Assembly: GCF_010093235.1 (NCBI RefSeq) | Contig: NZ_PDWP01000013.1 | Coordinates: 1 to 64,000, forward strand | DNA length: 64,000 nucleotides | Direction: 5' to 3' | Source of the DNA: Pseudoxanthomonas suwonensis | Lineage (GTDB): Bacteria; Pseudomonadota; Gammaproteobacteria; Xanthomonadales; Xanthomonadaceae | In this document: positions 1 through 64,000 of the stretch, in pieces | Numbering within the stretch: the first letter of the stretch is position 1 | Layout: each line of letters opens with the position of its first letter | The notes under the pieces: model-generated | Seen by the model: only the letters and a program-made list of their open reading frames with translations | Told to the model about the DNA's origin: nothing | Databases searched by the model: none | Program-made: the position numbers and the translations under genes

Positions 1-229
1 GTCTTCCGAGCAGCTGGCCGCGCGCATGGAGCACTGGCGCCAGCAGGGCCGCGACCTGGCCTTCCTGATCGGCGGGCCGGAAGGGCATGCGCCGGAGGTC
101 AAGGCGATCGCCGCCGAGTCCTGGTAGCTGGGGCCGCTGACCCTGCCGCCCATGCTGGTACGGCGGGTGGTGGGCCAGCAGCGGTAACGCGCGGCGGGGA
201 TGGTGGCCAACCCTCCCCCCCCCCGCGCC
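1..229 (+). pseudogene. rlmH: rlmH 3' end, interrupted (probable contig-edge sequence errors)
   Basis: This is the C-terminal third of RlmH, the SPOUT methyltransferase that methylates pseudouridine 1915 of 23S rRNA. Reading from base 2, the protein shows the family motif LIGGPEG followed by ESW. A TAG at 125-127 falls where Ser is expected, and the frame continues with LGPLTLP, then a TAA at 185-187. Beyond that the same frame still matches the family tail: the expected HPYHR ending sits at 212-226 as codons in which A has become C (CAC, TAC and CAC read as CCT, CCC and CCC). The change pattern looks like base-calling failure at a contig end rather than natural decay, but a true pseudogene cannot be excluded. 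The 5' part lies outside the window. Confidence 0.75.
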
Positions 230-300
230 CGGGCCCCGGCGGCCGCCAAACCCCCCCCACGCCCCCACCGGACCCGCCCCGCCGCCCGGCGGCTTGCGGT
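212..300. other. C-rich low-complexity stretch at window start
   Basis: Runs of 8 to 10 C residues and almost no A or T; nothing recognisable beyond the rlmH tail is encoded. I read it as unreliable sequence. The promoter and leader of uvrA would lie here but cannot be described. Confidence 0.5.
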
Positions 301-369
301 GGATGGCCGTTGCCCCCAAATCCAGCGTTCCCTTACGCTGGCGCATTGCCTCCGCAGAGCCCCCCACTG

Positions 370-3305
<2,936 letters not shown>

Positions 3306-3309
<4 letters not shown>

Positions 3310-3728
3310 CCGAAGCAAGCCCCACCCCGCAGCCGCGCCAACTGGCGCGCGTGCCGATCAGCGTGCGCTGGCGCGACATGGACGCCATGGGCCACGTCAA
3401 CAACGCCAAGTACATCTCCTACCTGGAAGAGGCGCGCGTGCGCTGGATGCAGGGCGTGCCGGGCGTGTCCATGACCGACCGCATCGCCCCGGTCGTGGCC
3501 GCCACCAACGTCAATTACCGCGCGCCGATCGTGTGGCCCAACGACATCGTCGTCGAGCTGTTCGTCGAGCGCCTGGGCAACAGCAGCGTGACCATCGGCC
3601 ACCGCATCCTCGACCAGAAGGACGAGAAGGTGCTGTATTCGGACGGCAACGTGGTCGTGGTCTGGATGGACACCCAAACCGGCCGCAGCGCGCCGCTGCC
3701 GGACGCGATCCGCGCCGCCGTCGCCTGA
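3306..3728 (+). CDS. acyl-CoA thioesterase, YbgC/4-hydroxybenzoyl-CoA (hotdog) type
   Basis: A 140-residue hotdog-fold thioesterase expected to hydrolyse acyl-CoA or acyl-ACP thioesters in the cytoplasm. The family active-site segment [13 protein letters not shown] is present near residues 22-34, with the catalytic Asp and the HVNN helix start, followed by the VNYRAPI strand. Length is normal for the family. The ATG overlaps the uvrA stop by four bases, so the two are probably translated from one message. Substrate cannot be told from sequence; YbgC-like proteins prefer short to medium acyl-CoAs. Confidence 0.85.
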
Positions 3729-3763
3729 TCGCGCCCGCCGGGCGCGGCATCCCGAACCACGCG

Positions 3764-3790
3764 CCCGGCCGCATCCACGATGCGGCCGGG
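3764..3790. terminator. stem-loop between convergent genes
   Basis: A perfect 12-bp GC-rich stem (3764-3775 with 3779-3790) and 3-nt loop sits between the thioesterase gene and the universal stress gene, which point at each other. There is no T-run on either side, so terminator function is inferred from position and symmetry. Confidence 0.5.
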
Positions 3791-3792
3791 CT

Positions 3793-4692
3793 TCAGCGTG
3801 CCCGCGCGTGCGGATCGCGCACGATCAGGGTGTCGACCGGCGACTCCTCGACCAGGCGCTGCGCCACGTGGCCCAGCAGCACGTCGAACACCGCGCTGCG
3901 CCCGTGCGAGGACACCACCGCGAGGTCGACCGGGAACTGGCTGGCATACAGCCGCAACAGCAACGCCGGATCCAGGCGCTCCACCACCAGGCCCACCCTG
4001 CTGGCGCCGCCAGGCGGCTCGCAGGCCGCGATGAAGGCCTGCCCTTCGGCGAGCGCCGCCTCGTGCGCCGCGGCCAGCAGCGCATCGCGGCCGGTGTCCG
4101 CCAGGCCGGCCATCGGCACGTCGTAACCATGCAGGACGCCGATGGCGGCATCCGGGAACAGGCCCGCCGCGGCCCGGAAAGCGAACTTCGAGGATTCCGA
4201 CCAGTCGCTGGCCACCACCATGCGCTGGTAAGGGCCGTGCATACGCCGGTGCACCACCAGTACCGGCACCGGTGAACGCCGGGCCAGCTGGTCGACGGTG
4301 GAACCGAGCATCAGTCGTCCAAGGATCTCCTGGCGCGCCACGCCGGTCACAATCAGGTCGCAGTCTTCCTCGCGGGCCACCTCGAGCACGCGGTCGGCGA
4401 CGCGGCCGCCGCGCACCACGCGCAGGTCGACATCCACGCCGCGGGCGTCTGCGTCGGCCTGCAGCAGCTTCTCCGCTTCGTGCACGGGGTCGCTGCCCCG
4501 GTACCAGGCCGGCGGATCGCGGACCAGCATGGCATGGGCCTCGACCGCGTTCTCCTCGACCACGTTGGCCACCACCAGGCGCGCCCCCCAGGCCCGGGCC
4601 AGCTGCACGGCGCGGTCGAGGGCGCGGTCGCTGCGCGCGTCCAGGTCGCTGGCCAGCAGGATCGAACGCGGCCGGCCGATTGCTTCGTTCAT
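3793..4692 (-). CDS. universal stress protein with two UspA domains
   Basis: A 299-residue tandem UspA protein. The first domain opens with ILLASDLDARSDRAL near residue 11 and ends in a nucleotide-loop-like segment LMLGSTVDQLARRSPVPVLVV. The second opens with MVVASDWSESSKFA near 158 and ends with SSHGRSAVF...LLGHVAQRL. The canonical ATP loop pattern G-2X-G-9X-G-S/T is only partly kept in both halves, so nucleotide binding is uncertain. Such proteins are cytoplasmic and usually rise under starvation or other stress. It appears to be a single-gene unit, convergent with the thioesterase gene and followed upstream by the copper chaperone gene on the same strand. Confidence 0.88.
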   Translation of the reverse strand: MNEAIGRPRSILLASDLDARSDRALDRAVQLARAWGARLVVANVVEENAVEAHAMLVRDPPAWYRGSDPVHEAEKLLQADADARGVDVDLRVVRGGRVADRVLEVAREEDCDLIVTGVARQEILGRLMLGSTVDQLARRSPVPVLVVHRRMHGPYQRMVVASDWSESSKFAFRAAAGLFPDAAIGVLHGYDVPMAGLADTGRDALLAAAHEAALAEGQAFIAACEPPGGASRVGLVVERLDPALLLRLYASQFPVDLAVVSSHGRSAVFDVLLGHVAQRLVEESPVDTLIVRDPHARAR

Positions 4693-4755
4693 GGCTCCTC
4701 CCCTTGCGGCCGTGGCGGCGCCACGGCCCCTGCACGCCGCAGTTGCGGCGCGCCC

Positions 4756-5274
4756 TCAGTGATGATGATGGTGCGCGGGCGCCTCGTTGGCCGCACCCTC
4801 CGGTGCATTACGCGCCACTTCCAGCTCCACCTGCACCTGCGCACCGTCGGCCAGCTCCAGCAGCAGCGGCACGCGCTCGCCTTCGGCCAATGCCCGCACC
4901 GGCTGCATCAGCATCAGGTGCAGGCCACCGGGCTGCAGCACGGCTTCGCCATGCGCCGGCAGCGCCAGGCGCTCCAGCTCGCGCATCCGGCTCACGCCGT
5001 CGACGACGACGGTCTCGTGCACCGTGACCTCGGCAAACGCCGGGCTGCTGGCACCGACCACCGCCACCGCGTCGCCGCAGTGGTTGGCGATGCGGCCGAA
5101 ACCGGCCAGCATCCGCGGCTGCGGCACCGGCGACAGGCGGATCCAGCCGCCGTCCACGGCCACGCATGCGGGCCTGGCCGCGCCCTTCGCGGCAGGCGAG
5201 GCGGCGGGGGCGATTGCAGGGAACGTGGCCAGGCTGGCCAGCAGGGCAACAGGCAGGAGTCGTCGGATGTCCAT
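4756..5274 (-). CDS. periplasmic copper chaperone, PCu(A)C family
   Basis: PCu(A)C proteins carry Cu(I) in the periplasm, typically toward the CuA centre of cytochrome oxidase. This one has 172 residues: an N-terminal Sec signal (about residues 1-25, ending APAA) and a cupredoxin-like domain. The Cu(I) motif is exact: H86, ten residues, M97, twenty-one residues, then H119-L-M121. The C-terminus ends in five histidines, a likely extra metal-binding tail. The open frame runs farther upstream to 6012, but only the ATG at 5274 gives a signal peptide and leaves the divergent isomerase gene free. A TATGAT hexamer sits just upstream. Confidence 0.92.
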   Translation of the reverse strand: MDIRRLLPVALLASLATFPAIAPAASPAAKGAARPACVAVDGGWIRLSPVPQPRMLAGFGRIANHCGDAVAVVGASSPAFAEVTVHETVVVDGVSRMRELERLALPAHGEAVLQPGGLHLMLMQPVRALAEGERVPLLLELADGAQVQVELEVARNAPEGAANEAPAHHHHH

Positions 5275-5280
5275 GCCCCT

Positions 5281-5286
5281 ATCATA
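5281..5286 (-). promoter_or_regulatory. possible -10 element of the PCu(A)C gene
   Basis: On the minus strand TATGAT lies only 6 nt from the ATG at 5274. If it is a real -10, transcription would begin at or next to the start codon, giving a leaderless message. No clear -35 was seen. Confidence 0.35.
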
Positions 5287-5316
5287 GCCGCCCCATCCGC
5301 ATGCCACCGGACACCC

Positions 5317-6096
5317 ATGAACGCCCTCGTGCAGACCATCGACCACGGCCGCATCCGCGAACTGCGCCTGGCGCGCCCGCCGGTCAACGCGCTGGACCCT
5401 GTGCTGTGCCGCGCGCTGATCTCCGGCCTGGAAACCGCCGTGTCCGAGGACATGGACGCGGTGGTGGTGTCCGGCGCGCCGGGCATGTTCTCCGCCGGCC
5501 TGGACGTGCCCTACCTGATGTCGCTGGGCGAAGACCGCCACGCGTTGCAGGCGGCCTGGGGCGCGTTCTTCGGCGCGGCCCGCGCGCTGGCCGGGCTGCG
5601 CATCCCGGTGGTGGCGGCGGTCACCGGACATGCACCGGCCGGCGGCTGCGTGCTGTCGCTGTGCTGCGACTACCGGATCATGGCGCGCTCGCCGGATCCA
5701 GCCAAACCGTTCGCCATCGGCATGAACGAGACCCAGGTCGGCCTGGCCGTGCCCGATGGCGCGCAGCAGCTGATGCGCCGGGTGATCGGCCATCACCGCG
5801 CCGAACGCCTGCTGGTGGCCGGCGCGATGGTCCCGGACCAGGAAGCGCTGCGCATCGGCCTGGTGGACGAACTGGCCGCGGTGGAGGAAGTGGTGCCGCG
5901 CGCACTGGCCTGGCTGGAACCGCTGCTGCGCCTGCCGCGCGCGCCGATGCTGCAGACCCGCGCCCTCGCCCGCGCCGACCTGGTGCGCGCGCTCGATCCG
6001 GAGCACCTGCACCTGGACCGCTTCGTCGAGGGCTGGTACGAGCCCGACACCCAGGCCGGCCTGCGCGCCCTGCTGGCGAAGCTCGGCAAGGCCTGA
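5317..6096 (+). CDS. enoyl-CoA isomerase/hydratase (crotonase superfamily, ECI1-like)
   Basis: A 259-residue crotonase-fold protein. The two oxyanion-hole segments are clear: MFSAGLDVPYL near residue 60 and GHAPAGGCVLSL near 105. The segment IGMNETQVGLAVPD, with a Glu where mitochondrial delta3,delta2-enoyl-CoA isomerases hold their catalytic acid, makes an isomerase more likely than a hydratase. Its role would be moving double bonds of unsaturated fatty acyl-CoAs so beta-oxidation can proceed. It is divergent from the copper chaperone gene and ends four bases before the convergent LysR gene. Confidence 0.82.
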   Translation: MNALVQTIDHGRIRELRLARPPVNALDPVLCRALISGLETAVSEDMDAVVVSGAPGMFSAGLDVPYLMSLGEDRHALQAAWGAFFGAARALAGLRIPVVAAVTGHAPAGGCVLSLCCDYRIMARSPDPAKPFAIGMNETQVGLAVPDGAQQLMRRVIGHHRAERLLVAGAMVPDQEALRIGLVDELAAVEEVVPRALAWLEPLLRLPRAPMLQTRALARADLVRALDPEHLHLDRFVEGWYEPDTQAGLRALLAKLGKA

Positions 6097-6100
6097 GGCT

Positions 6101-7015
6101 TCAGCCTGGCCATGGCTCCAGGTGTTCGGCGAGCACCTGGGCCAGCCAGTCCATCACCTCGCGCACCCGGCGTGGCATGTGCCGCTGCAGCGGATACAGC
6201 AGGCTGACCGGCATCGGTGCGGCCGGCAGCTGCGGCAGCACCTCGACCAGGCGGCCTTCGGCCAGCGCCTCGCGCACGCCGAAACGCGGCAGCTGGATCA
6301 GCCCCAGCCCGGCCAGGGCCGCGCCGACGTAGGCCTCACCGTTGTCCACGGTGACCGCACCGGGCAGCTCCAGGGTGGCATGGCCGCCGCCGGGCAGCGG
6401 GTGCTCGAACCCCTCCGGCTTCTGGCCGAAGGCCACCGCGAACTGCACCAGGCGGTGGGAAGCCAGGTCATCCAGCGTGCGCGGCACCCCGTGGCGTTCC
6501 AGATAGGCCGGGCTGGCGCAGGTGACCACCGGGGCCAGGCCTAGGCGGCGCGCGACCAGGCTGGGATCGACGATGCCGCCGGTTCGCACCACGCAGTCGT
6601 AGCCCTCGCGCACCACGTCGACCCGACGCTCGCCGGCGCCCAGCTCGATCTGCAGCCCCGGGTGCGCCTCCAGGAACGCCCCCAGCCGCGGCAGCACCAG
6701 TTGCCGGGCCATGCCGCCCGACATGCCGATCCGCACCCGCCCGCTGAGCTGCTGCGGTTCCCGCCGGAACATGGCCTGCAGCTCCTCGGCTTCGCCCAGG
6801 AAGTCGCGGCAGCGCTCCAGGAACAGCGTGCCGTCGCCGGTCAGCTGCACCCGCCGCGTGGTGCGATGGAACAGCTGGGTGCCCAGGTCCGCCTCCAGCC
6901 GGCGCACCGCGGTGGACACGCTGGCCTTGGGCAGGCCCAGGCTGTCGGCGGCGCGGGTGAAGCCGCCCAGTTCGGCGACCCGGAGGAAGATGCGGTAGTG
7001 CTCGAGCTGGTCCAT
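6101..7015 (-). CDS. LysR-family transcriptional regulator
   Basis: A 304-residue LysR protein. The winged helix-turn-helix lies in residues 1-60 (LEHYRIFLRVAELGGF, then SLGLPKASVSTAVRRLE), and the effector-binding substrate domain follows from about 90 to 295. The open frame extends to 7126, but the ATG at 7015 places the HTH at the usual position. It is divergent from a short-chain dehydrogenase gene across a 110-bp gap containing a perfect T-N11-A palindrome, the usual arrangement for a LysR protein controlling its neighbour and itself. The ligand is unknown. Confidence 0.9.
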   Translation of the reverse strand: MDQLEHYRIFLRVAELGGFTRAADSLGLPKASVSTAVRRLEADLGTQLFHRTTRRVQLTGDGTLFLERCRDFLGEAEELQAMFRREPQQLSGRVRIGMSGGMARQLVLPRLGAFLEAHPGLQIELGAGERRVDVVREGYDCVVRTGGIVDPSLVARRLGLAPVVTCASPAYLERHGVPRTLDDLASHRLVQFAVAFGQKPEGFEHPLPGGGHATLELPGAVTVDNGEAYVGAALAGLGLIQLPRFGVREALAEGRLVEVLPQLPAAPMPVSLLYPLQRHMPRRVREVMDWLAQVLAEHLEPWPG

Positions 7016-7019
7016 GGAC

Positions 7020-7038
7020 TGTTCGCCCCAGGCGAACA
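7020..7038. promoter_or_regulatory. LysR-type T-N11-A operator
   Basis: TGTTCGCC, 3-nt spacer, GGCGAACA: perfect 8-bp arms. T7023 and A7035 are 11 bp apart, as in classical LysR boxes. It begins 5 bp upstream of the lysR start codon, suggesting autorepression plus control of the divergent SDR gene. Confidence 0.6.
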
Positions 7039-7125
7039 AAGAAATCGCATGAGCTGAGTTTATCAGCCCATCCTGCACCAATAGCCTGTGCGTGTCCCAT
7101 TTCTCCCCACGCACGGAGCTTCGCA

Positions 7126-7890
7126 ATGGATACCCCTGTCTCCCCCGTCACCCTGATCACCGGCGGCAGCCGCGGCCTCGGCCGCAACGCCGCCACCCAC
7201 CTGGCCCGCGCCGGCCACGACCTGATCCTCACCTACCGCAGCCAGTCCGCCGAGGCCGAAGCCGCCGCCGCCGAGCTGCAGGCGCTCGGGCGCCGGGTCG
7301 CGGTGCTGCCGCTGGACGTGGCCGACAGCGGCAGCTTCGCGGCCTTCGCCGCCCGCGTGCGCGAGGTGCTGGCCGGCTGGGGCCGGCAGCAGTTCGAGCA
7401 CCTGGTCAACAACGCCGGCACCGGCCTGCACGTGCCCTTCGCCCAGACCACCGAGGCGCAGCTGGACGAGATGTACCGGATCCACTTCAAGGGCCCGTAC
7501 CTGCTGACCCAGGCCCTGCTGCCGCTGATTGCCGACGGCGGCCGCATCCTCAACATCTCCAGCGGCCTGGCCCGCTTCAGCGTGCCCGGCACTTCGGCCT
7601 ACGGCTCGATGAAGGGCGCGGTGGAGGTGCTGACCCGCTACCTGGCGCGCGAGCTTGGCGAACGCCGGATCAGCGTCAACACCCTGGCCCCCGGCGCGAT
7701 CGAAACCGACTTCGGCGGCGGCCGCCTGCGCGAGGACCGCCAGCTCAATGCCTGGGTGGCCTCGCAGACCCCGCTGGGACGCGTCGGCCAGCCGGACGAC
7801 ATCGGTGGCGCGGTGGCCGCGCTGCTGGAGCCCGGCACGGCCTGGATCAACGGCCAGCGCATCGAGGCCTCCGGCGGCATGCTGGTCTGA
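7126..7890 (+). CDS. short-chain dehydrogenase/reductase (SDR)
   Basis: A 254-residue classical SDR. It shows the Rossmann glycine motif TGGSRGLG at residues 11-18, NNAG near 100, catalytic Ser in the ISSG strand, and the catalytic Tyr/Lys pair as YGSMK near 165. The ATG at 7126 has GGAG seven bases before it. These enzymes are NAD(P)H-dependent oxidoreductases; the substrate cannot be read from sequence. Its divergent LysR neighbour is the likely regulator. Confidence 0.9.
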   Translation: MDTPVSPVTLITGGSRGLGRNAATHLARAGHDLILTYRSQSAEAEAAAAELQALGRRVAVLPLDVADSGSFAAFAARVREVLAGWGRQQFEHLVNNAGTGLHVPFAQTTEAQLDEMYRIHFKGPYLLTQALLPLIADGGRILNISSGLARFSVPGTSAYGSMKGAVEVLTRYLARELGERRISVNTLAPGAIETDFGGGRLREDRQLNAWVASQTPLGRVGQPDDIGGAVAALLEPGTAWINGQRIEASGGMLV

Positions 7891-7902
7891 ACCCGGGTGC
7901 CG

Positions 7903-7928
7903 GCCCGGCGGACTGCGGCCCGCCGGGC
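7903..7928. terminator. stem-loop between SDR and sseA
   Basis: A 9-bp perfect GC stem (7903-7911 with 7920-7928) and 8-nt loop in the gap between two convergent genes. No T-run. Confidence 0.4.
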
Positions 7929-7932
7929 GTCC

Positions 7933-8802
7933 TCACTGGGTGCTGCGCGCGACCGGGCGCGAGGGATCGGCGATCCAGCCACTCCACGAACCGGCGAAGA
8001 CGCGCGCACCGGGCAGCCCGGCGTGCTCCATCGCCAGCAGCAGGTGGCAGGCAGTGACGCCGGAGCCGCACATCAGCACCGCATCCGGCGGCGCCCAGCC
8101 GTGCAGCAGCGGTTCCAGCTCGGTACGCAGCTCTTCCGCGGGCCGGAAGCGGCCGTCGCGCAGGTTCAGGGTGAAGGGCCGGTTGACCGCGCCGGGCACA
8201 TGGCCGGCAACCGGATCGATCGGCTCGACCTCGCCGCGGAAACGTTCCGCGCCGCGCGCGTCCAGCAGCCAGCCCGCGGGTTCGCCCAGGCGCGGCAGCA
8301 CGTCCGCGGCGGTGGCGATGCGGGCCTGGGCGAAGCCCGGCGAGGGATACGGCGGCAGCGGCGCGGGCGCGCCGGCGTCGTCGCCGGATTCCGGCAGTCC
8401 TGCGGCACGCCAGGCCGCCAGGCCGCCGTCCAGCACCGCCACGCGGGCATGGCCCAGCACGCGCAGCAGCCACCAGGCACGGGCTGCGGCCATGCTGCCG
8501 TCGCCGGCGTCGTAGACCACGACCTGATGCTCCGGGGCGATGCCCCATTCGCCCACGCGCCGGGCGAAATCCACGGCCGACGGCAGCGGATGGCGGCCCT
8601 GGCCCTGCACGCCGTGGTCGGACAGGTCGCGGTCCAGGTCGGCATGGCGCGCACGCGGCAGGTGCGAGACGGCGAACGCGGCGGCACCGGCCTGCGGATC
8701 GGCCAGCACCGCGCGCGCATCGAGCAGGCGCAACTGCGGATCGTCCAGCCGCGCGGCCAGCGCGGGGACGTCCACCAGGGTGGTCCAGTGCATGCCGGTC
8801 AT
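7933..8802 (-). CDS. sseA: 3-mercaptopyruvate sulfurtransferase (tandem rhodanese)
   Basis: A 289-residue two-domain rhodanese. The N-terminal inactive domain covers about residues 5-140; the C-terminal domain carries the active loop CGSGVTA near 240, the signature of mercaptopyruvate rather than thiosulfate sulfurtransferases (which have CRKGVT). It moves sulfur from 3-mercaptopyruvate to thiol acceptors. The ATG at 8802 has a strong GGAGGAGG just upstream and overlaps the Nudix gene stop as ATGA, so the two are translationally coupled. Confidence 0.92.
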   Translation of the reverse strand: MTGMHWTTLVDVPALAARLDDPQLRLLDARAVLADPQAGAAAFAVSHLPRARHADLDRDLSDHGVQGQGRHPLPSAVDFARRVGEWGIAPEHQVVVYDAGDGSMAAARAWWLLRVLGHARVAVLDGGLAAWRAAGLPESGDDAGAPAPLPPYPSPGFAQARIATAADVLPRLGEPAGWLLDARGAERFRGEVEPIDPVAGHVPGAVNRPFTLNLRDGRFRPAEELRTELEPLLHGWAPPDAVLMCGSGVTACHLLLAMEHAGLPGARVFAGSWSGWIADPSRPVARSTQ

Positions 8803-9611
8803 GCGCCCTCCTCCAGGCGTCGCCTCAGGTTGTACAGGATGGCAGCGGTCGCGCCCCAGATGCGCTGCCCGGGCCAGTCGTACTCGAGCACGGTGCGCGT
8901 GCGCCCGCGGTAGTCCATGTCGATGTGGCGCAGCCGCGACGGCTCCATCAGGTAGTCCAGCGGCACCTCGAACACCTGGGCCACCTCGCCCGGCTCGGGA
9001 CGCGGGTTGAAATCCGGATCGATCGCGGCCACCACCGGGGTGATGCGGAAGCCGCTGATGGTCAGCAGCGGATCGAGGTAGCCCAGCGGCGCGACCTGGC
9101 CCACGGGCAGCGCGATTTCCTCGTGGCTCTCGCGCAGTGCCGCGCCGAGCACGCCGCGGTCCGAGGCCTCGATCCGGCCACCCGGGAAACTGACCTGGCC
9201 GCCATGGTGGCGCAGGCCATCGGTGCGCAGGGTCAGCAGCACCCGCGTGCCCTCGTCCCGCGGCACCAGGCCGACCAGCACCGCGGCCTCGGCGGGTTGG
9301 TGATCGGGAAGCAGCAGGTCGTGCAGTTCCTCGCGGTTCCAGCCCGGCTCGCGCGGCGGCTGGCGCAGCGGATGCAGCACGCGCCGCAGGCCGCTGCGCT
9401 CGTGCAGCCGCTGCAGGAAGGCCTGGCGCTGGAGCTGGCGGTGCCGCAACACGTCCTCCATCAGGTGGCGACGCTGGGCCTCGTCCATCCGCGACCAGGC
9501 CCCGATCTCCGCGCCGCTGCGCAGGCAACCTTCGCACAATCCGTCGCCATCCAGGCGGCACAACCCGATGCAGGGGCTGGAGGGGGCTGGCGGATCGATG
9601 GGAACACTCAC
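8799..9611 (-). CDS. DUF1289-Nudix fusion, probable CoA pyrophosphatase
   Basis: A 270-residue protein with two parts. Residues about 13-55 match DUF1289, a small Cys-rich domain (SPCIGLCRLD, then LCEGCLR) with a CxxxC...CxxC layout. Residues about 105-250 are a Nudix hydrolase of the CoA pyrophosphatase (YeaB/NudL) type: VSFPGGRIE and the Nudix helix LRESHEEIAL, where the usual Gly near the end is Ala. Such enzymes cleave CoA to phosphopantetheine and 3',5'-ADP. I chose the GTG at 9611 because farther upstream codons run through the terminator of the neighbouring gene. The DUF1289 part may bind metal or help sense redox state; that is inference. Confidence 0.8.
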   Translation of the reverse strand: MSVPIDPPAPSSPCIGLCRLDGDGLCEGCLRSGAEIGAWSRMDEAQRRHLMEDVLRHRQLQRQAFLQRLHERSGLRRVLHPLRQPPREPGWNREELHDLLLPDHQPAEAAVLVGLVPRDEGTRVLLTLRTDGLRHHGGQVSFPGGRIEASDRGVLGAALRESHEEIALPVGQVAPLGYLDPLLTISGFRITPVVAAIDPDFNPRPEPGEVAQVFEVPLDYLMEPSRLRHIDMDYRGRTRTVLEYDWPGQRIWGATAAILYNLRRRLEEGA

Positions 9612-9641
9612 GGATGCGGATTCTGCGTGGGCCCGAAACGA

Positions 9642-9666
9642 CTGCGCCGGCGAAAAGCCGGCGCAG
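9642..9666 (-). terminator. terminator of the FKBP isomerase gene
   Basis: Perfect 10-bp stem CTGCGCCGGC/GCCGGCGCAG with a 5-nt loop (TTTTC on the minus strand), 30 bp downstream of the isomerase stop and before the Nudix start. Confidence 0.6.
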
Positions 9667-9696
9667 CAGTACACAACGGCGATGGAAACCGCCTGG

Positions 9697-10398
9697 TTAC
9701 TTGACCGACACCAGCTTGATCTCGAACACCACCGCCACGTTCGGCGGGAAGCCGGTGCGCGGGTCGGCGCCATAGGCCTTGTCCGGCGGCAGCGCCACTT
9801 CCCACTTGGAGCCGGAAGGCATCTGCAGCAGCACCTCGCGCATGGCGGGCATCTCGACGTCGCTCACCTTGATGCTGGGGATCTGCTGGGCCGGACGCGC
9901 CTGCTCCGGACGCTGGCCGAACGGATACGGACCGGCGACCTCGAGCTGCACGGTGCTGGCCTGGGTCGGCTTGGCGCCCTTGCCGGCCTCGATCACGCGG
10001 TACTGCACGCCGCTGGGCAGGGTCTGCACGCCCGACTTGGCCTTGTTCTGGGCCATGAACTGGTCGGACTTGGTCTTGTTCTCCGCCGCGACCTTGTCGT
10101 ACTGGGCCTTGGCTTCCTGCGCGCGCGCCTGCTCGCGCTTCTGGAAGGCCTCCAGAGCCGGACGCAGCTGCTCGGCGGTGATGGCCGGCTCCTTCTTGCC
10201 CAGGGCATCCTGCAGGCCCTTGACCACCGAATTGACGTCGAGCTGTTCGCCGCGCGCCTGCAGTTCGGCAAGGTTGTTGCCGTAGTCGTAGCCGAAGTAG
10301 TAGCTCAGCCTGCCCTTCTCGGACGTGGTGTCCTGGGCGAAGGCACTGCCAGCCATGGCCACGGCGGCGAGGGCGACAGCGATCGGACGCAACTTCAT
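9697..10398 (-). CDS. fkpA: FKBP-type peptidyl-prolyl isomerase, FkpA/Mip-like
   Basis: A 233-residue exported FKBP. The Sec signal (residues 1-22, ending GSAFA-QD) is followed by the FKBP_N dimerisation domain (about 25-125, with a long charged helix rich in Q, K, A and E) and an FKBP domain (about 130-233). In the FKBP part, SGVQYRVIEAG and the segment ending TGFPPNVAVVFEIKL are typical. It would catalyse proline isomerisation and act as a chaperone in the periplasm. The middle of the FKBP domain is divergent: the usual VxVHYxGxL strand is replaced by VQLEVAGPYPFG, so catalytic strength is uncertain. ATG at 10398 is preceded by GGAG. Confidence 0.88.
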   Translation of the reverse strand: MKLRPIAVALAAVAMAGSAFAQDTTSEKGRLSYYFGYDYGNNLAELQARGEQLDVNSVVKGLQDALGKKEPAITAEQLRPALEAFQKREQARAQEAKAQYDKVAAENKTKSDQFMAQNKAKSGVQTLPSGVQYRVIEAGKGAKPTQASTVQLEVAGPYPFGQRPEQARPAQQIPSIKVSDVEMPAMREVLLQMPSGSKWEVALPPDKAYGADPRTGFPPNVAVVFEIKLVSVK

Positions 10399-10566
10399 CA
10401 AGTTCTTCTCCGGAAAGGGGACCGGGCCAGGCCCGGGTTCGACGCGCTAGGATAGCCGCCGCTTGGTCCACCCGCCATAGCGTGGGGACAGGCCTGTGAC
10501 CGCCGCGGGAACGACAAGTTCCGGACCGCCATTCACATTACCGAACCGCAACGAACCAGGAGCCCC

Positions 10567-11349
10567 ATGGCGCCCAGTCCCGTTACCGTCCGCGACGCCG
10601 AGGGCGTCCGTACCCTGACCGTCGACCGCCCCGAGCGGCTGAACGCCCTCGATCGCCAGACCCTGGAGGCGCTCGACGCGGAATTCGCCGCGGCCGCCGC
10701 CGATGCCTCGGTGCGCGTGGTGGTCCTCACCGGCGCCGGCCCCAAGGCCTTCGTCGCCGGCGCCGACATCGCCGAGATGAACCAGCTCGATGCGATCGCC
10801 GCGCGCGAGTTCTCCCTGCTGGGCCAGCGCCTGATGCGCCGGATCGAGCGCATGCCCAAGCCGGTGGTCGCGGCCATCAACGGCTACGCCCTCGGTGGCG
10901 GCCTGGAACTGGCGATGGCCTGCCACCTCCGCATCGCCGCCGACAACGCACGCATGGGCCAGCCGGAGATCAACCTCGGCCTGGCGCCCGGCTTCGGCGG
11001 CACCCAGCGCCTGCTGCGCCTGTGTGGTCGCGCCGCGGCGCTGGAACTGTGCCTGCTGGGCACCCCGATCGATGCAGCGCGCGCGCAGGAGCTGGGCCTG
11101 GTGAACCGCGTCGTGCCTGCCGCCGGGCTGCAGGCCGAGGTCGACGCACTGGCGGCGCGCCTGGCCGCGGCCGCGCCCCTGGCGCTGCGCGCCATCCTCG
11201 ACGCGGTGGTGGTCGGCGGCGAATGCCCCATCGAGGAAGGGCTCCAGTTCGAGACCGCGCAGTTCGCCCTGCTGTTCGCCACCGAGGACATGCGCGAGGG
11301 CACCTCCGCCTTCCTCGAGAAGCGCACGCCGCAGTTCCGCAACCGCTGA
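10567..11349 (+). CDS. enoyl-CoA hydratase (crotonase)
   Basis: A 260-residue crotonase. Oxyanion-hole segments FVAGADIAEM near 62-71 and INGYALGGGLELAMACH near 100-116 are present. Both catalytic acids are conserved: Glu in GGLELAM and Glu in QPEINLGLAPGFGGTQRL. It should hydrate trans-2-enoyl-CoA in fatty acid or amino acid breakdown. ATG at 10567 has AGGAG seven bases upstream. It is divergent from the FKBP gene and followed by a short unknown gene. Confidence 0.92.
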   Translation: MAPSPVTVRDAEGVRTLTVDRPERLNALDRQTLEALDAEFAAAAADASVRVVVLTGAGPKAFVAGADIAEMNQLDAIAAREFSLLGQRLMRRIERMPKPVVAAINGYALGGGLELAMACHLRIAADNARMGQPEINLGLAPGFGGTQRLLRLCGRAAALELCLLGTPIDAARAQELGLVNRVVPAAGLQAEVDALAARLAAAAPLALRAILDAVVVGGECPIEEGLQFETAQFALLFATEDMREGTSAFLEKRTPQFRNR

Positions 11350-11355
11350 CCGGCG

Positions 11356-11721
11356 ATGGTTCCCGTGCACGATCCCGCCCGCCTGGCGCAGCGTGAGCGC
11401 ATGCTCGCGCTGCTGGGCGAAGGCGACATCGATGCCGCGCTGCAGGCTGGCCTGATGGACTACGCCGCCTCGCCGGCGGACGCGGACGACGCTGCGCTGC
11501 TGTCGGCCCAGCAACGCCTGCGCGCGGCCTGGGATGCGCGCGACCGCCATCGCGCCCGCGCCGCGCGGCTGGCGCGGATCGCGGCCGAACGCGAGGCGCG
11601 GCGGCGGGCCGTGGCGGCGACGCCGGAGGCACCCGGCGCGGCCGCCGGCCCTGCCCTGCCACCGGCCGCGGCGGCGGCGCTGGCCCGCGCCCGTGCGCGC
11701 GCCGCGGGGCACAAGCCATGA
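11356..11721 (+). CDS. hypothetical protein coupled to nth
   Basis: A 121-residue protein I do not recognise. The first ~55 residues look folded and helical (LAQRERMLALLGEGDIDAAL); the rest is an Arg/Ala-rich helix and a Pro/Ala linker. No signal peptide, membrane segment or cysteine cluster is visible. Its stop overlaps the nth start as ATGA and it starts 7 bp after the crotonase gene, so it is very likely translated. Genus-level conservation between the crotonase gene and nth would support it. Confidence 0.6.
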   Translation: MVPVHDPARLAQRERMLALLGEGDIDAALQAGLMDYAASPADADDAALLSAQQRLRAAWDARDRHRARAARLARIAAEREARRRAVAATPEAPGAAAGPALPPAAAAALARARARAAGHKP

Positions 11722-12470
11722 GCAAGGTGGTACGCAAGCGCGCCAGCGCGGCGAAGCCGGCCGCCAAGCCCGTGGCCCGCAAGGCGGCCGCCAAGCCACG
11801 CATCCGTGCCCGCAGCGGACGGCTGTCGAAGCAGGAAGTACACGAGCTGTTCTCGCGCCTGCGCGAGCTCAACCCGCGCCCGACCACCGAGCTGGAGTAC
11901 AGCACGCCATTCGAACTGCTGGTGGCGGTGGCGCTGTCGGCGCAGGCCACCGACGTGGGCGTCAACAAGGCGACCCGCCGCCTGTTCCCGGTGGCGAACA
12001 CGCCCGCGGCCATTCTGGCCCTGGGCGAGGACGGGCTGAAGCAGTACATCAACACCATCGGCCTGTACAACGCCAAGGCGGCCAACGTCATCGCCACCTG
12101 CCGGATCCTGCTGGAGAAGCACGGGGGCGAGGTGCCACGCGACCGCGAGGCGCTGGAGGCGCTGCCTGGCGTGGGTCGCAAGACCGCCAACGTGGTGCTC
12201 AACACCGCCTTCGGCGAGCCGACCATCGCGGTGGACACGCATATCTTCCGCGTCTCCAACCGGACCGGGCTGGCCCCGGGCAAGGACGTGCGCGCGGTGG
12301 AGGACGCGCTGCTGCGCACGGTGCCGGCGGAATTCATGCAGGACGCGCACCACTGGCTGATCCTGCACGGGCGCTACGTCTGCAAGGCGCGCAGGCCGGA
12401 GTGCCCGAAGTGCGTGATCCGCGACCTCTGCCGCTTTCCGGACAAGACTCCGGGGGACGCCAGGGACTGA
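11718..12470 (+). CDS. nth: endonuclease III (bifunctional DNA glycosylase/AP lyase)
   Basis: Nth removes oxidised pyrimidines and nicks abasic sites in base excision repair. The helix-hairpin-helix LPGVGRKTANVV holds the catalytic Lys, the Asp lies in VDTHIFRVSNR, and the [4Fe-4S] cluster loop is exact: C-x6-C-x2-C-x5-C near residues 223-239. The 250-residue chain is ~35 longer than E. coli Nth (211) because of a Lys/Ala-rich N-terminal tail that could bind DNA non-specifically. A shorter start (for example near SKQEVHELF) is possible but has no better start codon. Confidence 0.95.
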   Translation: MSKVVRKRASAAKPAAKPVARKAAAKPRIRARSGRLSKQEVHELFSRLRELNPRPTTELEYSTPFELLVAVALSAQATDVGVNKATRRLFPVANTPAAILALGEDGLKQYINTIGLYNAKAANVIATCRILLEKHGGEVPRDREALEALPGVGRKTANVVLNTAFGEPTIAVDTHIFRVSNRTGLAPGKDVRAVEDALLRTVPAEFMQDAHHWLILHGRYVCKARRPECPKCVIRDLCRFPDKTPGDARD

Positions 12471-12505
12471 AAAGGCGGAGGCCGCTTCCGCGGCCTTCCT
12501 GCCAA

Positions 12506-12528
12506 CCGGCTCCCGAACCGGGAGCCGG
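12506..12528. terminator. stem-loop between nth and M28 peptidase genes
   Basis: Perfect 9-bp stem CCGGCTCCC/GGGAGCCGG with a 5-nt loop; a second, weaker GGCCGC hairpin lies at about 12479-12497. Both genes converge here. Confidence 0.5.
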
Positions 12529-12548
12529 CATCCGGCCCGGACGTGCGC

Positions 12549-14162
12549 CTACTCGTCGCGGTCCCGGAACGGCTTGCGCGGGAAGCGCTCCTCGCGCGTC
12601 GCCGCGTGCCAGGCGAACGAGGCGATGATCGCCGCGGCCTGCTTGAGGTCGTCCGGCACCACGTGGTCGTAGGTGTCCAGGTGGGTGTGGTGGACGTGGG
12701 CGAAGTAGTCCGCCGGGTCCTGCACGAACTGGAAACCGGGCAGGCCCACCCGGTCGAACGGGATGTGGTCGGTGCTGCCGGTGTTGCGCGTGCTGACGAT
12801 CTCCGCGTCCAGGTCGTTGAACGGCTCCAGCCAGGCCTTGAAGATCGGCACCGCGGCATGGTTTTCCTGCGCGTAGATCCCGCGGATGCGCCCGGTGCCG
12901 TTGTCGAAGTTGAAATAGGCCGCGAAACGCTCGTAGTCGCGCCGGCGCTGCAGCGGTCCGGTGCCGCGCTGGTACGCGCGCGGCAACGCCTTCTGCTCCG
13001 GATCGGTCGGTTCGGGCCAGTCCGCCAAGTGCCTGGCGACGTAGCCCGAGGAGCCGTGCAGGCCCTGTTCCTCGCCGCCCCACAGCGCCAGCCGGATGGT
13101 GCGCTTCGGCCGGGCGCCGACCGCCTTGAGGATGCGCATGGCCTCCATCATCACCACCACGCCGGCGCCGTTGTCGCTGGCGCCGGTGCCGGTGTGCCAG
13201 GAATCGAGGTGGGCGCCGATGAGCACCACCTCGCCGGCCTTCCCGGAGCCCGGCAGGTCGGCGAACACGTTGGTCGCCGGCAGGTCCTCCTCGCTGGTGA
13301 AACCCGCGTCGACGTCGATGCGCAGGCGCACGTCCTGCCCGCGGTCGACGGCCCGTACCAGCTGGTTGTAGTGCTCGGCCGCCACCACCAGCGCGGTCAC
13401 GCCGACCGGCTCGCCCGCCTTGCGCGAGCCGCCACCGGTGACGCGGAGGATGCCGTTGTCGCGGGAGCTGACCGACAGCGTCGCCAGCGCCCCTTCCTGC
13501 TCGAGGAAGGCATTGAGCTCGCGCTCGAAGGCCTGGCGCTTGCGGTATGCCTCCACCCGCTTGTCGTGGGCATCGGGCTCGGCGTCCTCCGGCACCGGGA
13601 ACGTCCGCAGCTCGCCCAGGTCCTCGTCCGAATGACGGCGGAAGCCGGGCTTGTCGGAAGGCTTGTACGGGCGCACGTCGTCGAGCAGCACGATCTTCCC
13701 GCGCAGCTTGCCCTTCTGCTTCTCCAGGTCCTCGCGGTCCTTGAGCGTGGCCTTTACCACCTCGCCCTCGACGGGGCCGCCGGTGCCGGGGGTCCATGCC
13801 TTCGGCGCGGCATGGACGGGCATGGCGCGGGGCGAGAGCAGCTCGACGCGCGAGGCGCGGTATTCCCAGCCGCGGCCGAACGCCGGGTCGTACACCTCCT
13901 CGTGCACGTTCGCCAGGCCGTAGCCCTGCAACCGGGTCCGCGCCCAGGCGGTCGAACGCGCGTAGGCGGGGGAGTTGGTCAGGCGCGGACCAATCGTTTC
14001 GGTCAACTCCTTGAGGCTCGCCGCCACCTGCGACCGCGCGAACGCCTCCTGGCGGATCCTCGCGACCATGTCCAGGTCCACCTGCTCCGCGGCGCCTGCA
14101 ACCGCCGTCCCCGAAACCCATGCCAACCCCGCCAGCACCACCCCACGCCAGACACCTGCCAC
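12549..14162 (-). CDS. exported M28-family zinc metallopeptidase
   Basis: A secreted aminopeptidase/carboxypeptidase-type M28 enzyme of 537 residues. After a Sec signal (about 1-23), residues 25-240 contain a PA-type insert and residues 280-520 the catalytic domain. Zinc ligands and catalytic residues are visible: H and D in IGAHLDSWHTGTGASDNGAG, the Glu pair in GGEEQGLHGS, and His in STDHIPFD. I chose the GTG at 14162 because AGGGGAAA lies just upstream and it gives a clean signal peptide; ATGs at 14228 and 14255 would add 22 to 31 residues. It acts in the periplasm or outside the cell on peptides. Confidence 0.85.
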   Translation of the reverse strand: MAGVWRGVVLAGLAWVSGTAVAGAAEQVDLDMVARIRQEAFARSQVAASLKELTETIGPRLTNSPAYARSTAWARTRLQGYGLANVHEEVYDPAFGRGWEYRASRVELLSPRAMPVHAAPKAWTPGTGGPVEGEVVKATLKDREDLEKQKGKLRGKIVLLDDVRPYKPSDKPGFRRHSDEDLGELRTFPVPEDAEPDAHDKRVEAYRKRQAFERELNAFLEQEGALATLSVSSRDNGILRVTGGGSRKAGEPVGVTALVVAAEHYNQLVRAVDRGQDVRLRIDVDAGFTSEEDLPATNVFADLPGSGKAGEVVLIGAHLDSWHTGTGASDNGAGVVVMMEAMRILKAVGARPKRTIRLALWGGEEQGLHGSSGYVARHLADWPEPTDPEQKALPRAYQRGTGPLQRRRDYERFAAYFNFDNGTGRIRGIYAQENHAAVPIFKAWLEPFNDLDAEIVSTRNTGSTDHIPFDRVGLPGFQFVQDPADYFAHVHHTHLDTYDHVVPDDLKQAAAIIASFAWHAATREERFPRKPFRDRDE

Positions 14163-14292
14163 TTCGTCTTTCCCCTTGCCAGGAACGAACCACCCCGCGA
14201 CGACCTCGGCGGTCGCCACGGGACTCATGAGAAAGGCCGCCCCTGCCCACCGCATCCGCGGCCGAGCCTGCGACGGCCTGTCCCTATCCTAA

Positions 14293-14325
14293 GCGCAGGC
14301 GCGCCCTGGCCGCGCGCGCCTGCGC
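14293..14325 (-). terminator. terminator of the RND efflux operon
   Basis: Perfect 12-bp stem (14293-14304 with 14314-14325), 9-nt loop, 37 bp beyond the pump stop codon. No T-run. On the same strand TAGGAT at 14291-14286 could be a -10 for the M28 gene. Confidence 0.45.
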
Positions 14326-14361
14326 CGCGTGGGTGCCACGCGGACCCTGCGGCGCTGGTCG

Positions 14362-17300
14362 TCAGCCAGCCGTTTCCGCCTGGCGCGGGTGGCTGGAGCG
14401 GTGGCGGAAGCGCCGCGCCAACCACTCCCCCAGGTCGTCGATCACGGTGTATGCGGCGGGGATCACGACCAGGCTCAGCAGGGTCGAGGTGATCAGGCCG
14501 CCGATCACCGCGATGGCCATCGGCGCGCGGAAGCTGGAATCGCCCGACAGGCCCAGCGCGATCGGCATCATGCCCGCGCCCATCGCCAGGGTGGTCATGA
14601 TGATCGGCCGGGCGCGCTTGCGGCAGGCGTCGACCAGCGCGTCGTGCTGGCTCATGCCCTGCTCGTCCTCGGCGATCACCGCGTAGTCCACCAGCAGGAT
14701 CGAGTTCTTGGTGGCGATGCCGATCAGCATCAGCAGCCCGATGAGCGCCGGCAGCGACAGCATGTTCTGGGTCAGCAGCAGCGCACCGAACGCGCCGCCG
14801 GCGCACAGCGGCACCGCCACGAGGATGGTCAGCGGCATCAGCGCATGGTTGAACAGCAGCAGCAGGACCATGTAGATGCAGACGATGCCGGCGACCATCG
14901 CCAGCAGGAAGCCGACGAACAGCTCGACGAACACCTCCGCGTCTCCGGCGTTGAGGAACTCCACGCCCGGCGGCAGGTTGCGCACGCTTGGCAGCGACTG
15001 CACCTCTTCCATCACCTCGCCCAGCGGCCGCCCGCTCAGTTCCGCGGTCAGGGTGACGTTGCGCTGGCGCTGGTAGCGCGAGACCGGGGTCGGGCCGCTG
15101 CCCATGCCGATCTCGGCCCCCGCGGCCAGCGGCACCGGGCCATTGCGCCCGTTCACCCGCAGCTGTCCGAGCAGCGAAGGATTGTCCAGCGCCGACTCGG
15201 CGAAGCCCACCCGGATCGGGATCTGGCGGTCCGGCAGGTTGAGCTTGGCCATGCGCTGGACGTAGTCGCCCGAGGTGGCGATGCGGGCGGCCTCGGCGAT
15301 GTCGGCGGTGGACACGCCCAGGTCGGCGGCGCGCGCCGGGGCGGGCGCGATCCGGATCTCCGGGCGCAGCAGCGAGGCCGAGGAGGTGATGCTGCCCAGG
15401 CCGGGGATGCCGCGCAGCTCGCGCTCCAGCGCCAGCGCGGTTTCGTTGAGCTGGCGCGGATCGTCGCCCGCCAGCACCAGCTGCATCACGTTGCCCGGTT
15501 CGGAGCTGATGTAGCTCACGCGCACGCCCGGCAGGACCGACAGGCGCCGGCGCACCTCGCGCTCCAGCGCGGTCTGGTCGCGCCCGCGCTCCTCCGCCTT
15601 GCCCCAGTCCAGCACCAGGGTGGCCTTGCGCGCCTCGCCCACCGGCGGCGCCGAAGGGTCGCCCAGGTCCAGGACGCTGCCCACCGTGGTGTAGACCTGC
15701 TTGAGCTCGGGCATGTCGGCCAGCATGTGGCGGGCACGCTCCGCCACCGCCACGGTCTGCTCCAGCCGCGTGCCCGGCGGCAGTTCCAGGCTCAGGTTGC
15801 TGCGCCCGAGGTCCGAGACCGGGATGAAGGTCGCGGGGATCAGCGGCACCAGGGCCAGCGAGGCGACGAACAGGCCGGTGGCGATCCACAGCGTGCGTGC
15901 GCGGTGGCGCAGGGCTGCGTCCACCCAGCCCAGGTACCAGCGCATCAACCGCGAATCCCGCTCCTCCCTGCCGTGCGGCTTGAGCAGGTAGGCGGCCATC
16001 ATCGGCGTGAGCAGGCGCGCCACCAGCAGCGAGAACAGCACCGCGGTCGCCGCGGTCCAGCCGAATTCGCGGAAGAACTTGCCGGCGACGCCGGGCATGA
16101 ACGCCACCGGCACGAACACCGCCGCCAGGGTCAGGGAGGTGGCGATCACCGCGTTGCCGATCTCCCCGGCGGCCTCGCGGGCGGCCTCGAGCGGGGTCTT
16201 GCCCATGCGCAGGTGGCGGACGATGTTCTCGATCTCCACGATCGCATCGTCCACCAGGATACCGACCACCACCGCCAGCGCCAGCAGGGTGATCATGTTG
16301 AGGCTGAAGCCCAGCCAGTGCATCACCGCGAAGGTCGGCACGATCGACAGCGGCAGCGCCACCGCCGAGACCCAGGTCGCGCGCCAGTCGCGCAGGAACA
16401 GCCACACCACCACCAGCGCCAGCAGCGCGCCTTCCCACAGCATCGTCATCGACGAGTCGTATGAACGGTGGGTCTCGTCGATGGCGGTGGTGACCAGGCG
16501 GAAGTCGATGCCGGGATGGTTGGCCTTGAGCTGCTCCAGCGCCGCCTGCACCCCGGCCTCCACCTCGACCTCGCTGGAGCCACGGGTCCGGGACATGGAG
16601 AAGGCGACCACCGGCTTGCCGTCCAGCAGGGCGGCCTCGGCCGGATCGGCGGCGGCGTCGCTGACCCGCGCCAGCGCCGACAGCCGCACCGCGCGCCCGT
16701 CGGGCAGGCTGATGCTGTAGTCCTCCAGCTCGCGCGCATCGGCCACCGTGCCGATGGTGCGGATCACCTGCTCGCCGCCGGCCTGCAGGGCGCGGCCGCC
16801 CGCGCGCTCGACCTGGATCTTCGCCAGCTGCGAGGACACATCGCCGGCGGTGACGCCGAAGGCCTGCAGCGCATCGGGATCCAGGTCCACGCGCACCTGG
16901 CGCTCCACGCCACCCACGCGCGTGACCTCGGCCACGCCGGGCACGCCGTACATGGCGCGGGTGACCTCGCGGTCGACGAACCAGCTGGCCTCGTCCTGGC
17001 TCATCCGCGGCGCGACCAGCGCATAGGTCATCAGCGCGCCGCCGATGTCCACCTTGGAGACCACCGGTTCCTGGATGTCCTGGGGCAGGTCGGTGCGGAC
17101 GCGGGTGACCGCGTCACGGACGTCGTCCAGCGCGGTGGCCAGGTCCACCTCGAGCTGGAACTCGACCATGGTGGTGCTCACGCCCTCGTTGACCGAGGAC
17201 ATGATCCGCTTGACGTTGGGGATCGTGGCCACCGAGTCCTCGATCCTGCGGGTGACCTCGGCCTCCAGCTGGGTCGGGGAGGCCCCGGGCAGCACCACGG

Positions 17301-17442
17301 TGACCGTGGTCATCGGAAAGGCGATGTCGGGAAAGCGCGCCACCGGCAGCCTGTGGAAGCCCCACAGGCCGGCCACGCACAGCACGAAGAACACCATCAC
17401 CGCCGGCAGCGGCCGGCGGATGGCCCAGGCGGAGATGTTCAT
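14362..17442 (-). CDS. RND efflux pump, AcrB/HAE1-like inner membrane transporter
   Basis: A 1026-residue RND transporter driven by proton influx. The N-terminal membrane helix starts at residue 10 (RPLPAVMVFFVLCVAGLWGF), followed by the first periplasmic porter region with LPGASPTQLEAEVTRRIE, the central membrane bundle containing the proton-relay pair in ILVDDAIVEIEN, a second large periplasmic loop and the C-terminal bundle with IGIATKNSILLVDYA (the relay Lys). Length fits the family. The ATG overlaps the stop of the membrane-fusion gene as ATGA. With that gene and tetR it forms an efflux operon; no outer membrane channel gene lies nearby, so a shared TolC-type channel is likely. Confidence 0.93.
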   Translation of the reverse strand: MNISAWAIRRPLPAVMVFFVLCVAGLWGFHRLPVARFPDIAFPMTTVTVVLPGASPTQLEAEVTRRIEDSVATIPNVKRIMSSVNEGVSTTMVEFQLEVDLATALDDVRDAVTRVRTDLPQDIQEPVVSKVDIGGALMTYALVAPRMSQDEASWFVDREVTRAMYGVPGVAEVTRVGGVERQVRVDLDPDALQAFGVTAGDVSSQLAKIQVERAGGRALQAGGEQVIRTIGTVADARELEDYSISLPDGRAVRLSALARVSDAAADPAEAALLDGKPVVAFSMSRTRGSSEVEVEAGVQAALEQLKANHPGIDFRLVTTAIDETHRSYDSSMTMLWEGALLALVVVWLFLRDWRATWVSAVALPLSIVPTFAVMHWLGFSLNMITLLALAVVVGILVDDAIVEIENIVRHLRMGKTPLEAAREAAGEIGNAVIATSLTLAAVFVPVAFMPGVAGKFFREFGWTAATAVLFSLLVARLLTPMMAAYLLKPHGREERDSRLMRWYLGWVDAALRHRARTLWIATGLFVASLALVPLIPATFIPVSDLGRSNLSLELPPGTRLEQTVAVAERARHMLADMPELKQVYTTVGSVLDLGDPSAPPVGEARKATLVLDWGKAEERGRDQTALEREVRRRLSVLPGVRVSYISSEPGNVMQLVLAGDDPRQLNETALALERELRGIPGLGSITSSASLLRPEIRIAPAPARAADLGVSTADIAEAARIATSGDYVQRMAKLNLPDRQIPIRVGFAESALDNPSLLGQLRVNGRNGPVPLAAGAEIGMGSGPTPVSRYQRQRNVTLTAELSGRPLGEVMEEVQSLPSVRNLPPGVEFLNAGDAEVFVELFVGFLLAMVAGIVCIYMVLLLLFNHALMPLTILVAVPLCAGGAFGALLLTQNMLSLPALIGLLMLIGIATKNSILLVDYAVIAEDEQGMSQHDALVDACRKRARPIIMTTLAMGAGMMPIALGLSGDSSFRAPMAIAVIGGLITSTLLSLVVIPAAYTVIDDLGEWLARRFRHRSSHPRQAETAG

Positions 17443-18530
17443 GGCGCGCCGGCCTCCGTGTCCGTGTCCGCGACCACGCGCACGCGGTCGCCCTCGCCAA
17501 GGAAACCGGCGCCCTTCACCACCACCTGGCGGCCAGGTTCGAGTCCTTCGACGATCTCGATCCGCCCCGCCTCGGCCAGGCCGGTGCGCACGCGCCGCCG
17601 CTGCACCACCTGGCCATCGTCGAGCACAAACACGTAGGCGTGGCCGTCGCGCTGGACCACCGCCTCGCTGGGCAGCATGAGCGCCTGGCCTGAGCCGGTG
17701 ACGATGCGCCCTTCCAGGTAGACGCCGGCCTTCAACGGACCGGGCTCGGGCAGGTCGACGTAAAGCGTGCCAGTGCGTGACTCCGCGTCCACGCCGGGAC
17801 TGACCGCGCGCACGCGGCCGCTGATGGTGCTGCCCTGGTAGGCCAGCTCCACCGGGTTGCCGACCTCGACCAGGGCCAGCTGCCGTTCGGGCAGTTCCGC
17901 GCGCCATTCGAGCCGGCCGTCGCGGATCAGGCGCAGCAGCTCGGTGCCGGCGGCGACCACCTGGCCCGGCTGCACCATCCGCCTGGAGACGACGCCGTCG
18001 GCCGGCGCACGCAGCTCGGCGAAGTCGCGTTGCAGCTGCGCCGCGTCGCGCCGCGCACGGGCGGTGGCCAGCTGCGCCTCGGCCTGGATGCGCAGCGCGC
18101 GCAACTCGTCGAGCTGGCTGGCACTGATGAGCTGTCGCGCGGCGAGGGTCTCGGCACGACTGTAGTTGGCGCGCGCCAGGGCGAGCGCGGCCTCGGCCTC
18201 CTGCATCGACGCACGCGCCTGGGCCAGTTCGCTGTCCAGGGTGCGGTGGTCCAGGGTCAACAGCACCTGGCCGGCACGCACCTGCTGCCCCACGTCCACG
18301 TTGAGCGCGGTGACGCGCAGTCCGTTGAGCTCGACGCCCAGCTGCATCTCCTCGTAGGCGGCCACCGGACCGGAGACGCGCAGGCTGCGCGCGACCTGCT
18401 GCAGGCGCGGCGCCTCCGCCGTCACCGCAGGCGGTTGCGCGGCCTCCTCCGTTGCCTCGCCGCCGCCGCCGGCCAGCACTGCCAGCAGCGCCATCGCCAG
18501 CACGGGCTGGCGCCGGATCCTCGCTTTCAT
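17439..18530 (-). CDS. RND membrane-fusion protein (periplasmic adaptor)
   Basis: The adaptor that links the pump to an outer-membrane channel. It has 363 residues: N-terminal hydrophobic segment (about 8-22), barrel-sandwich halves (VTALNVDVGQQVRAGQVLLTLD and LRAPADGVVSRRMVQPGQVV), an alpha-hairpin coiled coil between them (about 90-165), then beta-barrel and membrane-proximal domains. The family usually has a lipoprotein signal ending LAGC; here it reads LAGGGGE with no cysteine, so the protein may stay anchored by its hydrophobic segment or be released by signal peptidase I. ATG at 18530 is preceded by GGAG. Confidence 0.9.
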   Translation of the reverse strand: MKARIRRQPVLAMALLAVLAGGGGEATEEAAQPPAVTAEAPRLQQVARSLRVSGPVAAYEEMQLGVELNGLRVTALNVDVGQQVRAGQVLLTLDHRTLDSELAQARASMQEAEAALALARANYSRAETLAARQLISASQLDELRALRIQAEAQLATARARRDAAQLQRDFAELRAPADGVVSRRMVQPGQVVAAGTELLRLIRDGRLEWRAELPERQLALVEVGNPVELAYQGSTISGRVRAVSPGVDAESRTGTLYVDLPEPGPLKAGVYLEGRIVTGSGQALMLPSEAVVQRDGHAYVFVLDDGQVVQRRRVRTGLAEAGRIEIVEGLEPGRQVVVKGAGFLGEGDRVRVVADTDTEAGAP

Positions 18531-18659
18531 GGGAACTCCAGTCACGATCGCAGACCGCGCCCTGGACACGGGCACGGCTCGGGTTGCGGTGGGAACGACT
18601 TCAGGAGCGGGAGGCGCGCGGCGCCAGGTCGGGCGGACGCCATTGCACGATGGCAGGCA

Positions 18660-19301
18660 TCACCGCTTCCTCCCCCGGCCGGCCGCCACGCGCCGCTCGA
18701 CACCGTCCAGCAGCAGCTCCAGGCCTTCCCTGAAACGCGCGTCGAAGTCTGGCTCCAGCAACGCATCGCGCGCATCGCGCAGGCAGGGACAGCCGTCCTC
18801 GACCGCATCGGTGAACGCCTGCTTCAGCAGCGCGACCTGGTCCGGATCGGTAGGCAGGGCCTGCTCCTCGATCACGAAGCCAAGCACGTAGTGCATGACG
18901 TGCAGGCCGGCGGTGGCCGCGAACTCCGGCTCCGCGCCGGCGTCGCGGAAGGCCTGGACCAGGGCCTCGGTCGTGCGCAGCACGTTCCTGCTCACGGCGA
19001 AGGTGCCGGCGTACACGCGTGCGCCGTCGCGCCGCGACTTGAAGGCCTGGCGCAGCTCGGCGCCGATCCGGTGCACGGTTTCGCGCCAGGGGGCACCGGT
19101 GGGAATGTCCCGGGCCACGCCTTCCAGCAGTGCCTCGGACATCGCGTCCAGCAGGTCGCGCTTGTCGCGGAAGTGCCAGTACAGCGATGGCGCGCGCACC
19201 CCGACCGCGCAGGCCAGCTTGCGCAGGGTCATGCCGTCCAGGCCTTCCTCGTCCAGGAGGCGGAAGGCGGTTTCGATGATCTTGTCGCGCTGCAGGGCCA
19301 T
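18660..19301 (-). CDS. TetR-family repressor of the efflux operon
   Basis: A 213-residue TetR/AcrR regulator. The helix-turn-helix lies in residues 5-50 (IIETAFRLLDEEGLDGMTLRKLA, then VGVRAPSLYWHFRDKRDLLDAM), and the ligand-binding domain follows, resembling the TetR C-terminal class (WRETVHRIGAELRQAF). It is the first gene of the tetR-adaptor-pump set and sits right behind two palindromic operators. A drug or toxic metabolite should relieve repression; the ligand is unknown. The ATG at 19301 rather than 19319 is chosen because the longer form overlaps an operator. Confidence 0.9.
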   Translation of the reverse strand: MALQRDKIIETAFRLLDEEGLDGMTLRKLACAVGVRAPSLYWHFRDKRDLLDAMSEALLEGVARDIPTGAPWRETVHRIGAELRQAFKSRRDGARVYAGTFAVSRNVLRTTEALVQAFRDAGAEPEFAATAGLHVMHYVLGFVIEEQALPTDPDQVALLKQAFTDAVEDGCPCLRDARDALLEPDFDARFREGLELLLDGVERRVAAGRGRKR

Positions 19302-19310
19302 GGCAGGCTC

Positions 19311-19347
19311 GCCTAACACCGTTAGGCCAAGAAGCTAACAGTGTTAG
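19311..19347. promoter_or_regulatory. tandem TetR-type operators
   Basis: Two palindromes: GCCTAAC-ACC-GTTAGGC (19311-19327, 7-bp arms) and CTAACAGTGTTAG (19335-19347). Both share TAAC-N3-GTTA and their centres are 22 bp apart, about two helical turns, so two dimers could bind one face. They lie 9 to 46 bp upstream of the tetR start. Confidence 0.7.
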
Positions 19348-19403
19348 GCAGGGGCATGCAAGCCCCCTGATCGCCGCCGGTTTTCCGGCCTCAGGAACGA
19401 CGG

Positions 19404-19424
19404 ACGCCCCGCATTGCGGGGCGT
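19404..19424 (-). terminator. terminator of the phosphate porin gene
   Basis: Perfect 9-bp stem ACGCCCCGC/GCGGGGCGT with loop ATT (minus strand AAT), 22 bp past the porin stop. No long T-run. Confidence 0.55.
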
Positions 19425-19446
19425 CGCGTCGGGACGGACTGCCGGG

Positions 19447-20742
19447 TTACCAGCTGAACTGGGTGCGCACCGCGTACTGGCCGGTCTCGTCGCCGGTGAG
19501 CTCGTTGTCGCCGCGGGTGTAGTTGAACATGAAACGCAGGTTCGGGTTGACGTAGTAGTTCAGGCCAACGATGGCGCTGCCCGCCTTCCGGTCCGCGACA
19601 TCCTTGTTCCCGATCGTGTCGTAGCGCGCGGTCAGCTCCCACAGGCCACGATCGACCCTGGGCGAGCCGAACACGCCGGTGGCGGACTTGTAGACCTTGT
19701 GCCCGCCGTTGAGCAGCCAGCTGCCCTGCAGGTACCACGTCTCGACGTCCTGGTCGCCGCCCAGCGCCTGGCCGAAGCTGGCGCGTACGTACTCGCCCTG
19801 GAAGAACAGCGGACCGAACGCGCCGGCGGCCTCGACGCCATATGCGGTGACGCTGTCGCCACTTGCGCCCGGGGTAGTGGCGATACCCAGCGACGGACCG
19901 CGGCGGCCGGCGTAGTTCGCGGTGGCGCCGAGGTCGGCCGAACCGCGATTGGCATTCTCCTGGCTGGCCCAGCCACCGAAGTGCAGGGTGCTGTCGGCGG
20001 TGTTGATCGGCGCGAAGGTCACGCGTCCGGCGGCGCCCATGCCTTCGTTGCGGGCGCCCGACGCGCCGCGCAGGTTGAACACGGTGAAGCCGGCGGTGTA
20101 GTTGTCGCCGGCACGCTGGTAGCCCACGCCCTGCTGGAACTGGCGCCCGCTGAAGAGGCCGGTGGCCGAGGCGAACGGCCGCTCCATCATGAGGATCTCG
20201 TTGGAGCTGGTCAGCTCTTCCATCGAGCGGTACGGCTTGAAGTGGCCGATGGTCAGCTTGCCGCCGCCCAGGCTGGTGGCGATCCAGGCATCGCGCAGGC
20301 CGTCGAGGTTGCTGCCGGCGGCGAAGTCCTGCTCCAGCTTGTAGTCCCAGCCCAGGGCCTTGCCGGACAGGGTCAGGCGTGCGCGGCGGAACTCGCTGGT
20401 GCCGGTGGTCGCGGCCAGGTCGCGGTCGAAGGCGTAGGCATCGAAGTGGATGCGGCCGCCCAGCGAGGCTTCGAACTTCCGGTCGGCCGAGGTGAGCTTG
20501 ATGCCACCCTTGGTCTCGACCTTCGGAGTGGTCGTCGCCATCGCGTCGAGGCTCTGCTGGGTACCGACGTTGATGTCCGACTGTGCGTCGGTGCGCGTCT
20601 CCAGCTCTGCCACCTTGGCCTGGAGCGCGGCCAGCTGCGCCTTCAGCTCGGCAAGCCCGGCCGGATCGGCGGCCTCCGCGGCGAAGGAAACGGTCGTACC
20701 AAGGGCCGCGGCCAGCGCGACGGCGATGTGCGAATGACGCAT
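19447..20742 (-). CDS. phosphate-selective outer membrane porin, OprO/OprP family
   Basis: A 431-residue outer membrane porin. It has a Sec signal (about 1-23, ending SFAAEA), a short coiled coil (LAELKAQLAALQAKVAELE, residues about 29-48) as in OprP, then a beta-barrel of amphipathic strands ending in the typical C-terminal Phe-x-Trp-like residue run VRTQFSW. It would let phosphate or polyphosphate cross the outer membrane under starvation. It is divergent from pstS and has its own four-repeat Pho box 88 to 127 bp upstream of the start. A GGGTGTC/GACACCC stem lies in its leader (20771-20800). The ATG at 20742 is preceded by GAGAG; longer frames run into the Pho box. Confidence 0.9.
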   Translation of the reverse strand: MRHSHIAVALAAALGTTVSFAAEAADPAGLAELKAQLAALQAKVAELETRTDAQSDINVGTQQSLDAMATTTPKVETKGGIKLTSADRKFEASLGGRIHFDAYAFDRDLAATTGTSEFRRARLTLSGKALGWDYKLEQDFAAGSNLDGLRDAWIATSLGGGKLTIGHFKPYRSMEELTSSNEILMMERPFASATGLFSGRQFQQGVGYQRAGDNYTAGFTVFNLRGASGARNEGMGAAGRVTFAPINTADSTLHFGGWASQENANRGSADLGATANYAGRRGPSLGIATTPGASGDSVTAYGVEAAGAFGPLFFQGEYVRASFGQALGGDQDVETWYLQGSWLLNGGHKVYKSATGVFGSPRVDRGLWELTARYDTIGNKDVADRKAGSAIVGLNYYVNPNLRFMFNYTRGDNELTGDETGQYAVRTQFSW

Positions 20743-20829
20743 GCGAGCTCTCTCTCTGTGATGGGAAATCGGGTGTCCTGCACCGCGGCATGCGACACCC
20801 GTCAAGCGAGCGCAGCTTGTGGACCGGAC

Positions 20830-20869
20830 CTGACAGGCGTGCGACATCCGGATGACAGCCAGATGACGC
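20830..20869 (-). promoter_or_regulatory. PhoB binding region (Pho box x2) of the porin gene
   Basis: On the minus strand four direct repeats spaced exactly 11 bp: CGTCA (20868-20864), TGTCA (20857-20853), TGTCG (20846-20842) and TGTCA (20835-20831). PhoB monomers bind TGTCA-type direct repeats at 11-bp spacing, so this can hold two PhoB dimers. Confidence 0.75.
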
Positions 20870-20914
20870 GCGCCGCCGCATGCCCGGCCGCACGTCGTGG
20901 CGCCAGCGGGCGCG

Positions 20915-20953
20915 CTGTCATCGCCGCGTCACTGCGTTGACGCCGAGCTGTCA
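20915..20953 (+). promoter_or_regulatory. PhoB binding region (Pho box x2) of pstS
   Basis: Plus-strand direct repeats spaced 11 bp: TGTCA (20916), CGTCA (20927), a degenerate TGACG (20938) and TGTCA (20949). It faces the downstream pstS gene and is separated from the porin's Pho region by about 46 bp. Confidence 0.7.
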
Positions 20954-21033
20954 CGTCCCGGCGATGCAATGCGCCGCGACGGATGCGCCGCGACGGCGCC
21001 CGCCCCTTCCACCCCGCTATGGAGTCGTCCCTG

Positions 21034-22053
21034 GTGAAACCCTCGTTCAAGACCTGCGTGGCCGCCGTGCTGCTCGCCGCCTCGACCCTTTCGCCCGCGT
21101 TCGCCAACGACGTCACCGGCGCCGGTGCGTCCTTCATCTACCCGGTCATGACCCGCTGGTCGGCCGACTACAAGGCGGCAACCGGCAAGCAGGTCAACTA
21201 CCAGTCGATCGGTTCCGGTGGCGGCATCGCCCAGATCAAGGCCGGCACGGTGGACTTCGGCTCCTCCGATGCGCCGCTCAAGCCGGAGGAACTGGCCAGG
21301 CACGGCCTGGCCCAGTTCCCCTCGGTGATCGGCGGCGTGGTGCCGATCGTCAACGTCCAGGGCATCGCGCCCGGCGCGCTGAAGCTCGATGGCCCGACCC
21401 TGGCCGCGATCTTCCTGGGCAAGCTCACGCGATGGAACGATCCGGCGATCGCCGCGCTCAACCCCGGCCTGTCGCTGCCGGATGCACGCATCACCGTGGT
21501 CCACCGTTCCGATGGCTCGGGCACCACCTTCAATTTCGTCAACTACCTGTCCAAGGTGAGCCCGGAGTGGAAGCAGAAGGTCGGCGAAGGCACTTCGGTG
21601 CAGTGGCCGGCCGGCATCGGCGGCAAGGGCAACGAGGGCGTGGCTGCCTACGTGAAGCAGGTCAAGGGCGGCATCGGCTATGTCGAGCTGTCCTACGCGC
21701 TGCAGAACCGCCTCTCGCACGTCTCGCTGAAGAACGCGGCCGGGCGTTTCGTCCAGCCCTCGGAGGAAAGCTTTGCCGCCGCCGCGGCGAGCGCCGACTG
21801 GGCCGCGACGAAGGACTTCCACCTGGTGATGACCAACGCGCCGGGTGAAGCCTCGTGGCCCATCACCGCGACGAACTTCATCCTCATGTACAAGCAGCCG
21901 AAGAACCCCGCTGGCGCGCGCAATGCCAGGGAATTCTTCCGATGGGTGTACGCCAACGGCGACGCCCAGGCGCGCGAGCTCGACTACGTGCCGCTGCCGG
22001 ATGCGCTGGTGCGCCAGATCGAGGCCTACTGGGCGCAGCACATGAAGTACTGA
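21034..22053 (+). CDS. pstS: phosphate ABC transporter substrate-binding protein PstS (soluble form)
   Basis: PstS captures inorganic phosphate in the periplasm for the PstCAB transporter. From the GTG at 21034 it has 339 residues with a Sec signal (about 1-24, ending SPAFA-ND). The mature chain starts VTGAGASFIYPV; phosphate-contact segments are GAGASF, SDAPL and HRSDGSGTTFNF. It lacks a lipobox Cys, unlike the next pstS copy. GGAG nine bases before the GTG favours this start over the ATG at 21019. The two PstS proteins are closely similar along their length, indicating tandem duplication. Confidence 0.93.
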   Translation: MKPSFKTCVAAVLLAASTLSPAFANDVTGAGASFIYPVMTRWSADYKAATGKQVNYQSIGSGGGIAQIKAGTVDFGSSDAPLKPEELARHGLAQFPSVIGGVVPIVNVQGIAPGALKLDGPTLAAIFLGKLTRWNDPAIAALNPGLSLPDARITVVHRSDGSGTTFNFVNYLSKVSPEWKQKVGEGTSVQWPAGIGGKGNEGVAAYVKQVKGGIGYVELSYALQNRLSHVSLKNAAGRFVQPSEESFAAAAASADWAATKDFHLVMTNAPGEASWPITATNFILMYKQPKNPAGARNAREFFRWVYANGDAQARELDYVPLPDALVRQIEAYWAQHMKY

Positions 22054-22091
22054 GCAGGCGGGCGCCGGCCTCTCTCCCCGACGCCACCTCC

Positions 22092-22116
22092 GGAACGCGG
22101 CCCCTGGCCGCGTTCC
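22092..22116 (+). terminator. terminator after the first pstS
   Basis: Perfect 11-bp stem GGAACGCGGCC/GGCCGCGTTCC with a 3-nt loop, 38 bp after the stop; only a short CTT follows. It separates the first pstS from the pstS2-pstCAB unit. Confidence 0.6.
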
Positions 22117-22143
22117 GTCTTGCCCGGGGCGGCCGGTGGGCGG

Positions 22144-22161
22144 CTGTCATACGGATGTCAC
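22144..22161 (+). promoter_or_regulatory. Pho box of the second pstS
   Basis: CTGTCAT, then ATGTCAC, with the TGTCA cores at 22145-22149 and 22156-22160, exactly 11 bp apart. It lies about 60 bp upstream of the start, as for a PhoB-activated promoter. Confidence 0.75.
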
Positions 22162-22220
22162 GAAAACATCATTCCATGTCTGCGTCCGCCGGACACGCCG
22201 GCCCAATCGCAGCCCGATCC

Positions 22221-23309
22221 ATGATGCCTCCCCTGGTCCGATTCCTCGCCCTGCCCCTGTCAGCCGCGCTGGCGCTGGCCGCCTGCAGCCCCGGTGGCAA
22301 TGCACCATCCACCACGCAGGACGCCGCTGGCAAGGCCACGCAAAAAGCCGCCGAAAGCGTCACCGCGCAGGTCTCCGGCGCGGGCGCCTCCTTCGTCTAC
22401 CCGCTGGTCTCGCGCTGGTCGGCTGACTACAACGCCGCCACCGGGCACAAGGTCAACTACCAGTCCATCGGCTCCGGGGGCGGCATCGCCCAGGTCAAGG
22501 CCGGCACGGTGGACTTCGGCTCCTCCGACAAGCCCCTGCCGCCGGAGGAGCTGGCCGAGGCCGGGCTCGCCCAGTTCCCGTCCGCGGTCGGCGGCGTGGT
22601 ACCTGTGTTCAACCTCGAGGGCGTCGAGCCCGGACAGCTGCGCCTGACCGGCAAGGTACTCGCCGACATCTTCATGGGCACGATCACCCGCTGGGACGAT
22701 CCGGCCCTGGCCTCACTCAATCCCGGGCTGGAGCTGCCGGCGCGGAAGATCACCGTGGTCCACCGCTCCGACGGCTCGGGCACCACCTTCAATTTCTCCA
22801 GCTACCTGGCCAAGGCGAGCCCGGAGTGGAAGCGCACCATCGGCGAGGGCACCTCGCTGCAGTGGCCGGGCGGCGTGGGTGGCAAGGGCAACGAGGGCGT
22901 GGCCGCTTACGTGAAGCAGATCCCCGGCGGCATCGGCTACGTGGAACTGGCCTACGCGCTGCAGGGCGGCCTGCCCTACGCCTCGCTGCAGAACGCGGCC
23001 GGGCAGTGGGTACTCCCCGGCGCGGAGAGCTTCGCCGCCGCCGCGGCCAGCGCCGACTGGGCCAGTACCCGCGACTTCAGCCTGGTCATCACCGACGCGC
23101 CAGGCGAAGCCGCGTGGCCGATCGCCGCCACCAACTTCATCCTCGTCCCACGCCAGGCGAGGGACCCGGCCCGCACCCGGGCCGCCCTCGACTTCTTCCG
23201 TTGGGCCTTCACCCACGGCCGCGCGCAGGCCGACGCGCTGCACTACGTGCCGCTGCCGCCTGAACTGGTCGGGCAGATCGAGGCGTACTGGGCCAGCGAG
23301 CTCGACTGA
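22221..23309 (+). CDS. pstS: PstS paralogue, predicted lipoprotein
   Basis: A second phosphate-binding protein of 362 residues, homologous to the upstream copy over the full mature domain (SGAGASFVYPLVSRW, then HRSDGSGTTFNF). It differs at the front: the signal ends LALAAC, a lipobox, so it should be lipid-anchored with Cys about 22 as the first mature residue, followed by a 30-residue Ala/Thr/Gln linker. A second ATG at 22224 is equally possible. It has its own Pho box and is 26 bp from pstC, so it is probably the partner cotranscribed with the transporter. Confidence 0.92.
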   Translation: MMPPLVRFLALPLSAALALAACSPGGNAPSTTQDAAGKATQKAAESVTAQVSGAGASFVYPLVSRWSADYNAATGHKVNYQSIGSGGGIAQVKAGTVDFGSSDKPLPPEELAEAGLAQFPSAVGGVVPVFNLEGVEPGQLRLTGKVLADIFMGTITRWDDPALASLNPGLELPARKITVVHRSDGSGTTFNFSSYLAKASPEWKRTIGEGTSLQWPGGVGGKGNEGVAAYVKQIPGGIGYVELAYALQGGLPYASLQNAAGQWVLPGAESFAAAAASADWASTRDFSLVITDAPGEAAWPIAATNFILVPRQARDPARTRAALDFFRWAFTHGRAQADALHYVPLPPELVGQIEAYWASELD

Positions 23310-23335
23310 TCCGGGCTCCGGGAGCCAGTGAACCG

Positions 23336-24298
23336 ATGAACGCCATCCCCCTCGATCCGGCCGACCTGCGCGAGCGCGGCGATGCCCGCGCCGACCGCCT
23401 GTTCCGCTGGGCACTGACCGCCTGTGTCGTGTTCGTGCTGGCCGCCCTTGCCGGCGCCGCCCTTTCGATGCTGTGGGGAGGACGCCACGCGCTGGAGAGC
23501 CAGGGACTGGGTTTCTTCCTGTCGTCGGAATGGAATCCGGTGGAGAACCGCTTCGGCGCGCTCGCACCGATCTACGGCACCCTGGTGACGGCGCTGATCG
23601 CCATGGTGGTGGCGGTGCCGGTGAGCTTCGGCATCGCCTTCTTCCTCACCGAAGTCGCGCCGCGTTGGCTGCGCGGTCCGGTCGGCACGGCGATCGAGCT
23701 GCTCGCGGGCATCCCTTCGATCATCTACGGCATGTGGGGCCTGTTCGTGCTGGTGCCGGTGATGACCGAACACGTCACGCCCTGGCTGAACGACCACCTC
23801 GGGACGGCACCGGTCATCGGCCCGCTGTTCCAGGGCCCACCGCTGGGCATCGGCCTGCTTACCGCCGGCCTCGTGCTGGCGATCATGGTGATCCCGTTCA
23901 TCTCCTCGGTGATGCGCGAAGTGTTCCTGACCGTGCCGACCCGGTTGAAGGAATCAGCCTACGCGCTGGGCTCCACCCGCTGGGAAGTGAGCTGGGACAT
24001 CGTCCTGCCGTACACCCGTTCGGCGGTGATCGGCGGCATCTTCCTCGGGCTGGGCCGCGCCCTGGGCGAAACCATGGCCGTGGCCTTCGTGGTCGGCAAC
24101 GCGGTGCGGCTGTCGCCTTCGCTGCTGGAGCCCGGCACGACCATCGCCGCGCTGATCGCCAACGACTTCGGCGAGGCCACCGAGACCTACCGCTCGGCCC
24201 TGCTGCTCCTGGGCTTCGTGCTGTTCATCGTCACCTTCGTGGTGCTGGCCATTGCCCGCCTGATGCTGCACCGCCTGGCCCGCAGGGAGGGCAACTGA
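23336..24298 (+). CDS. pstC: phosphate ABC transporter permease PstC
   Basis: Inner-membrane permease of 320 residues with about six helices. The first lies at residues 20-45; the coupling-loop region reads FLTVPTRLKESAYALGSTRWE near 195-215, which docks on PstB, and the final helix ends near 310 (LLGFVLFIVTFVVLAIARLM). It forms the channel with PstA. Start ATG at 23336 is 26 bp after pstS2. The stop overlaps pstA as TGATG. Confidence 0.94.
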   Translation: MNAIPLDPADLRERGDARADRLFRWALTACVVFVLAALAGAALSMLWGGRHALESQGLGFFLSSEWNPVENRFGALAPIYGTLVTALIAMVVAVPVSFGIAFFLTEVAPRWLRGPVGTAIELLAGIPSIIYGMWGLFVLVPVMTEHVTPWLNDHLGTAPVIGPLFQGPPLGIGLLTAGLVLAIMVIPFISSVMREVFLTVPTRLKESAYALGSTRWEVSWDIVLPYTRSAVIGGIFLGLGRALGETMAVAFVVGNAVRLSPSLLEPGTTIAALIANDFGEATETYRSALLLLGFVLFIVTFVVLAIARLMLHRLARREGN

Positions 24299-25170
24299 TG
24301 TCCACCGTGGCCACGCCGGCCGGCGCGCTCTACCTGCGGCGCCGCATCACGAATGCGATCGCGCTGGTGCTGTCCTGCGCCACCGCGCTGTTCGGCCTGT
24401 TCTTCCTTGGCTGGATCCTGTGGACCCTGCTGGCCAGGGGCCTGGCCGGCATCGACTGGAACCTGTTCACCCGCATGACCCCGCCGCCGATGCAGGAAGG
24501 CGGCCTGGCCAACGCCTTCTTCGGCAGCGCGGTGATGTGCCTGATGGCCATCGCCATCGGCACCCCGCTGGGCGTGGCCGCCGGCACGTGGCTGGCCGAG
24601 TACGGCCGCGCGCGGCGCGCCGGCACCATCGTGCGCTTCGTCAACGACATCCTGCTGTCGGCGCCGTCCATCGTCCTGGGCCTGTTCGTGTACACGCTGT
24701 ACGTGATGCCTGCCGGCGGCAACTTTTCCGCCCTTGCCGGCGCCATCGCACTGGCCTTCATCGTGCTGCCGGTGGTGGTGCGCACCACCGACGAGATGCT
24801 GCGCCTGGTGCCGGTGCAGATGCGGGAGGCGGCGCTGTCGCTGGGCATCCCGCAGTGGAAGGTGACGGTGCAGGTGCTCTACCGCAGCGCCAGCGCCGGC
24901 ATCGTCACCGGCGTGCTGCTGGCCCTGGCCCGCATCTCCGGCGAGACCGCGCCGCTGCTGTTCACCGCCTTTGGCAACCAGTACTGGAGCACCAACGTGT
25001 TGCAGCCGATGGCCTCGGTGCCGGTGGTGATGAACCAGTTCGCCGCCAGTCCCTACGAATCCTGGCAGGTGCTGGCCTGGGCCGGCGCCCTGGTACTCAC
25101 CGTCTTCGTGCTGCTGGTGAGCCTGGCCGCACGCGCCCTCCTGTTGCGCAACCGGATATCCCATGACTGA
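24298..25170 (+). CDS. pstA: phosphate ABC transporter permease PstA
   Basis: Second permease subunit, 290 residues, about six membrane helices. The EAA-like coupling segment is [19 protein letters not shown] near 175-195, followed by [17 protein letters not shown]. It shares one base with the pstC stop and overlaps pstB by eight bases, so the three are translated as a coupled series. Confidence 0.94.
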
Positions 25171-26014
25171 CCCTGCCCTGGACCTGCCCATGAACCTGTC
25201 GCGGACCGCCACCGCCCGCCCGCTGCCCCTGGCCCCCGTCACCCGGACCGTGGCGGACGCCCCGGTGAAGCTGGCCGCGCGTGGCCTGGACTTCCATTAC
25301 GACCGTTTCCACGCGCTGAAGGGCATCAACCTGGACATCCCCGAGAAGCAGGTCACCGCGCTGATCGGCCCCTCCGGGTGCGGCAAGTCGACCCTGTTGC
25401 GTGTCTTCAACCGCATCTATGCCCTTTACCCGAAGCTGGTGGCCAGCGGCGAGGTACTGCTGGACGGCGAGAACATCCTTTCGCCGAAATACCCGATGAA
25501 CCGGCTGCGCTCGCGGGTGGGGATGGTGTTCCAGAAGCCGGTGCCGTTCCCGATGACCATCTTCGAGAACGTGGCCTATGGCATCCGCCACCACGAGAAG
25601 CTGTCGAAGGCGGAACTCGCCGCGCGCGTGGAGCAGGCGCTCCGCCAGGCCGCGCTGTGGGACGAGGTCAAGGACAAGCTGGGCCAGTCGGCGCTGGGCC
25701 TGTCCGGCGGCCAGCAGCAGCGCCTCTGCATCGCCCGCGCCGTGGCACTGCGCCCGGACGTGCTGCTGCTGGACGAGCCGACCTCCGCACTGGATCCGAT
25801 CTCCACCAGTCGCATCGAGCAGCTGGTCGAGGAGCTCAAGCGCGACTACACCATCGTGATCGTCACCCACAACATGCAGCAGGCCGCGCGCGTCTCCGAC
25901 TACACCGCCTTCATGTACCTGGGCGACCTCGTCGAACACGACCGCACCGGGATCATCTTCTCCAGCCCCTCGAAGCGGCAGACCGAGGAGTACATCACCG
26001 GGCGGTTCGGCTAG
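25163..26014 (+). CDS. pstB: phosphate ABC transporter ATPase PstB
   Basis: Cytoplasmic ATPase of the high-affinity phosphate transporter, 283 residues. Walker A is GPSGCGKST near residues 69-77, the Q-loop lies at [10 protein letters not shown], the signature is LSGGQQQRL and Walker B is [13 protein letters not shown]; the H-loop is VTHNM. A 35-residue N-terminal extension precedes the ATPase core, somewhat longer than E. coli PstB (257 residues); an internal ATG ([10 protein letters not shown]) could give a shorter form. Followed by a palindromic repeat and phoU. Confidence 0.95.
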
Positions 26015-26031
26015 CGCCGGACCGCCCGGTG

Positions 26032-26122
26032 GTGATTGGGGATTCGTGATTGGTGATTCGCAAAAGCAGAAGCGCGGGGAATCTTCGCTCTCCCGAATCA
26101 CCAATCACCAATCACGAATCAC
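26032..26122. repeat. imperfect palindromic intergenic element between pstB and phoU
   Basis: Two ~29-bp arms (26032-26060 and 26094-26122) built of GATTGGTGATTCG-like units face each other around a 33-bp centre. The inner 15 bases of the arms pair perfectly; the outer parts carry a few mismatches. Base composition (AT-rich arms) is unlike the flanks. It resembles the scattered ATTCGTGATTGGTGATT repeats I recall from Xanthomonadaceae intergenic regions; a whole-genome count is needed. As RNA it could form a long hairpin that separates pstB from phoU expression. Confidence 0.7.
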
Positions 26123-26138
26123 GCACCGGAGGTGCAGA

Positions 26139-26831
26139 GTGCACATTGTCAGAAGCTACGACGAGGAACAGCGGCAACTGGTCGAGCAGATCGTGGACAT
26201 GGGCCACGCCGCGGTGGCGCAGCTGGAGGCGGCGCTGGACGTGGTCGACCGGCGCGATGAGGGCGCCGCCCGCCAGGTGGTCGGGAACGATGACGCCATC
26301 GACGATGCCGAACGCCGCATCAGCCACGAGGTGATGCTTCTGGCCCTGCGCGGGCCACTGGCGCGCGACCTGCGCGAGATCCTGGTCGGGGTCCGGATCC
26401 CGGCGGACATCGAGCGCATCGGCGACTACGCCGCCAACGTGGCCAAGCGATCGATCGCGCTCAACGCCGTCCCGCCGCTGCCGCACGTCGCCGGCCTGCG
26501 CGCCCTGGGAATGCTCGCGGCCGGCCAGGTGCGGCAGGCGCTGCGCGCCTACCGCGAGGGCGACGGCCAGCTGGCCCTGGAGGTGCGCGACAACGATGCG
26601 CGCCTGGACCAGCAGTACACCGCGCTGTTCCGCGAGCTGCTGACCTACATGATGGAGGACCCGCGCAACATCACCCCGTGCACCCACCTGCTGTTCATGG
26701 CCAAGAACCTGGAGCGGATCGGCGACCACGCCACCAACATCGCCGAGAACGTCTGGTTCCTGCTGCATGGCGAGCAACCGCCGGAACCGCGCGACAAGCG
26801 CGACGGCACCAGCGCCGCCGGCGTGCGCTGA
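26139..26831 (+). CDS. phoU: phosphate signalling protein PhoU
   Basis: PhoU links PstSCAB to the PhoR/PhoB two-component system and represses it when phosphate is plentiful. From the GTG at 26139 (GGAGG six bases upstream) it has 230 residues, two PhoU three-helix repeats, each with the metal-binding signature: ERIGDYAANVAKRS near 90-103 and LERIGDHATNIAEN near 195-208. Longer upstream frames run through the palindromic repeat and are rejected. It acts on PhoR with PstB at the inner membrane. Confidence 0.94.
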   Translation: MHIVRSYDEEQRQLVEQIVDMGHAAVAQLEAALDVVDRRDEGAARQVVGNDDAIDDAERRISHEVMLLALRGPLARDLREILVGVRIPADIERIGDYAANVAKRSIALNAVPPLPHVAGLRALGMLAAGQVRQALRAYREGDGQLALEVRDNDARLDQQYTALFRELLTYMMEDPRNITPCTHLLFMAKNLERIGDHATNIAENVWFLLHGEQPPEPRDKRDGTSAAGVR

Positions 26832-26861
26832 GCGGCGACGCCGGGTGGCGGCCGCCGGGAG

Positions 26862-26867
26862 TAGACT
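26862..26867 (+). promoter_or_regulatory. possible -10 of the EF-hand precursor operon
   Basis: TAGACT, 62 bp before the precursor start codon. No good -35 at 16-18 bp. Listed because the operon is distinct from phoU. Confidence 0.3.
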
Positions 26868-26928
26868 GCCCCCTCCCCCCGGCGGCCGGATGCGCCGCAC
26901 ATCGCATCCCTCAATCCGGAGCACGGAC

Positions 26929-27315
26929 ATGTCCAAGCAGAAACCCGCCGCGATCGCCCTGGGCACCGCCCTCGCCGGCTTCGCCCTGGCCGGATCGTCC
27001 TTCGCGATGGAACCGCTGGCCCAGGGCTACATGCTCGCCGCTGGCGATGCCAAGGCCCAGGAAGGCAAGTGCGGCGAAGGCAAGTGCGGCATTGGGAAGG
27101 TCGACACGGACGGCGACGGTCGCGTCTCACAGGCCGAGTTCCTGGCCGCGCATCCCGACGAGGCCGAGCACTTCCCGCGCATGGATGCCAACCAGGACGG
27201 CTACATCGACGAGGCCGAGCGCAAGGCCTACCACGCGGGCAAGCACGAGGCCGACCCGGAGAAGAAGGCCGGCGAAGGCAAGTGCGGCGAAGGCGGCTGC
27301 GGCGGCCACGCCTGA
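26929..27315 (+). CDS. exported EF-hand protein with EGKCG motifs, predicted MNIO-modified RiPP precursor (HvfA/bufferin-like)
   Basis: A 128-residue exported protein. The Sec signal covers about residues 1-26 (ending GSSFA). The mature chain has paired motifs EGKCG at 45-49 and 50-54, two perfect EF-hand loops (D59-x-D61-x-D63-G...E70 and D86-x-N88-x-D90-G...E97), then EGKCG at 116-120 and EGGCG at 121-125, ending GGHA. All four cysteines lie in these motifs. EGKCG Cys motifs next to DUF692 and DUF2063 genes are the mark of HvfA/bufferin-type precursors, in which cysteines are converted to thiooxazole-type copper ligands. Ca2+ binding by the EF-hands and copper binding by modified Cys are predictions. 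Confidence 0.8.
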   Translation: MSKQKPAAIALGTALAGFALAGSSFAMEPLAQGYMLAAGDAKAQEGKCGEGKCGIGKVDTDGDGRVSQAEFLAAHPDEAEHFPRMDANQDGYIDEAERKAYHAGKHEADPEKKAGEGKCGEGGCGGHA

Positions 27316-27375
27316 CGTCCCAGGCCGGCTCGGCGCGCCTGCGCCGGCCGGCCGCTTCCGCAAGGGAGATCCTCC

Positions 27376-28233
27376 ATGGACCTGCCATCCGCCAGCGCCG
27401 GGCTCGGCCTGCGCCGTGGCCTGCTGGATGCGCTGCGCACGGCGCCGGCCGGCGCCTTCGATTTCCTCGAGTGCGCGCCCGACAACTGGATCGGCGTGGG
27501 CGGGGCGCTGGGCGAGGCGCTGGCCGAGCTGTCCTCCCGCCACCCGCTGGCCTGCCACGGCCTGTCGCTCTCGCTGGGCGGGCCGGAGCCGCTGGACGAG
27601 GGTTTCCTCGAGCGTACCCGCCGCTTCCTGGAGCGCCACCGGGTGCCCCTTTACAGCGAGCACCTGAGCTACTGCAGCGACGACGGCCAGCTCTACGACC
27701 TGATGCCGTTGCCATTCACCGAGGAGGCGGTGCGCCACGTCGCCGGGCGCATCGCCCGCGTGCAGGACGTGCTCGGCCGCCGCATCGCGGTGGAGAACGT
27801 CTCCTACTACGCCGCGCCGTGGCAGGCGATGGACGAGGCGGACTTCGTCCTGGCGGTGCTGGAGGAGGCCGACTGCGACCTGCTCCTGGACGTCAACAAC
27901 GTCTACGTCAACGCGGTCAACCACGGCTACGACGCCCGCGCGTTCCTGGCGCGGATGCCCTCCGCGCGCATCGCCTCCTACCACGTCGCCGGGCACCACG
28001 ACGAGGCCGCGGACCTGAAGATCGACACCCACGGCGCGGAAGTGCGCGACGACGTGTGGGAGCTGCTGGCCGAGGCCTACCGCCTGCATGGGGTACGCCC
28101 GACCCTGCTGGAACGCGACTTCAACCTGCCTCCGCTGCATGAACTGCTGGAAGAGGTGCAGCGCATCCGCAGCCTGCAGGCCATGGCCGTGGGCCAGGGG
28201 ATGCCGGCACGCGCCGGAGCCGCGCATGGCTGA
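27376..28233 (+). CDS. DUF692/MNIO multinuclear iron-dependent oxidative enzyme (HvfB/BufB/MbnB-like)
   Basis: A 285-residue TIM-barrel enzyme of the MNIO family, which uses two or three non-haem irons to oxidise peptide cysteines. Candidate iron ligands are all present: E32 (LECAPDNW), H61 (CHGLSL), E95/H96 (SEHLSY), E140/N141 (ENVSYY), D172/N174/N175 ([16 protein letters not shown] with H183), H203 and H207 (YHVAGHH), D217 and H219 (IDTHG) and E246 (LLERDFN). GGGAG precedes the ATG. It starts 60 bp after the precursor gene and overlaps the DUF2063 gene by 8 bp. Substrate is presumably the EGKCG protein upstream. Confidence 0.9.
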
Positions 28234-28981
28234 GCCCCGCGACCTGCGCGCGCAGCAGTACGCCTTCGCCGCGCACCTGCGCGACCCGGACGCCCATCCA
28301 CCACCGCCCGGCATCGAGGAGCGGCGGATGGCGGTATACCGGCGCCTGTTCCTCAACAACATCGCCCAGCTGCTCGGCAACGGTTTCCCGGTGGTCCGCC
28401 GCATCCTCGGCGCCGACGCCTGGATGGCCCTGGTGCGCCGCTTCCATGCGTTACCCCGCAGCCGCACGCCGCTGTTCCCGGAGATCGGCCGCGAGTTCGT
28501 CCGCTTCGTCCAGGAACATGCCGACGCCGGCGACCCGCCGTGGCTGGCCGAGCTGGCGCACTACGAATGGATCGAACTGGCCGTGCGCATCGACGACAGC
28601 CCGACGCCACCGCACGTGGCCGACGGCGACCTGCTGCGGGAGGTGCCGGTCCTGGCGCCCTGGATGCGCGCCCTCGCCTACGCCTGGCCGGTGCATGAGC
28701 TGGGCCCGGGCCACCTGCCCGCCCAGCCGCCACCGGGGCCGACCCTGCTGCTGGTCCGGCGCGCCCGCGATGGCCAGGCGCGTTCCGCCCGCCTCTCGGC
28801 ACCGGCATACCGGCTGCTGGAGCTGCTGGGCGAAGGCCGTCGCAGCGGCGGCGAATGCCTGCGGGTGCTGGCCGCCGAGGCCGGCGCTGCCGACGATCCG
28901 GGCTTCCTGGACCAGGGCGCGGGCCTGCTGGCCCGGATGCGTGCCGAGGGCACGGTGCTGGGCACCCGTCCCCGGGCCTGA
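28226..28981 (+). CDS. DUF2063 partner protein (HvfC/BufC/MbnC-like)
   Basis: A 251-residue protein. The N-terminal helical DUF2063 domain (about 1-105) contains [29 protein letters not shown] and [11 protein letters not shown]; the C-terminal part (about 140-250) resembles a winged-helix/RRE-like region. In characterised MNIO systems the partner binds the precursor leader or core and presents it to the DUF692 enzyme. The 8-bp overlap with the DUF692 gene indicates strict coupling. No DoxX-type gene (HvfD) follows; the next gene is rnt. Confidence 0.85.
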
Positions 28982-29028
28982 TGCCGCGGTTCATCGCCGC
29001 GCCCCCGGCGTGAAGTACCCTTGCCCGC

Positions 29029-29688
29029 ATGACTGAAAGCGATCTGGAAGCCCTGCACAAGGACGATCCCCCGGCTGGCCCGCCCGGCGCCATGGCCCGC
29101 CGCTTCCGTGGCTACCTGCCGGTGGTGGTGGACGTGGAGACCGGCGGCTTCGACTGGAACCGGCATGCGCTGCTGGAAATGGCCGCGGTGCCCATCGAGA
29201 TGGACGAGCAGGGCCTGCTGGTCCCCGGCAAGACCGCGGCCGCGCACTTCATTCCCGCGCCCGGCACCGAGATCGACCCCAAGTCGCTGGAAGTGACCGG
29301 CATCGTCCTGGACCATCCTTTCCGCCTGGCCAAGCCCGAGCGCGACGCGCTGGGCCACGTGTTCAACCAGGTCCGCGCCGCGGTGCGCAGGCACGGCTGC
29401 CAGCGCGCGATCCTGGTCGGCCACAACGCGCACTTCGACCTCAACTTCGTCAATGCCGCAGTGACCCGCAGCGGCCACAAGCGCAACCCGTTCCACCCCT
29501 TCAGCGTGTTCGACACCGTGACCCTGGCCGGAGTCGCCTACGGCCAGACCGTGCTGGCGCGGGCAATGCAGGCGGCTGGATTCGAGTGGGACGCGAAGGA
29601 GGCCCACTCGGCGGTATACGACGCCGAGCAGACCGCACGGCTGTTCTGCCGCATCGCCAACGCCTGGCCTTCGCCGCTACCGGGCTGA
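29029..29688 (+). CDS. rnt: ribonuclease T
   Basis: A 219-residue 3'-5' exonuclease of the DEDDh type that trims tRNA and other stable RNA 3' ends. Motifs: [10 protein letters not shown] (Exo I, D and E), [10 protein letters not shown] (Exo II, D), and [11 protein letters not shown] (Exo III, H and D). Ends after about 210 residues as in E. coli RNase T (215). It starts 47 bp after the DUF2063 gene; the pairing may be accidental. Confidence 0.95.
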
Positions 29689-29711
29689 GCCCGCGGCGGC
29701 GACGCCGGGGT

Positions 29712-32025
29712 TCAGCCGATCTGCAGGCGGTCGCGGCCGGCGCCCTTGGCCCGGTACAGCGCCGCGTCGGCGCGCCGGTAGAGGTCTTCCCGGCTCTCGC
29801 CCGGGCGCAGCGCGACCAGGCCCAGGCTGAAGGTCACCTCCAGGTCGTCCAGTCCGGCCCATGGGCGGTGCCCGCGGATCCGCGCCTGCAGCCGCTCACA
29901 GGCAAGCTGTGCCTCTTCCAGCAGCGTGTCCGGCATCAGCAGCGCGAACTCCTCGCCGCCCAGGCGCGCCACCAGGTCCGAGCCACGGCGCTGGCTTTCC
30001 AGCAGCTGTCCGACTTCGCGCAGCACCTGGTCTCCCACGGCATGGGAGAAGGTGTCGTTGATCCGCTTGAAATGGTCGATGTCCAGCAGCGCCAGGCACA
30101 GCGGGTGCGCACCCCGCCCGGCCAGGGCCAGGTCGCGGGCCAGGGTCTCCTCGAACTGGCGCCGGTTGGGCAGGCCGGTGAGCGCATCCTCGCGTGCCTG
30201 GCGCGCGTAGGCCTCGGCCTGGTCGCGCAGCTGATCCAGCAGCCCCGCGCGTTCGCGGTCTATCTCCTGAAGCCGCTGCGCCTGCACCCGCAGGTCGGCG
30301 GTGCGCGCATCGACCTGCGCGGCCAAGCGCCGGTTGCTGGCCTCGTAGCGGTGCACCCGGTAGCGGTACAGCCCGTACAGCAGCAGCAGTACCGCCAGCA
30401 CCGCGCCGCAGCGCACGTCGCCCCGCTGCCACCACAGCGGCCGTACCTCGAACGACCAGCGTGCCGGCTCGGCGCTCCACGCGCCGCCCGGATGCGCGGC
30501 CTGGATCTCCAGGGTGTAACGCCCCGGCGGCAGGCCGATGAACTCCACGTTGCGGCGCGTGCCACGTTCGACCCAGGCATCGTCCAGGCCACGCAACCGG
30601 GTGCGATAGCGGATGCGTTCCGGCAGCAGGTAGCTGAGACCGGCATAGCTGACCGCCAGCCGCGTCCGGCCCGGCAGCGCACCAGTGCTGCGCCAGTCCA
30701 AGGCCTGTCCGTCGAGCGCGACCGATTCGATCACCGGTGGCGGCGGCGACCGGTGGCCGTAGCGCCCGAGGCGTGCGGGATCGATCCTGGCCACCCCGCC
30801 TGCGGTGGTGATCCAGATGCTGCCGTCGCGCCTGCGCAGGGCCGACGGCGAGGAACTGCCGTTGCCCTGCGAACTGGGCATGCCATCGATCTCGGCGTAC
30901 TGCGTTACCGGCAGCCGGCCGTCGCCCCTGCCGTCAGCCGCGCGGTCCAGCGCCGCCAGCGGGATGCGCAGCACGCCGCGGTTGCTGCTCACCCAGGCGT
31001 TGCCCGCATCGTCAGGCACCAGGTTGAGGACCGTGTCCACCGGCAGGCCGCATTCCAGCCCAACCCTCGCCAGGTGCCCGCCGCGGATGCGGAACAGGCC
31101 GCGGTCGGTAGCGATCCACAACGCATCCCCCACCACCTGGAAGCCGAACACGGTGCGCGGATCCCCGCCGGCGCTTTCGAACCGCACCGGCTCCACCGTC
31201 CCGTCGGGACGCAGCACGCTGGCGCCCTCGACCGAACCGATCCACAGGTCGCCACCAATCGACGCGAGCGCGGTCACCAGGCCCTGGGGCATGCCCGCGC
31301 CCGGTGGCGCCGGCCGCACGCCCCGGCCGTCGATCACGACCCCCCCGCGGCGCGTGCCGACCCATACCCGCTGGGCTTCGTCCACCGCGATCGCGCGCAC
31401 TGCCGATCCAGATGTCGTCCGCCGCATCGATGGCCATGCGCGGATAGCTGGCCGGCAACGGGATGCCCGGCGGCGGCGCGATGTAGTCCAGGCGCCCGTC
31501 CGGATGCACGCAGCCCAGGCCGTGGTTCTCGAACAGCAGCCACAGCCGGCCGGCACCGTCCATCGCCATGTAGTGGACCAGGGCGCGCGGCCATGCCTGC
31601 GGACGTTCCAGGTACTCCCAGCGGCCGTTCTCGTACCTGCCGAGGTTGCCGCGCGAATCGCTGAGCCACAGCCGCCCCCGGGGATCCACGTACAGCGCAC
31701 CGACGCCGTTGTCGCGCAGGCCCGGGGCCGTGCCACGGCTGAAGGTGGTGAAGTCGACGCCGTTGTAGCGGACCACGCCTTCCCACGTGGCGAACCAGAG
31801 GTAACCGTCCGGGGTCTGGGCCGTGTCGCGCATCGAGTTGTGCGGCAGGCCGTTGCGCGTCGTCCATGCATCGACCGCATAGTCGCGCAGCGGTGGCGGA
31901 CCCGGCTGGGCGGCCAGCGCCAGCGCCGCCTGGGTCCACAACAGCAGGCACAGGCACAGGCCATGCGCGACGCGCCGCCAGGGCCGGCGCGCAGGCGCCA
32001 GCCCGTGGTGCTCCGGGTACTGCAC
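29712..32025 (-). pseudogene. two-component-propeller GGDEF diguanylate cyclase, frameshifted
   Basis: Intended product: an exported sensor with a Reg_prop beta-propeller, a Y_Y_Y domain, one membrane helix and a cytoplasmic GGDEF domain that makes c-di-GMP. The N-terminal half begins at the GTG at 32025 (GGAG six bases before it) with a signal peptide and propeller blades as far as DDIWIGS near 31400. The rest (31400-29712) is in another frame, resuming at VRAIAVDEAQRVWVGT and reading through a membrane helix near 30370 to the GGDEF domain (LVARLGGEEF, with an RGSD inhibitory site five residues upstream). About one blade's worth of linker seems missing at the junction, so a real deletion is more likely than a one-base error. 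Neither half alone should be functional as a sensor. Confidence 0.8.
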
Positions 32026-32048
32026 GTACTTCTCCTGCCTGCTGTTCC

Positions 32049-32795
32049 TCAGCCGCCGCGCTGGCGGACCGCCTCGAACAGGCAGATGCCGGCGGCGACC
32101 GACACGTTGAGGCTCTCCACGTCGCCCGGCATGGGGATGCGCACCAGGCCGTCGCAGGTCTCGCGGGTGAGCCGGCGCAGGCCATCGGCCTCGCCGCCCA
32201 GGACCAGGGCGACATTGCCCTTGAGGTCCACGCCGTACAGGGTCTCGTCGACCTCGCCGGCCAGGCCATAGATCCACACGCCCTGCTTCTGCAGCTCGCG
32301 CAGGGTGCGGGCCAGGTTGGTGACCTGCACCACCGGCAGGCGGTCGGCGGCGCCGGCCGAGGTCTTGCGCACGGTGGCGTTCACCGGCGCGGACTTGTCC
32401 TTGGGGATGACCACGGCGGTGGCGCCGGCGGCCAGCGCGCTGCGCAGGCAGGCACCGAGGGTGTGCGGGTCCTGCACCCCGTCCAGCACCAGCAGCAGCG
32501 CCTTGCCATCGGCCTGCTCGACCAGCCCGGCCAGGTCGCCCTCGTCCCAGGTCTTCGCCGCGGCGTAGCGGGCGGCCACGCCCTGGTGGCGGACATTGCC
32601 GCCGATGCCGTCCAGGGCCTGGGTGGCGACCTTGCGCACCTCGATCCCGTAGCGGCGGGCCTGCTCCTCGATCTCGACCAGGCGCGGATTGCGCGCACCG
32701 GAATCGACCAGGACCTCGCGCACGTGCTCCGCGTCGTTCTCGATGGCGGAGGCCACGGCGTTGACGCCCACCACCCACTGGTTCTGCTTGCTCAT
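32049..32795 (-). CDS. rlmB: 23S rRNA (guanosine-2251-2'-O)-methyltransferase
   Basis: A 248-residue SpoU/TrmH-class SPOUT methyltransferase. The N-terminal substrate-binding domain (WVVGVNAVASAIE) is followed by the knot domain with its three motifs: LVLDGVQDPHTLGACLRSA near 100-118, ALVLGGEADGLRRLT near 195-209 and IPMPGDVESLNVSVAAGICLFE near 219-240. It methylates the peptidyl-transferase P-loop. A GATAAT -10 lies 31 to 36 bp upstream. Next on the same strand is the propeller-GGDEF gene. Confidence 0.95.
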   Translation of the reverse strand: MSKQNQWVVGVNAVASAIENDAEHVREVLVDSGARNPRLVEIEEQARRYGIEVRKVATQALDGIGGNVRHQGVAARYAAAKTWDEGDLAGLVEQADGKALLLVLDGVQDPHTLGACLRSALAAGATAVVIPKDKSAPVNATVRKTSAGAADRLPVVQVTNLARTLRELQKQGVWIYGLAGEVDETLYGVDLKGNVALVLGGEADGLRRLTRETCDGLVRIPMPGDVESLNVSVAAGICLFEAVRQRGG

Positions 32796-32825
32796 CTACT
32801 GCGCGGCCACGTAAGGAAGGCCGGC

Positions 32826-32831
32826 ATTATC
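32826..32831 (-). promoter_or_regulatory. -10 element of rlmB
   Basis: On the minus strand TGC-GATAAT, 31 bp before the ATG, resembling an extended -10. No strong -35. Confidence 0.45.
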
Positions 32832-32870
32832 GCACTCCGTCGCCATCCCCGGCGGCGCGGGCCTTCACCC

Positions 32871-33347
32871 CTACGGCGGCCACTCGGCGGTGTCGTGGTC
32901 CGGGTGCTGGCGCGAGACCACCCGTGCCAGGTACGACCCCGGCTCCTGCCCCGTGGGACGCCCCGGCAGCGCGGCCAGGTGGTCGGTGAACGGCAGCTTC
33001 GACTCGGTCCCGTACTGGATCGACGGCGGCAGCGCGGCCGGATCGTCGAACGCGCCGTGGGCCAGGGCGATGCCGTCCGGCCACTCGTAGCTCAACGGCG
33101 TGCCGCAGGCGGCGCAGAATCCGCGCCGCACCACGTTGGAGGACTGGAAGTACGCCGGCGCGCCGCGGGTCCATTCCAGCCGCGCCCCGCCGATTTCCAC
33201 CAGCGGGGCGAAGTAGCCGCCGAAGGCCTTCTGGCACATCCGGCAGTGGCAGATCGAGGCCGCGTCCGGCGCGCCCTCCAGGCGGAAGCGCACCGCCCCG
33301 CACTGGCAGCCTCCGGTACGCACCTGGTGGTCAGCGACCTGGTCCAT
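32871..33347 (-). CDS. GFA-family (CENP-V/GFA domain) zinc protein
   Basis: A 158-residue protein of the glutathione-dependent formaldehyde-activating family fold. Zinc cysteines are GGCQCGAVRF near 13-22, CHCRMCQKAFGG near 34-45 and FCAACGTPL near 79-87. Many family members are not true GFA enzymes, so activity is unknown. ATG at 33347 has GAGG upstream and starts 11 bp after the rnr stop; the two may share a message. Confidence 0.85.
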   Translation of the reverse strand: MDQVADHQVRTGGCQCGAVRFRLEGAPDAASICHCRMCQKAFGGYFAPLVEIGGARLEWTRGAPAYFQSSNVVRRGFCAACGTPLSYEWPDGIALAHGAFDDPAALPPSIQYGTESKLPFTDHLAALPGRPTGQEPGSYLARVVSRQHPDHDTAEWPP

Positions 33348-33357
33348 TGCCGGTTCC

Positions 33358-35814
33358 TCAATACTTCCGCTTGGTCTTCCTCGCCGGCTGGCCGCGCGGT
33401 GGCAGCGGTGGCAGCCCGGCATCGGCATCGTCCGCGACCAGGCGGAAATCGATCTTGCGATCTTCCATGCTGGCCTTGAGGACCACGATCCGCACCCGGT
33501 CGCCGAGGCGGAATTCCAGCCCGCGGCGTTCGCCGATGAGCATCTTCCGGATCGGGTCGAACTGGTAGTAGTCATGCGGCAGCTGGGTGACGTGGACCAG
33601 GCCGTTGACCTTGGACTGGTCAAGCTCCACGAACAGGCCGAAGCTGGTCACGCCGCTGACCACGCCGTCGAACTGGCCGCCGACGTGCTTCTCCATCCAC
33701 GCCGCGCGGTAGCGCTCGTCGACCTCGCGCTCGGCCTCGTCGGCGCGGCGCTCGCGCTCGGAGCACTGCAGCGCCAGCCCGGCCATGTCGCGGGCCGAGT
33801 ACTGGTAGGCCTCGGGCTTGCCGCGCCTGAGCGCGTGCTTGATCGCACGGTGCACCAGCAGGTCCGGATAGCGCCGGATCGGCGAGGTGAAGTGGGCGTA
33901 GGCCTCCAGCGCCAGGCCGAAGTGGCCGGCGTTGTCCGGCGAGTAGATCGCCAGGCTCTGGCTGCGCAGCAGCACCGACTCCAGCAGGGTGGCGTCGGCG
34001 CGGTCGCGCACCTTCTTCAGCAGGCGGGTGAAGTCGCCCGGCACGACCTTGCTCCACGGCGGCAGGGCCAGGCCGAACTCCTTGAGGAACTCCAGGAGGT
34101 CGGCGTACTTGGATTCCGGCGGCTTCTCGTGGATGCGGAACGGCGCCGGGATCCGGGTCTTGAGCAGGTAGCGCGCGGCCTCGACGTTGGCCGCGATCAT
34201 GCACTCCTCGATCAGCTTGTGCGCGTCGTTGCGCGGCAGCATGCCGGCCTGGGTGACCTCGCCGCGGTTGTCGAGCACGAAGCGCACTTCGCTGCTCTCG
34301 AACTCGATCGCGCCGCGCCGGGCGCGGGCCGCGGCCAGCACCTGGTACAGCTGGTGCAGGCGCTCGACCTGCGGCATCAGCCCGCCGATCTGCGCCCTGG
34401 CCTCGGCATCGTCCTCGCCCACCGCCTTCCACACCTGGGTGTAGGTCAGGCGCGCGTGCGAGTTCATCACCGCCTCGTAGAACCTCGAACGCACCACTTC
34501 GCCATCGTGGTCGACCTGCATGTCGCACACGAAGCACATGCGGTCGACCTTCGGGTTCAGCGAGCAGATGCCGTTGGACAGGGTCTCCGGCAGCATCGGC
34601 ACCACGAAGCCCGGGAAGTACACCGAGGTCGCGCGCTTCTGCGCCTCGTCGTCCAGCGGGGTGCCGGGGCGCACGTAATGGGAGACGTCGGCGATCGCCA
34701 CCACCAGGCGGAAACCCTGGCGGTTGGGCTCGCAGTACACCGCGTCGTCGAAGTCCTTGGCGTCCTCGCCGTCGATGGTCACCAGCGGCAGCTCGCGCAG
34801 GTCCACGCGCTCGCCGATCATCGACGGCTCGACCACCAGCGGGACCGCGGTGGCCTCGTCCAGCACCTCCGGCGGGAACTCGTGCGGCAGGTTGTGGGAG
34901 TGGATCGCGGTCTCGACCACCAGCGAAGGGGTCAGGCTGTCGCCCAGCACCGCCACCACCTTGCCGATCGGCGGACGCCGGGTATCCGGCGGGGCCACGA
35001 TCTCGCACACCACCAGCTGGCCCTCGCGCGCACCGCAGGTGGCGTCGGGCGGGATGTGCAGGTTGCGCTGCATGCGGCGGTCGTCGGGGATGACGAAGCT
35101 GATGCCGGCCTCGCTGCCGAAGCGGCCGACCAGCCGGTGCACGCCGCGCTCGAGCACGCGGGCGATGCTTCCCTCGCGGCGGCCGCGGCGGTCGATGCCG
35201 GTGACGTTGGCCAGGGCGCGGTCGCCATGCATGACCTTGCGCATCTCGTACGGCGGCAGGAACAGGTCGTCGCCGCCGCCCGCGTCGGGCCGCAGGAAGC
35301 CGAAGCCCTCCGGGTTGGCGATGACCACGCCGGGGATCAGGTTGGTCTGCTCCAGCGGGGCGAAGCCGCCGCGGCGGTTCTGCACCAGCTGGCCGTCGCG
35401 GACCATCGCGCCCAGGCGCTTGCCCAGCGCATCGAAGCGCTCGGGCTCGTGCAGGTCCAGCAGGGCCGCGAGCTGCTCCGCGGTCTGCGGGCCCTCGGCC
35501 TCCTCCAGCGTCGCCAGGATGGCCTCGCGGCTGGGGATCGGATTCTCGTAGCGCTGGGCTTCGCGTGCCGCGAACGGATCGGCGACCGCGGGCGCCGGGA
35601 GATTGCGGCGCGGAGAGCGGGATGCGGGTGCATTGCCGCTGCCGCTCCGGGCTGCCTGGCGGCTGGCCGGCGCGGGCTCCGGCATCCATGGGGGCAGCTT
35701 GCCTGGCTGGCGCTTGCCGCCGCCCTTGCCCCCTGCACTGCTTCCCGCACCCTTCCCTGCGCCGGCGCCACCGGCTCCCTTGCGGCTGCTGCCGCGACTT
35801 CCAGTCTTGTTCAT
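33358..35814 (-). CDS. rnr: ribonuclease R
   Basis: An 818-residue 3'-5' exoribonuclease able to digest structured RNA. After a Gly/Lys/Arg-rich disordered N-terminus (about 1-90) come the winged-helix (90-150), two cold-shock domains, the RNB catalytic domain (about 300-640; DGEDAKDFDDAVYC holds the active Asps and HFTSPIRRYPDLLVHR is typical) and an S1 domain with a basic end (KTKRKY). RNB and S1 spacing agrees with RNase R, not RNase II. It is followed closely by the GFA gene; a divergent tRNA-Leu lies upstream. Confidence 0.95.
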   Translation of the reverse strand: MNKTGSRGSSRKGAGGAGAGKGAGSSAGGKGGGKRQPGKLPPWMPEPAPASRQAARSGSGNAPASRSPRRNLPAPAVADPFAAREAQRYENPIPSREAILATLEEAEGPQTAEQLAALLDLHEPERFDALGKRLGAMVRDGQLVQNRRGGFAPLEQTNLIPGVVIANPEGFGFLRPDAGGGDDLFLPPYEMRKVMHGDRALANVTGIDRRGRREGSIARVLERGVHRLVGRFGSEAGISFVIPDDRRMQRNLHIPPDATCGAREGQLVVCEIVAPPDTRRPPIGKVVAVLGDSLTPSLVVETAIHSHNLPHEFPPEVLDEATAVPLVVEPSMIGERVDLRELPLVTIDGEDAKDFDDAVYCEPNRQGFRLVVAIADVSHYVRPGTPLDDEAQKRATSVYFPGFVVPMLPETLSNGICSLNPKVDRMCFVCDMQVDHDGEVVRSRFYEAVMNSHARLTYTQVWKAVGEDDAEARAQIGGLMPQVERLHQLYQVLAAARARRGAIEFESSEVRFVLDNRGEVTQAGMLPRNDAHKLIEECMIAANVEAARYLLKTRIPAPFRIHEKPPESKYADLLEFLKEFGLALPPWSKVVPGDFTRLLKKVRDRADATLLESVLLRSQSLAIYSPDNAGHFGLALEAYAHFTSPIRRYPDLLVHRAIKHALRRGKPEAYQYSARDMAGLALQCSERERRADEAEREVDERYRAAWMEKHVGGQFDGVVSGVTSFGLFVELDQSKVNGLVHVTQLPHDYYQFDPIRKMLIGERRGLEFRLGDRVRIVVLKASMEDRKIDFRLVADDADAGLPPLPPRGQPARKTKRKY

Positions 35815-35881
35815 GGGCCGATCCTACACCCGGCCTGCTGTACCGCCCGTGGGGCCGCCGTGACGTTCTGTAAACGAACCG

Positions 35882-35910
35882 TTGACATTGTCCGCGGGCA
35901 CCCCCAGAAT
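35882..35910 (+). promoter_or_regulatory. promoter of the first tRNA-Leu
   Basis: TTGACA (35882-35887), 17-bp spacer, CAGAAT (35905-35910). Transcription would begin about 8 bp before the tRNA. Confidence 0.7.
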
Positions 35911-35924
35911 GCGCCGCCTCACCT

Positions 35925-36009
<85 letters not shown>

Positions 36010-36031
36010 GACACCGGCCTTCGGGCCACAC

Positions 36032-36059
36032 AAAAAACCCCGCTCCGGCGGGGTTTTTT
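36032..36059 (+). terminator. intrinsic terminator after the first tRNA-Leu
   Basis: Perfect stem AAAAAACCCCGC/GCGGGGTTTTTT around TCCG, with the T6 run inside the 3' arm. Symmetric, so it could work in either direction. Confidence 0.9.
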
Positions 36060-36101
36060 GCGTCCGGGGATTCCATCCGCTCCGGCAACCGGACCGGACT
36101 G

Positions 36102-36130
36102 TTGACAGCCACGACCGCCTCCCGGAAAAT
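36102..36130 (+). promoter_or_regulatory. promoter of the second tRNA-Leu
   Basis: TTGACA (36102-36107), 17-bp spacer, GAAAAT (36125-36130), the same architecture as the first copy though the spacer sequence differs. Confidence 0.7.
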
Positions 36131-36144
36131 TGCCGGTCTGCGCC

Positions 36145-36229
<85 letters not shown>

Positions 36230-36258
36230 ATGGCGCAGCGGCCGCACGGCCACCGATG

Positions 36259-36282
36259 AACCTCGCTCCGGCGAGGTTTTTT
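36259..36282 (+). terminator. intrinsic terminator after the second tRNA-Leu
   Basis: Stem AACCTCGC/GCGAGGTT with loop TCCG, followed by a T-run to 36282. Confidence 0.88.
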
Positions 36283-36365
36283 CGTATCCGGGCCCGCGAT
36301 TGGCGGGCATCACCATGTCCTCGCATCCGTCTGGCAGGATCCGGGGCTGGGAGGGGCGCATCGGC

Positions 36366-38183
36366 ATGGACCCACAACAGATCGTGTTCCTGGTGATCCT
36401 CGGCGGCGCCCTGGCCCTGTTCGTCAGCGGGCGCATGCGCGTGGACCTGGTGGCGATGCTGGCCCTGCTGGCGCTGGCGTTCACCGGCATCCTCGATCCG
36501 CGCCAGGCCCTGGCCGGCTTCTCCAGCGAGCCGGCGATCATCGTGGTGTCCGTGTTCGTGCTTTCGGCCGGGCTCTCGGCCACCGGCATCACCGACCGCA
36601 TCGGCGTGGCGATCGGGCGGGCCGCCGGCGGCAGCGAGTGGCGCACGATCGCCGTGGTCATGCCGGCGACGGCCGTACTGGCCGCGTTCTCGCACCACGT
36701 CATGGTCACCGCGATGATGCTGCCGATCCTGATGCGCCTGGCGCGGGAGCGGCAGCTGGCGGCCTCGCGCCTGCTGATGCCCATGTCGCTGGCGGCCTCG
36801 CTCGGCACCACGCTCACCCTTTTCAGCGCGCCGGCGTTCCTGCTGGCCAGCGACCTGCTGCGCCGGGCCGGCGGCGAAGGCCTGGACATCCTTGCCATCA
36901 CTCCGATCGGCGCGGTGCTGGTCGTGCTGGGCACGGCCTACATGCTGCTGGCGCGCTGGCTGTTGCCGCGCCGCCAGGGCGAGGCTCCGCAGGGCGACTA
37001 CATGCGCCTGGAGCGCTACTACACCGAGCTGCTGGTGGAGGATGGCTCGCCCTGGGTCGGGCGCACCCGGCGCGAATTCGACGAGGCATTCGACGGACGC
37101 CTGCAGGTGGTGGACTGGCTGCGCCACGGCATGCGCCGGCGCCGCCAGTCCGGCGACAGCCCCCTGGCCGCCGGCGACGTGCTGCTGGTACGCGCGTCGC
37201 CGGACGAGATCGCCTCGATCAAGGACGAACCGGGCCTGGTCCTGCACGCGGTGGCCAAGTACGGCGACAGCCCGCGCCAGGGCGGCCAGGCCGAGCTGCT
37301 GGGCGATGAGCAGCTGGTGCAGGCGGTGGTCGCGCCGCATTCGGAATTCGTCGGACGCAGCGTGGCCGACATCGACTTCCTGCGCACCCTGGGCGTGGTC
37401 GTGGTCGGCCTGTGGCGCCGCGAAGGCTGGCTGCACGGCGAGCTGTCGGAGATGCGCCTGGAAGAAGGCGACCTGCTGGTGCTGTGGGGCCGCGAACCGG
37501 ACATCCGCCCGCTGGCCTCCCACCACGGCTTCATGATGCTGATGCCGTTCCAGGGTCGCGGCCAGGCCCGCCGCCGCGCGCCGGTGGCCCTGGCGATCAT
37601 GGCCGCCACCGTGGCGGCAGCGGCCACCGGGCTGCTGGCGCCGCAGATCGCCTTCCTTGCCGGCGCGGTGGCCATGGTCCTGTGCCGCTGCGTGCCGGTG
37701 GAGGAGGCCTACCAGCAGGTCGACGTGCGCATCTACGTGATGATCGCCGGTGTGATCCCGCTGGGCATCGCCATGGAGCAGACCGGCACCGCCCAGGCCG
37801 TGGCCGACCTGCTGATGGCGCATGCCGCGCAGTGGCCGGTGTTCGTGCTGCTGCTGGTGATGTTCGGGACCGCGGCCCTGCTGACCCAGATCCTGTCCGA
37901 CGCCGCCACCACCGTGCTGCTGGCGCCGATCGTGCTGGCGGTGGCCGAGGCCCTGGGCCTGCCCCCGGCGCCGTTCGTGGTGTGCACCGCGATGGGCGCG
38001 GTGGCCTCGTTCCTGACCCCGATCGGCCACCACGGCAACCTGCTGATCCTCAACCCCGGCCGCTATACCTTCGGCGACTTCCTCCGGGTGGGCGTACCGC
38101 TGACCGTGCTGATCGGCCTGGCCACCGTCTGGATGGCCCGGGCGCTGTGGCTGGGCGGCCCGCTGTGGCCGTCCCTGCCCTGA
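36366..38183 (+). CDS. SLC13-family permease with two TrkA_C (RCK_C) domains
   Basis: A 605-residue transporter. About ten membrane helices in two blocks (residues about 5-190 and 400-605) enclose two soluble RCK_C domains (about 205-290 and 300-385: [20 protein letters not shown] and [19 protein letters not shown]). This DASS/CitT-like layout is common for sodium-coupled anion permeases, and the RCK_C domains may sense a ligand. Substrate is unknown; sulfate or dicarboxylates are candidates. ATG at 36366 has GGGAGGGG upstream, preferred over GTG/ATG codons farther back. Confidence 0.82.
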
Positions 38184-38212
38184 CGGGCGGGCGCCGGGCG
38201 GCGGCACGCGGG

Positions 38213-38218
38213 TAGAAT
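38213..38218 (+). promoter_or_regulatory. possible -10 element of parC
   Basis: TAGAAT 30 bp before the parC start, a motif also seen before pyrH here. The -35 position is GC-rich and unclear. Confidence 0.4.
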
Positions 38219-38247
38219 CGCGTTCCTGTCCCGCAGCTGTGCCCGCA

Positions 38248-40491
38248 ATGACCGAAAACATCCGTCCCGCCTTCCACGGCTTCGAACAGATCCCGCTGCG
38301 CGAGTACGCCGAACGCGCCTACCTGGACTATTCGATGTACGTGGTCCTGGACCGCGCCCTGCCGTTCCTCGGCGACGGGCTCAAGCCGGTGCAGCGGCGC
38401 ATCATCTATTCGATGAGCGAGCTGGGGCTCAACGCCGCGGCCAAGCCGAAGAAGTCGGCGCGCACCGTCGGCGACGTCATCGGCAAGTACCACCCGCACG
38501 GCGACTCGGCCTGCTACGAGGCCCTGGTGCTGATGGCCCAGCCGTTCTCGTACCGCTACCCGCTGATCGAGGGCCAGGGCAACTTCGGCTCCAGCGACGA
38601 CCCCAAGTCGTTCGCGGCCATGCGCTATACCGAGTCCAAGCTGACCCCGATCGCCGAGGTCCTGCTGGGCGAGCTGGGCCAGGGCACGGTGGACTGGGTG
38701 CCGAACTTCGACGGCACCCTGGAGGAGCCGAGCTGGATGCCGGCGCGCCTGCCGCACCTGCTGCTCAACGGCACCACGGGCATCGCGGTGGGCATGGCCA
38801 CCGACGTGCCGCCGCACAACCTCAACGAGATCGTCAGCGCCTGCGTGCGCCTGCTCGACGATCCGGACGCCACCGTCGCCGACCTGTGCGAGCACGTGCG
38901 TGGCCCCGACTACCCGACCGAGGCGGAGATCATCACCCCGCCGGCCGACCTGCGCGCCATGTACGAGACCGGCACCGGCAGCGTGCGCGCCCGCGCCACC
39001 TGGCAGAAGGAGAACGGCAACTTCGTCGTCACCGCCCTGCCCTACCAGGTCTCGCCGTCCAAGGTCATCGAGCAGATCGCCGCGCAGATGCGCGCCAAGA
39101 AGCTGCCGTGGCTGGAGGACATCCGCGACGAGTCCGACCACGCCAACCCGGTGCGGGTGGTGCTGGTGCCGCGCTCCAACCGCGTCGATGCCGAGCAGCT
39201 GATGGGCCACCTGTTCGCGACCACCGACCTGGAGAAGAGCTACCGGGTCAACCTCAACGTGATCGGCCTGGACGGCAAGCCGGCGGTCAAGAACCTGCGC
39301 ACCCTGCTGGACGAGTGGCTGACCTTCCGCACCGACACCGTGGTGCGCCGGCTCAAGCACCGCCAGGAGAAGGTCGAGCGCCGCCTGCACCTGCTGGAAG
39401 GCCTGCTGGTCGCCTTCCTCAACCTGGACGAGGTGATCCGCATCATCCGCACCGAGGACGAGCCCAAGCCGGTGCTGATGGCCCGCTTCGGCCTGACCGA
39501 GGAACAGGCGGACTACATCCTCGAGACCCGCCTGCGCCAGCTGGCACGCCTGGAGGAAATGAAGATCCGCGGCGAGCAGGAAGAGCTGGCCAAGGAGCTG
39601 GAACGCATCATCTCCACCCTGGGCAACAAGGCCAAGCTCAGGAAGCTGGTCAAGGACGAGCTGCTGGCCGACGCCAAGAAGTTCGGCGATGCGCGCCGCT
39701 CGCCGCTGGTCCAGCGCGAGGCCGCGCACGCGATCGACGAGACCGAGCTGGTGCCCAGCGAGCCGGTCACCGTGGTCCTGTCGCAGAAAGGCTGGGTGCG
39801 CGCGGCCAAGGGCCACGACGTGGATGCGGCGGGCCTGTCCTACCGCGAGGGCGATGCCCTGCTCGGCGCGGTGCGCGCGCGCAGCACCTGGCAGGTGGCG
39901 TTCCTCGATTCGCAGGGCCGCAGCTATTCCACGCCGGCGCACAGCCTGCCCTCGGCGCGTGGCAACGGCGAGCCATTGACCGGCCGCTTCTCGCCCGCCA
40001 GCGGCGCCTCCTTCCTGGCCCTGGCCAGCGGCGAGGACGACACCCGCTTCGTGCTCGCCTCCTCGCACGGCTACGGCTTCGTCACCCGCTTCGAGAACCT
40101 CACCGGCCGCAACAAGGCCGGCAAGGCCCTGATCAACCTGGCCCCGGGCGCGACCGTGCTGCAGCCTGCGCTGGTGGTGAACCCGGAGACCGACCGCATC
40201 GTCGCGGTGACCAGCGCCGGCCACCTGCTGGCGATCCCCGCCACGGAGCTGCCGGAACTGGACAAGGGCAAGGGCAACAAGCTGATCGACATCCCGCGCG
40301 CCAAGCTCGGCACCGAACGGGTCGTCGCCGTGGCCGCAGTCGGTCCGGCGCACAAACTGCAGGTCTACAGCGGCCAGCGCACCATGACCCTGTCGTTCAA
40401 GGACCTGGATGCGTATCTGGGAGCGCGGGCGACGCGGGGTGGGTTGTTGCCGAGGGGGTGGCAAAAGGTCGATGGCCTCGACGTCGAGTAA
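38248..40491 (+). CDS. parC: DNA topoisomerase IV subunit A
   Basis: ParC, the DNA-cleaving subunit of topoisomerase IV, decatenates sister chromosomes. 747 residues. The winged-helix catalytic region shows the quinolone-determining segment [15 protein letters not shown] with the wild-type Ser and Glu, and the catalytic Tyr in AMRYTESKL near 120-128. The C-terminal domain (about 495-740) has degenerate blades without a GyrA box, which separates ParC from GyrA. ATG at 38248 is preferred over the GTG at 38239. The last codons (KVDGLDVE) lie in a 104-bp duplicated segment. Confidence 0.95.
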
Positions 40492-40672
40492 GACGTCGTA
40501 GCCCGATGCCGCAGCGCGCGGCGGCGCGCCAGGCCTCGTCGCAAGCCTGTCATGCAGCGGCGCAGCAGAAGGTCGATGGCCTCGACGTCGAGCAAGACGT
40601 CGTAGCCCGATGCCGCAGCGCGCGGCGGCGCGCCACGCGCCGTCGCAAGCATGTAACGCGGCGGCGGCGTGC
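40465..40672 (+). repeat. 104-bp tandem duplication across the parC stop codon
   Basis: Copy 1 starts at 40465 and copy 2 at 40569; both begin AAGGTCGATGGCCTCGACGT and continue through TCGTAGCCCGATGCCGCAGC. Copy 1 contains the parC stop (GAGTAA) whereas copy 2 has GAGCAA. Each copy holds the 12-bp palindrome CTCGACGTCGAG. The first ~67 bp of the copies are nearly identical; the ends have diverged. It fills the 209-bp gap before tpm. Confidence 0.85.
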
Positions 40673-40700
40673 CGTCCCGCATCCCCGACAGGAGCGCACG

Positions 40701-41357
40701 ATGGATCCGGATTTCTGGCTGCAGCGCTGGCGCGAGGGCCGCACCGGCTTCCACCGCGAGGCCGTAATGCCGCTGCTGGAAAAGCACTGGCCGGCGCTGG
40801 GAGCGGCCGAAGGGGCGCCGGTATTCGTGCCGCTGGCCGGCAAAACCCTCGACATGCACTGGCTGGCCGCACGTGGCCACGAGGTACTGGGCTGCGAACT
40901 GTCGCCGCTGGCGGTACAGGCGTTCTTCGCCGAGGCCGGCCTGGTCCCGGAACGGGAGCGGGACGCGGACGGACTGCACCACCGCGCCGGCCGCATCGAC
41001 CTGGTGGAAGGCGATGTCTTCGCGCTGACCGATGCCACCCTGGCGCGGATGCGGGCGGTCTACGACCGCGCCGCGCTGATCGCCCTGCCGCCCGACCTCC
41101 GCCGCCGTTACGCCGGCGAGGTCTACGGCCGCCTGCCAGGCGGCTGCGAGGGCCTGCTGATCACCCTGGAATACCCGCAGGAACAGCTGCGGGGACCGCC
41201 GTTCGCCGTGCCCGAGGCGGAGGTCCGCGGGCTCTTCGCCGCGGACTGGGACGTGGAACTGCTGGAACGGCGCGACATCCTCGCCCAGGAGCCGCGCTTC
41301 ATCGCCGATGGCGTGACCGCGCTGTCGACCGCGGTCTACCGCCTCCGTCGCCGCTGA
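40701..41357 (+). CDS. tpm: thiopurine S-methyltransferase family (Tpm)
   Basis: A 218-residue SAM-dependent methyltransferase. Typical bacterial TPMT features: start DPDFWLQRWREGRTGFH, SAM-loop VFVPLAGKTLDMHWLAARGHEVLGCELS near 45-72, and YDRAALIALPPDLR. Bacterial members methylate selenium and tellurium compounds or thiopurines. ATG at 40701 has GGAG seven bases before it. It is monocistronic between the parC repeat and the convergent bacterioferritin-like gene. Confidence 0.9.
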   Translation: MDPDFWLQRWREGRTGFHREAVMPLLEKHWPALGAAEGAPVFVPLAGKTLDMHWLAARGHEVLGCELSPLAVQAFFAEAGLVPERERDADGLHHRAGRIDLVEGDVFALTDATLARMRAVYDRAALIALPPDLRRRYAGEVYGRLPGGCEGLLITLEYPQEQLRGPPFAVPEAEVRGLFAADWDVELLERRDILAQEPRFIADGVTALSTAVYRLRRR

Positions 41358-41399
41358 TCCGCCGCCGCGCCGCGCAGGCGGCGCCAGTCCGCGCCGCCC

Positions 41400-41891
41400 T
41401 CAGCCGTGGGCCGGGGCGCCGTCGGCGTCGATCTTGGACAGCTGGTAGTTCTCCAGCCCGATCATGCGGATCAGGCGCAGCTGCTGCTCCAGCCACCAGG
41501 CGTGGTCTTCCTCGGTGTCCTTGAGCTGGGCCAGCAGCATGTCGCGGCTGACGTAGTCCTGCTTCTCCTCGCACAGCTTCATCGCCGCGGCGAGGTTGGC
41601 GCGCACCTCGTACTCCACCCGCAGGTCGGCCTCGAGCATCTCCACCACGTTGGTGCCGGGCCTGAACCCGTGCGGGCGCATGTCCGGCTCGCCCTCCAGG
41701 AACAGGATCCGGCGCAGGATCGCGTCCGCGTGCTCGGTCTCCTCCTGCATCTCGTGGTTGATGCGCTCGTACAGCGCCTTCAGGCCCAGGTCCTCGTACC
41801 GGCGCGAATGCAGGAAGTACTGGTCGCGCGCGGCCAGTTCGCCGCGCAGCAGCTCCTTGAGGCATTCGATGACTTCGGGATGGCCTTTCAT
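41400..41891 (-). CDS. bfr: bacterioferritin-like ferritin lacking the haem-binding Met
   Basis: A 163-residue four-helix ferritin subunit. Ferroxidase residues are kept: E18, E51, H54, a Glu near 93 and the E/H pair of EEDHAWW near 125-130. Residue 52, the haem ligand Met in classic bacterioferritin, is Thr (EETEHAD), so the subunit should bind little or no haem by that site. It stores iron in the cytoplasm. ATG at 41891 is preceded by GGAG. Convergent with tpm. Confidence 0.88.
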
Positions 41892-42035
41892 GGGAACTCC
41901 TCGGGTGGTGCAGGCCAGCAGTGTGCCGCAACCGCGGCGGCCATGTTTCAATCGGAATCAGTCGCAGTTGCACCTGCTTCTGCCGTCCGCCCCTCCAACG
42001 CCGCGCCCCCTGGGCGCGACCATCCGGAGCCCTGC

Positions 42036-44398
42036 ATGCGTCGATGGTTGCTGCGCGCGTCCGCCGCGCTTGTCCTGGTTCTTGCCGGCCTGGCGCTGGC
42101 CACCTGGCTGCTGCTGCGCGGCAGCGTGCCGGCCCTGGAGGGACGGACGCCCCTGGCCGGACTGGCCGCGCCGGTGACGGTGCAGCGCGATGCGCTGGGC
42201 ATCGTCACCATCGATGCCGGCAGCGAAACCGACGCCCTGCGCGCCCTGGGCTGGGTCCACGCCCAGGAACGCTACTTCGAGATGGACCTGATGCGCCGCA
42301 GCGCCGCCGGCGAGCTGGCCGAACTGTTCGGACCGCGCGCAGTGGAGGCCGACCGCAAGCGCCGGGTGCACCGCCTGCGTGCGCGCGTGGAAGCGGACCT
42401 GGCGGCATTCGCAGGCGACGCCCTGCCCCTGCTCCGGGCCTATGCCGAAGGCGCCAACGCCGGCCTCGACGCGCTGCGGGTGCGCCCCTGGCCCTACCTG
42501 CTGCTGCGCCAGCCGCCCCGCCGCTGGGAGGTGGCCGATTCGGCCCTGGCCGGCTACGCCATGTACTTCGACCTGCAAGGCGTGGACAACCGGCGCGAAC
42601 TGGACCTGTGGCGCCTGGGCCGGCGCCTGCCCGCGCCACTGCGCGGGCTGCTGCTGCGCGACGGCAGCCAGTGGGATGCGCCGCTGCTGGGCGGGGCACG
42701 CGGCGAGGCCGTGCTGCCGGATGCCGCCTCCGGGGACCTGCGCCAGCTGCCCGTCCCCGGCACGGCGGGCCAGCCGCCTCCCGATCCGGCCGCACCCGGC
42801 AGCAACAACGGGGCCGTGGGCGGCGCCCTGACCGCCGACGGCCGCGCCATCGTCGCCGACGACATGCATCTCGGCCTGCGTGCGCCCAACATCTGGTTCC
42901 GGGTGCGCCTGCGCTACCCGGATGCGCGCGCCCCGGGCGGCAGGGTCGACGTCAGCGGCTTTTCCCTGCCCGGCCTGCCGGCGGTGATCGTGGGCAGCAA
43001 CGGCCACGTCGCCTGGGGCTTCACCAACAGCTATGCCGATACCGCGGACTGGTTCGCGGTGCGGCCCTGCGCCGAAGGCCAGCAGCAGGATTGCGATCCC
43101 TTGGCCCGCCACGTGGAGACCATCCGGGTGGCCGGGGGCGAGGACGCGGAGCTGGAGATCCTGGAGACCGCGGCCGGTCCGGTCATCCACCCGGACATCG
43201 ATGGCCGGGCCCTTGCCCTGCGCTGGGTCGCGCACCTGCCCGGCTCGCTCGACGTCGGCCTGGCCCGGTTCGCGCGTGCGGCCAACCTCGACCAGGCGCT
43301 GGCCTTCGCCGACCGGATCGCGATCCCGGCACAGAACCTGGTCATCGCCGACCGCAGTGGCTCTATCGCCTGGCGGATCCTGGGCCCGCTGCCCGACCGC
43401 GAGCCGGGCTGCACCGGCCTGCGCCCCGACGGGAGCACCGCCGCCTGCACGCCCTGGCCACTCACCACCACCCGGGCGCCGGTCCTGCGCCCCCGCCGGG
43501 CCATCGGCTGTGGACCGCCAATGCGCGCACGCTCGCCGGGGATCCGCTGGCGCGCGTGGGCGACGGCGGTTACGCGCTGGGCATCCGTGCCTGGCAGATC
43601 CGCGAGCGCCTGCAGGCGCCGGAACGCTTCGACGAGCAGGCGCTGCTGGCCATCCAGCTGGACGACCGCGCCCTGCTGCTGGAGCCGTGGTACCGCCTGC
43701 TGGTCGACGAAGGGCGGCGCGCCGCCGAGGGTTCGGCGCTGCGCGAACTGGCGGACGCCAGCGGCGACTGGAACGGCCATGCCGCGCCGGAGTCGGTGGC
43801 CTACCTGATCGTCCGCAGCCTGCGCCTGGCGGTGCACGCGCGCATCGCCCGCGGCCTGGCCGCGCCCGCCCTGGCGCAACTGGAAGACGACTTCGAGCTG
43901 CCCGCTCTCCCGCACCTGGAGGGAGTGGCCTGGCCGTTGCTGCGCGAGCGCCCGGCACACCTGTTGCCGGCCGGCCATGCCAGCTGGGATGCCCTGCTGG
44001 AAGATGCCGCCAGCGAGGTCCGCGAGAAGCTGGCCGCCGGGCCGCAGGGCGGACGCCACTGGGGCGTGCGCAACACCGCGCGGATCTGCCACCCCCTGTC
44101 GGCAGCCCTGCCCGGCCTGCTGGCCCGACGCCTGTGCATGCCGATGGATGAACTGCGCGGCGACACCATCGTGCCGCGGGCGCAGGGGCCGGCGTTCGGC
44201 GCCTCGCAGCGCATGGTGGTCGCGCCCGGCCACGAGGAGGAAGGCCTGGCACACATGCCCGGCGGCCAGAGCGGCCATCCACTGTCCCCGTACTGGGGCG
44301 CAGGCCACGACGACTGGGTGCAGGGCCGGCCCACGCCGTTCCTGCCCGGACCGGCCCTGCACACGCTTACGCTGCAACCGGCCGCGGCCGGCCGCTGA
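42036..44398 (+). pseudogene. penicillin acylase family protein, frameshifted
   Basis: Intended product: an Ntn-hydrolase of about 787 residues with an N-terminal membrane/signal segment. The precursor alpha chain begins at the ATG at 42036 (GGAG upstream) and runs to a frame break near 43490. The spacer contains the autocleavage region: APGSNNGAVGG shows the nucleophile Ser/Asn context (about residues 255-265), so the protein would be cleaved there. After the break the reading continues in another frame as HRLWTANARTLAGDP to the end at 44398. Insertion of one C in the C5 run at 43490-43494 restores frame, suggesting a sequencing error or a recent mutation. As written, the product would lack the last ~300 residues. 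Confidence 0.85.
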
Positions 44399-44412
44399 GG
44401 AGGCCAGCGCGC

Positions 44413-45210
44413 ATGTCCGTACCGACGTCCCACGCCGTGCCCGATCCTTCGCTGCAACAGGCTCTGTCGCGCCGCTTCGAACGCATCGTGGTGTTCAGTG
44501 GCGCCGGCATGTCCGCCGACAGCGGCATCCCCACGTTCCGTTCCGGCAGCAATGGCCTGTGGCAGGAATTCGATCCACGACAGCTGGCCACGCCGCAAGC
44601 CTGGCGTCGCGACAGCGCCCTGGTCTGGGGCTGGTACGAATGGCGGCGCGGCCTGGTGATGCGGGCCGTGCCCAATCCGGGCCACCTGGCCGTGGCGCGG
44701 CTGCAGCAGGCGCTGGGCGCGCGGGTGGTCACCCAGAACGTGGACGACCTGCACGAGCGAGCCGGCGTGGCTGGCGTACTGCACCTGCACGGCAGCCTGT
44801 TCGCGCCGCGCTGCTTCGACTGCGCGGCACCGCACCCGCTGCCGCCACCTCCGGGCGCGGCACAGCGGCGGCTGGATCCGCCGAGCTGCGCGCACTGCGG
44901 CGGTGAAGTGCGTCCGGGCGTGGTCTGGTTCGGCGAAATGCTCGACGACACCGTCTGGCAGCAGGCGCAGGAACGCATCGCCACCTGCGACCTGCTGCTG
45001 GTGGTCGGCACCTCCGGCGTGGTCCAGCCGGCCGCCGGCCTGGTCGGGCTGGCGCCACGCGATGCGGTCGTGGTCGAGGTCAATCCGCAGCCGGGCGCGC
45101 CGGGCGTTCGCCACATGCACCACGTGCCGCTCGGCGCTGCGGTGGGACTGCCGTTGCTGGTGGAGCCACTGCTGCGCGCCTGGTCCCAAGCCCGTTCCCC
45201 GCGGGGGTGA
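44413..45210 (+). CDS. cobB: NAD-dependent protein deacylase (sirtuin)
   Basis: A 265-residue class III sirtuin. NAD-binding GAGMSADSGIPTFR near 30-43, catalytic His in LHLHGSLF near 122-128, TQNVDDLHERAG near 107-118, and a zinc site of two CxxC pairs (CFDC and CAHC). Tyr and Arg in WGWYEWRR (about 72-79) match the desuccinylase/desmalonylase pair of SIRT5/CobB-like enzymes. Starts 14 bp after the penicillin acylase gene. Confidence 0.92.
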   Translation: MSVPTSHAVPDPSLQQALSRRFERIVVFSGAGMSADSGIPTFRSGSNGLWQEFDPRQLATPQAWRRDSALVWGWYEWRRGLVMRAVPNPGHLAVARLQQALGARVVTQNVDDLHERAGVAGVLHLHGSLFAPRCFDCAAPHPLPPPPGAAQRRLDPPSCAHCGGEVRPGVVWFGEMLDDTVWQQAQERIATCDLLLVVGTSGVVQPAAGLVGLAPRDAVVVEVNPQPGAPGVRHMHHVPLGAAVGLPLLVEPLLRAWSQARSPRG

Positions 45211-45265
45211 GTCGGGGGAGCAGGCCGGGTTCCCGCACGTGGCTGCACGCCCGCCCTCACCCCCG

Positions 45266-45288
45266 CCCCTCTCCCACGGGGAGAGGGG
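45266..45288. repeat. CCCCTCTCCC/GGGAGAGGGG palindrome
   Basis: Perfect 10-bp stem with a 3-nt loop between the convergent sirtuin and asnB genes, preceded by CCCTCACCCCCG. This resembles a widespread REP-like unit. It could act as a bidirectional terminator. Confidence 0.65.
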
Positions 45289-45300
45289 AGTCACGGCGCT

Positions 45301-46995
45301 TCACCCCGCCAGCGCCTCGTTGTGCACGCCCGCCACCGCGCGGCCGGAAGGATCGGCCATCTTCGCGAAGCTGGCGTCCCAGGCGATCGCCGCCGGGGAG
45401 GAGCAGGCGATCGACTTGCCGCCCGGCACCGTTTCCGCCGCGGCCTGGCCGGGGAAGAAGCGCTCGAAGATCGTGCGGTAGAAGTACGCCTCCTTGGTCT
45501 GCGGCGGGGTGACCGGGAAACGCCTGTCGGCGGCGGCCAGCTCGCGGTCGGAGACCTGCGCCTCGGCATGCGCCTTGAGCCCGTCGATCCAGCCGTAGCC
45601 GACGCCGTCGCTGAACTGCTCCTTCTGCCGCCACAGGATCTCCGGCGGCAGGTAGCCGTCGAAGGCCTGGCGCAGGATGCCCTTCTCCATCCGCTGCGGG
45701 CCGTCGCTGCCCTTGGCCACCATCTTGTACTTCGCGTCCATGCGCATGGCCACGTCGAGGAACTCGCGGTCCAGGAACGGCACGCGCGGCTCCACGCCCC
45801 AGGCCATCATCGACTTGTTGGCGCGCAGGCAGTCATAGAAGTTGAGCGCGTCGAGCTTGCGCACCAGCTCCTCGTGGAATTCGCGCGCGTTGGGCGCCTT
45901 GTGGAAGTACAGGTAGCCGCCGAACACCTCGTCGCTGCCCTCGCCGGACAGCACCATCTTCACGCCCATGGCCTTGATCCGGCGCGCCAGCAGGAACATC
46001 GGCGTGGACGCACGGATGGTGGTGACGTCGTAGGTCTCGATGTGGCGGATCACCTCCGGGAGCGCATCCAGGCCTTCCTCGAAGGTGTACTCGAACCCGT
46101 GGTGCACGGTGCCCAGCGCCTCGGCGGCGATCTTGGCCGCGGCCAGGTCGGGCGAGCCCTCCAGGCCGATGGCGAACGAATGCAGGCGCGGCCACCAGGC
46201 CTCGGTCCGGTCGCCGTCCTCGACCCGGTGGCGGGCATAGCGCGCGGCCACCGCGGCGACCAGCGAGGAATCCAGGCCGCCGGACAGCAGCACGCCGTAG
46301 GGCACGTCGGTCATCAGCTGGCGGTGCACCGCGGCCTCGAAGGCTTCGCGCAGTTCCTGCGGCGAGACCTCCACGCCCTCCACCGCGGCATAGTCGCGCC
46401 ACGGCCGCTCGTAGTACCGGGTGAGCTCGCCGGTGGCGGTGTCGTACCAGTGGCCCGGCGGGAACTGGGCCACGTCCGCGCACTCGTCCACCAGCGCCTT
46501 CATCTCGGAGGCCACGCGCAGGCGGCCCTCGCGGTCATGGCCCCAGTACAGCGGCACCACGCCGATCGGATCGCGGGCGATGATCGCGCGCCCCTTCGCC
46601 TTGTCCCACAGGGCGAAGGCGAAGATGCCGTTGAGCCTGTTGAGGAACGAGGCCGGCTCGTCCTCGCGGTACAGCGCGTTGATCACCTCGCAGTCCGACG
46701 CGGTCTGGAACGCGTACGGCTGGCGCAGCTCCTCCTTCAGCAGCTTGTGGTTGTAGATCTCGCCGTTGACCGCCAGCGCCAGTCCGCCGTCCCCGGACAG
46801 CAGCGGCTGCGAACCGCCGGCCGGATCGACGATGGCCAGGCGCTCGTGGACCAGGATGGCGCCTTCGTCGACGTACACGCCGCTCCAGTCCGGGCCGCGA
46901 TGACGCTGGCGCTGGGACAGGTCCAGCGACTGGCGACGCAGGCCCTGCAGGTCGTCGCCCGGTTGCAGGCCGAAGATGCCGAAGATCGAACACAT
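45301..46995 (-). CDS. asnB: asparagine synthetase B (glutamine-hydrolysing)
   Basis: A 564-residue enzyme making Asn from Asp, ATP and Gln. The glutaminase domain starts with the nucleophile Cys2 (MCSIFGIFG), with QRHRGPDWSG and NGEIYNH pockets; the synthetase domain has the PP-loop LLSGGLDSSLV near 240-250 and GEGSDEVFGGY near 350. Length is near E. coli AsnB (554). The 5' leader (47208-46996) encodes an Asn-rich peptide and a strong terminator, indicating regulation by transcription attenuation in response to Asn-tRNA charging. Confidence 0.97.
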   Translation of the reverse strand: MCSIFGIFGLQPGDDLQGLRRQSLDLSQRQRHRGPDWSGVYVDEGAILVHERLAIVDPAGGSQPLLSGDGGLALAVNGEIYNHKLLKEELRQPYAFQTASDCEVINALYREDEPASFLNRLNGIFAFALWDKAKGRAIIARDPIGVVPLYWGHDREGRLRVASEMKALVDECADVAQFPPGHWYDTATGELTRYYERPWRDYAAVEGVEVSPQELREAFEAAVHRQLMTDVPYGVLLSGGLDSSLVAAVAARYARHRVEDGDRTEAWWPRLHSFAIGLEGSPDLAAAKIAAEALGTVHHGFEYTFEEGLDALPEVIRHIETYDVTTIRASTPMFLLARRIKAMGVKMVLSGEGSDEVFGGYLYFHKAPNAREFHEELVRKLDALNFYDCLRANKSMMAWGVEPRVPFLDREFLDVAMRMDAKYKMVAKGSDGPQRMEKGILRQAFDGYLPPEILWRQKEQFSDGVGYGWIDGLKAHAEAQVSDRELAAADRRFPVTPPQTKEAYFYRTIFERFFPGQAAAETVPGGKSIACSSPAAIAWDASFAKMADPSGRAVAGVHNEALAG

Positions 46996-47057
46996 GGATA
47001 GAGCTCCTGGAAGGGGATGGTGCGGTGGTGGTCGGGTCGCACTCCGGTGCCGGGCAT

Positions 47058-47087
47058 AAAAAAACCCGCATCGGCCGATGCGGGTTT
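47058..47087 (-). terminator. asnB attenuator: leader terminator
   Basis: Palindrome 47062-47087 (AAACCCGCATCGG then CCGATGCGGGTTT) followed on the minus strand by Ts to 47058, a strong intrinsic terminator. It lies after the leader peptide stop and 63 bp before the asnB start, so only readthrough transcripts reach asnB. Confidence 0.9.
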
Positions 47088-47109
47088 CTCGTTCGCCGGG
47101 CTGCTCCTG

Positions 47110-47208
47110 CTATGCCCGGTGGCGCCCCCGCATCGGCCGCGCACGGTTGTTCGCCGCAATATTGTTGCGGTTGGCATTGGCCGGATTGGCGCGGTTGATC
47201 GAAGGCAT
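47110..47208 (-). CDS. Asn-rich leader peptide of the asnB attenuator
   Basis: A 32-codon reading frame, ATG at 47208 to TAG at 47110-47112. Asn occupies positions 5, 8, 11, 13, 15, 16, 20 and 21: 8 of 17 residues between 5 and 21, far above chance in a GC-rich genome where AAY codons are rare. Codon use mixes AAC and AAT. It directly precedes the attenuator terminator of asparagine synthetase. I infer it works like the His or Leu leader peptides: ribosome stalling at Asn codons when Asn-tRNA is uncharged. Confidence 0.85.
   Translation of the reverse strand: MPSINRANPANANRNNIAANNRARPMRGRHRA
47127..47139 (-). promoter_or_regulatory. predicted antiterminator segment in the asnB leader
   Basis: In the leader mRNA the 13 bases CGGCCGATGCGGG (codons 24-28) are a copy of the terminator 3' arm and perfectly complementary to 47084-47072 (CCCGCATCGGCCG). 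A ribosome stalled in the Asn run leaves this segment free to pair, preventing the terminator; a ribosome at the stop codon would cover it. Confidence 0.75.
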
Positions 47209-47343
47209 GCGCCGACACTAACCGCCCTCCGCGGCCGCCGCAACGGTTGCCTTGGCAACTGACGCCTCGCTCACGCAGGCCCGCCAATACTCCGCCCACG
47301 GCGCACCCGGCGCCGGCCATGCAGTACTCGCGGAGACACCGCC

Positions 47344-49017
47344 TTGCCAGAAACCAGCCGCCGCCTCACCCGCACCACCCAGGTCGTCAGCCGCCTGGCG
47401 CGCCACCGCCGCATCCTCTCGGGGATGGACTGGAGCGCCGCGCCACCGGTGGAGCCGACCGTGGCCAATGTCTCCGAGGTCGCCGAGGCCAAGGCCTTCG
47501 CCGCCGACCTCGAGGCCCTGGGCCCGGCCTTCATCAAGCTCGGCCAGTCCCTGTCCACCCGTCCGGACCTGGTGCCCGCGGCCTACATCGACGCGCTGGA
47601 CCGTATCCAGGACGAGGTCGCGCCGGTGCCCACGGATGTGATCGAGAAGACCATCGAGGCCGAGCTTGGCGCGAAGATCAGCCGCATCTTCGCCAGTTTC
47701 GACCCGGTGCCGCTGGCGGCCGCCTCGCTGGCCCAGGTGCACCGCGCCACCCTGCGCGACGGCCGCGAGGTCGCGGTCAAGGTGCAACGGCCCGGCATGG
47801 ACGCGGCCATCCGCCTGGACCTGGAAGTCCTGGCCAGCCTGGCCGGCACCGCCGATGCCCTCACCCAGGCAGGGCGCCGCCTGCGCTTCGCCGACTGGAT
47901 CGCCGAGTTCCGCAAGATCCTGCTGCTGGAGCTGGACTACCGCCGCGAGGCCGAGAACCTCGAGCGCTTCCGCGAGAGCCTGTCCGAATACCAGCACCTG
48001 TTCGTGCCGGCGCCGATCTGGGGCCTGAGCACCTGCAGGGTCCTGACCATGGAACTGGTCCATGGTGAGAAGGTCACCTCGGTCACCGGCCTGCAGCGCA
48101 CCGAGATGGACCTGCGCACGCCGGCCTCCGAGCTGATGCGCGCCTACCTGGACCAGGTGTTCGTCAACGGCGACATCCATGCCGACCCGCATCCGGGCAA
48201 CGTGTTGCTGTGCCGCGACGGCAGGCTGGCCCTGATCGACCTGGGCATGGTCGCCCAGGTCGCGCCGCGCATGCGCGAGCGCCTGCTCAAGCTGCTGTTC
48301 GCCGCGGTCGACGCGCGCGGCGAGGACGTGGCGCGCGAGCTGGTGGCGATCGGTACCCGTCTGGAGCAGTTCGACGACGCCGCCTTTGCCCGCGACACGG
48401 GACAGCTGGTGGCCCGCTACGCCACCGGCGGCAAACGCACTTCCGAGGGCCGCCTGCTGCTGGAACTGGTCGCCTGCGCCGCCGAACGCGGCCTGCGCGT
48501 GCCGCCGGAGATCAGCCTGCTCGGCAAGACCCTGCTCAACCTGGAGCGGGTGGTCGATGCGCTGGATCCGGACATGGACGTGCAGGACATGGTGGAGGAG
48601 CACCTGCAGTCGATCATGCGCAAGCAGCTGCGGCGCTCGTTCTCCACCGCCAACATGGCCAGCGAGGCGCTGGAGATGCAGGCGCTGCTGCGCGACGCGC
48701 CACGCAAGATCTCCGACACGCTGTCGCTGCTGGCGGAGAACAGGATGCAGGTCCGCCTCGATGGCCTGGACCACTCCAGGATCATGGAGAACATGCAGAA
48801 GATCGCCAACCGCATCGCCGCGGCGGTGGTGACCGCCGCGCTGCTGATGTCCTCGGCGATGCTGATGCGGATCGAAACACAGACCACCCTGTTCGGCTAT
48901 CCGGTGCTGGCGGTGCTGCTGTTCCTGGTTGGTGCCGCGCTGGGCATCACCATTGCCCTGAGCGCGCTGATCTTCGACCGCCGCGCGCGTCCTTCCGAGC
49001 GCAGCGGACCGACCTGA
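47344..49017 (+). CDS. ABC1/UbiB-family atypical kinase
   Basis: A 557-residue member of the ABC1/ADCK/UbiB family, ATPases linked to ubiquinone biosynthesis. Motifs: the KxGQ signature FIKLGQSLSTRPDL near 63-76, the Ala-rich loop AAASLAQVHRATL near 125-137, VAVKVQRPGM, the catalytic-like DIHADPHPGNVLL near 278-290 and metal-binding LIDLGMVA near 298-305. Two membrane helices lie at the C-terminus (about 495-540). Start: TTG at 47344 with GGAG upstream; no ATG of suitable length precedes the conserved region except an internal one. Not in a ubi operon here, so it may be a UbiB paralogue. Confidence 0.87.
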   Translation: MPETSRRLTRTTQVVSRLARHRRILSGMDWSAAPPVEPTVANVSEVAEAKAFAADLEALGPAFIKLGQSLSTRPDLVPAAYIDALDRIQDEVAPVPTDVIEKTIEAELGAKISRIFASFDPVPLAAASLAQVHRATLRDGREVAVKVQRPGMDAAIRLDLEVLASLAGTADALTQAGRRLRFADWIAEFRKILLLELDYRREAENLERFRESLSEYQHLFVPAPIWGLSTCRVLTMELVHGEKVTSVTGLQRTEMDLRTPASELMRAYLDQVFVNGDIHADPHPGNVLLCRDGRLALIDLGMVAQVAPRMRERLLKLLFAAVDARGEDVARELVAIGTRLEQFDDAAFARDTGQLVARYATGGKRTSEGRLLLELVACAAERGLRVPPEISLLGKTLLNLERVVDALDPDMDVQDMVEEHLQSIMRKQLRRSFSTANMASEALEMQALLRDAPRKISDTLSLLAENRMQVRLDGLDHSRIMENMQKIANRIAAAVVTAALLMSSAMLMRIETQTTLFGYPVLAVLLFLVGAALGITIALSALIFDRRARPSERSGPT

Positions 49018-49020
49018 GGC

Positions 49021-50166
49021 TCAGCGCGCGTCCGGTTGCAGCAGCAGGCGCTCCACCAGCCGCTGGTAGAGCCCGGGCAGCGCCTCCAGGTCGGCGACCG
49101 ACACGTGTTCGTCGACCTGGTGGATCGAGGCATTCACCGGGCCCACCTCGATGCATTGCGCGCCCAGCGGCGCGATGAAGCGGGCGTCCGACGTGCCGCC
49201 GCCGGTGCTTTCCTCGGGCGGCTGGCCGGCGATTTCCGCAAGCACCTGCCGCGCGGCACTGCGCAGCGTGCCCTCCGGCGTGTAGAACGGCTCGCCGCTG
49301 CGATGCCAGCGCAGTTCGTGGTCCAGGCCGTGGCGGTCCAGCAGCGCGGCGATCTCCGCCTCCAGCCGCGGCGCGTCCCAGTGCGGGTTGTAGCGCAGGT
49401 TGAACAGCACCTGCAGTTCGCCCGGGATCACGTTGTTGGCACCGGTACCGGCGTGGATGTTGCTGACCTGCAGGCTCGTCGGCGGGAAGCTCTCGTAGCC
49501 CTCGTCCCACACCCGCGCCACCAGCTCGGCCAGCGCCGGCGCGGCCTGGTGGATCGGGTTGCGCGCCTTGTGCGGATAGGCCACGTGGCCCTGCACGCCC
49601 TTGACCGTCAACGTGGCCGACAGGCTGCCGCGGCGGCCCACGCGCAGCAGGTCGCCCAGCTTCGCGGTCGAGGACGGCTCGCCGGTGATGCACCAGTCGA
49701 TGCGTTGCCCGCGCTGGCGGAAGGTTTCGGCGACGCGGCGCACGCCGTCGATGGCATCGCCCTCCTCGTCCGAGGTCAGCAGCAGGGCCAGGGTGCCAGG
49801 ATGATCCGGATGCGCGGCGACGAAGCGCTCGGCGGCGACCACGAAAGCGGCCACGCTGCCCTTCATGTCGGCCGCGCCGCGGCCGTAGAGCACGCCGTCG
49901 CGCACCTGCGGCTGGAACGGATCGCTGGCCCAGGCCTCGCGCGGCCCGGAAGGCACCACGTCGGTATGCCCCAGCAGCACCAGCACCGGGCCTTCCCCGT
50001 TGCCGTGCGTGGCCCAGAGGTTGTCCACCTCGCCGTGGCGCAGCGATTCGCAGGCGAAACCGGCGCGCCGCAGGCGTGCGGCCAGCAGCGCCTGGCAACC
50101 GGCGTCGTCCGGCGTCACCGAGGGACGCGCGATCAGTTCGCAGGCCAGGTCCAGGACTTCGCTCAT
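49021..50166 (-). CDS. dapE: succinyl-diaminopimelate desuccinylase
   Basis: DapE makes LL-diaminopimelate for lysine and peptidoglycan. 381 residues, M20 metallopeptidase family. Metal ligands: GHTDVVPSG (H and D), GRGAADMKG (D), SDEEGDAI (Glu), and H near [14 protein letters not shown] at 50166 (MSEVLDLA) is chosen; an ATG at 50175 would add three residues. It sits with yffB and dapD in a lysine cluster on the minus strand. Confidence 0.96.
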
Positions 50167-50211
50167 GCTTTCCATCCGTATCGGGTTCGCGGCCGGCCGC
50201 CGCGGGCTGGC

Positions 50212-50568
50212 TCAGCCGACGCCGAACAGCTTCTTGAAGCCGTTGTCGGAGAAGCCCTGGCTGAATCCGCCGTCGTCCTTCACCACTACCGGGCGGCGCA
50301 CCAGTTGCGGATGCTCGCGCAGCAGCAGCTTCCACTCGGCTTCGCTGCCAGGCGACTTGCGGTTGTCCGGCAGCTGGCGCCAGGTGGTGGAAGACTTGTT
50401 GACCAGGGCGTCGAAGCCGCCGGCCTTGCCCGCCCACTCCACCAGGGTCTCGGGCGAGGGCTTGTTGTCACGGTAATCGACGAAGGTGTACGGCACGCCG
50501 AAGCGGTCCAGCCACTTGGTCGCCTTCTTGCAGGTGTCGCAGTTCTTCAGGCCGTAAAGCGTGGTCAT
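50212..50568 (-). CDS. yffB: ArsC/Spx-family reductase-like protein YffB
   Basis: A 118-residue thioredoxin-fold protein of the ArsC family. The single active-site-like motif is CDTCKKA (residues 10-16). It lacks the Arg triad of true arsenate reductases. In E. coli the same gene neighbours dapE, as here; its role is unknown, perhaps linked to glutathione. Starts 129 bp downstream of dapD. Confidence 0.92.
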   Translation of the reverse strand: MTTLYGLKNCDTCKKATKWLDRFGVPYTFVDYRDNKPSPETLVEWAGKAGGFDALVNKSSTTWRQLPDNRKSPGSEAEWKLLLREHPQLVRRPVVVKDDGGFSQGFSDNGFKKLFGVG

Positions 50569-50697
50569 GCAGGCACTCCGGATGCTGTTGGTTGCCGTCC
50601 ATGGCGGCAGGTGGGCGGCGACGGATCGCCCGCCCCCCTGGCCGGCGTGCGGGGGACGCGGCGGCGGCGGCCAGGGGCCGCAGCCAGGCGCGTTTCC

Positions 50698-51606
50698 TCA
50701 ACCCCGCAGCAGTTCGTTGATGCTGGTCTTGGCGCGGGTCTTCGCGTCGACCTGCTTGACGATCACCGCGCAGTACAGGGAATGGCTGCCGTCGGCCGCC
50801 GGCAGCGAGCCGGACACCACCACGCTGCCCGGCGGCACGTAGCCATAGGTGATCTCGCCGGTGGCGCGGTTGTAGATGCGGGTGGACTGGCCAATGAACA
50901 CGCCCATGCCGATCACGCTGTGGTGGCCGACCACCACGCCCTCGACCACTTCCGAGCGCGCACCGATGAAGCAGTGGTCCTCGATGATGGTCGGGCTGGC
51001 CTGCAGCGGCTCGAGCACGCCGCCAATGCCTGCGCCGCCGGAGATGTGGCAGTGCTTGCCGACCTGGGCGCAGGAACCGACCGTGGCCCAGGTATCGACC
51101 ATGGTGCCCTCGCCCACGTGCGCGCCGATGTTGATGAAGCTCGGCATCAGCACCACGTCCTTGCCGAAATGGCTGCCGCGGCGGGCCACGGTGCCCGGCA
51201 CCACGCGCACGCCCAGCTTGCGGAACTCGGCCTCGCCGTAGCCCTGGAAACGCAGCGGAACCTTGTCCCAGTACGGGCCGGGCGCGCCTTCCATCACCAC
51301 CATGTCGTTGACGCGGAAGTACAGCAGGACGGCCTTCTTCAGCCATTCGTTGACCTGCCAGCCGCCGTTGCCGTCCGGCTCGGCCACGCGGAACTCGCCG
51401 CTCTCCAGGCCGCCGACCACGCGCTCGACCAGCGGCCGGGTGGAGCCGTCGATCTCGTCCAGGGTCAGGCTGGCGCGGCGCTCGAACGCGTCCTCGATCG
51501 AGAACCGCAGCTCGGCCACGCCCGGCTTCTCGGCGGCGACGGTGGCGCGCTTGCGCGGCGCGGCGGGCTTGCGGGCGGCGGGGGTCTTCTTGGGCGTCGT
51601 TGCCAT
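50698..51606 (-). CDS. dapD: tetrahydrodipicolinate N-succinyltransferase
   Basis: DapD adds succinate to tetrahydrodipicolinate, the first committed succinylase-branch step of lysine synthesis. 302 residues, 30 longer than E. coli's 274, with a Lys/Ala/Pro N-terminal tail. The left-handed beta-helix hexapeptides are visible ([28 protein letters not shown]). ATG at 51606 shares its A with the glnD stop (TGATG), so the genes are coupled. Confidence 0.95.
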
Positions 51607-54236
51607 CAGCGTGGGGCTCCTGTGCTGTCGGGATCCAGCCGCTTGCGCAGTTCCGCGCGCAGTGCCTCCTGCGCGGCTGCATCCAGCGGCCGGTCGTGCT
51701 CGTCGGTGATCTGGAAGATGTCCTCGGCGCGCTCGCCGAAGGTCGCGATGCGGGCGTCGTGCACGCGCAGGCGGCAGGCGCGCAGCGCCAGCGCCACCTC
51801 GGCCAGCAGGCCCGGTCGGTCCGGGCACACCAGCGAAAGCAGGCTGCGGCGGCCGTCGGCGGTGGTGCTGAACTCCACCTGCAGCGGGAACCGGAAGTGC
51901 CGCAGCTGGCGCGGCGCGGCGCGGCGGGTGGCGCGCACCCGGTCCAGCTCGCCGGACAGCGCCTCGCGCAGGGCCGCCTCCAGCTGGGCCGGGTCGCCGC
52001 AGGCGAAGCTGTCGGTCGGCAGCACCTCGAAGGTGTCGAACACGGTGCCGTGCGGGCCCATCAGCACGCGTGCCTGGTGGATGCCGTAGCCGTGCCGGTC
52101 CAGGGTGGCGACGATCGCGGCGAACAGGCCGTCGCGGTCCGGCGAGTGCACGAACACTTCCAGTGCCGCGCCCGGGCCGCAGATGCGGCGCACGGCGACC
52201 TTGGTGTCGCCCATGTGCACGTCCACCAGTTCGGCGGTCTGCCAGGCCACCTGCTCGGGGCGGAAACGCAGGAAGCCGTCGTCGGGCATCTGCGCGAACT
52301 GGCGGTCGATGGTGGCGTCGTCGAAGCCCATCGCGCGCACCAGCGCCCGCGCCTCCTCGCGCGCCTCGGCCACCCTCGCCTCCACGTCCAGCGGCGCCTC
52401 CAGGCCCTCGCGCAGCACGCGCCGGGTGGCCAGGTAGAGGTCGGCCAGCAGCCGGTCCTTCCATGCGTTCCAGACCTTGGGGCTGGTGCCGGCGATGTCG
52501 GCGCAGGTCAGCAGGTAGAGGTAGTCCAGGCGTTCGCGGTCGCCGACCAGGGTGGCGAAGCGACGCACCACCTCCGGATCGGAGATGTCCTGCTTCTGCG
52601 CGGTCACCGACATGCGCAGGTGCTGCTCGACCAGCCACGCCACCAGCCCGGTGTCGGACTCGCTGAGCCCGTGCGCGGCGCAGAATTCGCGCGCGTCCAC
52701 CGCGCCCAGCTCGGAATGGTCGCCGCCGCGGCCCTTGGCGATGTCGTGGAACAGGCCGGCCAGCAGCAGCAGCTCCGGCTTGCGCAGCCGAGGCCAGACC
52801 TCGTGGGCAATGGAGAAGCGCTCGTCGGCCTGGCCGCTGGCGAAGCCGGCCATGTTCCGCAGCACCATCAGCGTGTGCTGGTCCACGGTGTAGGCATGGA
52901 ACAGGTCGAACTGCATGCGGCCGGACACCTGGGCGAACGCCGGCAGGTACTGGCCGAGCACGCCCAGGCGCGCCAGCCGGGTCAGGGTCTCCACCGGCCG
53001 CGGGCCGCGCAGCAGCGCCATGAAGCGCGCGCGCGCGGCGGGTCCGGCCCGGGTGTAGGCCGGCAGCCGCGGCAGCGCCTCGGCCAGCGCGCGCGCGGTG
53101 CGCGAATGCAGGCCGCGGATTTCCGGATGCGCGGCCCAGGTGGAGAACAGCCCCAGCACCTCGCGCAGGTCGCCCTCCGGCCAGTACGGGGCGGCGGCGG
53201 CCAGGTAGCCGCGCTTGAGCCCGAAGTCCGGGTTCAGCGGCACCGCCTCGGCCTCGCCGTCGAAGGTCTCCTCGAAGCGCTGCAGCAGCCGGTCGCTGAT
53301 CCGGCGCACGATCGCCGCGCTGCGGTAGAAGCCCTGCATCATCTTCTCGACCGCGAGGCTGTGGTCGTCGTCCTCCAGCCCCAGGCGCTGCGCGAGCAGC
53401 TTCTGGTAGTCGAAGCCCAGCCGTTCCTCGGGGCGCCCGGCCACCAGGTGCAGGCCGAAGCGCAGGCGGCCCAGGGCACGCCGCTCGCGTGCCAGCGCCG
53501 CGGCCTCGTCGTGGCCCAGGTGGCCCAGTTCGACCACCGCCTCCAGGTGGCTGACGCCGAACGCACGCAGCGCCATCCAGCCCAGGGTGTGCAGGTCGCG
53601 CAGGCCCCCGGGGCCGTCCTTGATGTTCGGTTCGAGGTTGTCGGAGGTGTCGCCGAAGCGCTGGTGGCGCGCCTGCAGCTCCTCGCGCTTGGCCAGGAAG
53701 AACTCGCGCGGCGGCCATACCCGGTCCGGCGAGATCGCCTCCGCCAGCGCGGCCTGCGCCCCGGCGCCGGCCAGCAGCGGGCGCGCCTCCAGCAGCGCGG
53801 TCATCACCGTCTGGTCGGCCGCGGCGGCGGTGCACTCGGCCGGCGAACGCACGGCATGGCCGACCGGCAGGCCGACGTCCCACAGCAGGGCGAAGAAGCG
53901 GGAGAGCGCGGCCTCGTGGGCGCGTTGCGCCTCCGCCTCGCCGAGCACCAGCAGGTCGATGTCCGAGCGCGGGAACAGCTCGCCGCGGCCGTAGCCGCCC
54001 ACGGCGAACAGGGCCAGCCCGGAACCGTCCGGCAGGCAGCGTGCCCAGGCCTGGCGCAGCAGCAGGTCGACCGCCCGCGCGCGCAGCGCCAGCAGGCGGT
54101 CGATGTCGGCATCCAGGCCGTAGCGGCGGGCCAGCCGCGCGTCGGCGGCGGCAAGCTGTGCACGGGCGGCAGCGGCCCAGTCGGCGTCGCTGGCAATCCC
54201 GGCGCCAGCCCCGTCCCCCAGGCCGGGCGCGCTCAC
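51606..54236 (-). CDS. glnD: PII uridylyltransferase/uridylyl-removing enzyme GlnD
   Basis: GlnD senses glutamine and uridylylates PII proteins, thereby controlling nitrogen metabolism. 876 residues: nucleotidyltransferase with [17 protein letters not shown] near 75-91, the HD domain with [14 protein letters not shown] and LFHDIAKG near 440-490, and two ACT domains at the C-terminus (about 695-870). GTG at 54236 overlaps the map stop as GTGA; the longer frame upstream would overlap map. Position between map and dapD is conserved in Gammaproteobacteria. Confidence 0.96.
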
Positions 54237-55009
54237 GCCGGAGGCAGCTGGCCTTCCGCCAGCGTCAGCACGTCCACCCCGTCCTCGGTCACGGCGACCA
54301 TGTGTTCCCACTGGGCGGAAAGCTTGCGGTCCTTGGTGACGACGGTCCAGCCGTCAGGCAGCACGCGGGTGTAGCGGGTGCCCTCGTTGATCATCGGCTC
54401 GATGGTGAAGGTCATGCCGGGCTTCAGCACCAGGCCCTCGCCCGGACGGCCGTAATGCAGCACCTGGGGCTCGTCGTGGTACACCTTGCCGATGCCGTGC
54501 CCGCAGTACTCGCGCACCACGGAGAAGCGCTCGGACTCGGCGTAGGTCTGGATGGCATGGCCGACGTCGCCCAGGGTCGCGCCCGGCCTCACCGCGCGGA
54601 TGCCGCGCCACATGGCCTCGAACGTGGTCTCGACCAGGCGCCTGGCCATGACCGACGGGGTGCCTGCGTAGTACATGCGGCTGGTGTCGCCGTGCCAGCC
54701 GTCCTTGATCACGGTGACGTCGATGTTGACGATGTCGCCGTCCTTGAGGACCTTGGAGGCGCTCGGGATGCCGTGGCAGATGACGTTGTTGACCGAGATG
54801 CAGGTGGTCTTGGGATACCCGCGGTAGCCGACGTTGGCCGGGATCGCGCCCTGCACGTTCACGATGTGGTCGTGGCAGATGCGGTCCAGCTCCTCGGTGG
54901 TCACGCCCGGCTTCACGTACGGGGTGATCATTTCCAGCACCTCGGCGGCCAGGCGGCCGGCGACGCGCATCTTCTCGATTTCTTCGGGGGTCTTGAGGTG
55001 CAGGGTCAT
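54233..55009 (-). CDS. map: methionine aminopeptidase type I
   Basis: Removes N-terminal Met from new proteins. 258 residues. Metal ligands and catalytic residues of type I Met[24 protein letters not shown] near 60-80 with the catalytic His, the Asp pair in [19 protein letters not shown], His in [11 protein letters not shown] and two Glu near IEPM and QWEH. It is divergent from rpsB across a 345-bp leader. Confidence 0.96.
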
Positions 55010-55084
55010 GGCGGGGTTTATCCTCCATTCCGCGCCGCCCGGTGGCCCCGGCGCCACCGCCCGCGGGACGCCCTGTCCCGCCGT

Positions 55085-55114
55085 TTGCCCCGCCCCTGCC
55101 CGGCCGGCTATACT
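55085..55114 (+). promoter_or_regulatory. rpsB promoter and long leader
   Basis: TTGCCC (55085-55090), 18-bp spacer, TATACT (55109-55114). About 235 bp of leader follow to rpsB. Gammaproteobacterial rpsB leaders are known to carry an autoregulatory element bound by S2; I could not draw that fold with certainty here. No protein gene is seen in the 345-bp gap. Confidence 0.6.
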
Positions 55115-55354
55115 TCCGCGTCTCTGTCCGCCCCGTCCGGGGCCGCCCACGCCGGGCGCAGGGTACGGGCGCAGTCCCGGCCGGCGAATACACACCTGAC
55201 GCCAATGCCCGTGCCGGGGTGCCTGCCAGACAGGTTCGGCCACGGAAGCGCCAGGGAGGCCCAACCCCGGAACCCATGCCCGCGGCACCGCCCGGGCACC
55301 CGCACACTGCCGAAGAAGGCCGCGGGCGTGGTTCCACTGCCAGGAGTCAAAGCA

Positions 55355-56173
55355 ATGCCCCAGATCACCATGCGCCAGATGCTGGAAGCCGGCGTCCACT
55401 TCGGCCACCAGACCCGTTACTGGAACCCGAAGATGGCCCCGTACATCTTCGGCGCCCGCGGCAAGATCCACATCATCAACCTCGAGAAGACCGTCCCGCT
55501 GTTCCAGGACGCGATGAACTTCATCTCGGGCATTGCCCAGAAGCGCGGCACCATCCTGTTCCTGGGCACCAAGCGCAGCGCGCGCGACGCCATGAAGGAA
55601 GAGGCCGAGCGTTGCGGCATGCCGTACATGACCCAGCGCTGGCTGGGCGGCACCCTGACCAACTTCCGCACCGTCAAGCAGTCGGTCGCCCGCCTGAAGG
55701 AGCTGGAAGCGGCCGAGACCGACGGCACCTTCGAGAAGCTGGTCAAGCACGAAGTGCTGGGCCTGCGCCGCGAGCGCGACAAGCTGGAAGCCTCGCTGGG
55801 CGGCATCAAGGAGATGAACCGCCTGCCCGACGCCCTGTTCGTGATCGACATCGGCCACGAGGACATCGCCATCAAGGAAGCCAAGAAGCTCGGCATCCCG
55901 GTGGTCGCCGTGGTCGACACCAACTACGACCCCAACCTGGTCGACTACGCCATCCCGGGCAATGACGACGCCATCCGCGCCGTCCAGCTGTACGCCCGCG
56001 CCGCCGCCGACGCGGTCCTGGAAGGCAAGGCTGCCGCCCCGCACGCCGCCACCGTGACCGAGAGCGACTTCGTCGAGGCCGACGAGGGCAAGGGCGCCCG
56101 CCGCGCCCCAGCCAAGAAGGGCCCGGCCCGCAAGGGCAAGGCCGAGGAAGGCGAGGCCGCCGCGGCCGAGTAA
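55355..56173 (+). CDS. rpsB: 30S ribosomal protein S2
   Basis: Ribosomal protein S2, 272 residues. Start [20 protein letters not shown] and the hallmark [14 protein letters not shown] near 190. The last ~33 residues form a Lys/Ala/Glu-rich disordered tail, longer than in E. coli S2 (241 residues). GGAG lies 10 bases before the ATG. Cotranscribed with tsf, 160 bp downstream. Confidence 0.98.
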
Positions 56174-56215
56174 GCCGCACCCGACGGCCGCACCGCGCGG
56201 CCGCCACCCCTCGCG

Positions 56216-56250
56216 GGCCCGCCCCAGGCAGGCCCGCGTGCGGGCGGGCC
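56216..56250 (+). other. GC stem-loop in the rpsB-tsf spacer
   Basis: GGCCCGCCC (56216-56224) pairs with GGGCGGGCC (56242-56250) across a 17-nt loop. It may cause partial termination or stabilise the rpsB mRNA; no T-run follows. Confidence 0.35.
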
Positions 56251-56333
56251 ATCCCGCGCAGCCCTGCGCGACGGCCCTCCGCCCGCTCCGCCCCGGCGCG
56301 GAGCCACCTTCATCCCGTTAGAGAGGAATTCCC

Positions 56334-57212
56334 GTGGAAATCACTGCTTCCCTGGTCAAGGAACTGCGCGAGCGCACCGGCGCCGGCATGATGGAGTGCA
56401 AGAAGGCCCTGACCGAGAACAACGGCGACATCGACGCCGCGGCCGAGTGGCTGCGCAAGTCGGGCCTGGCCAAGGCCGACAAGAAGGCCGGCCGCGTGGC
56501 CGCCGACGGCCGCATCGCCGTCGCCCAGGACGGCGGCAAGGCCGTGCTGGTCGAGATCAACTCCGAAACCGACTTCGTCGCCAAGGACACCAACTTCCTG
56601 GCCTTCGCCGATGCCGTCGCCCAGGCCGCCCTGGCCTCCGGCGCCGCCGACGTCGAGGCCCTGAAGGCCGCGAAGATCGCCTCCGGCGAGACCGTCGAGG
56701 AAGCCCGCGCCGCCGTCATCGCCAAGGTCGGCGAGAACGTGCAGGTCCGCCGCCTGGTCGCCATCGACAGCGCCGGCAACGTGGCCGCCTACGTCCACGG
56801 CGGCCGCATCGGCGTGCTGGTCGAGCTCAAGGGCGGCGACGCCGAGCTGGCCCGTGGCATCGCCATGCACGTGGCGGCCATGAACCCGCCGCACATCAAG
56901 GCCTCCGACGTCCCGGCCGAGTTCATCGCCAAGGAGAAGGAGATCGAGCTGGCCAAGATGTCCGACAAGGACAAGTCCAAGCCGGCCGAGATCCTGGAGA
57001 AGATCATCTCCGGCAAGATCGCCAAGATCGTCAACGAGGTGACCCTGTACGGCCAGCCGTACGTGCTGGACACCAACCAGACCGTCGAGCAGGCGCTGAA
57101 GGCCGCCGGCGCCGAAGTCCTGCGCTTCGACCGCCTGGCCGTCGGCGAGGGCATCGAGAAGAAGGAAGACGACTTCGCCGCCGAAGTGATGAAGCAGGCC
57201 GGCCTGGCCTGA
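56334..57212 (+). CDS. tsf: translation elongation factor Ts
   Basis: EF-Ts exchanges GDP for GTP on EF-Tu. 292 residues, start GTG at 56334 with GAGAGGA upstream. N-terminal module [23 protein letters not shown], and [15 protein letters not shown] near 75-90 are typical. It ends 28 bp before a strong hairpin. Confidence 0.97.
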
Positions 57213-57239
57213 TCCATCGCCTCCACAGGCTGGTCCCGG

Positions 57240-57264
57240 AAAGCCGCGGTCATACCGCGGCTTT
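57240..57264 (+). terminator. terminator of the rpsB-tsf operon
   Basis: Perfect 11-bp stem AAAGCCGCGGT/ACCGCGGCTTT with loop CAT. The T3 lies in the stem end only. Confidence 0.65.
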
Positions 57265-57392
57265 CCGCGTTAAAGGGCCGGCGCAGGCGGCCGATAAGCG
57301 TTCCGGAGACGGCCGCCCGGCACGGGGCCGCACATTCCCAGGCTCCGTGGGCCCATGCCACGGCCGACAGGCCCTCCCGACAGCCAGAGACG

Positions 57393-58883
57393 ATGCACCC
57401 GGACCTCGAATCCAGCCTCCTGCATTGCCGCAACCTGCCCTCGCCGCCGGCGGTGGCCCTGCAGATCATCGAGCTCGCCCAGGACCCCGACGCCGACCTG
57501 GCCACCGCCGCCCGGGTCATCGCCATGGACCCGGCGCTCAGCGCCCGCCTGCTGCGGGTGGCCAATTCCCCGCTCTACGCCGGCCGCCGCCGGGTCGAGA
57601 CCCTGGCCCAGGCGACCACCATGCTGGGCCTCAACGCCACCCTGAGCCTGGCCCTGGGCTTCTCCCTGGCCCGCGGCCTGCGCTCCACCAGCGGCGCGGC
57701 CGCCGAGCAGGAGCGGCTGTGGAAGCGCAGCGTGCTGTCGGCCCTGGCCGCGCGCCTGCTGGGCGAGCACGCCGGGCTGGAGCGCCTGGAGGACCTGATG
57801 CTGGCCGGCCTGCTGCAGGACATCGGCGCCCTCGCCCTGCTCCAGGCCCGCCCGGACGCGTGGCTGGCGCTGCAGGACGGCGGCCGCATGCCGGTGCCGC
57901 TGGAGCGCGAGCGCGAGGTCTTCGGCGGCGACCATGCCGAGGCCGGCGCCTGGCTGGCCCAGCGCTGGCAGCTGCCCACGTACCTGTGCGAGGCGATCGC
58001 CGCCAGCGAGGGCGACCCGGACCCGTCCAACACCTTCCACGCCTGCGTGATCGCCTCCGGCGCCGTGGCCACCCTGTGGCTGGCCGATGGCGACGCTGAC
58101 GGCACCCTGCGCACCGCGGCCGAGGCCCGGATCCAGGCCGGCGGGGTCGGCGGCCCCGGCACCCTGGACAGCCTGCTGGCGCAGATGGCCTCGGCCTCGC
58201 AGAACTTCGGCGAGCTGTTCGACATGCGCATCGTCCAGCCGGCGCACCTGCACGCGATCATCGAGCAGGCCCGCGAACTGCTGGTGCTGCGCAACCTGCG
58301 CGAGATCCAGGAAACCGCGCGCGCGCGCCGCGAAGCCGATGCCTCGCGGGAGCGCATCCGCGACCTGACCGAGCAGACCCGCCGCGATCCGCTGACCGGC
58401 GTGTACAACCGCATGCAGCTGGAGGAGGCGCTGGAGCACGAGTTCGCCGCCGCGACCGCCGCCGGCCACCCGCTGTCGATCGCCTTCGTCGACCTGGACG
58501 GCTTCAAGCTGATCAACGACCGCCATGGCCACCTGGTCGGCGACCAGGTCCTGCGCCAGTTCGCCCAGACCCTGCAGCGGATGCTGCGCGCCACCGACCT
58601 GGTCGCCCGCTACGGCGGCGAGGAGTTCCTGGTGGTGCTGGCCGACTCCAGCGAGGCGGCCGCGACCCAGGTACTGCAGCGCATCCTCGAGGAAACCGCG
58701 CGCGCCCCGATGGCGGTGGTCGACGGCCACCCGCTGTACGTGACCTTCTCCGCCGGCGTGGCCACGCGCGAAGCCGGCGACAGCCAGTTCGCGAACCCAC
58801 GCGCACTGCTGCAGGCCGCCGACCAGGCCCTGTACCTGGCCAAGCGCCGCGGCCGCAACCAGGTCGGCCAGCACGGGCACTGA
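57393..58883 (+). CDS. HDOD-GGDEF diguanylate cyclase
   Basis: A 496-residue cytoplasmic protein without membrane segments. HDOD domain about 5-205 ([22 protein letters not shown], then [14 protein letters not shown]), a helical linker, then a GGDEF domain about 325-495. The GGDEF domain has an active-type GGEEF at [11 protein letters not shown] and an inhibitory site RATD five residues upstream, so it should make c-di-GMP under feedback control. It sits between tsf and pyrH, genes normally adjacent in Gammaproteobacteria, and has its own unit after the tsf terminator. Confidence 0.9.
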
Positions 58884-58930
58884 AAAACGGCGGGGCGAAA
58901 AAGCGCGGGCGCGGGCCGCGGGGATTCCGC

Positions 58931-58936
58931 TAGAAT
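58931..58936 (+). promoter_or_regulatory. possible -10 element of pyrH
   Basis: TAGAAT, 39 bp before the pyrH start and downstream of the HDOD-GGDEF stop. The -35 region is GC-only. Confidence 0.45.
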
Positions 58937-58974
58937 CTCCGCGTTTGCCCACCCCTACCCCCCCGAGGCCCCCC

Positions 58975-59697
58975 ATGTCCGATCTCGTCCATCGCCGCGT
59001 CCTGCTGAAACTCTCGGGAGAAGCGCTGATGGGGTCGGAGGACTATGGCATTGATCCGGCCATGATCCGGCGCATCGCCGGCGAGGTCCTGGAGGCCCGC
59101 GAGGCCGGCGCCGAGATCGCCCTGGTGATCGGCGGCGGCAACATCTTCCGCGGCGCGGGCCTGGCCGCGGGGGGCATGGACCGGGTGACCGGCGACCAGA
59201 TGGGCATGCTGGCCACGGTGATCAACGCCCTGGCGATGCAGGACGCGCTGGAGAAGCTCGGCGGCAAGGTCCGGGTGATGAGCGCGATCAAGATCAACGA
59301 CGTGTGCGAGGACTACATCCGCCGCCGCGCCGTCCGCCACCTGGAGAAGGGCCGGATCGCGATCTTCGCCGCCGGCACCGGCAACCCCTTCTTCACCACC
59401 GACTCGGCCGCCGCCCTGCGCGCGATCGAGATCAACGCCGACCTGCTGCTCAAGGCCACCAAGGTCGACGGCGTCTACGACAAGGACCCGAAGAAGTTCC
59501 CCGACGCGGTGCGCTTCGAGGAACTGGACCACAACGAGGTCATCGCCCGCGACCTGCAGGTGATGGACACGGCCGCCTTCGCCCTGTGCCGCGACCACGG
59601 CATCCCGCTGCGGGTCTACGACCTGTCGGTGCCGGGCAACCTGATGGCGATCCTGCGCGGCCAGCCGATCGGGACCCTGGTCCGCGCCCGCCGCTGA
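58975..59697 (+). CDS. pyrH: UMP kinase
   Basis: Phosphorylates UMP to UDP for nucleotide supply. 240 residues, amino-acid-kinase fold. KLSGEALMG near 12-20, [10 protein letters not shown] near 56-65, [13 protein letters not shown] near 145-157 and [15 protein letters not shown] near 165-179 are typical. The ATG at 58975 is preceded by GAGG; a longer frame starting at 58945 is not supported. Terminator follows. Confidence 0.97.
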
Positions 59698-59727
59698 GCC
59701 CGGCGCGCCATCCCGCAAGCCCTCCCG

Positions 59728-59751
59728 GGGCCGCGCTCGCGCGGCCCTTTT
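59728..59751 (+). terminator. intrinsic terminator of pyrH
   Basis: GGGCCGCG/CGCGGCCC stem, loop CTCG, then TTTT (59748-59751). 30 bp after the stop. Confidence 0.8.
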
Positions 59752-59805
59752 CGTGCCGCCCGTCCGGCGCGGTGCCGCTGCCGGGGCCTGGCGCGGCATT
59801 ACCCG

Positions 59806-59811
59806 TATAAT
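59806..59811 (+). promoter_or_regulatory. -10 element of the frr-uppS-cdsA-dxr-rseP operon
   Basis: Consensus TATAAT 32 bp before the frr start. It follows the pyrH terminator, so frr and downstream genes probably form their own unit. -35 unclear. Confidence 0.6.
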
Positions 59812-59843
59812 CGGCCGATTCGGCTACACCAGGAAACACGGCG

Positions 59844-60401
59844 ATGATCAACGAAATCAAGCAAGACGCGCAGGCCCGCATGGCCAAGAGCATCGAGGCC
59901 CTGCGCCACAACCTCGTCAAGGTCCGCACCGGGCGCGCCTCGACCGGCCTGGTCGACAGCATCCGCGTCAGCGCGTACGGCAGCGAGGTCCCGCTCTCGC
60001 AGGTCGCCGCCGTCTCCGTGTCCGATGCCCGCTCGCTGGTGATCACCCCCTGGGACAAGAGCATGGTCGGCCCGATCGAGAAGGCCATCCTGGGCTCGGA
60101 CCTGGGCCTGACCCCGAACACCGCCGGCACCACCATCCGCCTCAACCTGCCCGCCCTGACCGAGGAGCGCCGCCGTGAGCTGGCCAAGGTCGTGGCCGGC
60201 GAAGGCGAGGACGCCAAGGTCGCGATCCGCAACATCCGCCGCGACGCCAACCAGCAGGTCAAGGACCTGCTGAAGGAAAAGCAGATCACCGAGGACGACG
60301 TGCGCCGCGCCGAGGACGAGATCCAGAAGATCACCGACAAGGCGATCAAGGACGTCGACGAGGTGGTCAAGGCGAAGGAACAGGAACTGATGGCGGTCTG
60401 A
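59844..60401 (+). CDS. frr: ribosome recycling factor
   Basis: Splits post-termination ribosomes with EF-G. 185 residues, exactly family size. Domain I bundle with [21 protein letters not shown] near 30-50 and [10 protein letters not shown]-terminal helix FKDL-type ([21 protein letters not shown]). AGGA precedes the ATG. Confidence 0.97.
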
Positions 60402-60417
60402 GCGGTCTGCCATCCGC

Positions 60418-61170
60418 ATGACCGCCATGTCAGCCCCAGCGAGCCCGACGGTTCCCCGCCACCTGGCCATCATCATGGATGGCAACGGGCGCTGGGCCCA
60501 GCGCCGTCGCCGCCCGCGCGTCGTCGGCCACCGGGCCGGCGCGCGCGCGGCCGAGCGCACCATCGACTTCTGCCTCGAGCGCGGCATCGGCGTGCTGACC
60601 CTGTTCGCCTTCTCCAGCGAGAACTGGGGCCGGCCGGAGGAGGAAGTCAGCGCGCTGATGAAGCTGTTCCTCGGCGCGCTGGAGCGCGAGGTGGGCGCCC
60701 TCGACACCCGCGGCGTGCGCCTGCGCTTCATCGGCGACCGCTCGCGCTTCACCCCGGCGATCCGCGAGCGCATGGCCACGGCCGAGGCCCAGACCGCCGG
60801 CAACGGGCGGCTCGAGCTGGCCGTCGCCGCCAGCTATGGCGGTCGCCAGGACATCGCCATGGCCGCCCGCGCCCTGGCCCGCGAAGGGGCCGCCGGGCGC
60901 CCTGACCCCGAACAGATTGACGAGGCCGCCATGGGCGCCCACGTCGCCCTCGCCGACCTGCCTCCACCCGACCTGTTCATCCGCACTGGCGGCGACCACC
61001 GGGTCAGCAACTTCCTGCTGTGGCAGCTGGCCTACACCGAGCTCTGGTTCACCGACACGCTGTGGCCGGACGTGGACGCCGAGGTGCTGCAGCGCGCCCT
61101 CGACGACTTCGGCCGGCGCGAGCGCCGTTTCGGCCTGACCAGCGCGCAGATCGCGGAGACCTCCGCATGA
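60418..61170 (+). CDS. uppS: undecaprenyl diphosphate synthase (isoprenyl transferase)
   Basis: Cis-prenyltransferase that makes the C55 carrier lipid for cell wall synthesis. 250 residues. MDGNGRWAQRR near 20-30, HRAGARAAERTID, FAFSSENWGRP, and the C-terminal motif FIRTGGDHRVSNFLLWQLAY. In E. coli UppS the corresponding segment is RTGGEHRISNF, where the Glu binds Mg2+; here it is Asp. An internal ATG at 60427 is an alternative start. Overlaps cdsA as ATGA. Confidence 0.95.
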   Translation: MTAMSAPASPTVPRHLAIIMDGNGRWAQRRRRPRVVGHRAGARAAERTIDFCLERGIGVLTLFAFSSENWGRPEEEVSALMKLFLGALEREVGALDTRGVRLRFIGDRSRFTPAIRERMATAEAQTAGNGRLELAVAASYGGRQDIAMAARALAREGAAGRPDPEQIDEAAMGAHVALADLPPPDLFIRTGGDHRVSNFLLWQLAYTELWFTDTLWPDVDAEVLQRALDDFGRRERRFGLTSAQIAETSA

Positions 61171-62030
61171 CCCGAACCCGAGTACTCGCCGCCCTGGTGA
61201 TGGCCCCGACGGCCATCGCCGCCATCCTGCTGCTGCCCACGCCATGGCTGGCGGCAGTGGCGGCCCTGATCATGCTCGCCGGCCTGTGGGAATGGCTGAA
61301 GCTGGCCGGGGTCGACGACAGCCTGCCGCGCACCGTGCTGGTCGGCCTGAACCTGCTGCTGATGGTCCTGCTGGTCTGGGCCTCGCGCGGCGAGGGCGGA
61401 TTCTCCCCCGCCCTGTTCCAGCTGGTGACCCTCGCCGGCGCCGCTGGCTGGGTGCTGTCCCTGCTGTGGCTGTGGCGCCCCGGCTTCAGCGCCGCCGACC
61501 GTCCGGCCACCCGCGCCTTCAAGCTCGCCGCCGGCACCTTGGCGGTAGTACCCGCCTGGTGCGCCCTGTGCCTGGTGCACTCGGACGGCTTCACCGCCCT
61601 GGGCGAGGCCGCCGAGCCGATAGCCCACCGCTGGCTGCTGGCGGCCCTGGCCCTGGTCTGGGCCGCGGACACCGGCGCCTACTTCGCCGGCCGCCACCTC
61701 GGCCGGCACAAGCTCGCCCCGACCATCAGCCCGAACAAGACCATCGAGGGCGCCGCCGGCGGCGTGGTCGCCGGCATCGCCGCCGCCCTGGGCTTCGGCT
61801 GGCTGGCGGGCGCCGGCCTCCCGCAGTGGCCCGCCCTGGCGCTCGTCGCCCTGGTCGCGACCCTGTTCTCCATCGCCGGCGATCTGATCGAGAGCCTGCT
61901 CAAGCGCCAGGCCGGGGTGAAGGATTCCGGCGACCTGATCCCGGGCCACGGCGGCGTCCTGGACCGCATCGACGGCGTGCTTGCCGCCTTGCCGGTCTTC
62001 GCCATCGGCAAGGAAATCGCCGGGTTCTGA
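61167..62030 (+). CDS. cdsA: phosphatidate cytidylyltransferase
   Basis: Makes CDP-diacylglycerol for phospholipid synthesis in the inner membrane. 287 residues with about eight hydrophobic segments. The family signature near the end, [19 protein letters not shown] (about 249-267), is intact. Start overlaps uppS by four bases. Confidence 0.95.
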
Positions 62031-62043
62031 GCGAGACTTCCCC

Positions 62044-63270
62044 ATGCATTCCCCCGCCGACATCCGCAGGGTCGCCGTCCTCGGAGCCACCGGCTCCATC
62101 GGGACCTCGGCCCTCGATGTCATCGCCCGCCACCCGCAGCGCATGCACGCCACCGTGCTGGCCGCCGGCGGCCGGGTCGACGCCCTGGTCCAGCTGTGCG
62201 TCCGGCACCGGCCCGAGCACGCCGTGATCGCCGACCCGGCCCGGTACGCGCGCCTGCGCGACGGACTGCGCGAGGCCGGCCTGCCCACCCTCGCCCACGC
62301 CGGTGGCGAGGCCCTGGAGGCCCTGGCCGCAGGGCCTGACTGCGACACCGTGGTCGCCGCCATCGTCGGCGCCGCAGGCCTCGGTTCGACCCTGGCGGCG
62401 GCCCGCGCCGGCAAGCGCCTGCTGCTGGCCAACAAGGAATCGCTGGTGCTGGCCGGCGAACTGGTGATGGCCGCCGTGCGCGACGCCGGGGCCGAGATCG
62501 TGCCGATCGACAGCGAACACAGCGCGGTCTTCCAGTGCCTGCGCTCCTGCCGCGGCGAAGGCGTGCGCCGGATCGTGCTGACCGCCTCCGGCGGTCCATT
62601 CCGCGGCCGCAGCCAGGCCTCGCTGGCCGATGTCACCCCGGCCCAGGCCGTGGCCCACCCCAAGTGGTCGATGGGCCCGAAGATCTCGGTCGACTCGGCC
62701 ACGCTGATGAACAAGGGCCTGGAGGTGATCGAGGCCCACCACCTGTTCGGCCTGCCCGGCTCGCGGATCGACGTGCTGGTGCACCCGCAGAGCCTGGTCC
62801 ATGCGCTGGTCGAGTACGTGGACGGCTCCACCCTGGCCCAGCTGGGCCTGCCCGACATGCGTACCGCCCTGGCGGTGGGCCTGGGCTGGCCGGAGCGGAT
62901 CGAATCGGGCGTGTCGGGCCTGGACCTGCTGGCCCAGGGCCGGCTGGAGTTCGAGGCCCCGGACACCGACGCCTTCCCCTGCCTGGGCCTGGCCCGGGGA
63001 GCGATGGAAGCCGGCGGCACCGCCCCGGCGGTGCTCAACGCGGCCAACGAGGAGGCGGTTTCAGCCTTTCTTCAGGGGCGCGTGGGTTTCCTAGCCATTC
63101 CCGCACTGGTCGAGGACGCCCTCGCCGCACTGCCAGCCGCGCCCGCCAGTTCCCTGGACGCGCTGCTGCAGGCCGACGCGGACGCACGCCGAGTGACCCG
63201 CCAGATGATCGACCACCGTTCCCACGGCGGTGCCCGCAACAACCCGCTCCCGGATGCCCGCCCTGGGTGA
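62044..63270 (+). CDS. dxr: 1-deoxy-D-xylulose 5-phosphate reductoisomerase
   Basis: Second step of the MEP isoprenoid pathway. 408 residues. NADPH loop [12 protein letters not shown] near 14-25, [16 protein letters not shown] near 158-167, and [18 protein letters not shown] near 213-230. ATG at 62044, 13 bp after cdsA; a longer frame overlaps cdsA and is not supported. Its 3' end overlaps rseP by 17 bp. Confidence 0.96.
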
Positions 63271-64000
63271 CTTCGTCGGCTCCGTCTGGTGGCTGGTCGT
63301 CAGCCTCGGCCTGCTGGTGACGTTCCACGAGTTCGGCCACTACTGGGTGGCCCGCCGCTGCGGGGTCGACGTGCTGCGCTTCTCGGTCGGCTTCGGCCGC
63401 CCGCTGTGGTCGCGCCGCAACCGCGCCGGCACCGAATTCGCCATCGCCGCCATCCCGCTGGGCGGCTACGTGAAGATGCTGGACGAGCGCGAGGGCGAGG
63501 TGCCGGTCACCCGCCAGGCCCATGCGTTCAACCGCCAGGGCGTATGGCGCCGGATCGCGATCGTGGCCGCCGGTCCGGCCGCCAACCTGCTGCTGTGCGT
63601 GGCCCTGCTGTGGGTGATGTTCATGGTCGGCCGCCAGGACTACGCCCCGGTGCTGGGCCGGGTCGAAGGCGTGGCCGCCTCGGCCGGGCTGCAGCGCGGC
63701 GACCGCCTGGTCGCGGTGGACGGCCGCCGGGTCGCGACCTGGACCGATGCCTCCCTGGCCCTGGCCGCCCCGGCCCTGGACCGTCGCGACATCGAGGTCG
63801 TGGTCGAGGATGCATCGGGCCAGGCCTCCACCCGTACCCTGCGCCTGTCGCAGCTGCCGGAGCAGGTGGACGAGCGCCGGCTCGCCGAACACGCCGGCCT
63901 GGTCTGGCATTTCATGCTGGCGCCGGCGCGCGTCGACCAGGTGCGCGCGGACGGCGCGGCGGCCGGAAGGCTGCAGCCGGGCGACGTGATCCTGGCCGTG
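63254..64000 (+). CDS. rseP: site-2 protease RseP (partial, 3' end outside window)
   Basis: Intramembrane zinc protease that cleaves RseA to release sigma-E. First 249 residues present. The HEFGH zinc motif lies in [14 protein letters not shown] near 23-36, PLGGYVKML near 72-80, and a PDZ domain runs from about residue 130. Membrane helices 1 and 2 are clear. bamA usually follows in this cluster, beyond the window. Confidence 0.95.

Follow-up and report, generated by a model that had tools for sequence, protein, structure and literature searches.

The asnB leader locus

The analysed window, a stretch of 64,000 nucleotides from Pseudoxanthomonas suwonensis, carries a glutamine-hydrolysing asparagine synthase gene (asnB) whose product scores 868.8 bits against the NCBIfam model NF006949 (cut-off 499). 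Read directly, the minus strand shows, in 5' to 3' order, a -35-like box, a -10-like box, a short leader open reading frame (ORF), a terminator, a Shine-Dalgarno sequence and asnB. A gene for a Sir2-type NAD-dependent deacylase lies at 44413-45210 on the opposite strand, convergent with asnB. The features of the locus are:

47246..47259, minus strand: perfect inverted repeat GTTGCCAAGGCAAC, directly ahead of the -35-like box; possible operator
47238..47243, minus strand: putative -35-like box TTGCGG, 17 nt before the -10
47215..47220, minus strand: putative -10-like box TAGTGT, 6 nt before the leader ATG; not a consensus match
47110..47208, minus strand: Asn-rich leader ORF (proposed asnL), 32 codons, ATG at 47208 and TAG at 47110
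47146..47196, minus strand: Asn codon block, the proposed sensor; codons 5-21, 8 Asn in 17
47127..47139, minus strand: segment 2 (antiterminator half), in the leader tail inside the ORF; duplicates the terminator 3' arm
47073..47085, minus strand: segment 3, the terminator 5' arm, common to antiterminator and terminator
47058..47087, minus strand: intrinsic terminator, a 26-bp palindrome plus seven Ts
47004..47008, minus strand: AGGAG Shine-Dalgarno of asnB, by direct reading
45301..46995, minus strand: asnB, asparagine synthase B (glutamine-hydrolysing), NF006949

The first-pass annotation of this DNA had described a 32-codon peptide with Asn at 8 of the 17 positions 5-21, a leader segment that copies the 3' arm of a terminator and can pair over 13 bp with its 5' arm, a perfect 26-bp palindrome followed by a T run, and an asnB start 63 bp further on. 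Direct reading confirmed these details to the base. The leader ORF, from the ATG at 47208 to the TAG at 47110, translates as MPSINRANPANANRNNIAANNRARPMRGRHRA, with Asn at residues 5, 8, 11, 13, 15, 16, 20 and 21. Segment 2, CGGCCGATGCGGG (47139-47127), is complementary over 13 bp to 47084-47072; it is identical to the 13 bases read from one base ahead of the palindrome's 3' half. The two halves, AAACCCGCATCGG and CCGATGCGGGTTT, form a perfect palindrome of 26 bp at 47087-47062, and the T run occupies 47064-47058. In the window, asnB starts with the ATG at 46995, 63 nt past the T run and about 115 nt from the leader stop. A consensus terminator scan of the window returned none at this locus, which we attribute to the T run starting inside an A:T extension of the stem.

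Conservation of the Asn-rich leader

The leader in the window reaches 7 Asn in 14 codons, and the maximum in 3000 dinucleotide shuffles of the 480-nt upstream region was 3. To follow the leader in relatives, we drew on 80 named asnB loci, titled mostly with Lysobacterales genera (a few are MAGs titled Proteobacteria only), and on 80 upstream regions from an order-wide set of 150 genomes. Upstream regions were taken for 82 of the 97 AsnB genomes besides the source genome, leaving 15; those of G010 and G147 were read separately, outside the 111 regions counted here. Three rows were omitted, L032 and L063 at contig ends and L115 with a misplaced start. The 111 regions comprise 108 distinct sequences, with some species present twice. 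In each region the ATG or GTG ORF of 12-48 codons with the most Asn within 14 codons was taken, with a threshold of at least four.

Such an Asn-dense ORF lies upstream of asnB in 106 of the 111 regions, nearly all from Lysobacterales, compared with 11 of 2220 dinucleotide shuffles and 0 of 111 reverse strands. By group, the counts were 74 of 77 for the named loci together with the window, 9 of 10 for family f1, 20 of 21 for f163 and 3 of 3 for f154; we infer f1 to be Xanthomonadaceae (including Lysobacter) and f163 to be Rhodanobacteraceae. The five regions under the threshold (L023, L031, L056, L143 and L175) hold 3 Asn each. The first-pass annotation had staked its reading on the Asn-rich frame being kept in relatives, and it is. 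Three loci outside the 111 showed no Asn leader: L042 (titled Holophagales), L061 (titled Rhodococcus) and L108, which belongs to G311, an f1 genome whose AsnB is only 64% identical; counting them, the Asn-dense ORF is found in 106 of 114.

In four outgroup families of the order (f156, f157, f159 and f161), 1 of 44 regions had an Asn-dense ORF. Beyond the order, in a small sample, no short ORF of G122 (63% identity) or L087-L091 exceeds 2 Asn in 14 codons, and the maximum for L092 is 3. The switch was thus seen in the sampled families f1, f163 and f154 and not in f156, f157 or f161, nor in f159 bar one doubtful exception, a distribution that suggests the leader arose within a part of the order. 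The exception, L111, carries upstream of asnB a terminator and an ORF of 22 codons, in which 14 codons hold 4 Asn, and its sampled f159 relatives have no Asn leader; chance or an independent origin would each account for it.

Within the densest 14-codon windows of the 111 leaders, Asn makes up 678 of 1554 residues. The same codons include 357 AAC and 321 AAT against one AAA and one AAG, in windows that were picked for Asn density, a choice that alone does not exclude Lys. The near-equal use of AAC and AAT, together with only two Lys codons, indicates that Asn itself is kept. These counts bear on the idea that the A-rich stretch is maintained only as unstructured RNA, a ribosome landing site or spacer with Asn as its by-product. 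AAC and AAT codons do give unpaired RNA in a GC-rich genome; the near-absence of the equally A-rich AAA and AAG beside 678 Asn codons leaves this explanation with next to no probability.

Third bases gave supporting evidence only, since the motif used for the line-up fixes or restricts the anchor residues. The second Asn pair served as the anchor for aligning 29 rows (26 distinct). Among the distinct leaders, the Asn-rich codon that lies five positions before it varies by 0.00, 0.22 and 0.41 at bases 1, 2 and 3, and in segment 2 the third base is invariant in the Ala and Pro codons and in the last Arg codon. The motif by which the rows were picked fixes one Asn codon and limits the one after it, so that those two positions are in part constrained by that choice.

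Leader start and alternative pairing

A consensus scan of the window found no consensus sigma-70 promoter at the locus. Across the regions, TTGC stands at -39 to -35 of the in-frame leader ATG in 110 of 111 (98 of them at -36 or -35), in a count that preferred the ATG with TTGC where several were possible; among all ATGs of the same regions, leader ATGs included, it stands at that distance in 132 of 657. With the most upstream ATG taken and no such preference, T is found at -35 in 87%. The leader ATGs showed no Shine-Dalgarno signal (mean -2.7 versus -3.3 for shuffled sequence, 111 leaders); at the asnB starts the mean anti-Shine-Dalgarno value was -6.5, and 98% of the 111 pair at -4 kcal/mol or better. 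The near-fixed TTGC box and the absent Shine-Dalgarno signal suggest that the leader is probably leaderless, with transcription starting at or near its AUG.

The inverted repeat just upstream, GTTGC-N4-GCAAC at 47246-47259, is the sole copy in the window (0.08 expected). With one base relaxed, as GTTGC-N4-G(C/A)AAC, it occurs at -51 to -53 in 24 of the 111 regions and in 0 of 2220 mononucleotide-shuffled regions; the title or family of the bearers is Xanthomonadaceae in every case but L023 (titled Proteobacteria only). The repeat may serve as an operator, perhaps for the divergent UbiB-like gene as well. Its conservation immediately ahead of the -35-like box would suit control of asnB by a DNA-binding protein, or else by translation coupling, past a constitutive terminator. 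We regard such control as extremely improbable, given that the repeat is missing from 87 of the 111 regions that have the Asn leader and that the leader stop in the window lies some 115 nt from the asnB start.

A terminator-like hairpin was called in 104 of 112 regions under the looser T rule (5 T of 8) and in 86 of 107 under the stricter one (6 T of 8). The eight regions with no called terminator have a GC-rich hairpin and a short T stretch. Three very Asn-rich leaders, L043 (10 Asn), L059 and L072, have hardly any T run after their hairpins, and termination may differ there from that in other leaders.

Segment 3 is common to the terminator and the antiterminator, and the two pairings are mutually exclusive. 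In the window, the antiterminator duplex has an energy of -28.2 kcal/mol. Fifty mononucleotide-shuffled leader tails averaged -16.6 and none of them matched it, nor did any of 73 foreign arms. The proposal that an antiterminator can form is upheld for the window. Among relatives, 103 of 104 regions have a duplex between the leader's own tail and its terminator 5' arm that beats the shuffle mean, and in 89 of 104 it beats the mean with foreign arms (less than 70% identical, from other loci).

Because relatives are not independent, we collapsed these to 45 distinct arms. Judged by the length of the pairing run, 38 exceeded the shuffle mean and 31 the foreign-arm mean; only 19 beat their own shuffles singly at 0.05, and 14 did no better than foreign arms. 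Conservation of the alternative pairing, on which the first-pass annotation had also relied, is supported with less consistency than that of the Asn-rich frame. Xanthomonas, Stenotrophomonas, Pseudoxanthomonas and some Rhodanobacter make the best case, several Lysobacter, Dyella and Luteibacter relatives a weak one. One locus, L021, has GGTC in the leader, where most have GGCC, together with GACC in the terminator, a matched change; another, L172, shows GACC in its terminator loop with no corresponding change in its leader.

These observations also weigh on the proposal that the terminator merely ends an unrelated short transcript, an sRNA or small-protein mRNA whose peptide has its own job, and that asnB is read from its own promoter downstream. 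A small mRNA would likewise look like a leaderless ORF ending at a terminator, and the start sites are predictions. Such a transcript is nonetheless very unlikely: the Asn enrichment sits before an Asn-making gene in 106 of 111 regions, the leader tail matches the terminator arm above chance, and only about 60 nt lie between the T run and asnB in the window.

We then folded nine leaders with a ribosome mask extending from 13 nt before to 14 nt after the first P-site base, using a thermodynamic model, beyond whose reach kinetic holding lies. In full-length folds of the window leader, the antiterminator is predicted to prevail when the ribosome stalls at Asn 5, 8, 11, 13 or 20 (P 0.71-1.00). The terminator prevails with a stall at Asn 15, 16 or 21, and also with the ribosome at the stop codon (P 1.00). 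With the ribosome at the stop and segment 3 just emerging, the antiterminator is only partly blocked (P 0.82), because the stop lies 15 nt past segment 2. The Xanthomonas leader L010 gave the antiterminator with P 0.87-0.88 for stalls at seven of its eight Asn codons and 0.00 at the stop; without a ribosome, too, its RNA prefers the antiterminator (P 0.86), which a textbook attenuator would not do. The Stenotrophomonas leader L036 was mixed: a stall at Asn 16 gave 0.42 against 0.57, and with the ribosome at the stop the antiterminator was unblocked as segment 3 emerged (P 1.00). In six other leaders, from Rhodanobacter (L055, L064), Dyella (L053), Lysobacter (L041, L048) and the nearest sampled relative (L172), every full-length state was the terminator (P at least 0.88), so that an antiterminator there would need kinetic persistence. 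In the Lysobacter leader L048 it stays at or below 0.01 even before the terminator is made. Where a separate 1:2 hairpin for pausing or protection would be expected, the predicted folds vary among the nine.

Proposed mechanism, asparagine supply and known systems

The preferred reading is that the leader is, very probably, a classical ribosome-mediated transcription attenuator that senses the charging of Asn-tRNA and controls asnB. Transcription would start at the leader AUG or only a few bases from it, so that a ribosome could load on the new RNA and trail the polymerase. When charged Asn-tRNA is scarce, the translating ribosome would stall in the Asn block and leave segment 2, just downstream, free to pair with segment 3 as it emerges; this pairing would block the terminator and let asnB be transcribed. 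When Asn-tRNA is plentiful, the ribosome would proceed towards the stop, covering or unfolding segment 2, and segment 3 would pair with the terminator 3' arm, stopping transcription at the T run. The first-pass proposal of his/leu attenuator logic applied to Asn is supported by the conserved frame (106 of 111), the preference for Asn over Lys codons and the alternative pairing.

Gene content is consistent with a role of asnB in Asn supply. In the genome of the window AsnRS is present and neither GatB nor AsnA was found; Asn-tRNA should therefore depend on free Asn, for which AsnB looks like the main route. An AsnB paralogue on contig C41 may be a second Asn-making enzyme, because it passes the asn_synth_AEB cut-off (299 bits, cut-off 267.1); it scores 372.6 against the XrtA amidotransferase model (cut-off 816.9), and no Asn leader was found upstream of it. 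Among the 150 genomes of the order, 98 have a long AsnB (E up to 1e-100; one is a fragment) and 42 have GatB (41 above the cut-off), with no overlap and with neither in 10 at these thresholds. AsnRS was found in 142 genomes of this set of 150 (E up to 1e-90), among them most of those with GatB. Because the split between long AsnB and GatB is clean, the origin of the switch can be tested.

Ribosome-mediated attenuators control amino-acid operons in proteobacteria, with the trp, his, leu, thr, ilv and phe leaders as examples. The asnB leader shares with them alternative hairpins, a leader peptide enriched in the amino acid that the pathway makes, and a terminator before the biosynthetic gene; it differs in the amino acid and gene, Asn and asnB, and in being probably leaderless. 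Known Rfam amino-acid leaders scored below threshold at the locus (Leu_leader 20.1 bits versus a threshold of 50, Thr_leader 17.5 versus 55), and nothing in Rfam 15 reached threshold there. T-box leaders of Firmicutes read tRNAs, that of Asn among them. Like a T-box, the asnB leader is proposed to sense tRNA aminoacylation and control termination; unlike a T-box, it carries its codons in an ORF. The T-box model had no hit at its gathering threshold anywhere in the window, and none in 46900-47400 up to E 5.

The proposed mechanism is that of classical attenuation; its use for this amino acid and this gene is undescribed in the literature searched. Our full-text search found nothing on asnB with an attenuator, no Asn leader peptide or attenuation in Xanthomonadales and no Asn attenuator among the papers listed; key comparative surveys lay outside its scope, so absence from print is not established. 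In Xanthomonas, the gene asnB2 (XCV1533), listed with a 4G motif, was unchanged by qRT-PCR (1.0-fold in either medium) in an sX13 sRNA mutant, as given in Table 1 of PMC3771888. If the proposal is true, Asn joins the amino acids known to control their own synthesis through ribosome stalling, and the control of asnB is explained across a large group, with Xanthomonas, Stenotrophomonas, Lysobacter and Rhodanobacter among its members. The leader would also serve, as it stands, as a sensor of how well Asn-tRNA is charged. The understanding of attenuation itself would be unchanged.

A bolder version would make this the first known Asn-reading attenuator, leaderless, with a single origin in crown Lysobacterales where AsnB replaced GatCAB, and with the terminated RNA and the Asn-rich peptide also acting in trans as rnTrpL and peTrpL do; we consider it unlikely as a whole. 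The trans-acting sRNA and peptide are features of the Sinorhizobium meliloti system, as described in PMC7298713, with no counterpart shown for the Asn leader. S. meliloti trpL also differs in reading Trp, in its 14-aa peptide and in belonging to Alphaproteobacteria (PMC7298713). The likeness lies in the start: the trpL/rnTrpL leader RNA begins at the ATG of the leader ORF and is subject to ribosome-dependent attenuation (PMC7298713), and for the asnB leader, too, a transcript start at the AUG of the leader ORF and ribosome-dependent attenuation are proposed.
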